Assembly: GCA_026419015.1 (NCBI GenBank)
Contig: JAOAAF010000014.1
Span: forward strand, 1 to 38,880
Direction: 5' to 3'
From: Spirochaetota bacterium
GTDB taxonomy: Bacteria; Spirochaetota; UBA4802; JAGODF01
Length of the DNA: 38,880 nt
Shown: piece after piece, positions 1-38,880 of the stretch
Position numbering within the stretch: position 1 is the stretch's first letter
Layout: each line of letters begins with the position of its first letter
Notes under the pieces: model-generated
What the model saw: the letters and a program-made list of their open reading frames with translations, nothing else
Told to the model about the DNA's origin: nothing
Databases searched by the model: none
Translations under genes and position numbers: made by a program

Positions 1-315
1 ATTGTGTCTGCCCAGCGAATAATGCATGGAAAGGTTGATCGCATTTTTCATAGTGGTGGCGAACTGTTCAAAGGAATTCCTTCACCATTTAAAGCAGTGC
101 GATACCATTCGCTCGCAGCCGAGCGGAGGACATTTCCCCGCGACTTTGAAATAATGGCTGAGTCAACAGATGGCGAAATTATGGCAATTCGCCATATAAC
201 CCGCTTTATGTGGGGCGTGCAATTTCATCCCGAATCCTATTTAACGGAAAATGGACGTACGATGATACGCAATTTTATTGGAGGCGCATATGAGTATTGT
301 GCAAAAAACGATTAG
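1..315 (+). CDS. trpG: Anthranilate synthase glutamine amidotransferase subunit, C-terminal part
   Basis: This is the 3' end of a class I glutamine amidotransferase gene; the reading frame is open to the left edge of the window. TrpG releases ammonia from glutamine for TrpE to make anthranilate from chorismate in the cytoplasm. The visible 104 residues contain the C-terminal HPES motif (in FMWGVQFHPESY), which supplies the His and Glu of the Cys-His-Glu triad. They also contain the YHSLA segment typical of TrpG/PabA. The catalytic cysteine would lie upstream and cannot be seen. The GTG at 4 is internal and not a start. The gene overlaps trpD by 26 bases at the head of a trp cluster, so TrpG is more likely than PabA, although one protein may serve both pathways. 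A TrpE-TrpG fusion cannot be excluded because the 5' end is missing. Confidence 0.9.
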   Translation: MVSAQRIMHGKVDRIFHSGGELFKGIPSPFKAVRYHSLAAERRTFPRDFEIMAESTDGEIMAIRHITRFMWGVQFHPESYLTENGRTMIRNFIGGAYEYCAKND

Positions 316-1312
316 CACACTTGCGAATGGCAATTCGCTTGATGCTTATCACGCAGAAGAATTTTTCGATGCAGTGTTTGCCGGCGAAGTCTCTGAAATT
401 GAACTCGCTTCGGTGCTTATGGCAATGCGCGTGCGAGGGGAAAGTTGCGAAGAGATTGTCGGTGCGGCAAAGTCTATGCGTAAAGCCGCTATAAAATTAG
501 AGACAGGGGTAAACTCTCATATCGATACCTGTGGTACTGGAGGCGATAATTCGCATTCGTTCAATGTTTCTTCGGCGGCCGCGCTGGTAAGCGCAGCTGC
601 GGGAATCCCAGTGGTAAAGCATGGCAATCGTTCCGTTACGAGCAAGTCGGGTTCTGCAGATTTTTTTGAAGCGCTGGGGATTCCCATCGCCCTTACGGGG
701 GAACAGGCGTATTCGTATTTTAAAAGGCATGGATTTGTATTTCTATTTGCACCGCTGTATCATCCTGCGATGAAACACGCTGCGCCGGTGCGAAAAGCGC
801 TGGCAATTCGTACCATTTTTAATTTTTTAGGCCCCTTGACAAATCCTTCATTTCCACAAAACCAGATGATTGGCGTGTATTCGACTGAATTTATGGAAAA
901 ATACGCGACAGCAACTGCCCGCCTTGGGTATGAGCGCGTGCTTGTCTATTCATCGGAAGATGGTATGGATGAAGTTTCTCCGCATGCGCACACACATGTG
1001 TATGAAATTGAAGGCTCACATGTTACAACGTTTACCATTTCCCCAGATGAATTCATTTCAAAAGAAGAAGCGCGCAACATCCCAAAAGGATTAAGCGCAC
1101 ATGAGAATGTTCAACTTTTTATAGAAACGATAACCACTTCTACGCCAACTGCAGTAGGGAAATTCATTGCGCTCAATGCAGCGCTTGCGATGTATGCAAA
1201 GCAAAAAGGCGACATAAAAAAATATTTTTGCCAGTCCATTGATATTGTGCATGGGGGGGTACTGTATAAGAAGGTGATGGAGTTGAAAAATGGCGCGACT
1301 GCACGAGTTTGA
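290..1312 (+). CDS. trpD: Anthranilate phosphoribosyltransferase
   Basis: TrpD transfers phosphoribosyl from PRPP to anthranilate, the second committed step of tryptophan synthesis. The 340-residue product matches the family length. It has the PRPP/magnesium glycine-rich loop DTCGTGGD, the VKHGNRS motif and the NFLGPLTNP motif near the middle. The start was set at ATG 290 because GGAGG at 280-284 sits 5 bases upstream; an in-frame TTG at 278 has no comparable ribosome-binding site. The start lies inside trpG, and the 3' end overlaps trpC by 23 bases, so translational coupling along the operon is expected. All expected motifs are present. Confidence 0.97.
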   Translation: MSIVQKTISTLANGNSLDAYHAEEFFDAVFAGEVSEIELASVLMAMRVRGESCEEIVGAAKSMRKAAIKLETGVNSHIDTCGTGGDNSHSFNVSSAAALVSAAAGIPVVKHGNRSVTSKSGSADFFEALGIPIALTGEQAYSYFKRHGFVFLFAPLYHPAMKHAAPVRKALAIRTIFNFLGPLTNPSFPQNQMIGVYSTEFMEKYATATARLGYERVLVYSSEDGMDEVSPHAHTHVYEIEGSHVTTFTISPDEFISKEEARNIPKGLSAHENVQLFIETITTSTPTAVGKFIALNAALAMYAKQKGDIKKYFCQSIDIVHGGVLYKKVMELKNGATARV

Positions 1313-2063
1313 ATTATCAAAAATGAGGGAACTAAAGGAAATAGAACTACCAGGACTTCGAAATTTGCTTCAACGATGCATACCCCGTCAAAAGCCAATC
1401 TATCGATTAAGAAAAAATGAAATCGAAAATGGCATTATTGCCGAAATAAAATGTGCTTCCCCTTCAAAGGGCATAATAAGAAAAGTCGATTCCAAATTTC
1501 AAGCCCAAGGATATGTTCGGGGAGGTGCGATTGCAATAAGCGTTCTTACCGATTGCAATTTCTTCGATGGCTCGTGGAGCAATTTATACCAAGTAGCGCA
1601 CAGCGTGCCGGTGCCTGTGCTATGCAAGGAATTCATTTTTTTCGAAGAGCAAATTAATGTAGCATGGATGTTGGGTGCCGATATGGTGTTGCTTATCGCG
1701 CGAATGCTTGATAAAAAGGAGCTTCGAAATCTTTATGAGCATGCGCTTGTACGCGGAATGGTGCCGCTGGTGGAAGTTCATCATTCGGAAGAATTATCGA
1801 AAGTGCTCCCGCTTAATCCATCGCATCTGATTATAAATTCGCGCGATTTGGGAACGCTTCGTATCGAGTACGAAGTTGCAAAAAAAACATGGAAGAAATT
1901 GCCATCAAAGATTGTAAAGATTTGGGCAAGCGGAATTCATAGCGTTGAAGATATAAAGAAAATAAAATATGAAGTTGGTGCTCAGTATTTTTTGGTTGGC
2001 ACCGCGTTTATGGAATCGGACAATCCTGAAGAAATTGTACGGGAGATGAGTGGTGTTCGTTAA
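1290..2063 (+). CDS. trpC: Indole-3-glycerol-phosphate synthase
   Basis: TrpC closes the indole ring of CdRP to give indole-3-glycerol phosphate in the cytoplasm. The 257-residue product is a complete monofunctional TIM barrel. Conserved segments appear in order: AEIKCASPSKG (catalytic Glu and Lys), LTDCNFFDG, VLCKEFIFFEEQI (catalytic Lys), LVEVH (catalytic Glu) and INSRDLGTL (active-site Asn). One conserved spot deviates: the loop usually written SESGI reads WASGI, so the glutamate near residue 213 is alanine. ATG 1290 is preceded by GGAG with 7 bases of spacing. The gene overlaps trpD by 23 bases and trpF by about 14 bases. The function is supported by motifs and operon position; the effect of the Glu-to-Ala change is unknown. 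Confidence 0.95.
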   Translation: MARLHEFELSKMRELKEIELPGLRNLLQRCIPRQKPIYRLRKNEIENGIIAEIKCASPSKGIIRKVDSKFQAQGYVRGGAIAISVLTDCNFFDGSWSNLYQVAHSVPVPVLCKEFIFFEEQINVAWMLGADMVLLIARMLDKKELRNLYEHALVRGMVPLVEVHHSEELSKVLPLNPSHLIINSRDLGTLRIEYEVAKKTWKKLPSKIVKIWASGIHSVEDIKKIKYEVGAQYFLVGTAFMESDNPEEIVREMSGVR

Positions 2064-2670
2064 GTTTTGCGGATTTACGCGAGAGGAAGATCTTGAAGAA
2101 GCAGTGCGCTGTGGAGTCGATGCCGTCGGATTTGTATTTTATAATAAGTCTTCGCGATACGTGCCAGTTGAGAAAGCATACAAGCTTTTGCAGCGCATTG
2201 CGGGTACCATGACGAAAACTGTTGGCGTGTTTGTCGATGAAACTCCAAGTCGCATACTTCAAATTGCGAGTGAGTTGCGTTTGGATTACGCGCAAATTTA
2301 TTCGCGAGAAATCATGCTCCAGATAAATCGAGTACTGCCGGTGTTAATGGGGCATCGCATCAAAGATGAAAAAGATATTTCGCAAATTTGCATTCCCGAA
2401 AAAGGATATGTATTGCTCGATTCATATTCCAGCAACGCATATGGAGGCACCGGGAATTTAATGGATTGGAATTTATTGCGATCGATCCCGCTTTCGAATG
2501 CGATCGTGGCAGGAGGGTTAACAGCTCACAATGTTGGGCTGCTCGTCCGAAACTTCCGTCCATTTGGCGTAGATGTCTCTTCGGGCATTGAGGAGTATCC
2601 AGGAAAAAAATCAGCAGAAAAGATGCGCGCATTTTTGCAAAAACTAAAGGAGGCGCTTGGCGATGAATAA
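2050..2670 (+). CDS. trpF: Phosphoribosylanthranilate isomerase
   Basis: TrpF performs the Amadori rearrangement of PRA to CdRP, between the TrpD and TrpC reactions. The product is 206 residues, a single small TIM barrel. It opens with VKFCGFT, where the cysteine is the general base of the family. It also has the general-acid aspartate in LLDS, the GGTG phosphate-binding segment, AGGLTAHNV and GVDVSSGIE. The start is a GTG: both 2050 and the adjacent 2053 are possible, with GGGAG at 2041-2045 placed 4 or 7 bases upstream, so the true start may be 3 bases later. It overlaps trpC by about 14 bases and trpB by 8 bases, as in a tightly coupled operon. Confidence 0.96.
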
Positions 2671-3844
2671 AATGCCGACGGCGAATGGGTATTTTGGGAT
2701 ATATGGCGGAAAATTTGTACCCGAAACGCTTGTAAATGCGCTGGGTGAACTCGAAAAAGCGTACAATGCGTTTCGAAAGGATCGCGCCATGCGAATTGAA
2801 CTCAAAAGCTTTCTTTCACACTATGCTGGGCGACCAACTCCGCTGTATTATGCAGCAAATCTTTCCCATAAATGCGGCATAGAAATTTTTTTAAAGCGCG
2901 AAGATTTATTGCACACTGGGGCGCATAAACTCAACAATACATTAGGGCAGGGATTGCTCGCACGGTTTATGGGGAAAAAGCGATTGATTGCAGAAACTGG
3001 CGCCGGGCAGCATGGCGTTGCAACTGCTACCGTTGCTGCGCTTTTGGGCATGAAGTGTACCGTGTATATGGGAAATGTCGATATGAAGCGCCAAGCGCCG
3101 AATGTTGCGCGCATGCGACTTTTAGGTGCGGAAGTAGTCCCAGTTGAGAGCGGAAGCGGTACCCTTAAAGATGCAATTAATGCCGCGCTGCGCGATTGGG
3201 TTAAAAACGTTCGCCACACGCATTATTGCATAGGGTCGGTGGTAGGTCCGCATCCATTCCCCATGATTGTGCGAAATTTTCAATCGATCATTGGAAAGGA
3301 AGCTCGCTCCCAAATGTATACGCAGGTAGGTAAAAATCCCGATTTTGTTGTTGGATGCGTCGGTGGTGGGAGCAACGCAGTGGGCATTTTTTCAGCCTTT
3401 TTAAGGCTTCCGAAAACGAAGCTCATTGGCGTAGAAGCGGGTGGATTTGGCACTAAACCGGGGCAGCATAGCGCGCGGTTTGCGATGGGCAGGCGCGGCA
3501 TATTGCATGGGTGTATTACGTATGTGCTACAGAATAAAGATTGCCAAATATTACCAGTGCATTCAATTTCCGCGGGGTTGGATTATCCTGCAGTTGGTCC
3601 AGAGCATGCGTTTTTCCATGATGAACAAATTGTCGAATACGTTCGATGTAGCGACAGTGAAGCCCTGAGGGGATGCCTTGCTCTTTCAAAATTCGAAGGG
3701 ATTATTCCTGCATTGGAAAGCAGCCATGCCGTTGGTTATGTGCTTTCAAATCGAAAGCGATTTAAAGGTTGCGTAGTTCTCGTAAATCTTTCTGGAAGAG
3801 GGGATAAAGATATGGACATCATTGCAAGGGAAGCGAAATTATGA
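2663..3844 (+). CDS. trpB: Tryptophan synthase beta subunit
   Basis: TrpB is the PLP enzyme that condenses indole with serine to give tryptophan, working in a complex with TrpA. The 393-residue product is of the common TrpB1 type. It shows GRPTPL, the PLP-lysine motif HTGAHKLNN, the catalytic-glutamate segment AETGAGQHG, the phosphate-binding loop GGGSNA and the C-terminal [13 protein letters not shown] 2663 was chosen because AGGAGG at 2648-2653 lies 9 bases upstream; an in-frame TTG at 2657 is the weaker alternative. It overlaps trpF by 8 bases and shares ATGA with trpA, which fits equimolar production of the two subunits. Confidence 0.98.
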
Positions 3845-4575
3845 AGGGATATAATGGCTTGTATTTGATGGGGAATTATCCAACTCCGAAAGTTTTTATT
3901 GATGCCGCTCGGTTGGGAATGGAGTACTTCGATTTTCTTGAAATTGGTATTCCTTTTTCTGATCCAATTGCAGATGGTCCGGTAATTGAACGCGCAGCGA
4001 TGAAGGTCATTGCAGATGGACATCGCGTTGCGGATATTTTCAAAAGTATTGAAAAAATTAGCTGTCCTTCATCCAAAAAGATCTATGTGATGACGTATGC
4101 AAATCACATTTTTGCCAGAGGAAATGGTACGTTTGCGCGCATGATGAAATCAGCTGGTACATCGGGCATTATTTTACCAGATGTACCATCGGCGGAAAGC
4201 GATCGATTTAAAAAGGAATTTGCTCCGTTTGGGATTGAACTGATACATTTCATTACTCCCGAGAACACCTATGAGCAAATTGAATCAATTGCTTCTTCGG
4301 CAAGCGGTTTTTTATACTGCATTTCAATTCGCGGAATCACCGGGAGTCGCTTTTCGCTTGAAAGCGAGATGCGAAAAAAAATTGCCCATGCCAAAAAATT
4401 TTCACGCGTTCCGGTGGTGCTTGGGTTTGGCATTCGCGATGGAGTAACTGCTGCAATCGCATTGCGAGTTGCTGATGGCTTTATTGTAGGAACACGTGCA
4501 ATCGAAATCTTGGAAACAGGAGGAGTCGGTAAACTCTCGCAATTCTTTGAGGAACTTGCAAAGCATTGCATGTGA
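3841..4575 (+). CDS. trpA: Tryptophan synthase alpha subunit
   Basis: TrpA cleaves indole-3-glycerol phosphate and passes indole through a tunnel to TrpB. The 244-residue product is slightly short for the family, mainly at the N-terminus. Both catalytic acids are in place: Glu in [10 protein letters not shown] and Asp in IADGP. Also present are GIILPDVP, the flexible loop region GITGSRF, and the phosphate-binding end GFGIRDG...[12 protein letters not shown]. The ATG overlaps the trpB stop as ATGA. No GC-rich terminator hairpin is visible in the 82 bases after the stop, before the next promoter, so the operon end is not marked by a classical intrinsic terminator. Confidence 0.97.
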
Positions 4576-4657
4576 AATTTTAAACCTATTTGCGAAAATA
4601 TATCCATTTACAAAGCAACTGTTTTAGGCTACAATTAATTAAAATTTATAATTGTGC

Positions 4658-4686
4658 TTGATTTTTTCGCTATGTTTTGCTATAAT
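4658..4686 (+). promoter_or_regulatory. Sigma-70-type promoter for the DUF151 nuclease gene
   Basis: TTGATT (4658-4663) and a perfect TATAAT (4681-4686) are separated by 17 bases. Transcription would begin near 4693, a few bases before the purine-rich ribosome-binding site GAGGTGGGG, giving a very short leader ahead of ATG 4706. This is the best consensus -35/-10 pair with optimal spacing that I found in the window. Confidence 0.75.
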
Positions 4687-4705
4687 TAAGTCATGAGGTG
4701 GGGTT

Positions 4706-5188
4706 ATGCAAACCGAATGTAAAGTGGTGAATATATTTCTGGACAAGGAAACGGGTGCTCCAGTGATTCTGTTAAAAGATATTGCAAGCGATGATATTTT
4801 GCCAATCGTTATTGCGCCGCTGGAAGCGAGCATGATTGCGATTGAACTTGAAGGGAAAAAGCCAATTCGTCCGCTTACCCACGATCTCATTGTAAATATC
4901 CTTAAAGAACTAAAATATACGGTGAAATCAATATGTATTCGCGATTTAAAAGATAATATTTACTTTGCAACTCTCAATCTCGAAAGCGAAGATAAGTCGA
5001 TCGATGTCGATTGCCGCCCAAGCGATGCCATCGCGATTGCGCTTCGAACTGGTTCTCCAATTTATGTGAAAAAGAAAGTATTTGCTCTTGCAATGGGTGA
5101 AAATTTGACACAGAAAATGGATAGGGAAACCTTAAAAGAGCTTTTGGAGGATATCGATCTCGACGACGTAGGTGGCAAAATAATGTAG
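4706..5188 (+). CDS. Bifunctional nuclease family protein (DUF151)
   Basis: This 160-residue cytoplasmic protein belongs to the DUF151 / bifunctional nuclease family; plant relatives were reported to have RNase and DNase activity. Family hallmarks visible here are an N-terminal segment reading GAPVILLKD, then LPIVIAPLEASMIAIELEG, then RPLTHDLI, and a C-terminal CRPSDAIAIALRTGSPIYV. The physiological substrate of bacterial members is poorly defined, so the family name is given rather than a precise role. It has its own promoter directly upstream and looks monocistronic; 239 bases without a clear gene follow before the RDD protein gene. Confidence 0.92.
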   Translation: MQTECKVVNIFLDKETGAPVILLKDIASDDILPIVIAPLEASMIAIELEGKKPIRPLTHDLIVNILKELKYTVKSICIRDLKDNIYFATLNLESEDKSIDVDCRPSDAIAIALRTGSPIYVKKKVFALAMGENLTQKMDRETLKELLEDIDLDDVGGKIM

Positions 5189-5427
5189 GTGGTTTTAGAT
5201 CTGCACAAATGCAATGCACATCGCGTTTTTTCCCTAATTACCATCGAAGTTGTGAATGTAAATTGTGCAATTCGATGCGGGTTTTATGATTATGTTTTTT
5301 CATGAATAAAATGTAAAACTATAAACTCCTTTTTTTTCTAAAATAATTTAAATTCTCTGTTCTCTCTTATGAAATTTTGATCGCTGATGTGTTATTAAAT
5401 AATAGAATTAAAATTTAATGGTGCACC

Positions 5428-6189
5428 ATGGCGTCTGGTGAAAGTTTTTACTATCAAACTTCTGAAAAGGTGCGGGTAGAGTATGAGCTTGCGTCTCTTT
5501 ATCATCGCTGCATTGCATTTCTCATCGATGTAGCCATCAAGATGGTAGTGTTTGTGGGAGTTTATGTGGTATTAATTTTTTTTGCGGTGGGGAGTTTCGT
5601 GCTCGCGCGCTATGTTAGTCTTGGAAATCTTCCCCAATTGGTGATGATTGTGTTGATTATTGCCTGTTCGCTTTTCTTTCTTTTGTATGGTTTTCTATTT
5701 GAATGGCTGTGGAAGGGGTATACTCCTGGGAAGCGGATAATGAGGATTCGAGCTGTTCGGGATGATGGGATGTATATAGATTTTACTTCGGCGTTGTTGC
5801 GAAATATATTTCGAATTGTGGACGTTTTACCATTTGGTTATCTGGTTGGAATAGTTTGTGCAATGTTCAATTCCAAACGAAAGCGCATTGGCGATTTCGT
5901 GGCGGGTACCTTTGTAACTCGAGAAAGGAGTGTAGAGATCATTCAAATTGAAGGCGGAGTGGAGAATTATTTTGCTTTAGTTTCGAATATCAATAAACTT
6001 TTTTCTCCTTCATTTGTTGAAATTGTTAATTCTTATTTACGCGCAAAAAATACTATGGAAAAGCGTGCTCGCGAAAAGGTCGAGCGTGAACTTGTAACGC
6101 TTATAGAAGCGAAAACGGGAGTAAAACTTCCACCAGGTGTGTTGCCCCACGTGTTCATCGAATCGTTATATCGAAATATAATATCGTAA
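5428..6189 (+). CDS. RDD family membrane protein
   Basis: This is a 253-residue integral membrane protein of the RDD family. The family signature is visible as an Arg/Asp pair in the first helix (YHRCIAFLIDVAIK), then GYTPGKRIMRIRAV after the second helix pair, and an Asp in the last helix region (RIVDVLPFGYLVG), followed by KRKRIGDFVAGT. Four hydrophobic stretches lie between residues 25 and 150. A hydrophilic tail of about 80 residues follows and is predicted to be cytoplasmic. The role of the family is not settled; some members affect ion transport or envelope assembly. The start at ATG 5428 has no good ribosome-binding site, so it is uncertain. The stop codon directly abuts the stop of the convergent TPR gene. 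Confidence 0.88.
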   Translation: MASGESFYYQTSEKVRVEYELASLYHRCIAFLIDVAIKMVVFVGVYVVLIFFAVGSFVLARYVSLGNLPQLVMIVLIIACSLFFLLYGFLFEWLWKGYTPGKRIMRIRAVRDDGMYIDFTSALLRNIFRIVDVLPFGYLVGIVCAMFNSKRKRIGDFVAGTFVTRERSVEIIQIEGGVENYFALVSNINKLFSPSFVEIVNSYLRAKNTMEKRAREKVERELVTLIEAKTGVKLPPGVLPHVFIESLYRNIIS

Positions 6190-7074
6190 TTATTGGGCAA
6201 TGAATCGTTCGGCGAGGTTAAGCTTGTGCTGAATTAAGCTGCGCGCATGTGTAATGAAAAATTTGTCGTTTTTGAATTCCAAAAGCTTTTTATATTGCTC
6301 ATAGGCTGTTTTATAATCCATGAGTTTATATGCACTTTCCGCATAGTAATAGTGGAGCGCTTTATCGTATTCTCTTGAAGTATCAACGCCTTTGAGAGTT
6401 ATGATTGTTGAAGCATATTCTTTTCGGTAAAATTGAATTTTCGCCAAGCCGATGATTCCGTTCGGGAAAAACGGGTCCATTTCGAGCGAGGCTTTGTAGT
6501 ATTTTTCTGCCTGCGTGATTTGATTTCGATTATAATATATATCGCCGATGAGGATGAGCGATTCAATTTCGTAGAGATTTACCTTCAGCGCTTCGCGAAA
6601 ACATGCGATTGCAAGCTCTTCTTTTGCCATCATCTGGTAGGTGAATCCAATTTGCAAATACGTCCGCGAATATTCGGGGAGAATGTTTTTTGCTTTTTGC
6701 AAATAAATGAGCGCCTGTTTGAATTCTCGCAAAAATAAACAGCATACGCCAATATTATACAGGTATGGGAAAAAAATGGGCGCATGCGTTAATCCTTTCT
6801 CGAAAAGTTTTTTTGCCGCTTCGTGTTCACCGAACGTTATCATATCCGCGGCTATGTTGTTGAGTTTTGCTATCTCGAGATTGCCCGTGCAATATACAAG
6901 GTCATTTTTCGTGTACATTTGTTCTTTTGGAGGGGGAATGGGTTTGTGTTCGCGCACAGCGTTGAGGTATTTCAATAAAAATTCATCAGGATCGCTTTGC
7001 GCGGTCAATTCAGAAGCGAGAGGAATTAATGTAAAAGTACAAACAAAAACGATGACTAACGAGCGCATGTTCAT
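6190..7074 (-). CDS. Secreted tetratricopeptide-repeat protein
   Basis: This 294-residue protein has an N-terminal signal peptide: a short charged start, a hydrophobic run LVIVFVCTFTLIPLA, and a likely cleavage near LTA-Q. It is therefore probably periplasmic or envelope-associated. At least five TPR units follow between about residues 75 and 285, recognisable by patterns such as ALIYLQKAKNILPEYSRTYL and AEKYYKASLEMDPFFPNGI. TPR proteins act as binding scaffolds; the partner is unknown. ATG 7074 was chosen because it shares ATGA with the upstream oppF-like gene, indicating translational coupling. The upstream TTG at 7092 is rejected. Coupling to an ABC-transporter ATPase may point to an envelope transport role, but that is only inference. 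Confidence 0.85.
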   Translation of the reverse strand: MNMRSLVIVFVCTFTLIPLASELTAQSDPDEFLLKYLNAVREHKPIPPPKEQMYTKNDLVYCTGNLEIAKLNNIAADMITFGEHEAAKKLFEKGLTHAPIFFPYLYNIGVCCLFLREFKQALIYLQKAKNILPEYSRTYLQIGFTYQMMAKEELAIACFREALKVNLYEIESLILIGDIYYNRNQITQAEKYYKASLEMDPFFPNGIIGLAKIQFYRKEYASTIITLKGVDTSREYDKALHYYYAESAYKLMDYKTAYEQYKKLLEFKNDKFFITHARSLIQHKLNLAERFIAQ

Positions 7075-8024
7075 TCGTGATACAACCAGCAAAAAACTTT
7101 TGCAGATCCAATTAGCTTTTCGGGTGGATACATCACCTTACAGCGATCAGTAGCATGATTGCAGCGAGGATGGAAGTGACATCCACTTGGAAGGGCTTCT
7201 GGTGATGGAATTTCACCTTTCAACACTGAAAAACCGTGTTTGATCGGCTTTGCATCGGGAATTGATCGAATGAGATTTTTCGTGTAAGGATGTAATGGTT
7301 CGCGATAAATGCCCTGACGGCTATTTTCTTCCACAATGCGGCCCGCATACATCACTGCAATTCTATCGCTCATCTGCTCCACCACTGCTAAGTTATGTGC
7401 GACAAATAGATATGTAAGTTCAAATTTTTCCTGCAAATCGAGCAAAAGATTTAAAATCTGACCTTGAATTGAGACATCGAGTGCAGAAACTGGTTCATCC
7501 AGAACTACAAATAAGGGATTGAGGGCAATTGCCCGCGCAATGCCAATTCGCTGGCGTTGTCCCCCGCTAAATTCATGAGGATATCGATCAGCATGTTCTC
7601 GCGAAAGGCCAACAAGTTGTAGAAGTTCATATACGCGATCGCGTAACTCTTTTCCTGAAAGGTCTGTGTGAATTTTCAACGGCTCAGCAATAATTTTTCC
7701 TGCTGTCATCCGTGGATTAAGCGAACTGTATGGATCTTGAAAAACAATTTGCATGTGTTTGCGAAATTTTCGCAAATCGCTTTTCGCAAGCGAAGTGATT
7801 TCTGTTCCATTGATTATCACTTTTCCCGCGTCGGGTTCGATGAGGCGAAGCATGGTTCGCGCAGCGGTTGTTTTCCCGCTCCCGCTTTCACCTACCATTC
7901 CAAGCGTGGTGCCTTTTTGAATAGAAAAGTTTATTTTATCGATCGCGCGAATCTCTGCGGGCTTTTCGAACAATCCCTTTTTTTTGACGTGAAATGTTTT
8001 TGTGAGTCCGCGTACTTCAACCAT
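7071..8024 (-). CDS. oppF: Oligopeptide/dipeptide ABC transporter ATP-binding protein
   Basis: This 317-residue ABC ATPase is of the OppF/DppF type, which powers peptide (or sometimes nickel or sugar) import at the inner membrane. Motifs in order: Walker A GESGSGKT, Q-loop QDPYSSLNP, signature FSGGQRQR, Walker B VVLDEPVSALD and H-loop VAHN. The C-terminal oligo_HPY extension carries the family cysteine pattern GCHFHPRC...DRC...FC, which in relatives binds an iron-sulfur cluster. ATG 8024 was chosen because the protein then begins MVEVRGLTKTF as relatives do; the upstream TTG at 8048 seems too early. The usual partners (OppA, B, C, D) are not adjacent: upstream is a divergent gene and downstream a TPR gene. 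They are presumably encoded elsewhere. Confidence 0.9.
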   Translation of the reverse strand: MVEVRGLTKTFHVKKKGLFEKPAEIRAIDKINFSIQKGTTLGMVGESGSGKTTAARTMLRLIEPDAGKVIINGTEITSLAKSDLRKFRKHMQIVFQDPYSSLNPRMTAGKIIAEPLKIHTDLSGKELRDRVYELLQLVGLSREHADRYPHEFSGGQRQRIGIARAIALNPLFVVLDEPVSALDVSIQGQILNLLLDLQEKFELTYLFVAHNLAVVEQMSDRIAVMYAGRIVEENSRQGIYREPLHPYTKNLIRSIPDAKPIKHGFSVLKGEIPSPEALPSGCHFHPRCNHATDRCKVMYPPEKLIGSAKVFCWLYHE

Positions 8025-8163
8025 AGCCCCTTTTACCTGATGATGCAATTGATGAAATTGTTGTAGAATTTTTCAACTTTATTTTGGTAATCAAAATAAC
8101 TTGCTTGACGCGTTGATTTACCGTGATACCATCACTCATATTATTATACACTGTGTTGATGCG

Positions 8164-9528
8164 ATGGAAGCGATTCTTCGGGTAATGACATTTATTATTT
8201 TTTTTATGGTGGGCATTGGGGTTCTCGTGATGCTCCAACGATTCAGGATTCCTGCGCGCATTCGGAAAGCTGAGGAATTGTTTAATGAAAATGAGATACA
8301 ACAAGCAAGCGAAATAGTAAAATGGGTATTAGAGAAACAACGCGATTATGTACCCGCACGGTATTTGCGAGCGCGAATTTTCATTGCCCAAAAACAATAT
8401 GTTCTTGCAATTAATGAATTGAATTCCATCCTTCAAATCCCCGATTTTCCCCGTTATGTGAACGAAGTTGATATTCACTATGCTTTAGCAGATTTATATA
8501 ATCAAACGCAACAGTGGCAAAGAGAAGTTGATGAATATGAAAAAATACTCCAATTTAATCCCGATGACCTGCGTGCGAATTATAGAGTTGGCCATGCATA
8601 TTATCGGCAAAATAAATACGAAGAGGCGAAGCGCCACCTTGCGAAAGCGCTTGAAGGCGATCCAACGCTGACGGATTGCCTTTTGCCCCTGGGGGTGAGT
8701 TCGTTTTATTTGTCGCAATATGAAGATGCAGAGAATTATTTGTTAAAATCAATCGACAATAATCCAAACCTATTGGAAGCTCACTACTATTTAGCGCTCA
8801 TTTATAAGGCGAAAAAGGATTATGATGCTGCGCTTCGGATGTTTGAAAATGCCAAGCGCGACAATAAATTTTATGAAAAAAGCCTTCTTGGGATGGGTGA
8901 GATTTATTACGAAAATGCCATGTACGAAAAGGCAATTGAGCTATTAGAACAAGGCGTTGGAAAGCTTCGGTCGGATGATGAGATTGCGCTTAAGTATCGG
9001 TACATTTTAGCAGAATCTTTTGAGATGCTAAATAAGATTAACGAAGCAGTATATCATTGGGAGCAGATTGCAAAAAAAAATCCCGAGTACCGTGGGGTTC
9101 GGATGAAATTGGAAGAGTATTATCGCATTATGAATAACGAAAACATGAAAATGCTTTTTTTACAGTCGCTTGAGGAGTTGCAGCCGCTTATTGCCGAGAT
9201 TATCTCGGGTCTTAACTACAACATAATTTCCAAGCAGATCGTTTCGCGCGATGAATATTATTATAAGGCTTTTAACGTGAAGCGCATAAACGAGCCCCCA
9301 ATAATTATTTATTTTCATCGAACAACGAGAGAAATTACCGAAAATCAGGTTCTTGAGTTTTATAAAATCATCAATAAGGAAAAGTGTCGAAGTGGAATTT
9401 ATATTTCAACATCGAAATTCAGTTTAAAAGCGAAATCAGCTGCATCCACACGGATGATCGAGCTTTTGGATGCGAGTTATCTTTATAAGGCATTAGATCG
9501 AATACGGACAAAATTCCAGAAAAAGTAA
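8164..9528 (+). CDS. Membrane-anchored TPR protein with degenerate Mrr-like C-terminal domain
   Basis: This 454-residue protein begins with one hydrophobic helix (about residues 5-25). Eight or so TPR units follow (residues 35-320), with clear signatures such as ANYRVGHAYYRQNKYEEAKR and AHYYLALIYKAKKDYDAAL. The last 90 residues resemble the second half of the Mrr-type restriction endonuclease fold: IIIYFHRTT, then SGIYISTSKFSLKAKSAA, then MIELLDASYL. In active Mrr domains the strand before this carries a Q/E-x-K catalytic pair; here the equivalent reads Y-F-H, so nuclease activity is probably lost. The start at ATG 8164 is favoured over the TTG at 8101 but lacks a strong ribosome-binding site. 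A lipoprotein gene follows after 3 bases. The Mrr resemblance rests on pattern recognition and should be treated as a hypothesis. Confidence 0.8.
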   Translation: MEAILRVMTFIIFFMVGIGVLVMLQRFRIPARIRKAEELFNENEIQQASEIVKWVLEKQRDYVPARYLRARIFIAQKQYVLAINELNSILQIPDFPRYVNEVDIHYALADLYNQTQQWQREVDEYEKILQFNPDDLRANYRVGHAYYRQNKYEEAKRHLAKALEGDPTLTDCLLPLGVSSFYLSQYEDAENYLLKSIDNNPNLLEAHYYLALIYKAKKDYDAALRMFENAKRDNKFYEKSLLGMGEIYYENAMYEKAIELLEQGVGKLRSDDEIALKYRYILAESFEMLNKINEAVYHWEQIAKKNPEYRGVRMKLEEYYRIMNNENMKMLFLQSLEELQPLIAEIISGLNYNIISKQIVSRDEYYYKAFNVKRINEPPIIIYFHRTTREITENQVLEFYKIINKEKCRSGIYISTSKFSLKAKSAASTRMIELLDASYLYKALDRIRTKFQKK

Positions 9529-9531
9529 TTT

Positions 9532-10548
9532 ATGAAAAAAAATTCAATTTTGGTTGCAATGTTGATTATTGCAGCAATGTTTTTTGTCCAATGCCAACGA
9601 AAAGAAATTAAATTTGAAAGAGCGCTGGTGGAATATTGCAATAATCCCAATGAGAAAAACCGCGCGAATGCAATTCGACTGTTGGTGGTATATGGGCGTG
9701 TGGAGAGTTTTTCGCACGATGTCCAATTCGAATGCGGTATGGTATTCCGTGCCGAAAAAGATGCGATTCGATGTCTTTGGCCAAACACAGCAACAATCGA
9801 GAACGTGGCGGATAAAAAACTTTTGGCCGTGGATCATACGGCTGGTCGATTTGGATTTCTACATCGAAATGAAATAGCGATATTCAATCGAAATGGCGAT
9901 GAGATTCTCGCGGAAACTCTTTTTGGGGAAGGTGATGTTGTGGGAATGCATTTCATTGGTGAAAACCTTTATCTTTTACGTGCAAATAAATTGCTTATGC
10001 GCACAAACAAGGGCGAAATGCGCGAAGCGATCAGCGAGCCCGTTTTCGATTTTATTCCTTCTGCGCAAAAACACAGAACGGCAATACAGGCTGTTGGAAA
10101 TGTGATTGCAATAAACTGTGGTACCCCGGGTGCATATCGCCTTACAGTTGTTGATGTGGGACATAAGAAAATTGTTATTAAGGGGCTTGAAAATGCTTCG
10201 TTTCGTTTTGGCATGTGGCGTACTGCGATTGCATATATAGCCGGCGCATCTGGCAATTGGTCGCTTTGTGCGATGAACGTATCGAATAAAAGAGCGAAAA
10301 CAATACAACAGTTTACTGCGGTGGAGGACGTTGCATTTACCGATGAGTTTGCAGTGGTGAGGGAAAAAGGCACAATGTATATGTACAATATTGAATTGGA
10401 AAAACGATGCGCGATGCCCGCAGAATATGATGTTGTCGGTGCGGGTGTAGGATATATATTGCTGCAAGACAATTCTGCATTCCATCTGGTCGATGCGAAG
10501 AATCTTTTTGCGGGGCTACAGAAAATTGAGGAGTGCAATCGTAAATGA
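9532..10548 (+). CDS. Predicted lipoprotein of unknown function, possibly beta-propeller-like
   Basis: This is a 338-residue predicted lipoprotein. The N-terminus MKKN plus a hydrophobic run ends in FFVQC, giving cleavage before Cys 21; the lipobox is relaxed, with Gln at -1. The rest has repeated short strand-like segments with patterns such as IAIFNRNGDEIL, LYLLRANKLLMRT and FAVVREKGTMYMYNI. These resemble blades of a beta-propeller, but I recognise no named family. It begins 3 bases after the TPR/Mrr-like gene and is probably co-transcribed with it, so the two may form one envelope-associated complex (inference). A long antisense frame overlaps it and was rejected as a shadow. Confidence 0.75.
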   Translation: MKKNSILVAMLIIAAMFFVQCQRKEIKFERALVEYCNNPNEKNRANAIRLLVVYGRVESFSHDVQFECGMVFRAEKDAIRCLWPNTATIENVADKKLLAVDHTAGRFGFLHRNEIAIFNRNGDEILAETLFGEGDVVGMHFIGENLYLLRANKLLMRTNKGEMREAISEPVFDFIPSAQKHRTAIQAVGNVIAINCGTPGAYRLTVVDVGHKKIVIKGLENASFRFGMWRTAIAYIAGASGNWSLCAMNVSNKRAKTIQQFTAVEDVAFTDEFAVVREKGTMYMYNIELEKRCAMPAEYDVVGAGVGYILLQDNSAFHLVDAKNLFAGLQKIEECNRK

Positions 10549-10729
10549 TTGATGTACGTGAAATTTGAAGAAATAATTCGAAAAAATTTAATATGAGCTT
10601 GACTTTTATCGATAATCATATCATACATGCTCGATTTTTTGACATGCTACTGAACATATGTGAAGCGAGCGAAGAGAAAATATCGTTTGATTCACGGAAA
10701 CTTATTATAATTAAGGAATATGTAGTAAA

Positions 10730-12139
10730 ATGGCTGAACTGAAGCGACAATTGGGTTTACCAACCGCTGTGCTTGTGGTCGTTGCAAGCATGATTGGAAC
10801 GGGTATATTTATCACAACCGGCGAAGTGCTTGGAATGACGCATAATGCGTTACTCCTATTAGTTTTATGGGGTGTTGCGCTTGTGGTTGCGCTTACAGGA
10901 TCTTTATGTTATGCGGAACTTGCAACCATGTGGCCACATGTGGGTGGAGAATACGTGTACTTAAAAAAAACATTTGGCATGTTGCCAGCATTCCTTTCGG
11001 GATGGATTTCGCTTATCATCGGATTTACTGCCTGCGTCGCAGTGACTTCTATTACGATAGTTGAGTACGTTCGACAATTTTTTTTAAGTTATCTTGGTGC
11101 GCATTCTCAAGTAGCAATGTTTTTGGCAAATTCTTGGAATCATAAACTTGCCAGTTCGCTATTGATTGTTTTTTTTGGTGGAATCCATATCATTGGTGTG
11201 AGATTCGGAAGTGCAGTTCAAAATGTACTTACTGTCTTAAAGGTGTTAATTATTTTAGGACTTCTGGTATTTGGGGCGAGTGTAGCTGATTGGAGCAAGT
11301 TGGATCGCCTTTCTGCAAGCTATTCGGGAGCTAGCAATCAACCAATGGCGGGTATTCCAACGATGGGACTTTCGCTTCTCATCATCATGTTTTCCTATAC
11401 GGGATGGAATGGCGCATCGTACCTTTCTGGAGAAATAAAAAATCCTGAAAAAAATCTCCCGCGGGCGCTATTGTGGGGTACCGTAATTACTTCGGTGTTA
11501 TATCTTTTGGTTAATGTGGTGTTTTTAATCTCAGCTCCAGGCGAAGCGTTGATGAATCAAAAGGCGGTGGGTGCAGTTGCCGTGCGCCATCTTTTTGGCC
11601 CATACATTTCAAACTTTTTTACATTAGCCATTGCCCTTATGCTCCTTTCTTCTATTTCCGTTGAAATAATGGTTGGACCAAGAGTGTACTACGCCATGGC
11701 AAAGGATCACATGCTATTTGGATTTCTTGGTACGGTAAGCGAACGTTTTCAAACTCCTGCATATGCGATATTTTTACAGATTGTGCTTTCTGTGTTTTAC
11801 GTATTGGTAGGCAATTCGACAATTTTAATGGAGTATATGGGATTTGCGCTTGGGATTTTTCCAATTCTTACAGTCATTGGACTTATATATCTTCGCTACA
11901 AAAGGCCTGATATCCCTCGGCCATTTAAAGTTCCTTTCTTTCCGTTAATCCCCTTGATTTTTGTAATCCTTTCGGTGTTCATGCTCATTGCTGGATTTAT
12001 GGCATGGACGAACACGGCGCGTTTCGCATTGCTCGCAGTGTTTGGGGGGATTCCCATTTATTATGTCTGGAAATGGTATTCTGCACGGAAGTATTCACCT
12101 TTCATTGTCAGCGACGTTGGAGTTCGTGAACTGGAATAA
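10730..12139 (+). CDS. APC-family amino-acid permease
   Basis: This is a 469-residue polytopic inner-membrane transporter of the amino acid-polyamine-organocation superfamily. It has the substrate-site signature ASMIGTGIF in the first helix, the first-loop GSLCYAELATMWPHVGGEYVY region, and FSYTGWNGASYLSGEIKNPEKNLPRAL around helix 6. About 12 hydrophobic helices span the protein. The substrate cannot be predicted from sequence alone. ATG 10730 is preceded by AAGGA at a long 12-base spacing. Upstream there is a TATAAT at 10706-10711 without a well-spaced -35, so the promoter is uncertain. It appears to be a single-gene unit, separated by 181 bases from the lipoprotein gene and by 141 bases from aspS. 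Confidence 0.9.
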   Translation: MAELKRQLGLPTAVLVVVASMIGTGIFITTGEVLGMTHNALLLLVLWGVALVVALTGSLCYAELATMWPHVGGEYVYLKKTFGMLPAFLSGWISLIIGFTACVAVTSITIVEYVRQFFLSYLGAHSQVAMFLANSWNHKLASSLLIVFFGGIHIIGVRFGSAVQNVLTVLKVLIILGLLVFGASVADWSKLDRLSASYSGASNQPMAGIPTMGLSLLIIMFSYTGWNGASYLSGEIKNPEKNLPRALLWGTVITSVLYLLVNVVFLISAPGEALMNQKAVGAVAVRHLFGPYISNFFTLAIALMLLSSISVEIMVGPRVYYAMAKDHMLFGFLGTVSERFQTPAYAIFLQIVLSVFYVLVGNSTILMEYMGFALGIFPILTVIGLIYLRYKRPDIPRPFKVPFFPLIPLIFVILSVFMLIAGFMAWTNTARFALLAVFGGIPIYYVWKWYSARKYSPFIVSDVGVRELE

Positions 12140-12161
12140 ACGAACATGCAATGCCATCATA

Positions 12162-12190
12162 TTGAATAATCCAGTTTTTTCAGTTAATAT
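12162..12190 (+). promoter_or_regulatory. Possible promoter for aspS
   Basis: TTGAAT (12162-12167) and TAATAT (12185-12190) are separated by 17 bases, each matching four of six consensus positions. This would give a leader of roughly 85 bases before ATG 12281. In AT-rich DNA such pairs arise by chance, so this is tentative. Confidence 0.35.
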
Positions 12191-12280
12191 TTTACATTGG
12201 TTTAACCACAGAGATGCGGAAAGTAGTTTACTTTGCATAAGGCAGATTTTGTTGTGGTAAAAATGGATGTGGGAGGTCAT

Positions 12281-14071
12281 ATGTTTAAGGATAGAAGCTA
12301 TTGCGGTGAAGTTGGGAAAAACGATGTAGGCAAATATTTGACATTTTTTGGATGGGTTGCTCGAAAACGCGATCTCGGGGGAATTATTTTTATTGAACTT
12401 CGCGACGTAACGGGCTATGTTCAGTTAGTAGTAGATAGCTCGAAAAGCGAAGCTCATATTATCGACACAGCAAATCAACTCCGAAATGAGTATTGCATTA
12501 TGGCAAAGGGGGAGGTGCGTTTGAGATCACCCGAGACCATTAACCCTTCCATCTCAACAGGTGAAATAGAGATTTTTGTGACGAATTTAGAAATACTGAG
12601 TGTTTCCGAAGTGCCACCTTTTCAGATCAGCACCGCGGCGAATCTTTCTGAAGAAGTACGCCTGAAATATCGATATTTGGATCTTCGGCGTTCAGAAATG
12701 CAAGAAGCGATCATTATACGACATCGGGTGTGTCAAGCAGTTCGCAATTACCTTTCGGGAAAGCGATTTATTGAAATCGAAACTCCAATGCTTAACAAAT
12801 CCACCCCTGAAGGGGCGCGCGATTTTTTAGTCCCAAGCCGTATCAACAAAGGAATGTTTTATGCGTTGCCCCAATCCCCTCAGCTTTTTAAGCAAATACT
12901 CATGGTTTCAGGATTTGACAGATATTTTCAAATTGTGAAATGTTTTCGTGACGAGGATTTGCGCAACGATCGACAACCCGAGTTTACACAAGTCGATCTT
13001 GAAATGTCATTTGTTGATCCACCTATGGTGATGGAAGTCATTGAAGGATTGCTTGCCGAGATCGTAAAGGTTGTTCTCAACAAGGAAATTGAAGTACCCT
13101 TCCAACGAATTACGTATGACGAAGCGATGGATCGATTTGGGAAAGATGCTCCCGATTTGCGATTTGGTCTTGAGCTCGTTGAGGTGAGCGATATTTTTAA
13201 ATCATCGAAGTTCGAAGCGTTTGCCACAATTATTCGAAGTGGTGGAAAAGTAAAAACAGTGGTAGTTCCACAAGGCGCTCGCGTTTCCAGAAAAATGATC
13301 GATGATTACAGCGAGTTTGTGAAAATATATAAAGCGAAGGGGTTATATTGGGCGCGTTATAAATCTGGCAGTTTTGATGGTGGGATTTCAAAATATTTAT
13401 CTGAATCAGAACAAAAAGAGCTTGAGAAAAGAACAAAGCCCACAGAGGATTCACTTTTGTTTTTTGTTGCCGATTTTCCTCACATTGTCAACGATGCATT
13501 GGGCAATCTGCGGCTACGCCTTGGAAAGGAATTGAATTTGTGTGACGATAATACGCTTAAATTTGTGTGGGTTACAGATTTTCCACTTTTGGAGTACCAT
13601 GAAGAGGATAAACGATTTTATGCAAAACATCATCCGTTTACTGCACCGAAAAGAGAGCACTATAACATGCTTGACACCATAAGCCCAGAAAATGTAGACG
13701 AACTTAAAGCGCAAGCATATGATGTTGTTCTCAATGGTGTTGAAATAGGAGGGGGCTCTATTCGAATTTTTGATCCGCAACTTCAGAAAAAAATGTTTGC
13801 ATTGTTGAGCATTAGCGAGGAAGAGGCAAAAGTAAAATTTTCGTTTTTGCTCGATGCATTCAAATATGGACCACCACCGCATGGTGGGATTGCCCTTGGG
13901 TTGGATAGAATTCTAATGATTTTGCTTAAACGCACTTCGATCCGAGACGTGATTGCCTTTCCCAAAACTCAAAAAGGGCAATGCCTAATGAGCGAAGCGC
14001 CATCCTACGTTTCCCCTGAACAACTTGAAGAATTGGCAATTAGAATAATTGACAATGAAAGAATTGTATGA
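12281..14071 (+). CDS. aspS: Aspartyl-tRNA synthetase
   Basis: This is a 596-residue class II aminoacyl-tRNA synthetase of the bacterial AspRS type, charging tRNA-Asp with aspartate. In order it has an N-terminal OB-fold anticodon-binding domain (GWVARKRDLGGIIFIELRDVTG), class II motif 1 around YRYLDLRR and FIEIETPML, and motif 2 (IVKCFRDEDLRNDRQPEFTQ). The bacterial GAD insertion region covers roughly residues 280-415. Then come GVEIGGGSIRI and motif 3 (GLDRILM), ending with FPKTQKGQCLMSEAPS. ATG 12281 was chosen because GGGAGG at 12271-12276 precedes it and MFKDRSYCGEV matches the family N-terminus; ATG 12263 and TTG 12233 are longer alternatives. Whether it also charges tRNA-Asn cannot be told from the sequence by eye. 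Confidence 0.97.
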   Translation: MFKDRSYCGEVGKNDVGKYLTFFGWVARKRDLGGIIFIELRDVTGYVQLVVDSSKSEAHIIDTANQLRNEYCIMAKGEVRLRSPETINPSISTGEIEIFVTNLEILSVSEVPPFQISTAANLSEEVRLKYRYLDLRRSEMQEAIIIRHRVCQAVRNYLSGKRFIEIETPMLNKSTPEGARDFLVPSRINKGMFYALPQSPQLFKQILMVSGFDRYFQIVKCFRDEDLRNDRQPEFTQVDLEMSFVDPPMVMEVIEGLLAEIVKVVLNKEIEVPFQRITYDEAMDRFGKDAPDLRFGLELVEVSDIFKSSKFEAFATIIRSGGKVKTVVVPQGARVSRKMIDDYSEFVKIYKAKGLYWARYKSGSFDGGISKYLSESEQKELEKRTKPTEDSLLFFVADFPHIVNDALGNLRLRLGKELNLCDDNTLKFVWVTDFPLLEYHEEDKRFYAKHHPFTAPKREHYNMLDTISPENVDELKAQAYDVVLNGVEIGGGSIRIFDPQLQKKMFALLSISEEEAKVKFSFLLDAFKYGPPPHGGIALGLDRILMILLKRTSIRDVIAFPKTQKGQCLMSEAPSYVSPEQLEELAIRIIDNERIV

Positions 14072-14225
14072 TATATTAACACTTAGTTATATAAATTTCG
14101 ATGCGCAAAAGGCAGAAGGGAAAATTTAAAAAACGTATGTTGCAAAGGAAGGAGTGCATCAATAACAATTTTTGTTTATGTGACAGAATTAAATTTTGTA
14201 GATTGTCAGAAAAATTTTAAGGAGT

Positions 14226-15197
14226 ATGAAGGCAAGTAGTTGTTTTGAAATCGATGATGCATCGCTTTATCGGCGAGTCTGCGGTTATATGGATCGCAAT
14301 TTGAAAACGATTGAATCGGAAATGGAAGTGCGAATTATCCCACGGGGCAACACGCTTATTGTGAGCGGTTCCTCCAAGGCATCGGGCGCTGCAATTCGCC
14401 TTCTCCATGTTATAAGCGACTACCTTCATGAAAATGGCACAAAAAAGGAACTCGATGATTTCGATGTTCGATATTTAGCTCGATCGTTCGCCAGGGGGAA
14501 GGAAATAAAAGCCTCCGATATAAATCGATTTAAGATTGTCATATCTGAAACGGGGCGTGTTGTCGTACCGCGGACAACCAATCAGGCAGATTATATTTCG
14601 CTCATTCATGAGTACCCGATAACCTTTGCAATTGGCCCAGCTGGAACTGGAAAAACGTACTTGGCTGTTGCTGTTGGCTTGCATATGCTCTTTAGAGGAA
14701 AGGTAGAGCGAATTGTGCTTTCGCGACCTGCCGTAGAGGCAGGTGAAAATCTTGGTTTTTTACCGGGAGATCTTATTCAAAAAATAAATCCATATCTTCG
14801 GCCATTGTACGATGCGCTATTCGATTTGTTGAGTTTTGAACGCGTATCGTCCCTTATTGAAAAAGGAATAATAGAAATTGCGCCATTGGCATACATGCGC
14901 GGTCGTACGCTCAATCGAGCATATATTATTTTGGATGAAGCGCAAAATACCACAACGTCGCAAATGAAGATGTTTTTAACAAGGCTTGGAAATGATGCAA
15001 AGATTGTGATTTCAGGCGATGTAACTCAAATAGATTTGGATAAAACATCAAAATCAGGACTTCTACAGGCGCTCGAGGTGTTGCGCGATGTGAAAGAGAT
15101 CGCATTTATGGAGTTTACCACCGAAGATATATGCAGACACCCTGTGGTTGAGAAAATTGTTGCCGCATATAATAAATACGAAGCCAAGTGCGAGTAA
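14226..15197 (+). CDS. phoH: PhoH-like ATPase
   Basis: This is a 323-residue PhoH/YbeZ-type P-loop ATPase. The N-terminal 90 residues form the small KH-like region of the family. The ATPase domain follows with Walker A GPAGTGKT, the SRPAVEAGENLGFLPGD segment, Walker B YIILDEAQN and the sensor SGDVTQIDL. Relatives interact with the RNase YbeY and are implicated in rRNA maturation and RNA metabolism. It heads the conserved cluster phoH-pgpH-ybeY, with pgpH starting 6 bases after its stop. One oddity: AAGGAG (14219-14224) ends only one base before ATG 14226, unusually close, and no alternative in-frame start keeps the N-terminal domain. Confidence 0.95.
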   Translation: MKASSCFEIDDASLYRRVCGYMDRNLKTIESEMEVRIIPRGNTLIVSGSSKASGAAIRLLHVISDYLHENGTKKELDDFDVRYLARSFARGKEIKASDINRFKIVISETGRVVVPRTTNQADYISLIHEYPITFAIGPAGTGKTYLAVAVGLHMLFRGKVERIVLSRPAVEAGENLGFLPGDLIQKINPYLRPLYDALFDLLSFERVSSLIEKGIIEIAPLAYMRGRTLNRAYIILDEAQNTTTSQMKMFLTRLGNDAKIVISGDVTQIDLDKTSKSGLLQALEVLRDVKEIAFMEFTTEDICRHPVVEKIVAAYNKYEAKCE

Positions 15198-15203
15198 TTG
15201 ATA

Positions 15204-17477
15204 ATGGCAAGAAAAATAAAAAATTATATGCGGCGAGCTTCACTTGTGTTTAAGAAACCGCATGTAAGACCCGCCATAGTTTTTGCGCTATGCCTTATTG
15301 TTGTTTCCACCATATTGCTTTCAATTAGCGTGCGTGGAAAAATATATCGATATAATATTGGTGACATTGCCAGCGAAGATATTGTAGTACCTCACGACAT
15401 TCGATATAGGTTGGAAACGGAAACACGAAGGAATATGGAACGCGCAGCAGAGCGCACCCCGCTTGTATTCGATAGAGATCAAGCGGTATTGGTTAGACGA
15501 CTTGAAATGGTAGATGTTCTTTTTAGGCAAGTTATACAGGTTCTTGAAGAAAATCCACCGATCGGCACCGAGGATAGGACATTCCAGCTGATTGCGTTAA
15601 AATCAAAGCTTCCCAAAAACATCCCTTTTAGCGATGTGGTTTTGCTCGGAATTTTGAAGGATAAAAATCCTCCTCGGTTAAAAAACATAATCAACAAGCT
15701 GATGGTACAAATATACGATCGCGGTGTGTTGAAAGAGCCTTATAATAATCCTTTAAATGTAAAAAATAATTTGGTTTCGATCCGCACAGTAATTAGTTCG
15801 GGGGAAATAAACGAGCGGCTCACAAATCTCGATGAACTTGTCACACTAAAGGAAGTGCAGAAAGAAGTTCCTAAAAGGGCATATGCCGTTGCACCCTTTT
15901 TAGGCGCTGAGCAGCTTTTTGCAGTAAAAGAGATCGTTGAGAAGACCTTGGCGCCAAATTTGGTTTTCAATGCGGAAGAGACACTGAAACGAATCGATGA
16001 TGCGATGAAATCGGTAAAACCAGTGGTGGCAACGTTAAAAAAGGGACATACTGTTATCCAGGCGGGAGAGACTATCACTGCAGATATGTATGATACCATT
16101 CAGATAATCAATCGCAGTTCGCAATTGCGCGCGGTTTCTTTTACGATTGGAATCTTTTTGTTGCAGTTTTTTTTCGCGTTAATTTTTTCCTTTTTTTTAT
16201 TACGGTATTATTTCAAATATTTTACAGTGGCAGGTTCACCAACCATTGCCTTTACGCTTATGGTTGGATTTTTTGTTTTTACTTTTCTAATTGTCAAATT
16301 CGCAAATATTCCTCGAGATCCTACTATATTGGTAATGCTTTTGCCTACGGCATTTGTCGCGATGATGATTTCTTTGTTAAATAATATATACGTGGCAGTG
16401 CTTTCTTCGCTTTATATGATTTTTTTTGTGTATTTTATAGCGGGTGAATCCTCATCAGCGCTTTTGTTGTCGTTTTCTTCTTCGATGCTTGGGTGCTTTT
16501 TGATGCGCGATATTGAACAGCGCACATCGCTTTTGCGAGCGGGATTGATCATAGGGGTAATCAATGTGTGTATTGCGTGGCCACTGGGGTTGCTTGAAGG
16601 TGAACCGCTTGCGTCGAATATTATCTATGCCGGGTTGGCATTGGGAAATGGGATTGTGAATTCGATTCTTGTACTTGGAATACTCCCAATTTTTGAAACG
16701 GTATTTGGCGTAACTACTATCTTTAAACTTTTAGAACTTTCGGACCTCAATGCGAAGATATTCAAAGAGATGATAATAAAGGCACCAGGAACGTATAACC
16801 ATTCGTTAATGGTTGCGAATATGGCTGAGGCTGCATGCAAGGAAATTGGTGCAAATCACTTGCTGGCACGGGTTGGGGGATACTATCACGATATTGGAAA
16901 GATTGGCGATTCAGGGATGTACATTGAAAATAGAATAACAGATGGACGGGCGAAAACCTATGGACCAGTTGAATATGCGAAGCTCATTATCTCCCATGTG
17001 CAAAAGGGTGTCGAGATGGCAGAAAGGGAGGGATTGCCCGATTCGATTATTCGCTTTATTAAGGAACATCACGGAGAGAGCACAATGACCTATTTTTATC
17101 ATCAGGCTCTTGAGCAGGCTGATGCCTTTACCGCTGAAAAAATCCAAAAGGAAGATTTTAAATATCCTGGACCAAAACCTTCATCGCCTGAAGTCGCTGT
17201 GGTGATGCTTGCCGATGCAGTTGAAGCAGCTTCTCGTTCTTTACAAGATCCAACAGTGGAAAAGTTGCAGGGATTAGTAAATAAAATTATATATAATAAG
17301 CTTAATGAAGGAGAACTTGAAAACTCGAATCTCACGATGTCCGATTTTAAAAAAATTCAAAAGGCATTTTTAAGCATTTTGAAAGGGATTTATCATACTC
17401 GCATCGAGTATCCCACGAAAGGCGAAGTCGAAGAACTGGAGGATCGCGTATTGGGCAAAAATGGCGATGATTATTAA
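15204..17477 (+). CDS. pgpH: PgpH/YqfF-type HD phosphohydrolase with 7TM domain
   Basis: This 757-residue membrane protein has the 7TMR-HDED architecture of PgpH, a c-di-AMP phosphodiesterase in Firmicutes. After an N-terminal helix (about residues 25-48) comes an extracytoplasmic domain (50-310), then seven helices (310-500), then a cytoplasmic HD domain. Metal-site residues are intact: His in HSLMVANMAE, His-Asp in YYHDIGK, His in IISHV, the pair in EHHGES, and Asp in LADAVEAASR. The NPHD-like loop of Firmicute proteins is replaced by AKTYGP. The start is ATG 15204 rather than the TTG at 15198. It overlaps ybeY by 17 bases. Activity on c-di-AMP is inferred from the family; a cyclase gene is not in this window. 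Confidence 0.92.
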   Translation: MARKIKNYMRRASLVFKKPHVRPAIVFALCLIVVSTILLSISVRGKIYRYNIGDIASEDIVVPHDIRYRLETETRRNMERAAERTPLVFDRDQAVLVRRLEMVDVLFRQVIQVLEENPPIGTEDRTFQLIALKSKLPKNIPFSDVVLLGILKDKNPPRLKNIINKLMVQIYDRGVLKEPYNNPLNVKNNLVSIRTVISSGEINERLTNLDELVTLKEVQKEVPKRAYAVAPFLGAEQLFAVKEIVEKTLAPNLVFNAEETLKRIDDAMKSVKPVVATLKKGHTVIQAGETITADMYDTIQIINRSSQLRAVSFTIGIFLLQFFFALIFSFFLLRYYFKYFTVAGSPTIAFTLMVGFFVFTFLIVKFANIPRDPTILVMLLPTAFVAMMISLLNNIYVAVLSSLYMIFFVYFIAGESSSALLLSFSSSMLGCFLMRDIEQRTSLLRAGLIIGVINVCIAWPLGLLEGEPLASNIIYAGLALGNGIVNSILVLGILPIFETVFGVTTIFKLLELSDLNAKIFKEMIIKAPGTYNHSLMVANMAEAACKEIGANHLLARVGGYYHDIGKIGDSGMYIENRITDGRAKTYGPVEYAKLIISHVQKGVEMAEREGLPDSIIRFIKEHHGESTMTYFYHQALEQADAFTAEKIQKEDFKYPGPKPSSPEVAVVMLADAVEAASRSLQDPTVEKLQGLVNKIIYNKLNEGELENSNLTMSDFKKIQKAFLSILKGIYHTRIEYPTKGEVEELEDRVLGKNGDDY

Positions 17478-17922
17478 TATTTGCAGGGAAGGTGAAATAC
17501 GATTTCCATACAAAGGCATTAAAAAAAAGGATATTCAGCGCGATGTGAAAAAAATTTTACACTTGTTACATTTGACGACGTGTAGTGTGGCGATTGTATT
17601 TACCGATAACAAAACTATTCAGAAAATAAATAAACGCTTTCGAAGAAAAAATAAACCTACCGATGTGATTTCATTTGCCGAACAGGATGCCCCTTTTCCG
17701 CAACATGGCAGGATTCGCTATTTAGGCGATGTGTTCATTTCGCTTGAGCAAGCTTGGCAACAATATCCGACATATTCTCCATCGTTTTATGATGAGGTGC
17801 GTCGGCTTCTGGTGCATGGGATATTGCACCTGCTGGGATACGATCATGAGATCTCAGCAGATGAGGAAAAACGGATGCGCAAAAAGGAAGATGAGTTATT
17901 AAAAAAAATGGTTGACGAATGA
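17461..17922 (+). CDS. ybeY: Endoribonuclease YbeY (rRNA maturation factor)
   Basis: YbeY is a zinc-dependent RNase involved in 16S rRNA 3'-end maturation and ribosome quality control. The 153-residue product has the signature HGILHLLGYDHE with its three zinc-binding histidines. It also has the upstream TDVISFA and LGDVFIS strands. Two ATGs, 17461 and 17467, could serve as the start, both inside the end of pgpH. The only strong purine run (GGAGG at 17438-17442) is too far for either, so coupling to pgpH translation is likely. Its position after phoH and pgpH is the common arrangement and supports a joint role in RNA processing. No intrinsic terminator is obvious after it. Confidence 0.95.
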   Translation: MAMIINICREGEIRFPYKGIKKKDIQRDVKKILHLLHLTTCSVAIVFTDNKTIQKINKRFRRKNKPTDVISFAEQDAPFPQHGRIRYLGDVFISLEQAWQQYPTYSPSFYDEVRRLLVHGILHLLGYDHEISADEEKRMRKKEDELLKKMVDE

Positions 17923-18029
17923 CCATTGTAGTGTAAGATGAACCGCAATGAGAATACAATATTAACAAAGGGAGTGAAAAAACTTCATTTCAGAGGCACC
18001 AATGCGGGGGTAATTTATAACACACTAAA

Positions 18030-18064
18030 TGCGCTTTAAAAATTAAAGTTAATTTAAAGGCGCA
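18030..18064 (+). repeat. Long inverted repeat (hairpin with single-base bulge)
   Basis: TGCGCTTTAAA (18030-18040) pairs with TTTAAAGGCGCA (18053-18064) through 11 base pairs with one bulged G at 18059 and a 12-base A/T-rich loop. No T-run follows. It is either a structural element of the lipoprotein leader or a protein-binding site. Confidence 0.5.
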
Positions 18065-18073
18065 AAATTCCAC

Positions 18074-18089
18074 GAAGGCATGTGCCTTC
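18074..18089 (+). repeat. Short GC-rich inverted repeat
   Basis: GAAGGCA and TGCCTTC form 7-base arms separated by only two bases. On the minus strand it is preceded by a T-rich run and on the plus strand followed by A-rich sequence, so it is not a terminator in either direction. The tight symmetry is typical of a dimeric repressor operator, but this is unproven. Confidence 0.4.
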
Positions 18090-18249
18090 AAATTAAAAAA
18101 GAGAAATAAATAAATTTTGCGATTTGTCTTTCGCAAGCCTTATCATAAAAACAACAAAAATAAAATAATAAGCGGGGTAATCGTAAATAAAAAGAGCGTT
18201 TTTCATTTTTGGGAAGCGCAGAAGGGGGAGAAGCGGAGTCTGCCTTTGC

Positions 18250-18263
18250 AACAATGCATTGTT
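18250..18263. repeat. Perfect 14-base palindrome upstream of lipoprotein start
   Basis: AACAATGCATTGTT is fully self-complementary and ends 8 bases before the GGAGGAGG ribosome-binding site of the lipoprotein at 18284. It could be an operator or an RNA hairpin that modulates initiation. Chance occurrence cannot be excluded. Confidence 0.4.
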
Positions 18264-18283
18264 ATATTTGGGAGGAGGTTTTC

Positions 18284-19915
18284 ATGAAAATTTTTAATTT
18301 CCGATCAGATTTTTCTTTCGGGCCAATCGTGTTATTTTTCCTGCTTAGCTTTTCGCTCATTCAATGCAGCGATGAGAGCGACAACACAACAGGCGATTAC
18401 TCAATAGCAGATGAAAAAATAAGCATTTCCTCTACCTATGTTTCAATTAAACTTTCTTGGTCAAGTATTGGTTTGTGGCAAGAATTGTATCGGTCAGAAA
18501 ACGATGGTGAGTTTGAGTATTTGGAAATTGTGTGGAGCGCTTCAGAATACGAGGATTTCGAGGTTTATCCGAATACTCGCTATCGATATAAGATAATTGA
18601 TGATGATTCTCGTTGTGCCACTGCACCTTCTGATGAAATAGCGGTAAAGCCAGTCGAAACGCCTACCACGTTTATGGTAAATCCGGATGGATATTCTTCA
18701 ATAAAGGTTTCTTTTTCAATAATTCCCGCAAATGCGGAACATGACATTTTATATAGGCTATTTCGATCCGAAAATAATTCTACATTTAATGAAATAAAAA
18801 ATCAGATTGTGTATAAACAGGATGTTCCTGCACAGATACCAGTTGGCACAGTCGTGAGCTACGCCGATAAGACAATTAATCCAGCAAAAACATATTATTA
18901 TAAAATTAAGTGCGATATTGTTGATCGTTATGACTATAATGGAATTTTTTACAGCGTTACTGACACGAAAGAAGCGCGAATTACACCCCCACCCGCACCG
19001 GCAAATTTAACAGTCAATACCTCAAGTGGGCAGATGCAACTTTCATGGAATGAAGTCTCTTCGGTTACAGGGTATAAGATTTACCGCTCCATTGATGATA
19101 ATACCTATTCGCAGGTTGGCAGCGTGAATTCGGCAAGCACGCTCACTTTCACAGATCTCTCTGCAGGACCGGCAACCACCTATTATTATAAGGTGGCTGC
19201 GTATGTCGGTTCGCTTAACGGTGAAATGAGCGAAAAAACAAGTGGTCAAATCGATATAAATAATTATATTCCCGGAAAGCCGTCAGCTACCTCTGGGACA
19301 TCGGTAAAAATTTCGTGGCAAATGATTGAAGACATCGATGGCTATCGGCTTTATAGAAGCACTGCCTCGGATGGGACCTATACTCAAATAGGGGGCGACT
19401 TATCGAAAACACCGAAGGCTTCAACCTACATTGCCGGAACCAATGATATTATCTACTATTACAAAATTGCAGTATTGAAAAATGGTACTGAATCGCAGAA
19501 AAGTGCCTATTGCCAAGCAAGAAAAGTAAAATACGGCGCAGACAGTTATGAAGATGATGATTCGGAGTACACTGCGAAATTAATAGCATTGTCACCGACG
19601 TATATGTCGGAAACTCAAACGCACACATTAGATATTGATGATGAATATCCGTGGGGTGGTGATTACTTCATCGTTCAAAATAAATTTCAGTATTCTTCGT
19701 ATTACATAAAAGTTACTTTTACTGAAATTGATTTTAATGGGAACTCAAAATTAGTGATTGCAAGCGGTTACGATTATGTAGATATTAATGCACCTGGGCA
19801 ATGGGTTAAGTCTAGTACAAAAATAAGTCCTGGTGCAAAGTGGATATGTCAAGTTTATCGGAAAGAGAAAAATACCATGCAGTATAAAATAAAATTTGAA
19901 CTCGTATCTAATTGA
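18284..19915 (+). CDS. Lipoprotein with fibronectin type III repeats and PPC-like C-terminal domain
   Basis: This is a 543-residue predicted lipoprotein. Its hydrophobic N-terminus ends in SLIQC, again with Gln at -1, so the mature protein should be anchored in the envelope and possibly surface-exposed. Four fibronectin-III-like modules follow, roughly residues 25-115, 120-230, 234-326 and 325-412. They show the usual core (SWNEVSSVTGYKIYRS, TTYYYKVAA, SWQMIEDIDGYRLYRS). The last 125 residues, beginning ADSYEDDDSEYTA, resemble a pre-peptidase C-terminal (PPC/Big) beta-sandwich. There is no enzyme domain, so a binding or adhesive role is likely. ATG 18284 has an excellent ribosome-binding site, GGAGGAGG at 18271-18278; an upstream in-frame start near 18209 would disrupt the signal peptide. 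A second, broken lipoprotein gene follows. Confidence 0.85.
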   Translation: MKIFNFRSDFSFGPIVLFFLLSFSLIQCSDESDNTTGDYSIADEKISISSTYVSIKLSWSSIGLWQELYRSENDGEFEYLEIVWSASEYEDFEVYPNTRYRYKIIDDDSRCATAPSDEIAVKPVETPTTFMVNPDGYSSIKVSFSIIPANAEHDILYRLFRSENNSTFNEIKNQIVYKQDVPAQIPVGTVVSYADKTINPAKTYYYKIKCDIVDRYDYNGIFYSVTDTKEARITPPPAPANLTVNTSSGQMQLSWNEVSSVTGYKIYRSIDDNTYSQVGSVNSASTLTFTDLSAGPATTYYYKVAAYVGSLNGEMSEKTSGQIDINNYIPGKPSATSGTSVKISWQMIEDIDGYRLYRSTASDGTYTQIGGDLSKTPKASTYIAGTNDIIYYYKIAVLKNGTESQKSAYCQARKVKYGADSYEDDDSEYTAKLIALSPTYMSETQTHTLDIDDEYPWGGDYFIVQNKFQYSSYYIKVTFTEIDFNGNSKLVIASGYDYVDINAPGQWVKSSTKISPGAKWICQVYRKEKNTMQYKIKFELVSN

Positions 19916-19991
19916 TAGCTTTTCGAGCAATTGATGGTGTGAGATTGAAAATTTAAAAAAGGTGACAAATAGCATTTGAGAGGAAAAATTT

Positions 19992-20317
19992 ATGAAAAGA
20001 ATTGTATTATGTGCCAGCCTTTTGGCAATTGCGTTAGTGTGCAGCGCATGCAGCGAGGATGATCCGCAAGTTCGCGTTCAGACGATGTTCGTTTCAATTA
20101 CTTATGGCATTAAGTTTCAAGATGCAGATGGGGACCAATTGGATCCAATATTACTACGAATTATCAAGAAACCGATCCAGGAATGCATTGTGTGCAATTG
20201 AAAAACGAACGCGGTGAATGGGTAAATGCAACTGAGGGGGAATTGGGCCCGGTAAAAATGGATAAAAAGTATACGTTGATGGTGTCTTCTTCAAGTGTGT
20301 ATTTACGCGAAGATTAG
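19992..20317 (+). pseudogene. Small lipoprotein gene with a one-base frameshift
   Basis: A gene starts well: GAGAGG is 8 bases before ATG 19992, and the signal peptide MKRIVLCASLLAIALVCSAC is of lipoprotein type. The original frame stops at 20201 after 69 residues, the last 18 looking random. A different frame, open from about 20147 to the stop at 20317, reads NITTNYQETDPGMHCVQL and continues with protein-like composition (GEWVNATEGELGP, KYTLMVSSSSVYLRED). Joining the two frames near 20145 (one base lost) gives a plausible lipoprotein of about 107 residues. I see no slippery heptamer, so programmed frameshifting is unlikely. Either the gene is newly broken or the sequence has an error here. 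It lies 76 bases after the fibronectin-III lipoprotein and before a terminator, so the two were probably co-transcribed. Confidence 0.7.
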
Positions 20318-20396
20318 AATTTATTTGAAGATTACGCACGAAAATGCATACGAATTAAACGAGTGAAAGAGAGCGTAACTAAAATGTTTTCGAAAA

Positions 20397-20434
20397 GATT
20401 CCCTCGGCCAAATAGCCGGGGGAATCTTTTTTTT
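20397..20434 (+). terminator. Strong intrinsic terminator, probably bidirectional
   Basis: GATTCCCTCGGC (20397-20408) pairs with GCCGGGGGAATC (20415-20426) over 12 base pairs with one G-T pair and a 6-base loop. Eight T residues follow at 20427-20434. On the opposite strand the same stem is followed by TTTTCG, so it may also stop transcription of the convergent phosphoglucomutase gene. Confidence 0.9.
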
Positions 20435-20456
20435 GTGCACGTTGTATCTTTCGTGC

Positions 20457-22205
20457 TTATATGCGCGAAATTTTTTCAAGGAGCGAATCTTTATACCGTT
20501 CGATTTTTAACTGCAGCGATTTTTTTTGCTGTTCCATGTTATTTTTATTGGCTTTATCTTTTACGCTAAAATAGAATTTTATTTTTGGTTCTGTGCCCGA
20601 GGGGCGCATAGTAATTTTGCTCCCATCTTCAAGGAAAAATTGCAGCACATCTGATTTTGGAAGGTGTGCGATTGCCTTTTCAGTACCGCCTATAAGATCC
20701 TTAGCGATTAGGTTTTTTATATCATGTGCGGCAATCACTTTTATATTTGCGAATTCAGAGGGTGGGTTATTTCTAAATGCGTCCATAATCCGCCGAATTT
20801 GTTCCATGCCTTCAATCCCTTTCAGCGTGAGAGAATGCAAGTCTTCAAGGTAAAGGTGATGTGCAGTGTAAATTTCATCGAGGAAATCAGAAAGAGTGCG
20901 GCCCTGTGTTTTTAGGTAATCGGTCATTTCGGCAAAAAAATAACACGCGCTTATGGCATCTTTGTCGCGCACAAAATCTACGGGTAGGTACCCGTAGCTT
21001 TCTTCGCCGCCAAAAATGAATTGTTCTCCCTTTGCTTCGAGTTCCTTTATTTTCATCGCAATCCATTTAAATCCAGTAAGCACGTTAATTACATTGCATC
21101 CAAACGAATGAGCAATTTCATCTTGCAAATCGGTGGTGACGATCGTTTTTATGATGTTTGCTTTTTTGGGGATGCGCGATGCTTCAGAGAGGCGTTTCAG
21201 CAAATAGTATTCGAGCATTGTTCCGATTTGGTTTCCATTGATGAGCGCATATTCACCGCCAGATGTTTGAAAAGCAACGCCCATTCGATCGGCATCGGGA
21301 TCAGTCGCAAGAACAATATCGGCATTTACTTTTTTTGCTAAATCGAGTGCCATTTGCATTGCAGGTTTTTCTTCAGGATTTGGATATTCCACAGTGGGGA
21401 AATTGCCATCTGGAATTGCTTGCTTTTCCACCAGATGCACATCGGTAAATCCGAAATGCGACAGCACACGAGGTACAATGCGATATCCCGTACCATGAAG
21501 CGGCGAATACACAATTCGTACTGAAGAGGGCGATAGTGGGCGCAGCGCTTTTTTTTCAAGCAACGAAAGGTATTTGTTGATAATCTCTTCGCCGATTGTC
21601 ATCACAAGTCCAGATTTTATTGCATCGTTGAAGGGAATTTTTTTTATTTCAAAAATCGATTGGATCCGCTTTACTTCTTCGATGATTTCTTTGTCTTGTG
21701 GCGGTACTACCTGTCCCCCATCGTCCCAATATACTTTAAAGCCGTTGTATTCGGGTGGATTGTGGCTTGCGGTAATCACCACTCCAGAGACTGCGTTTAA
21801 TTGCCGAATGGCAAAAGAACATAGTGGGGTAGGTGCGATATCGTCAAAGATAAAGGCGCGGATTCCGTTTGCAGCCATTATTGCAGCTGTCTCTTCAAGG
21901 AATTGTCGCGACATTCTGCGGGAATCGCACGCAATTACCACCCCATCGTGTGCGCGATTTTTTTTCACGATGTAGTTGGCAAGCCCTTGTGCCGCCATGC
22001 CCACCGTGTAAATGTTCATGCGATTGGTCCCTGCACCTAAAATGCCACGAAGGCCTCCAGTACCAAATTCGAGAATTGTGTAAAAACGTTCTCTGAGTTC
22101 TTTTTCATTTTTTTCATCGATGAGTTTTTTTATTTCGCTTATTGTATCGTTATCGAAAGGAGGATTGGTCCACTCCTCGATTCGCTTTTGGATTACCTCA
22201 TCCAT
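20457..22205 (-). CDS. pgcA: Phosphoglucomutase / phosphomannomutase
   Basis: This 582-residue alpha-D-phosphohexomutase interconverts glucose 1- and 6-phosphate (or the mannose analogues), feeding cell-envelope and storage polysaccharide synthesis. The length and the N-terminal FGTGGLRGILGAGTNRMN match the PgcA/PGM2-like branch. All four active-site elements are present: phosphoserine loop TASHNPPEYNG, metal loop DPDADRMG, sugar loop GGEESYG and phosphate loop RPSGTEPKIK. ATG 22205 is preferred over ATG 22220 because GGAGGG lies 5 bases upstream of it. It converges on the lipoprotein unit, with the shared terminator between. The exact sugar preference is not visible from motifs. Confidence 0.94.
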   Translation of the reverse strand: MDEVIQKRIEEWTNPPFDNDTISEIKKLIDEKNEKELRERFYTILEFGTGGLRGILGAGTNRMNIYTVGMAAQGLANYIVKKNRAHDGVVIACDSRRMSRQFLEETAAIMAANGIRAFIFDDIAPTPLCSFAIRQLNAVSGVVITASHNPPEYNGFKVYWDDGGQVVPPQDKEIIEEVKRIQSIFEIKKIPFNDAIKSGLVMTIGEEIINKYLSLLEKKALRPLSPSSVRIVYSPLHGTGYRIVPRVLSHFGFTDVHLVEKQAIPDGNFPTVEYPNPEEKPAMQMALDLAKKVNADIVLATDPDADRMGVAFQTSGGEYALINGNQIGTMLEYYLLKRLSEASRIPKKANIIKTIVTTDLQDEIAHSFGCNVINVLTGFKWIAMKIKELEAKGEQFIFGGEESYGYLPVDFVRDKDAISACYFFAEMTDYLKTQGRTLSDFLDEIYTAHHLYLEDLHSLTLKGIEGMEQIRRIMDAFRNNPPSEFANIKVIAAHDIKNLIAKDLIGGTEKAIAHLPKSDVLQFFLEDGSKITMRPSGTEPKIKFYFSVKDKANKNNMEQQKKSLQLKIERYKDSLLEKISRI

Positions 22206-22294
22206 CTCATCCCTCCGCATTTTAAGTTAACTTCTGCTTAATCTTTATGTACATGGTAAAAACGATTATGTCAAACGCAAATAGTAGTGAAATG

Positions 22295-23452
22295 CTAAAT
22301 CCTATTCATCACTTTTTGAGTTATTTCGTCAAGTGCGCTTTTTGTGGGGACATATTGCACTTTGATGCTTTCGAGCATCTCGAATCCGCACGAAGAAAGC
22401 GCTTCCTCAACCAATGCAATGCTTTGGCCGCCCCAACCAAATGATCCAAACGCAAGTGCTTTTCGCCCCTTTGGCGCAAGGCCTTTTAAGTATGTGAGAA
22501 ATGCGCTCACTGTTGGGAGCATGTTGTTGTTGAGAGTGGGTGAACCAACACAAATGTATTCAGCAGTTAAAAGTTCAGTCATGATGTCCGAAATGTGGTT
22601 GTGCTGCAAGCTCAACAGTTGTGGGTAATATCCCTTCTTTTCGAATGCGCGATAAATTGCATGGGCGATCATTTCAGTGGATTTCCACATCGTGTCGTAT
22701 ACGATGAGCGCTTTTTTTTCGGTTGTATTGGTTGCCCATTGCGCGTATTTCCCAATGATGTCGTTTACATGCGTGCGCCAGATGATGCCATGACTTGGTG
22801 CGATGATATCAATTGAAAGGTTCTCTGCTGCGTGCAGTGCTTTTTGTACCTGGTTTCCGTATGGCAGCACGATGTTGGCATAGTATTTCTTGGCTTCCTC
22901 CATGATGATGTCCAAGGAATATTCCTCTTCGAAGCGCTCGCTCGTTGCGATGTGTTGCCCGAATGCGTCGTTTGAAAAAAGAATTTTCTCTTCTGGGCAG
23001 TAAGCAAACATGTTATCGGGCCAGTGCACCATCGGAGTGAGAATGAACGTTAGCGAACGCGCGCCAAGGGAAATTGTTTCTCCATTTGATATTGCGCGAA
23101 GCGGAAGTTGGCCAAAGTGGAGAGGAAGGCCTTTTGCTCCATTTGGCGAGGTGATAATCTCTGCATTGGGAGCAATCTGCCTCATATGAGGAATTGCACC
23201 AGAGTGATCCATCTCTACGTGATTGGAAATGATGATGTCGATTGCCGAAGGATCGATTACCGAAGTAATTCTCTCAAGCATCTCATCGATTAAATAGTAT
23301 TTCACTGTATCGATAAGAGCAATTTTTTTATCAACAATGAGATATGCATTGTACGTTGAACCGCGTTGAGTAAGATATCCGTGAAAGTTGCGCAAATTCC
23401 AATCAATACCCCCAACCCAATATATTCCTTCTTTTAATGCGATTGCTTTCAT
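22295..23452 (-). CDS. fprA: A-type flavoprotein (flavodiiron protein) FprA
   Basis: This 385-residue flavodiiron protein reduces O2 to water and/or NO to N2O, protecting anaerobes. The N-terminal metallo-beta-lactamase-like domain has all diiron ligands: HVEMDH (His-x-Glu-x-Asp-His), the histidine in MVHWPDNM, Asp in FSNDAFGQH, and His in APSHGIIWR. The C-terminal flavodoxin domain (about residue 250 onward) has the FMN loop VYDTMWKSTEMIA. No rubredoxin domain is appended. ATG 23452 fits best, with AGAGG 8 bases upstream; ATG 23458 and TTG 23470 are alternatives. It has its own consensus-like promoter, so it is probably transcribed separately from the PH-domain protein. The presence of FprA supports an anaerobic or microaerophilic lifestyle. 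Confidence 0.95.
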   Translation of the reverse strand: MKAIALKEGIYWVGGIDWNLRNFHGYLTQRGSTYNAYLIVDKKIALIDTVKYYLIDEMLERITSVIDPSAIDIIISNHVEMDHSGAIPHMRQIAPNAEIITSPNGAKGLPLHFGQLPLRAISNGETISLGARSLTFILTPMVHWPDNMFAYCPEEKILFSNDAFGQHIATSERFEEEYSLDIIMEEAKKYYANIVLPYGNQVQKALHAAENLSIDIIAPSHGIIWRTHVNDIIGKYAQWATNTTEKKALIVYDTMWKSTEMIAHAIYRAFEKKGYYPQLLSLQHNHISDIMTELLTAEYICVGSPTLNNNMLPTVSAFLTYLKGLAPKGRKALAFGSFGWGGQSIALVEEALSSCGFEMLESIKVQYVPTKSALDEITQKVMNRI

Positions 23453-23490
23453 TTTCATATCCTCTATCAAATAAAATTGTGCGTTGCTCG

Positions 23491-23519
23491 ATTACCGATG
23501 TTGGGTCAAATACTGTCAA
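23491..23519 (-). promoter_or_regulatory. Promoter for fprA
   Basis: On the minus strand a perfect TTGACA (plus-strand TGTCAA, 23514-23519) is followed after 17 bases by GGTAAT (plus-strand ATTACC, 23491-23496). Transcription would start about 30 bases before the fprA ribosome-binding site. No operator-like symmetry is obvious next to it. Confidence 0.65.
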
Positions 23520-23543
23520 GTATGTTACAAATGTAATTGTTTT

Positions 23544-24146
23544 TTATTTTCGCGCATGAGCTAAATCGATGATTCGCTGAATAGCCCGATACGCATCTTT
23601 CGGCTGTGGAATATCTACGATGCGAATCCCACTTCGCAAGGATCCAGTTTTTTCGCCTTTTGCTGCAGTTGAAAGCACAATCGTGCCAAGGTTAAAAAGT
23701 CGATCCCAGAAGCTTTGTTGCAAATTAACTTCGATAATGTTATCAAGGTTTATAATTTTATGCTGGGTGGAAAACAATCCTTCTTCGCATTCGAGATGAT
23801 CTCGGTAAAATCGATATTCGGTTCGTGAATATCTTTGGAGGATGAGAAACGTCGCAATCGCTGGAGTGAGAATGAAAAAAATAGCACCAATAATAATTGC
23901 AACTATCCATGGATTAATTGTCAACTCAAAATAATCAATGAGAAAAAAACTTACAATACCAAAAACGACTGTACCCCATAATGTAAAAAAGATTTGCACG
24001 GGTATTACAGAAATGAGCACGGAAAGAGGAGAAAACAATGGTTTTACAATAAGTTGTGGTGTGCCAAAGCTTTCTAACATATAACCACAGTTTGAACAGT
24101 ATTTTGCATCATCGGAAATCGGTGCCGCACAATTTGCACAGTTCAT
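23544..24146 (-). CDS. Zinc-ribbon membrane protein with bacterial PH domain
   Basis: This 200-residue protein starts with a zinc ribbon (CANC ... CSNC, residues 3-20). Two hydrophobic segments follow (about 40-75 and 80-105), then a C-terminal bacterial PH-like (YdbS/DUF304, bPH_2) domain with RTEYRFYRDHLECEEG and KIINLDNIIEVNLQQSF. Such proteins sit in the inner membrane with the PH domain in the cytoplasm; their function is largely unknown. GGAGG lies 6 bases before ATG 24146, giving a secure start. It has its own likely promoter at 24187-24214. It belongs to a run of minus-strand genes for cysteine-containing proteins, but nothing ties it functionally to FprA downstream. Confidence 0.85.
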   Translation of the reverse strand: MNCANCAAPISDDAKYCSNCGYMLESFGTPQLIVKPLFSPLSVLISVIPVQIFFTLWGTVVFGIVSFFLIDYFELTINPWIVAIIIGAIFFILTPAIATFLILQRYSRTEYRFYRDHLECEEGLFSTQHKIINLDNIIEVNLQQSFWDRLFNLGTIVLSTAAKGEKTGSLRSGIRIVDIPQPKDAYRAIQRIIDLAHARK

Positions 24147-24186
24147 TCAGGCCCTCCAAATCCAAAAAAATTGCCGTTTACGCCAC

Positions 24187-24214
24187 ATCGTATTGTAAAT
24201 TGAACGCTTGTCAA
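24187..24214 (-). promoter_or_regulatory. Promoter for the zinc-ribbon/PH protein gene
   Basis: On the minus strand a perfect TTGACA (plus-strand TGTCAA, 24209-24214) is followed after 16 bases by TACGAT (plus-strand ATCGTA, 24187-24192), which matches four of six -10 positions. The start of transcription would be about 30 bases before the GGAGG ribosome-binding site. Confidence 0.55.
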
Positions 24215-24288
24215 GAGCAATACTTAAATTTCTATTGTCGTCGCGTTATGGATGGCAGAATGAACTTTCAGGCGATGTGCGATGTTTT

Positions 24289-24447
24289 TTATTGCGATTG
24301 TTGCAAAGAGTGCTCGATAGGGCAGGAAAGCACTTCGCCATTGAAAACAATTTTGTATTCGATTTCGTTGCCGAATCGGCACAGGGCACTGTCGGCAATT
24401 GCATTGAGGTGGTAGTGGCATTTTTTACATTCTGTTATTTTCATCAT
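24289..24447 (-). CDS. Small four-cysteine protein A, paralogue of its neighbour
   Basis: This 52-residue protein has no recognised family. The sequence opens MMKITECKKCHYHL and has cysteines at 7, 10, 23 and 42, the last in CP. The arrangement (CxxC, then two more cysteines) suggests a single zinc or iron site. A start at ATG 24447 or 24444 is supported by AGGGA upstream; a longer in-frame extension to 24537 adds sequence that does not look conserved. The next gene upstream (24510-24671) encodes a similar protein with the same CxxCx[YF]H start, the same 12-residue spacing to the third cysteine and the same final CP. That shared pattern is the main evidence that both are real. Confidence 0.7.
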   Translation of the reverse strand: MMKITECKKCHYHLNAIADSALCRFGNEIEYKIVFNGEVLSCPIEHSLQQSQ

Positions 24448-24509
24448 CGGTTTCCCTAAAAAACGCTTGTTATTATACATATCGAAATTTTTCAAATAAT
24501 TTTTAGCAT

Positions 24510-24671
24510 TTATTTGTTTTGGAAATCCAATGGGCAAAATACAACTTCTTGTAAACCAAATTCAGTAGTTACAATTGGCAAAAGAATTTTCTCGTGCAGG
24601 CAATGGCATATTATATAATTGATTTCTTCCGCGCAATGGAAATAGCATACTCGGCAATCTTCTACACGCAT
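24510..24671 (-). CDS. Small cysteine-rich protein B, paralogue of its neighbour
   Basis: This 53-residue protein begins MRVEDCRVCYFHC, with cysteines at 6, 9, 13, 22, 24 and 46; 6, 9, 22 and 46 correspond to the four cysteines of protein A 62 bases downstream. Both share a basic second residue, an acidic residue before the first Cys, C-x2-C-x-[YF]-H, an isoleucine- or leucine-rich centre and a terminal C-P-[LI]-[DE]. ATG 24671 has AAGG 6 bases upstream. A tandem gene duplication with divergence explains the pair. The function is unknown; a metal-binding knuckle is likely, possibly for nucleic acid or protein contacts. Confidence 0.7.
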   Translation of the reverse strand: MRVEDCRVCYFHCAEEINYIICHCLHEKILLPIVTTEFGLQEVVFCPLDFQNK

Positions 24672-24800
24672 TGCATGCCTTCTCCATTTAAAAGAAAGTG
24701 AATTGGCCGTTGCGATGTAGTGTTGCACGCAAATGTTATTGCTGATTCAATGGGAATTGAGCTGATGAGGTATAATCCAGTTCTTGAATTTGGCAAAATA

Positions 24801-25724
24801 TTATTTAAAGGCATACATTACCATTGAGCTTGTTGTGCAAAAATTTCCAAAGTGTATTTTGCTTATATAATGATATGCGGCAATTCTCATCCATTTGCGG
24901 TAATCAAGAAAGGATTTGAAATCGCCTTGGGATTTTCGCAACTTGGGCCACAGGCCAAATTCCACAGGATGAAATGTTTTAATGCGAGTAAAACCTACCG
25001 CAGAAAGAAGATTGGCAAGAGTGCGTTTTGGGAAATACGAAAGATGCCCGGGCATATAATATGCATACCGTTCGCCCAACAGTTTTGCCTGCAATCCTTC
25101 CATATTTGCGGTCTGTATTACCAGCAATCCGCCTTTTTGAAGAAGCCGATAGCATTCCTTAATCGCAAAAACTGGATTGGGAAGATGCTCTAACACTTCG
25201 ATCATGGTGATGACAAGAAAAGAGTCGTGAGGGAAAGAGTGGTTCTCAAGCGTTCCATGGTGGATGCGATTCCCGAACTTCTTTTTTGCGTATAAACCCG
25301 CATATTCCGACGGTTCAATTCCAGCTACTTCAAAGTATTTTGATGCGGCGCCAAGGAATCCACCAAATGCACAACCAATGTCGAGCAGATTTCCTCCACG
25401 GATGTATTTGCGAATAATGTTGAGGCGCGCTTCCCACACGTGCTGAAAATAACGCTCCTTTGACCGTTCATCGCAATATGAATATTCAGCATTGCCTGTA
25501 AAATATTCTTTTGTATAGAAGGATTGTATAAATTCATCGCGGAATCGCGGATTCATAAACATAAAACCGCAGTCGGCACAGCGATCAACAGTAAAAGGAA
25601 TGCTCCATCGCTTAATCGTATGGGCAGGATAAATGATATGCGAACTGCACAGCGGGCAATCATTTCTTCGGTTTTCAAAAATATTGGCATTGGATTGTAA
25701 CATGGATGTAGTGTCCGCAATCAT
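24801..25724 (-). CDS. Zinc-ribbon SAM-dependent methyltransferase
   Basis: This is a 307-residue class I methyltransferase. Residues 20-55 carry a four-cysteine zinc ribbon (CPLC ... CADCG). The Rossmann-fold domain follows, with SAM motif I LLDIGCAFGGFLG, the acidic end of strand 2 in VAGIEPSEY, and motif IV-like VITMIEVLEHLPNP. Proteins of this build are often found in gene sets for polysaccharide or small-molecule modification; the substrate is not predictable. ATG 25724 has AAAGGA 7 bases upstream and is preferred over a start at 25823 inside the ligase gene. It begins 23 bases after the RimK-like gene and closes the protease/7TM/ligase operon, so it may modify the ligase product (inference). 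Confidence 0.85.
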   Translation of the reverse strand: MIADTTSMLQSNANIFENRRNDCPLCSSHIIYPAHTIKRWSIPFTVDRCADCGFMFMNPRFRDEFIQSFYTKEYFTGNAEYSYCDERSKERYFQHVWEARLNIIRKYIRGGNLLDIGCAFGGFLGAASKYFEVAGIEPSEYAGLYAKKKFGNRIHHGTLENHSFPHDSFLVITMIEVLEHLPNPVFAIKECYRLLQKGGLLVIQTANMEGLQAKLLGERYAYYMPGHLSYFPKRTLANLLSAVGFTRIKTFHPVEFGLWPKLRKSQGDFKSFLDYRKWMRIAAYHYISKIHFGNFCTTSSMVMYAFK

Positions 25725-25747
25725 TATCGCATCCTTTCGAGAGAATT

Positions 25748-26686
25748 TTATACAAGGGATTGCAAAATAGCCAAAGCTTTCTGAATTCGCTCTTCTGGCA
25801 AAAGGCCATTGGGATTTTCGCATTCGAATGCTTTCAAACGCTTTCGAAGGCCTGCCATGTTCGCTAGTTGAATGGAAAGGCCTGGCCGTGCGTTGAGTTC
25901 TAAAAGAAGCGGCCCTTTTTCGTTGTCCAATGCGATATCTGCCCCAAAAAAGCCGAGGTGAGAGATTTCATACCCTACAGCAGCAAGGTGCAATATCTTA
26001 TTCCAAAAGGGGATCGCAATCCCTGCTAAATTTCTCCCCGTATCGGGATGAATAGTAACGAGGGTTGACCCCATTACGCCATTGGCAGTTTTCCCCGTGT
26101 TGATATCGATGCCAACCCCAATCCCACCCTGGTGGAGGTTAGCGCGACCCCCTGATTTTTTTGTTGGAAGCCGAAGCATCGCCATTGTTGGAAAGCCTTT
26201 AAATACAATAACCCGCACGTCTGGCACTCCACGATATGTGATGTGTTGTAATGCATTGTGTGTTTGAATTTTGTATTGAATGATTGCGCGATCGGGATAT
26301 CCGTCTATTGAATAAAAACCGCTTAAGATGTGGGAAATATGGTATCGAAGTGAATTAATATCTTCAATTTTGCCATCAGCTCGAATGAAAGAGCCATTGC
26401 AACGATCGACAATAACGATGATGCCATTTCCCATTGCGCCTTTCGCTGGCTTTATGACAAAAGATTTTAAATTTGAAACGATTTTCGAAAGCTGCTTTAA
26501 TGATCCAAATGAATCGAATATCGCATAGTTTTCTGGCACAGGAATCCGATAGAGCGAAGCATGTTGAAAGGTGATAATTTTATCATCCGCTTTTGGGTAA
26601 TCGCTTCTTTTGTTGTAGGGGAGCATGAATAACCCTATGCGTGCATTCATTCCTAAAACTCCGCATTGTGAAAGCTTACGAAACAT
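25748..26686 (-). CDS. RimK-related ATP-grasp amide ligase (alpha-L-glutamate ligase-like)
   Basis: This 312-residue ATP-grasp protein belongs to the family annotated as alpha-L-glutamate ligase-like, related to RimK. Such enzymes form amide bonds via acyl-phosphates, often adding glutamate to peptides or small molecules. Visible elements are the nucleotide-binding strand SFVIKPAKGAMGNGIIVI, the RVIVFKGFPTMAMLRLP strand, the substrate-binding SGGRANLHQGGIGVG, and the metal-binding LLLELNARPGLS with Glu and Asn intact. ATG 26686 shares a base with the stop of the upstream membrane-protein gene (TGATG), with AAGGAG 5 bases before it. The gene order RimB-like protease, inactive transglutaminase-7TM, ligase is a known conserved set without a demonstrated biochemical role. 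The family is secure; the acceptor is unknown. Confidence 0.9.
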   Translation of the reverse strand: MFRKLSQCGVLGMNARIGLFMLPYNKRSDYPKADDKIITFQHASLYRIPVPENYAIFDSFGSLKQLSKIVSNLKSFVIKPAKGAMGNGIIVIVDRCNGSFIRADGKIEDINSLRYHISHILSGFYSIDGYPDRAIIQYKIQTHNALQHITYRGVPDVRVIVFKGFPTMAMLRLPTKKSGGRANLHQGGIGVGIDINTGKTANGVMGSTLVTIHPDTGRNLAGIAIPFWNKILHLAAVGYEISHLGFFGADIALDNEKGPLLLELNARPGLSIQLANMAGLRKRLKAFECENPNGLLPEERIQKALAILQSLV

Positions 26687-28278
26687 CACGACTCCTTTTT
26701 CAAAAATTCTCGAAAGCGAATTAACTCAGTGAGGCGATACCCTGTGTATTTGCCCATCAAAATAAAAATAGATATTAGACACAATAAAATTTCTGGATGC
26801 GTAAAAACAATCGTTTGTAACATGGGAATGGAAAAAAGAAAATATGAAATTGTTGCAATAATCAAAGTTCCCATCAGCGAGTATAGGGTGTTTTGTAAGC
26901 CTTCTTCGTCGAGCATAAGGCCAAAGCGCTCAATGAAGATTGTAGTGATGACAATTGGGAAAAGTGCGGGAGTAAATTCTTTTACGAATTTCATCTTGTA
27001 ATTGATAATTGCAAAAATGCATAACAAGAGCACCACCACCGTTAATATGATAGAAAGGTGAGGGACTGCTAAAAGCTGCATTTTTTTTAGCATATATCGC
27101 AGAGAAAACCCTACAGCGACAATCGCAGTAAAAAATGCAATGCCAAACAAAAGCCCAGTTTCATGGAAGAAAAGCGCTAACAGCACAGGCATAAAAATAC
27201 CAAATGTTTTTAAGCCAATAATGTTTCGAAAAATCACAAGCACTACAGCACCAAATGGAATGAGCACGAGGATTTTGAAAACGGATTGCACATTTAATGG
27301 AAGGGAATACAGCGAATACGCCAAAGCCCAGTGGGATTTTTGAAGTTGCTTGCGGTATTCCTGAACAGCAAATTGTGTGGAGTCGATTTGATGAGCCGAA
27401 ATTTTGAGCCGTGCGAAATCGTCGTTTATAATGGCGTTTATATCTTCGATGTTCCAGAATAATGGGACATATTCATCGGTGAGGTATGCGAAATTTCCAT
27501 AATTTGTGCATAAAGGTATCCACTTCCCTTCTAAATTTATTTCATTCCAGTATGAAAGTTCATATCTGCCTTTTGTATCGATCTTTTTCTCGGGGCGTAA
27601 AATAATGCCACCGACAATGCGCGAAGGGATTTTTAGGCGACGAGCCAAAATGTTAAACAATCTCGCTTTTCCCAAAGAATCCGCTTCGAGATGATCTACA
27701 ATTTCATGGATATTTTTCCATTGGCGTTTATTGTTTGTAAGCACTTCTTCGTACACGAAGTAAAAAATCTCTTTCACAGATTTTAGGGGATTGGTGCTTT
27801 CCACAAAAATCTCTTTCTCGATTTTTTTTATCGATTGCAAATCCTTTGCATCGATTTCATCCACGACGAGATATTCCTTCATCAGAGGATCACTTTTCGA
27901 TGGGATGACAAGCGAAGGAATAGCATATTGTTTTTCTTTTATTTCAACAATAGTGCGATAAAATGGCGTTCGTTTTTCAGTTATCTTTCCACGCCAGTAT
28001 CCGCGAATGCCAAATGGGGTTTTTTCGATCGTAAGCGACATCCCTTTGCCATCGTATTGTGAGCTTTTAATACTAATGCGATCTGACTGGCGTGGGATTG
28101 GGAAGCCTATTTTCCTTGTACTCGTTGATGGATGGACGCGAACTGAAATTTCAATGTTCCAGATGTTTCTTGCGAATTTTGGAACAAACGGCACTCCGAT
28201 GACAAGCGTTTTATATAATATCAAACTAATTGCAACCAGTATAAAAAATCCTGCAGAGATCCAATGGTAAGGTTTCAT
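26686..28278 (-). CDS. Inactive transglutaminase domain fused to seven-helix membrane domain
   Basis: This is a 530-residue membrane protein. A signal-anchor helix (about 8-26) is followed by an extracytoplasmic domain to about residue 320. That domain retains the transglutaminase-core pattern LGKARLFNILARRLKIPSRI and YELSYWNEINLEGKWIP, but the catalytic Cys is Ala and the catalytic His is replaced by Tyr. It is therefore expected to bind rather than cleave or cross-link. About seven hydrophobic helices fill residues 335-520. This matches the family named inactive transglutaminase fused to 7 transmembrane helices, found next to RimK-like ligases. It probably recognises a peptide-like molecule outside the cytoplasmic membrane. 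It starts one base after the protease gene and overlaps the ligase start. Confidence 0.9.
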   Translation of the reverse strand: MKPYHWISAGFFILVAISLILYKTLVIGVPFVPKFARNIWNIEISVRVHPSTSTRKIGFPIPRQSDRISIKSSQYDGKGMSLTIEKTPFGIRGYWRGKITEKRTPFYRTIVEIKEKQYAIPSLVIPSKSDPLMKEYLVVDEIDAKDLQSIKKIEKEIFVESTNPLKSVKEIFYFVYEEVLTNNKRQWKNIHEIVDHLEADSLGKARLFNILARRLKIPSRIVGGIILRPEKKIDTKGRYELSYWNEINLEGKWIPLCTNYGNFAYLTDEYVPLFWNIEDINAIINDDFARLKISAHQIDSTQFAVQEYRKQLQKSHWALAYSLYSLPLNVQSVFKILVLIPFGAVVLVIFRNIIGLKTFGIFMPVLLALFFHETGLLFGIAFFTAIVAVGFSLRYMLKKMQLLAVPHLSIILTVVVLLLCIFAIINYKMKFVKEFTPALFPIVITTIFIERFGLMLDEEGLQNTLYSLMGTLIIATISYFLFSIPMLQTIVFTHPEILLCLISIFILMGKYTGYRLTELIRFREFLKKES

Positions 28279-28279
28279 G

Positions 28280-28777
28280 TTATTTATCCAAAAGATGGGA
28301 ATGCGAAACGTCTACAACAAATTTACCCCGCAAAAGATTTCTCCCCACTAAGAAGGGATACTCCATATTGCTTCGATCGTTGAGCGTGATGTACACTTCG
28401 CGCACTTCTTTCCCAAGTGCAACTTTTGTTTTTATCACATAGCGGCGTGCCGAATAACCGCCAGGGCTTTTTATTGTTTTTATTTTCGCCACCTTCGCTT
28501 TTAACTTCACTTTTTTCTTTTGCGCGTCATGGGTGGTAAATTCGATGTATTTGGTGCCATCTAATTCAATTTCTTTTTGATTAAATGCATGGAGGGAACA
28601 ATTGCGCGCACCTGTATCGATGCGAGCTTCCAGTTTAAGATTAAATTCTGGAAGCTCTACCCATTCCACGCGTCCAATTGTGATTTTTGTATGGTTCGCA
28701 ATTACCAAATTGATTACGGCAAGTGGGAAAAATGAGATGATAGACAGCAAAAACATTGTTATACGCCGGATGTTCAT
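28280..28777 (-). CDS. RimB-like retropepsin-fold protease (ATP-dependent zinc protease family name)
   Basis: This 165-residue protein has an N-terminal signal or anchor segment (MFLLSIISFFPLAVINLVIA) and a small retropepsin-type domain. The catalytic motif is DTGARNCSLHA and the second conserved motif is RSNMEYPFLVGRNLL. The family is labelled zinc protease in databases, but its fold and DTGA motif fit an aspartyl protease, and a relative (RimB) trims glutamate tails added by RimK. Here it is exported, so it would act outside the cytoplasm. ATG 28777 lacks a clear ribosome-binding site; ATG 28756 is possible. It is first in the operon and ends one base before the transglutaminase-like membrane protein. 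Confidence 0.88.
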   Translation of the reverse strand: MNIRRITMFLLSIISFFPLAVINLVIANHTKITIGRVEWVELPEFNLKLEARIDTGARNCSLHAFNQKEIELDGTKYIEFTTHDAQKKKVKLKAKVAKIKTIKSPGGYSARRYVIKTKVALGKEVREVYITLNDRSNMEYPFLVGRNLLRGKFVVDVSHSHLLDK

Positions 28778-29160
28778 AGAAATTTTTTTACTATTGCAAT
28801 AATGTTGTTAACACCACACAAAGGTATTCGCTTTGCGTTAATAAAAGCGTTAAATTATTATCATAGACGGTATTATTGAAAATTTCTTTTTAATTTCTTT
28901 TATCGTATATGGCATGTCAAGCACAAGTCGATTGATGAGTAGGGAGTTGGGGTAAAAATAGTGTACAAAGGGATGCTTTTTTATTTACAGAATTTCATTT
29001 AAAAAGGAAATTGTCTCTTATAATGGATATGAAGACTTCGTAAAACGAATTTTTGCGTGAAGGATAAACGAAAGAAAAGAGATTTTAGAAGTTTGCCCAC
29101 AATGGAATGTGAATTTTTTTAATTCATTCAATTTTGGTGATCCGTTTGGGGCGAGATATT
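28778..29160. other. Divergent intergenic region without a gene
   Basis: These 383 AT-rich bases separate the protease operon (minus) from the UPF0316 gene (plus). I see no open frame with a ribosome-binding site. A TATAAT at 29019-29024 on the plus strand lacks a well-placed -35. On the minus strand a perfect TTGACA (plus-strand 28915-28920) has no good -10 at 16-18 bases. Both may be parts of promoters for the two divergent units. Confidence 0.5.
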
Positions 29161-29724
29161 ATGATTATCACATCGAGTGAGCTAATGAGCATGGCTTTCA
29201 TCTTTTTTGCGCGGATCGTCGATGTATCGTTAGGGACAATCCGTATAATTCTCGTTTCTCGAGGGAATAGGCTTTTAGCACCGATTATTGGATTTTTAGA
29301 AGTTTTTATTTGGATTACGGTAATTAGCGCAGCGATTCGCTCTCTCCACACATTTCTCGGATATGTCGTATATGCTGCTGGTTTCGCGATGGGCAATTAC
29401 GTGGGGATGCTTTTGGAAACGAAAATTGGAATTGGCTATCAGAATCTGCGCATCATCACAAGCAAGGTGGTGAGTGCGCTTCCCCTGGTGTTGCGGGAAG
29501 AAGGATATGGGGTAACAACGGTTGAAGGCCAAGGGATGAATGGCCCTGTCAATATCATTTACACTGTTGTTCCGAAAAAAAAGACCCAAAAGGTAATTGA
29601 AATTGTAAAGATGTTTGAACCGCGAGCATTTATCACAATCGATGATGTCCGATCGCATCATGCGGGTTTTATTGAGCAGAAGTCCATCTTCCGTTCAATA
29701 AGTTCCTTTTTTCAAAAAAAGTGA
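29161..29724 (+). CDS. UPF0316 family membrane protein (DUF5698/DUF2179)
   Basis: This is a 187-residue protein with three to four N-terminal helices. It carries the family pattern FFARIVDVSLGTIRIILVSRG, then LGFLEVFIWI-like (IIGFLEVFIWITVISAAI) and YVVYAAGFAMGNYVGMLLE. A C-terminal soluble DUF2179-like domain of about 70 residues follows (LREEGYGVTTVEGQGMNGPV, then VPKKKTQKVIEIV). The function is not established. ATG 29161 is preferred to a TTG at 29134 because the helix starts naturally there. It ends 14 bases before the citrate synthase start and is probably co-transcribed with it, although no functional link is known. Confidence 0.88.
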   Translation: MIITSSELMSMAFIFFARIVDVSLGTIRIILVSRGNRLLAPIIGFLEVFIWITVISAAIRSLHTFLGYVVYAAGFAMGNYVGMLLETKIGIGYQNLRIITSKVVSALPLVLREEGYGVTTVEGQGMNGPVNIIYTVVPKKKTQKVIEIVKMFEPRAFITIDDVRSHHAGFIEQKSIFRSISSFFQKK

Positions 29725-29738
29725 ACAGGAGGTACGAA

Positions 29739-31091
29739 ATGGAAAAGGAATTTTTCTCTCAATTGGTGCAGCTAATAAAAAAATACGATGAAATTCCTGA
29801 ACATATCATTCGCGAGCGAGATGTCAAGGTTGGGCTTCGCAATCCCGATGGAACGGGGGTTGTCGTTGGAATCACAAATAAAGGAAGTGTGATTGGTTAC
29901 AAAAAAGAGCTCGTCGACAAGGAAAAAAATCTCTATGAGGTTAAACCAGTCGATGGCAAATTGTATTACTGCGGATACGATGTAGAAGATTTGGTGCGCG
30001 ATTATGAACAAAAAGGGCGCTTTGGTTTTGAAGAAGTTATTTTTCTTTTGCTCACAAGCGTATTGCCGAAAGTCGATGAACTCGAATCGTTTAAAGAAGA
30101 ATTAGCAAAGCGCAGAAGCCTTACCAAAGCGGAGCGCTCAGTGATTATGGAAAGCGGTGAGAACTTTAACCAGATGTATGCGCTTCACTCAGCAATCTCG
30201 CATTTGAGCCGCTGCGATAATAATCCCGACTCAACAGAGATTGCCGATGTGACGAATCAATGCCTTAATTTAATCGCGAAGTTTCCCACGATTGTGGCTG
30301 CGAATTATAATGTGTCAAAATTTATGCGTGGGGGGGATTTGTTGCTTATTCGGCCTAAACACGAATTGAGCTATGCGGAAAATTTTCTCTATATGCTCAG
30401 TGGGCAAATGCCCGATTCGTACGAAGCGCATCTTTTCGATACCTGTCTTATATTACATGCAGAACATGGTGGGGGCAACAATTCAACGTTTGCTGTTCGC
30501 GTTGTTTCATCCAGCGGCGCAAATACCTATATGGCGATTGCGGCGGGAATTGCTTCGCTCAGTGGTCACCTGCACGGGGGAGCAAACGAGGCAGTTAATA
30601 TTATGATGAAGGATTTGAAAAAGAACGTTGACGATTGGGGAAGTTATAAAAAGATTCGCGCTTATTTGTTGAAAGTGCTTGAAGGCAAGGCAGGAAATAA
30701 AAGCGGGAAAATATATGGCTTCGGTCACGCAGTGTATACGAGATCCGATCCGAGAGCGATTATTCTAAAAAGGCATGCTGAGGATCTTGCAAAACGAAAA
30801 GGCGCATATGAGGAATATCTTCTCTACGATGCAGTAGAAAAGATTGCCGTGGAATTGCTTTCGGAAAAATCCAAAAAAATAATCTCCGCAAATGTAGATT
30901 ATTATTCGGGATTCATTTACGAACTTTTAGGAATACCAAGGGAACTTTTTACACCAATCTTTGCAATGGCGCGCGTCGCGGGTTGGTCAGCGCATCGGAT
31001 TGAACAACTCATACAGAATAAGATTATGCGGCCGGCATACATCAATCCATTTTTAGAGCCAAAACCATATGTGGAACTTGAAAAACGATAA
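29739..31091 (+). CDS. gltA: Citrate synthase family protein
   Basis: This is a 450-residue citrate/2-methylcitrate synthase-type enzyme, condensing oxaloacetate with an acyl-CoA. The N-terminal 60 residues precede YCGYDVEDLV, and the catalytic core holds HAEHGGGNNSTF, the active-site His in LHGGANEAV, His in GFGHAVYTRSDPRA, and Asp in VDYYSGFIYELLGIP. AGGAGG with 5 bases of spacing fixes the start at ATG 29739; the earlier GTG at 29721 overlaps the upstream gene. It is of the long form found in several anaerobes. Substrate choice (acetyl-CoA or propionyl-CoA) cannot be read by eye. The stop lies 3 bases from the stop of a convergent methyltransferase gene. Confidence 0.93.
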   Translation: MEKEFFSQLVQLIKKYDEIPEHIIRERDVKVGLRNPDGTGVVVGITNKGSVIGYKKELVDKEKNLYEVKPVDGKLYYCGYDVEDLVRDYEQKGRFGFEEVIFLLLTSVLPKVDELESFKEELAKRRSLTKAERSVIMESGENFNQMYALHSAISHLSRCDNNPDSTEIADVTNQCLNLIAKFPTIVAANYNVSKFMRGGDLLLIRPKHELSYAENFLYMLSGQMPDSYEAHLFDTCLILHAEHGGGNNSTFAVRVVSSSGANTYMAIAAGIASLSGHLHGGANEAVNIMMKDLKKNVDDWGSYKKIRAYLLKVLEGKAGNKSGKIYGFGHAVYTRSDPRAIILKRHAEDLAKRKGAYEEYLLYDAVEKIAVELLSEKSKKIISANVDYYSGFIYELLGIPRELFTPIFAMARVAGWSAHRIEQLIQNKIMRPAYINPFLEPKPYVELEKR

Positions 31092-31094
31092 TCG

Positions 31095-31745
31095 TCAACG
31101 TTTTGCCCAGAAATACCAATGGGAGATTCGTTGGCTCATATCGCCGGGGATGGTTCGTTCCATAATCCCGTATGCAAAAGCTTGGTAAGAGGAAAGTGCA
31201 CTTTTTAATTCATCTTCATCGTAGAACGAGACGATTGTGCCTTTAAGATCCTCGAGGTTTGTTTGCCACACGTTGTTCCCGAGATGCTTCCCCCGCCGTG
31301 CATAGGTATCGCGAAAAGAGCGAAGCGTTCCAATATGCCAGCCTCCTTTTTTTAATACGCGTTGTATTTCGGAAATCATGCATGAAAGGTACTGTTTTTC
31401 CGAATAGTGCAAAGATCCCCAACTGATGACAAGATCGAACGATGAATCGCGAAAAGGAAGCATAGTGTTTTGTGCGACGACAAATTGTGCTGAAATTTTT
31501 TTTGAAGAATTTAAAATAGCTTCCATGCTGTAATCGCTTCCAATGACTACATCGAATCCCATTTCCTTTAGGGTAATCACATGCCTTCCGCTTCCACAAC
31601 CTAAATCAAGAGCTTGAAGATGTTTTCCTTTGTTTTGTTTTAGAAATAGGGTTGTCAGTCTCACCATGTTTTCATCGGGGTAAGCAAGTTGTGATTTTTC
31701 TTTTTGGTAATGGCAATCCCATTGCCGTTGGCCAGAGCGAACCAT
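31095..31745 (-). CDS. Class I SAM-dependent methyltransferase
   Basis: This is a 216-residue methyltransferase of the Methyltransf_11 kind. SAM motif I is ALDLGCGSGRHVITL, the acidic residue after strand 2 lies in GSDYSME, motif II reads LPFRDSSFDLVISWGSLHY, and post-II is RVLKKGGWHIGTLRS. The substrate is unknown. ATG 31745 follows AAGG by about 7 bases and lies 5 bases after the stop of the ATP-grasp gene, so the two are coupled; a start at 31793 would overlap that gene. The operon order XRE-cupin, ATP-grasp, methyltransferase suggests a regulated small biosynthetic or modification pathway in which a ligase product is methylated (inference). Confidence 0.87.
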   Translation of the reverse strand: MVRSGQRQWDCHYQKEKSQLAYPDENMVRLTTLFLKQNKGKHLQALDLGCGSGRHVITLKEMGFDVVIGSDYSMEAILNSSKKISAQFVVAQNTMLPFRDSSFDLVISWGSLHYSEKQYLSCMISEIQRVLKKGGWHIGTLRSFRDTYARRGKHLGNNVWQTNLEDLKGTIVSFYDEDELKSALSSYQAFAYGIMERTIPGDMSQRISHWYFWAKR

Positions 31746-31750
31746 TTTTC

Positions 31751-32968
31751 TTACCTTATATCGATTGCAATTTTTTCTATTGCGGCATCGCATGCCGCAA
31801 TGGCTTCCTTCGTTGTTTTCCCTTCAGCGATGACCACGCCAATTCTGTCGTGATTTGTGGATGGGGGGGTGATGGATGAACCGATGTCCTTAAAGATTCT
31901 GTAGAAAAGTAAACCTGGTATTTCTTCGCATGTAATTGGCGTGAATGCGAACAATTGGCCGCTATTTCCTGTGATGTATTTAACCACAACGCTTTTATTT
32001 CCAAAGTGAGGTTGTGGGATTTTGAATTCTTGACCGGTGATTGCTTTTATTGTTTCTGCAATGAGATTGTATCCCGTTCTATGGGGCACAATGAATTCGG
32101 GGATAAACTCCCCTCCAAATTCGGGTACCGCTTCGATGAGAAAAATACCTTTTGTTGGATGTATTTTTATTTCCATAATAAGGGGCGAGGTGGCGATTTC
32201 GAATGCGGTGGCAATTTCCTGGCCAATGGCTGATATTTCTTTTGAAAGAGAAAAGTATTGGGAAGGTGAGATGTGCATGATGTCCACGAAGTATGGAGGT
32301 GGAGAAATCGCTTTATCGGTAATTTCAACTAAATGGAATTTTCCATTGTGAATGAGACCTGAAACGATGATTTCGTCGCCTTCGATGAATTCTTCGACCA
32401 TTAGGGGAACATTTTTTTTGGTGGCGAGCAATGTATCTAATTCCTTTAGGTCCGCAACCAGTTGAACGCCTTTTTTCGCATGCCCTTCAGTTGGTTTGAT
32501 GACCACCGGAAAACGAAGTGTAGATGGAAAACGAAATTTTTTTCTTTCAGGAATAATAAAAAATCGAGGTGATGGAATCTTGTTTTTTCGAAAGATGTTT
32601 TTCATTCGATCTTTATATAAAAAATCGTCCACCCTTCGAAATGGCAAAAGAGGACAATTGAATTGGTCCGCTAAGAATGCGGCACTTTTGATAGCACTGC
32701 CGTACGATTTTGAAAGTATGCCGCAAATGTCGCCAATGAGCGCAAACTCCTTTAATTTTACGTATATTTCGTTGTAATTTTCAATCGATTCGATGATGCG
32801 AATATCGCAGGAGAGAAAACCTGGCGCGGTATGGTTTTGATCAACCCCAATAGTTCGAAACCCGAGGCGCTTGGCTTCTTGTATAAGGGGAATTTGGTTA
32901 ATGCCTGCACCGATGGAGACCAGAAATTTTGGGAGAGCAGATTTGTTTTTCTTCCACAATTGTGGCAT
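31751..32968 (-). CDS. ATP-grasp carboxylate-amine ligase-like enzyme
   Basis: This is a 405-residue ATP-grasp enzyme with a pre-ATP-grasp Rossmann half (SIGAGINQIPLIQEAKRLGF, then TIGVDQNHTAPGF). It also has the strand FPVVIKPTEGHAKKGVQLV, the hinge LMVEEFIEGDEIIVSG, and the metal-binding end FLIEAVPEFGGEF. In most members that last motif reads E-x-N-x-R; here Asn and Arg are replaced by Val and Glu, as in some poorly studied subfamilies. A C-terminal domain of about 100 residues follows. Relatives join a carboxylate to an amine or thiol, but the substrate is unknown. The start at ATG 32968 lacks a clear ribosome-binding site. It sits between the XRE-cupin gene (18-base gap) and the methyltransferase (5-base gap) in one operon. 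Confidence 0.87.
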   Translation of the reverse strand: MPQLWKKNKSALPKFLVSIGAGINQIPLIQEAKRLGFRTIGVDQNHTAPGFLSCDIRIIESIENYNEIYVKLKEFALIGDICGILSKSYGSAIKSAAFLADQFNCPLLPFRRVDDFLYKDRMKNIFRKNKIPSPRFFIIPERKKFRFPSTLRFPVVIKPTEGHAKKGVQLVADLKELDTLLATKKNVPLMVEEFIEGDEIIVSGLIHNGKFHLVEITDKAISPPPYFVDIMHISPSQYFSLSKEISAIGQEIATAFEIATSPLIMEIKIHPTKGIFLIEAVPEFGGEFIPEFIVPHRTGYNLIAETIKAITGQEFKIPQPHFGNKSVVVKYITGNSGQLFAFTPITCEEIPGLLFYRIFKDIGSSITPPSTNHDRIGVVIAEGKTTKEAIAACDAAIEKIAIDIR

Positions 32969-32986
32969 AGCGATGGATTCTTATTG

Positions 32987-33568
32987 CTATGAGGCGTAAA
33001 TCACCGCAACGATGCGCGCTGGTGTTTCATCTGCGCTTGAAACGCGATGGGGAACTGTTGAATCGTAATAGATGCTATCCCCCGGTTCGAGAATGTCAGT
33101 GTAATTGCCAAGTTGAATTTCGACTCTTCCTTCCAAGACAAAGAGAAATTCTTCTCCCTCATGGCTGTAAGGTAATCCTTTTTTTGCACCTGGCTCGAGG
33201 GTTACAAGAAATGGTTCCATCTTTCGGTTTATTTTGTCGGGAGCGAGCGACTCATACGAATATCCATAACGCACCCCTTCTTTTGAAGCTACCCGAGAAG
33301 TGGGTTGCCGTTCGTGCTTTCGTACAATCGTAAATGGTGCTGTTTTGGACTGGTCAAAGAACTTGCCAATCTCTAATCCAAGTCCATGGGCAATTTTTAT
33401 AAGAGCACCTAAAGGCGGCGAAATGAGATGGTTTTCAATCTGGGAGATGAACGCGGGAGAAAAACCTGTTTTCTCTGCTAAGTCTTGGAGAGTAAGTCCT
33501 CGCGATTCTCTGAATTGTTTGATCTTTTCTCCCACTTTTACTTCGCCGGTGATCATAAAAAATGCCAT
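32987..33568 (-). CDS. XRE-family regulator with C-terminal cupin domain
   Basis: This is a 193-residue transcription factor. Residues 10-70 form an XRE helix-turn-helix (IKQFRESRGLTLQDLAEKTG, FSPAFISQIENHLISPP). Residues 100-190 form a cupin sensor with MEPFLVTLEPGAKKGLPYSHEGEEFLFVLEGRVEI and LEPGDSIYYDSTVPHRV. Such regulators sense a small ligand with the cupin and usually control the adjacent operon. It is first in the minus-strand operon, and its upstream region holds the inverted repeat shared with the divergent SRPBCC gene. ATG 33568 has AAGGA only 3 bases upstream; ATG 33556 is a slightly shorter alternative. The ligand is unknown. Confidence 0.92.
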   Translation of the reverse strand: MAFFMITGEVKVGEKIKQFRESRGLTLQDLAEKTGFSPAFISQIENHLISPPLGALIKIAHGLGLEIGKFFDQSKTAPFTIVRKHERQPTSRVASKEGVRYGYSYESLAPDKINRKMEPFLVTLEPGAKKGLPYSHEGEEFLFVLEGRVEIQLGNYTDILEPGDSIYYDSTVPHRVSSADETPARIVAVIYAS

Positions 33569-33629
33569 CCTTCCTTGTGTTTGATTGAAAAAAGCGTTTT
33601 GTGAGTATACACTCTCATTTCTTTGTAGA

Positions 33630-33657
33630 ATTACCAGTATCTGGATGAAAAAGTCAA
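33630..33657 (-). promoter_or_regulatory. Minus-strand promoter of the XRE-cupin operon
   Basis: TTGACT (plus-strand AGTCAA, 33652-33657) is followed on the minus strand after 16 bases by GGTAAT (plus-strand ATTACC, 33630-33635). The -35 lies in the left arm of the 11-base inverted repeat. A GAGT-N4-ACTC symmetric site at 33603-33614 falls just downstream of the expected start of transcription and could be an operator. Confidence 0.5.
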
Positions 33658-33688
33658 GGCAAATTGCGCCTTTCGCACTTGACTTTTT
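33648..33688. repeat. Inverted repeat holding both divergent -35 boxes
   Basis: AAAAAGTCAAG (33648-33658) and CTTGACTTTTT (33678-33688) are perfect 11-base arms with a 19-base centre. Each arm contains a TTGACT pointing outwards, one for the XRE-cupin operon and one for the SRPBCC/AraC operon. A regulator bound here would cover both promoters. Confidence 0.75.
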
Positions 33689-33708
33689 AGTGAGAGATGA
33701 AGTATAAA
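33679..33708 (+). promoter_or_regulatory. Plus-strand promoter of the SRPBCC-AraC unit
   Basis: TTGACT (33679-33684) and TATAAA (33703-33708) are separated by 18 bases. Transcription would begin near 33715, followed by AGGAGGG at 33726-33732 and ATG 33735. The -35 is inside the right arm of the inverted repeat. Confidence 0.65.
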
Positions 33709-33734
33709 TGTACCTGAGAGAATAGAGGAGGGCT

Positions 33735-34214
33735 ATGACAGCGAAATATAAGGTTTCCCGCGCAATTGAAGTTGATGCAGATCCGGAAGTGTGCTATGCG
33801 CTTTTGTGCGATTTTGAAAAATATCCCGCGTGGTTTAAATATGTTAGAGAGACAAAGGTGCTTCGAAGCGATGAAAAAGGGATTCCCAACAAAGTTATGT
33901 TTTTATGCGATGTTGTTGTTGGCAACATAGTAAACAAAAGAGGATTTCTTGTGGTAAATGAATATGAATATGATCACGCAAAATATAAGATTACCTATAA
34001 AGTAGTGGATGGGATAGTGAAAGAAGCCGAAGGGTATTATCAATTCAGAAGGCTTATGTCTGGAAAATGCCTTGCAGTGTTTTATATCGATATTAACTTT
34101 GGTTCTCCACTTCCGCAGAAAATAATAAATTTTATGATCGAGCATCTTATGGATGGCGTGTTAGCGATGATCAAAAGCGCATCGGAAAAACTGGTGAAAG
34201 GTGCGCCATTGTGA
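33735..34214 (+). CDS. SRPBCC/START-like ligand-binding protein
   Basis: This is a 159-residue single-domain protein of the polyketide cyclase/SRPBCC type. It begins MTAKYKVSRAIEVDADPEVCYALLCDFEKYPAWFKYVRE, a typical helix-grip fold opening that positions a hydrophobic pocket. The end is a long helix (KIINFMIEHLMDGVLAMIKSASEKLV) that closes the pocket. Such proteins bind lipids or other hydrophobic ligands, or help cyclise polyketides; there is no signal peptide, so it is cytoplasmic. AGGAGGG is unusually close (2 bases) to ATG 33735. It is followed 15 bases later by the membrane AraC regulator and divides the region with the XRE-cupin operon, so it may handle the ligand sensed there (inference). 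Confidence 0.8.
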   Translation: MTAKYKVSRAIEVDADPEVCYALLCDFEKYPAWFKYVRETKVLRSDEKGIPNKVMFLCDVVVGNIVNKRGFLVVNEYEYDHAKYKITYKVVDGIVKEAEGYYQFRRLMSGKCLAVFYIDINFGSPLPQKIINFMIEHLMDGVLAMIKSASEKLVKGAPL

Positions 34215-34229
34215 TGTTTGTTGATAGTT

Positions 34230-36035
34230 ATGCCCCAGTTACTTCTCACGCAATATAGCTATGAACGCATTGTTTTGGTGATTCTCGTTGGCGCACTGCT
34301 ATTTGTGCTTTTCACGCGAAAAAAAAAGTCTGTAGCGAAAAAATATCTTGCGGCGTATTTCATATTTGTCATCCTTTTCAACATTGGCCATCTTATTACT
34401 TATTCGATATTAGTTCCCGCAGGCGCATACGGATGGTATCTTGCCGCGTTAGCGCCATTTGGTCTTGTATGTTTGGTACAATTTGCATATCATTTCCCAC
34501 AGAGATTATTTGTTCGCGAATCGCGAATTGTGCATGCGATCGCAGTTGTGGTATCGCTTCTTGCATTTTTTGATTATCTCTATGGTGCATACCGAAGCCC
34601 GATACACCTTGCTGAAACCGGCTATGGCTCGCAATACGAATCTCCGTGGATCCCTCCCCTCGCTGCAATGCTTTTTTTATGGACTTGGATTGTGTTCGTT
34701 CGGCAGGCAATCCGCATAGAAAAGTTTTCTGGGCGAAATAAAACATCGTTGTGGAAATTACTATGGATTCCGAAAAACCCCGATGCGCGAAAAGCGAGAA
34801 ATTTTGCCCTGGTTGTGCTCTTTGAATTCATAAATACTCTCACCATTGCGCTTTACATGTCATTGCGATTTATACCTTATCAAACGTTGCTTGCAGTAAA
34901 TAATGTTGCCTTTTTGGCAATTTATGTGCTGTATGTGTTTTTTTATATCACGGATGAAATAGAACCGCTTTCGTTTCAGTTCAAAACGATTGGAATTATC
35001 TTTTTTACGGTGCTAGCAATCCTTGGAATAACAGGTTCGCTAACACTCTATCAGTTCGAAGACGCGTACGATGCGGCGAATCGCGCAGAGATGCGGTATG
35101 TGCGCACGGTGATTGCTGAGAAAAGATTTCGCGAATTGCCTACTCACATAACGTTCATCGTTGCTGCAGAAAGAAGAAAAGAAATAGCTGTAATCTTTGC
35201 AAGCGATGTGAACGTCGATGTGTCGCAACTGAGGCAATTGTGGGAATTTGTTCCAGGGCGCATTGGTCTTTCATCGCATCGATATGATTTTGTCAATGCT
35301 GAATTTTTGGAAGAAGGACGGCGGTATTTTGTACGTATGGGCGGAATGAATTTTCATGAGTATATCACGGAGATTTCTCAGGTGCGCTATGGGATTGGAT
35401 ACAGTTTTTTGCATTATCGCCAACTCTTGCACGACAGAGTTATTAAAATGATAGTGATTTTAATACTTGCATTATGCGGATTGCTCATAGCTGTGCCAAT
35501 TGTTGTGAAAATGGGATTGTTGCGGCCTTTTGAGGAATCATTGAAAACAGCCTCCCACGCACGCACATCTGCCGTGGACATCTGTGTACAAGAACGCAAT
35601 TTATTTAACGATGAAAAGATCACTGCACAGCGACATCCCATTGAGAATGAAAGGATTCACCTTGAGCAGGGAAATGGAATGCGCATGGATACTGTGCTTA
35701 CAGAGTCGACCAAAGAAAAAATCGCTCAGGCGTTAGCGTATATTCATGAAAATTATCGATTCGATATCTCTCGGGAAGGGTTGGCATCGTTGGTTTCCAT
35801 GAGCCCAGCGCGTTTTGGAAAGGCATTTAAGATATACACAGGGAAAAAATTGGGGGATTACATAAACGAATTGCGCATTGAAGAAGCAAAGAATTCCCTT
35901 TTAACCACGAATAAGACAATTTCTGAAATTGCTTTCGAAGTTGGATTTGAACAATTGCGCTCATTTAACCGCACGTTTTATCACATTACTGGCATGACCC
36001 CTTCTGAATATCGCGCGCGAACAAAAAAATATTAA
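34230..36035 (+). CDS. Membrane-embedded AraC-family regulator with 7TM-type sensor
   Basis: This is a 601-residue protein with seven or eight hydrophobic helices in residues 12-270. A soluble, probably extracytoplasmic domain follows (about 271-412), then another helix (about 415-435). A C-terminal AraC/XylS DNA-binding domain ends the protein (about 500-601): ISREGLASLVSMSPARFGKAF for the first helix-turn-helix, ISEIAFEVGFEQLRSFNRTF for the second, then TGMTPSEYRAR. It is a one-component system that would carry an envelope signal directly to DNA while staying in the membrane. No kinase or receiver domain is present. ATG 34230 is preferred to the TTG at 34218; neither has a good ribosome-binding site, suggesting coupling to the SRPBCC gene. 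Targets may include the adjacent lipase and the divergent operon. Confidence 0.85.
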   Translation: MPQLLLTQYSYERIVLVILVGALLFVLFTRKKKSVAKKYLAAYFIFVILFNIGHLITYSILVPAGAYGWYLAALAPFGLVCLVQFAYHFPQRLFVRESRIVHAIAVVVSLLAFFDYLYGAYRSPIHLAETGYGSQYESPWIPPLAAMLFLWTWIVFVRQAIRIEKFSGRNKTSLWKLLWIPKNPDARKARNFALVVLFEFINTLTIALYMSLRFIPYQTLLAVNNVAFLAIYVLYVFFYITDEIEPLSFQFKTIGIIFFTVLAILGITGSLTLYQFEDAYDAANRAEMRYVRTVIAEKRFRELPTHITFIVAAERRKEIAVIFASDVNVDVSQLRQLWEFVPGRIGLSSHRYDFVNAEFLEEGRRYFVRMGGMNFHEYITEISQVRYGIGYSFLHYRQLLHDRVIKMIVILILALCGLLIAVPIVVKMGLLRPFEESLKTASHARTSAVDICVQERNLFNDEKITAQRHPIENERIHLEQGNGMRMDTVLTESTKEKIAQALAYIHENYRFDISREGLASLVSMSPARFGKAFKIYTGKKLGDYINELRIEEAKNSLLTTNKTISEIAFEVGFEQLRSFNRTFYHITGMTPSEYRARTKKY

Positions 36036-36041
36036 TCCATA

Positions 36042-36074
36042 TGGACAATTTGAGCCCGCGTTTCAATTTGTCCA
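36042..36074 (+). repeat. Inverted repeat between the AraC regulator and lipase genes
   Basis: TGGACAATTTG (36042-36052) and CAATTTGTCCA (36064-36074) pair over 10 of 11 positions with an 11-base centre. No T-run follows directly, so a terminator is less likely than an operator. It lies after the AraC gene and 83 bases before the lipase start. Confidence 0.45.
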
Positions 36075-36156
36075 GCCAGCACCCTTTTTATTTGATATAT
36101 TAAATCCATAACGACCAGACGGTTTTATTAGACTTAGAAAGGCGGGGGTATTTTAT

Positions 36157-37689
36157 ATGACAAAGAAATGGTGTTTTTTAAGCATTTTTGCCGCGATTTT
36201 TTTGGCATTGATCGCATGTGAAATTGATACGTATAATGAAGGTGCCCAAGAGGGGTCAGAGCCACCCGAAAATGCAATGTTTTACGCTTTCGATGTGCTG
36301 GATGGGCCCCGATATGCCACTACATCGAATGTTAATAACCAGACGAATGTACCAATTTCACAATGGATAACCGTTTCATTTGATTGTGACATCAATCCAT
36401 CAACATTAAATTCGTCGACATTCAAAGTGGTTCGCGCAAGCGACAACGCACTGGTGGAAGGAACGATCAGCTATGCGAATCGAGTTGCAACGTTTAAGCC
36501 GACGTTTCAATTTTATCAGAATGGAAACAAGGTCGAATATAAAGGGCTTCGGCAAAATACGCAATATAAAGTGATTTTGGATGCAGCAAATATTAAAACG
36601 CCATCGGGGCAACCGGCAACTATTACCCAAACAACGTTTACCTTTACTACCGCTGATCTCGATTATGGCATTTATTTTTTAGGTTCAAATGGCGAGTTTG
36701 AAAAATTTGTACCGGAGCGGCCCAATTCTTATTATGATCCCACAAAGCCGGTGATTTTATACATCCATGGGTGGCAAAATGGCACATCGCAAAACAATTT
36801 TGGGAGAGAAAATCCATTCTTCTTCTATGCGGGCTATTGTGGCCTGCTCAACGCAGCGCAAACCTGGCGCAGCAAAGGGTATAATGTTGCCGTTGTGTAT
36901 TGGGCACAATTTGCCGATGAAGGCGAAGTGAAGGATGCAGAAGCAAAGTTGTGGACTGCCAATGGCCCACGCCAGATGCGCTATCGCGTGCAGGATGGAA
37001 GCTATCGGAATTTTTCCACAACGATGAATCTCACCCAACTCATTTATGAAGTGTATCGCCAGGCATTTTCAAATTATACGGGTGGCCATATCCGCATTGT
37101 TGGCCACTCACTTGGAAATCAGCTTGCCACTACCTTAGCATGGACCATTAGCAATGAATATCTCGCAGGAAGAATCTCGGGAAATCTTGTTCCCAAACGG
37201 TTGGTGCTTTTGGATCCGTTTTGGAGCAAGGATGGCAAATCATACCTTGGAGGAAAGTGGACGGGTGAAGTATGCCGTGGGTATGTTCGCGATCTCATTA
37301 TGCGCCATGGCATTGCAATTGAACAATATAAAACATCTGGGCTCGGCGGGCTTGTGGGCGATGAAAATTTAGATATGCGCAAGATGACCGCATTTTTCAG
37401 GATTTGGCCAGATTTTATTAGCACGACCGATCAGACAGCGCAGCATCTCTATGCCTATGTGTGGTATGTTCATTCCGTCAATCAAGCAGCGACCGGAAAT
37501 TATGAAGCGGCCAATGGGGTTGGGGCTGCAGCAAACGACGCACAGGTAAGGTCGCTTATGAACTGGAATTTTTCAACGAATGCACCGCGTACCTCGCCGC
37601 GCTTCTGGTATACGAGTGGCTCGTGCACAAAAACGTGGACAAGTTCCGATGACTATTTCTATAAGCAGGACGGCGTGAACACGTGGTAG
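36157..37689 (+). CDS. Lipoprotein lipase/esterase with N-terminal Ig-like (Big_5) domain
   Basis: This is a 510-residue predicted lipoprotein; the hydrophobic N-terminus ends in LALIAC, so Cys 21 would be lipidated. Residues 55-168 form an Ig-like Big_5 domain (NVPISQWITVSFDCDINPST). Residues 195-450 form an alpha/beta hydrolase: the oxyanion strand ILYIHGWQNG, nucleophile elbow GHSLG with Ser 318, acid Asp 353 in LLDPFW, and a candidate histidine at 430 or 439 in QHLYAYVWYVHS. It most resembles pancreatic-type lipases and would act on lipids or esters at the cell surface. GGCGGGGG lies 8 bases before ATG 36157. It is followed by its own terminator, so it is a single-gene unit, possibly under the membrane AraC regulator. 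Confidence 0.87.
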   Translation: MTKKWCFLSIFAAIFLALIACEIDTYNEGAQEGSEPPENAMFYAFDVLDGPRYATTSNVNNQTNVPISQWITVSFDCDINPSTLNSSTFKVVRASDNALVEGTISYANRVATFKPTFQFYQNGNKVEYKGLRQNTQYKVILDAANIKTPSGQPATITQTTFTFTTADLDYGIYFLGSNGEFEKFVPERPNSYYDPTKPVILYIHGWQNGTSQNNFGRENPFFFYAGYCGLLNAAQTWRSKGYNVAVVYWAQFADEGEVKDAEAKLWTANGPRQMRYRVQDGSYRNFSTTMNLTQLIYEVYRQAFSNYTGGHIRIVGHSLGNQLATTLAWTISNEYLAGRISGNLVPKRLVLLDPFWSKDGKSYLGGKWTGEVCRGYVRDLIMRHGIAIEQYKTSGLGGLVGDENLDMRKMTAFFRIWPDFISTTDQTAQHLYAYVWYVHSVNQAATGNYEAANGVGAAANDAQVRSLMNWNFSTNAPRTSPRFWYTSGSCTKTWTSSDDYFYKQDGVNTW

Positions 37690-37714
37690 GTAAATCCCCC
37701 AGCTTCTTGTGAAG

Positions 37715-37738
37715 AGCGCACCTTTGGTGCGCTTTTTT
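37715..37738 (+). terminator. Intrinsic terminator after the lipase gene
   Basis: AGCGCACC (37715-37722) pairs perfectly with GGTGCGCT (37726-37733) around a 3-base loop, followed by a run of T to 37738. It lies 25 bases after the lipase stop codon. Confidence 0.9.
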
Positions 37739-37935
37739 GTTTTTGAATCATGGTTTGTTGCAGGAATGCGCCGTTTTTTCAAAATTTTTTGAATAACTTT
37801 CAATGTTTTTCTTAGTTTCAACAAGCGGCGAGCAATGCCGGTGCAATGTATGCGATTTTTTTTCATTGAAATGTGAGAACAACGGCACTGTGGACAATCC
37901 ACCGGATGCGACGCAAGACATCATGAACTGAAAAG

Positions 37936-37952
37936 ATTGCATTGAATGCAAT
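37936..37952. repeat. 17-base palindrome (8-base arms, one-base centre)
   Basis: ATTGCATTGAATGCAAT has two perfect 8-base arms around a single G. Its size and symmetry fit an operator, but it is about 175 bases upstream of the nearest predicted promoter, so its role is unclear. Confidence 0.35.
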
Positions 37953-38111
37953 ATTATCAAATGTCCATCGTGCTTTGACCACGCATTTGCCCTGTGCGGT
38001 AAAATGGGATGAAACTGCACGTAAAGTGTTGTTTAGTTTGGTGTGAAAGAGTTATTATATAAACCTTACGCACTTTTGTTTGGTTTGACCCACATTCGAT
38101 GGTTTTTTTGA

Positions 38112-38140
38112 TTGATAGTTTTTATTCGTACGAGTAAAAT
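38112..38140 (+). promoter_or_regulatory. Promoter for the small lipoprotein gene
   Basis: TTGATA (38112-38117) and TAAAAT (38135-38140) are separated by 17 bases. Transcription would start near 38147, just ahead of AAGGAGGT at 38158-38164 and ATG 38171. Confidence 0.6.
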
Positions 38141-38170
38141 AGCCCTTTAATAAAAAAAGGAGGTTGATAC

Positions 38171-38578
38171 ATGAAAACATTCGTTCAGCAATTCATTTTT
38201 TTCATAGCATTTCTCTCGGTTATCGCATTTCTCTCAGGCTGTTGCTTTAGGGATATACGCTATTATTACGAATATATTCCAGGTACGGCGAAAATTACTG
38301 CAATTGAAATTTCACAATATAACCCTGACGGCACTAAGTCCTATCGCGATGTGTTTTTCGATTTCATCCCGCATGACCCTCTTGCACCGCAGCGCTATCG
38401 ATATAAAAACATTTCTGACTCGCACCAACGATTGTTTGTAAATTCTTATGGGAATTTGCATATTTCGTGGGTCACGAAAAAAAATGTGAAAATTGGAAAT
38501 AATTATGCTGCAATTCGAATGGAAAAGAAAAATGGTTGTGGAGGTGCTCCTGTCGTTTTTGATGTTCAGGTTGAATAA
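38171..38578 (+). CDS. Small predicted lipoprotein of unknown function
   Basis: This 135-residue protein has a hydrophobic N-terminus ending in AFLSGC, a good lipobox, so it should be anchored in the envelope. The mature part is strand-rich (KITAIEISQYNPDGTKSYRD, then NLHISWVTKKNVKI) and may be a single beta-sandwich. I recognise no family. An AAGGAGG ribosome-binding site and a consensus-like promoter make it a secure gene. Its stop codon directly abuts the stop of the convergent hydrolase gene. In size and style it resembles the frameshifted small lipoprotein at 19992, but I cannot show homology by eye. Confidence 0.8.
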   Translation: MKTFVQQFIFFIAFLSVIAFLSGCCFRDIRYYYEYIPGTAKITAIEISQYNPDGTKSYRDVFFDFIPHDPLAPQRYRYKNISDSHQRLFVNSYGNLHISWVTKKNVKIGNNYAAIRMEKKNGCGGAPVVFDVQVE

Positions 38579-38880
38579 TCATTTTTCCCATTTTTTATTT
38601 ATCACATAATCGAAGACAATTTTACCCGCTTCATTGCCGTGAGTGGCAGAGTTGCTTTCCATTTCGAGGTATTCTGCATTTTTTATAATCGATGCCATGC
38701 GCTGTAGCGCTTCGGCGCTGTGGAGGGTATCGGTTTTTGCTCCAATGATGAGGCAGGGAGTGGTGATTTTGTGCAGCCTATCCCACGACGAATATTTCAT
38801 GAGAGCAATGGCATTTGCTTTAAGCTTGTAAGGATCTGCAGTATCGAGCGTGCGTTCGTATTTGCGCATTTGCTCGGCTG
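38579..38880 (-). CDS. Alpha/beta hydrolase, C-terminal part
   Basis: This is the 3' end of an alpha/beta hydrolase gene; the frame remains open at the right edge, so the start lies outside the window and the ATG at 38869 is internal. The visible 100 residues include the acid-residue strand TPCLIIGAKTDTLHSAEAL, where Asp would be catalytic. They also include ESNSATHGNEAGKIVFDYVI, where the histidine of the triad lies in THG. The nucleophile elbow is not in the window. Substrate and neighbours are unknown. The gene ends head-to-head with the small lipoprotein without any gap. Confidence 0.8.
   Translation of the reverse strand, partial: AEQMRKYERTLDTADPYKLKANAIALMKYSSWDRLHKITTPCLIIGAKTDTLHSAEALQRMASIIKNAEYLEMESNSATHGNEAGKIVFDYVINKKWEK

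Follow-up and report, generated by a model that had tools for sequence, protein, structure and literature searches.

Do four adjoining genes on one strand of a spirochaete contig form a single pathway, or does the last of them only happen to stand behind the other three? This question is raised by a locus in the genome of a Spirochaetota bacterium (assembly GCA_026419015.1; 2.98 Mb, 217 contigs, 89% complete), in which three FlaA-family matches, indicative of Spirochaetota, were found. The window analyzed here comprises 38,880 nucleotides of contig JAOAAF010000014.1. The four genes, named after the assignments discussed below, are the following:

28280..28777, minus strand: rloA, exported retropepsin-like protease (PF05618) with catalytic D54 in a DTGA motif
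26686..28278, minus strand: rloB, inactive transglutaminase with seven membrane helices (PF14400 and PF14402); triad positions Ser201/Ser242/Cys257
25748..26686 (ATG start), minus strand: rloC, ATP-grasp ligase (PF14397 and TIGR02291)
24801..25724 (ATG start), minus strand: MT, zinc-ribbon class I methyltransferase (PF13489), located after rloC as the last gene

The spacing of +1, -1, and +23 bases described in the original prediction is real. For rloC, an alternative GTG start at 26689 is possible, and residues of RloC are numbered here from this codon. The MT frame contains a further ATG at 25823, but this codon lies inside rloC; the start at 25724 is preceded by AAAGGA and agrees with the relatives. 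A scan of the region for promoters and terminators gave counts equal to those of shuffled sequence, with no signal above chance. The base composition of the rlo genes is the same as in the remaining window, and a recent foreign origin is not indicated.

The protein families were assigned by Pfam and NCBIfam profile searches. The first three genes adjoin each other in the order and on the strand known for the rloABC operon, which was named in 2025 in Pseudomonas aeruginosa (Lormand et al.; PMC12239564). Because both the gene order and the families match, these genes are, as judged by sequence comparison, a divergent rloABC operon in a spirochaete family. The locus shares with that of P. aeruginosa the three families with their order and strand, an exported DTGA protease with corresponding Arg residues, an inactive transglutaminase with seven helices, and an ATP-grasp ligase. 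Identity to the Pseudomonas proteins is about 26-33% for RloA and RloB and 44-49% for RloC.

The trio had been described as a conserved set without a proven reaction. The set is indeed conserved, but the second part of this description is outdated, given the published cleavage of poly-glutamate by RloA and the published genetic phenotype (PMC12239564). In P. aeruginosa, three redundant secreted RloA proteases are required for growth at low osmolarity, and in vitro RloA cuts runs of eight or ten glutamates, not of six or fewer (PMC12239564). The rloA1-3 triple mutant is rescued by the loss of rloB or of rloC; this rescue, as well as the low-osmolarity and envelope phenotype, is known for P. aeruginosa only (PMC12239564). 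In a separate screen in Shewanella vesiculosa, disruption of an inactive transglutaminase with seven membrane helices altered vesicle production (PMC12096838).

The RloA protein of the window matches PF05618. The DTGA motif expected in it was found in alignments, with D54 as the catalytic residue, and the expected export signal was recovered as a hydrophobic N-terminus at residues 8-26, a feature read from hydropathy only. Residues R112 and R135 belong to the same motifs as R114 and R137 of P. aeruginosa, which are needed for poly-glutamate cleavage; this correspondence was established by alignment to Pseudomonas loci that did not include the PA14 sequence itself. The scores of RloA against the NCBIfam models for RloA1-3 are 65-72 bits, below the cut-offs of 210-280. 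These models, like the one for RloB, are narrow ("exception" or "equivalog") and were made for the named proteins.

The protease scores higher, at 92.8 bits, against the RimB model, which favors reading the trio as the cytoplasmic RimB-RimK ribosome-modification system, where a related retropepsin-like protease and an ATP-grasp ligase are likewise combined. Nevertheless, this identity is extremely improbable: every protease model, RimB included, stays under its cut-off; the ligase passes TIGR02291 (352.7 bits, cut-off 314.2) and fails rimK_fam (43.7 bits, cut-off 143.4); RloB, which has no counterpart in the RimB-RimK system, sits between the protease and the ligase; and the protease carries an N-terminal hydrophobic segment. 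RloC was also matched by PF14397, and its residues K80, D251, E264, and N266 are invariant in seven aligned sequences, in agreement with the predicted retention of the ATP and metal residues.

RloB matches both PF14400 and PF14402 (233.5 bits for the latter); its score against the NCBIfam RloB model, 238 bits, does not reach the cut-off of 900. The active-site positions were located by alignment with L017 and L019, relatives in which Cys and His are retained. The Cys-His-Asp triad of an active transglutaminase is not present, the three positions being Ser201, Ser242, and Cys257. Thus, the earlier claim of an inactive domain is correct, but the replacements given for it, Ala for Cys and Tyr for His, are not. 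In the named RloB proteins, compared with L026, the Cys site is occupied by Thr, Ser, Pro, Ala, and other residues, and the His site mostly by Glu. Since all three positions are variable among the named proteins, inactivity is a feature of rlo at large and not specific to the window. In the AlphaFold model of RloB (mean pLDDT 83), the soluble domain is close to the transglutaminase-like protein 3isr. Structure comparison matched this domain alone and gave no solved relative for the membrane part, and a sequence search of the PDB with RloB gave no useful match.

A triad that is lost in a fold that is kept, with the soluble domain still resembling 3isr, together with Pfam families named for seven helices with an inactive transglutaminase, could also be expected of a receptor. 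Such a protein would sense a periplasmic peptide by its dead transglutaminase domain and signal inward to regulate RloC, with no export involved. We consider this role unlikely, though deserving of attention. RloB is without a signalling domain, its membrane part is without a solved relative, and the rescue of the protease mutant by loss of rloB as by loss of rloC (PMC12239564) fits a shared production line equally well or better.

In the production line that we prefer to the receptor, RloC would join amino acids, probably glutamate, in an ATP-driven reaction in the cytoplasm, giving an acidic peptide or protein tag. This product would be carried or displayed across the inner membrane by RloB, with binding as the only function left to the transglutaminase domain, and RloA would trim the product in the periplasm, the balance between these activities presumably setting envelope integrity. 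The published work on rloABC in P. aeruginosa is in line with the earlier proposal of extracytoplasmic trimming of a peptide-like product.

A variant locus with the gene order rloB-rloC-TPR protein was observed at L017 (166-4485), L019 (2181-6711), and L020 (5905-9599). PF05618 proteins are absent from the genomes G057, G140, and G148, where a gene for a TPR protein follows rloB and rloC. RloB of all three genomes keeps the catalytic His and has Cys instead of Asp as the third residue. The catalytic Cys is also kept in G057 and G148, where the region is complete; in L020, which is cut by a contig end, the Cys is not visible. The transglutaminase domain may be active in this variant, and the pattern suggests that RloB itself may cleave in place of the missing RloA, but all three genomes belong to a single lineage, too narrow a basis for a conclusion.

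RloB is uncommon in this phylum, with 11 of 393 genomes encoding it. All four genomes from the family to which the window belongs, herein referred to as f1, encode RloB, as does only one of the 42 others in the order. In the RloB and RloC trees, the f1 proteins cluster with those of two other members of the phylum and of Bdellovibrionota, apart from Pseudomonas; rlo, described as mainly proteobacterial, is now placed in a spirochaete family. G015, from the same order, has a separate rlo copy that clusters with proteobacteria.

According to the P. aeruginosa study, most organisms with rloABC also carry RimB-RimK (PMC12239564). Each f1 genome encodes one PF05618 protein, and no RimK-family protein above the cut-off was found in the f1 genomes, that of the window included; three of these four genomes are less than 90% complete, so these absences are uncertain. 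The family differs from P. aeruginosa in the single protease, in the lack of a RimK above the cut-off, and in the presence of MT next after the trio. With a single retropepsin and no such RimK, the role of RloA in f1 would escape the redundancy of the P. aeruginosa type.

Two further observations concern related loci. PF05618 and RimK-family matches were found within one frame at G015:C65:329-1657 and G185:C274:35401-36729 (L200, L201, L204); these frames, of 487 and 472 aa, look like a RimB-RimK fusion. In G179 (L021, 7899-9267), short remnants of both rloC and rloB represent an apparently decaying rlo locus, and this genome is without a PF05618 protein.

The fourth gene, MT, encodes the predicted zinc ribbon, with a CPLC...CADC pattern; across 42 relatives, Cys23, Cys49, and Cys52 never vary, and Cys26 is kept in at least 90%. 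MT was found after rloC in all four f1 genomes, belonging to three genera, at distances of at most 45 bases; in two of these genomes, the genes overlap by 4 bases. A lack of linkage between MT and the core trio in every related genome had been named in advance as the outcome that would speak against a common pathway; the linkage was found in 4/4 f1 genomes. Outside f1, MT was not found next to the trio, either in the other rlo members of the phylum or at the 79 informative loci (more than 1 kb of downstream sequence) among the 80 named rlo loci, which are the closest RloC matches, mostly from Pseudomonas, with rarer lineages under-sampled. Thus, the description of MT as an uncommon addition holds for the named loci and fails within f1, where the gene is fixed.

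The linkage of MT to rloC says little about function, because f1 keeps the gene order around MT generally: the order of the genes beyond MT is largely kept as well, and the junction is no better conserved than its surroundings. A conserved gene downstream of MT was also considered as a fourth part of the system and rejected, the downstream genes belonging to different families in different lineages.

The distribution of MT extends far beyond rlo. It is present in 38 of the 42 other genomes of the order, and in many more of the phylum, as a single strong match over nearly its whole length, and it is single-copy across the order with or without rlo. In the relatives without rlo, MT is the third gene in the order ATPg2-MT2-MT, frequently with 4-base overlaps; examples are L132 (6106-8890), L136 (6154-8953), and L164 (6729-9413), among others. 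A same-strand ATPg2 just upstream of MT, with an MT2-sized gap between the two, was found in 23 of the 36 genomes of the order having both genes and in 18 of 32 other genomes from the phylum. Only MT2 (29 of 49 loci) and ATPg2 (25 of 49) recur phylum-wide as neighbors of MT, all others being lineage-local. The corresponding genes of the window and those lying near them are the following:

32987..33568, minus strand: HTH-cupin regulator, upstream of ATPg2
31751..32968, minus strand: ATPg2, ATP-grasp protein resembling L-amino-acid ligases (PF13535 and PF18603)
31095..31754, minus strand: MT2, second class I methyltransferase; a longer frame begins at 31793
29721..31091, plus strand: citrate synthase gene, in the block between MT2 and MT
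29134..29724, plus strand: DUF5698/DUF2179 gene, in the same block

The MT of the window has its full length and is an orthologue of the third gene in ATPg2-MT2-MT, so that the counterpart of this operon in the window is 31095-32968 together with 24801-25724. By ancestry, as traced through these orthologues, MT is the third gene of ATPg2-MT2-MT, a claim of common descent and not of an intact operon. MT is not a part of rlo by origin, because it is kept across the order without rlo, with ATPg2 and MT2 as the recurrent partners.

As a by-product of interest, this ligase and two-methyltransferase operon appears to be widespread in the phylum and uncharacterised; a literature search gave no description of it. 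The closest solved relatives of ATPg2, yet distant ones, are the L-amino-acid ligase BL00235 (3vot; profile match with E 2.6e-26) and the ATP-grasp protein 4dim (E 5.1e-29). Family and gene order point to a ligase that would make a small product, with methylation as the next step.

Both ATPg2 and MT2 are kept in f1 (4/4 genomes each). In the window, these two genes are adjacent and MT lies about 6 kb away (6.0-6.2 kb in G000 and G001), so the three are not contiguous. Between MT2 and MT are the citrate synthase and DUF5698 genes, on the opposite strand, and rloABC. The arrangement in G001 is that of the window, and G003 agrees up to its contig ends; in G002, each half lies on a contig of its own, and other genes follow MT2. 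The HTH-cupin regulator also adjoins ATPg2 in G001 and G003 and is upstream of it in G002. We infer that a block bearing rloABC came between MT2 and MT in the ancestor of f1, breaking ATPg2-MT2-MT. Arrival of the block is the simplest history, and a move of MT is the alternative. In several other lineages, MT is likewise found apart from ATPg2-MT2 with all three genes retained.

Taken together, the locus is probably a divergent rloABC operon, in which RloC ligates, RloB delivers, and RloA trims, followed by a methyltransferase from the split ATPg2-MT2-MT operon that still serves its old partners. MT would now share the rlo transcript and, while serving ATPg2-MT2, would most likely methylate the small product made by ATPg2. 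Two findings count against this explanation. Recruitment into rlo would likewise account for MT staying behind rloC across three genera, and in several other families MT is found without ATPg2 or MT2 nearby, in some cases alone, so the tie to these genes is not absolute.

Recruitment in f1 is the model of the original prediction, in which the product of RloC is methylated by MT in the cytoplasm and then read or trimmed outside by RloB and RloA. The close spacing in all four f1 genomes, overlapping in two, and the absence of any promoter or terminator signal above chance are as this model would have them, but we consider it distinctly unlikely, and slightly less credible than the receptor role of RloB. 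MT predates its association with rlo and is retained by relatives without rlo; its recurrent partners ATPg2 and MT2 are both still in f1; the gene order beyond MT is kept in f1 just as the junction is; and the rlo system of Pseudomonas functions without MT (PMC12239564). Moreover, MT evolves at its usual rate in f1: identity between the f1 proteins and the outside orthologues is 51-54%, compared with 50.5% among the outside orthologues themselves, and the same pattern holds for MT2 and ATPg2.

The claim that MT is an added part of the trio's pathway is not supported: MT is present in single copy without rlo, and its conserved neighbors there are an ATP-grasp ligase other than RloC and a second methyltransferase. 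What looks like a pathway of four genes probably reflects no more than where these genes happen to lie. The case of MT corrects a tempting guess of function from adjacency, the odd neighbor being explained by an older split operon. A merger of rloABC and ATPg2-MT2-MT in f1, by which rlo would control MT, both products would be made together, and RloB and RloA would handle the methylated product, is less credible still, and we regard it as highly unlikely. In the preferred reading, MT keeps its own ligase and second methyltransferase as partners.

The structure model of MT is confident (94.8). It has the class I SAM fold in common with 1vlm and with the sugar C-methyltransferases MtmC and KijD1, the latter two ranking first among the listed matches by query-normalised TM-score (0.54-0.57). 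The structural matches have 14-22% identity and cover the common SAM domain only; assignment of a substrate from structure was rejected, as the matches are only generic ones to this domain.

A longer ATP-grasp paralogue of ATPg2, with frames of about 720-780 aa, was also observed (for example, at G000:C204:6362-7537). It is widespread in the phylum and accounts for the weaker matches in most of the genomes listed for ATPg2.
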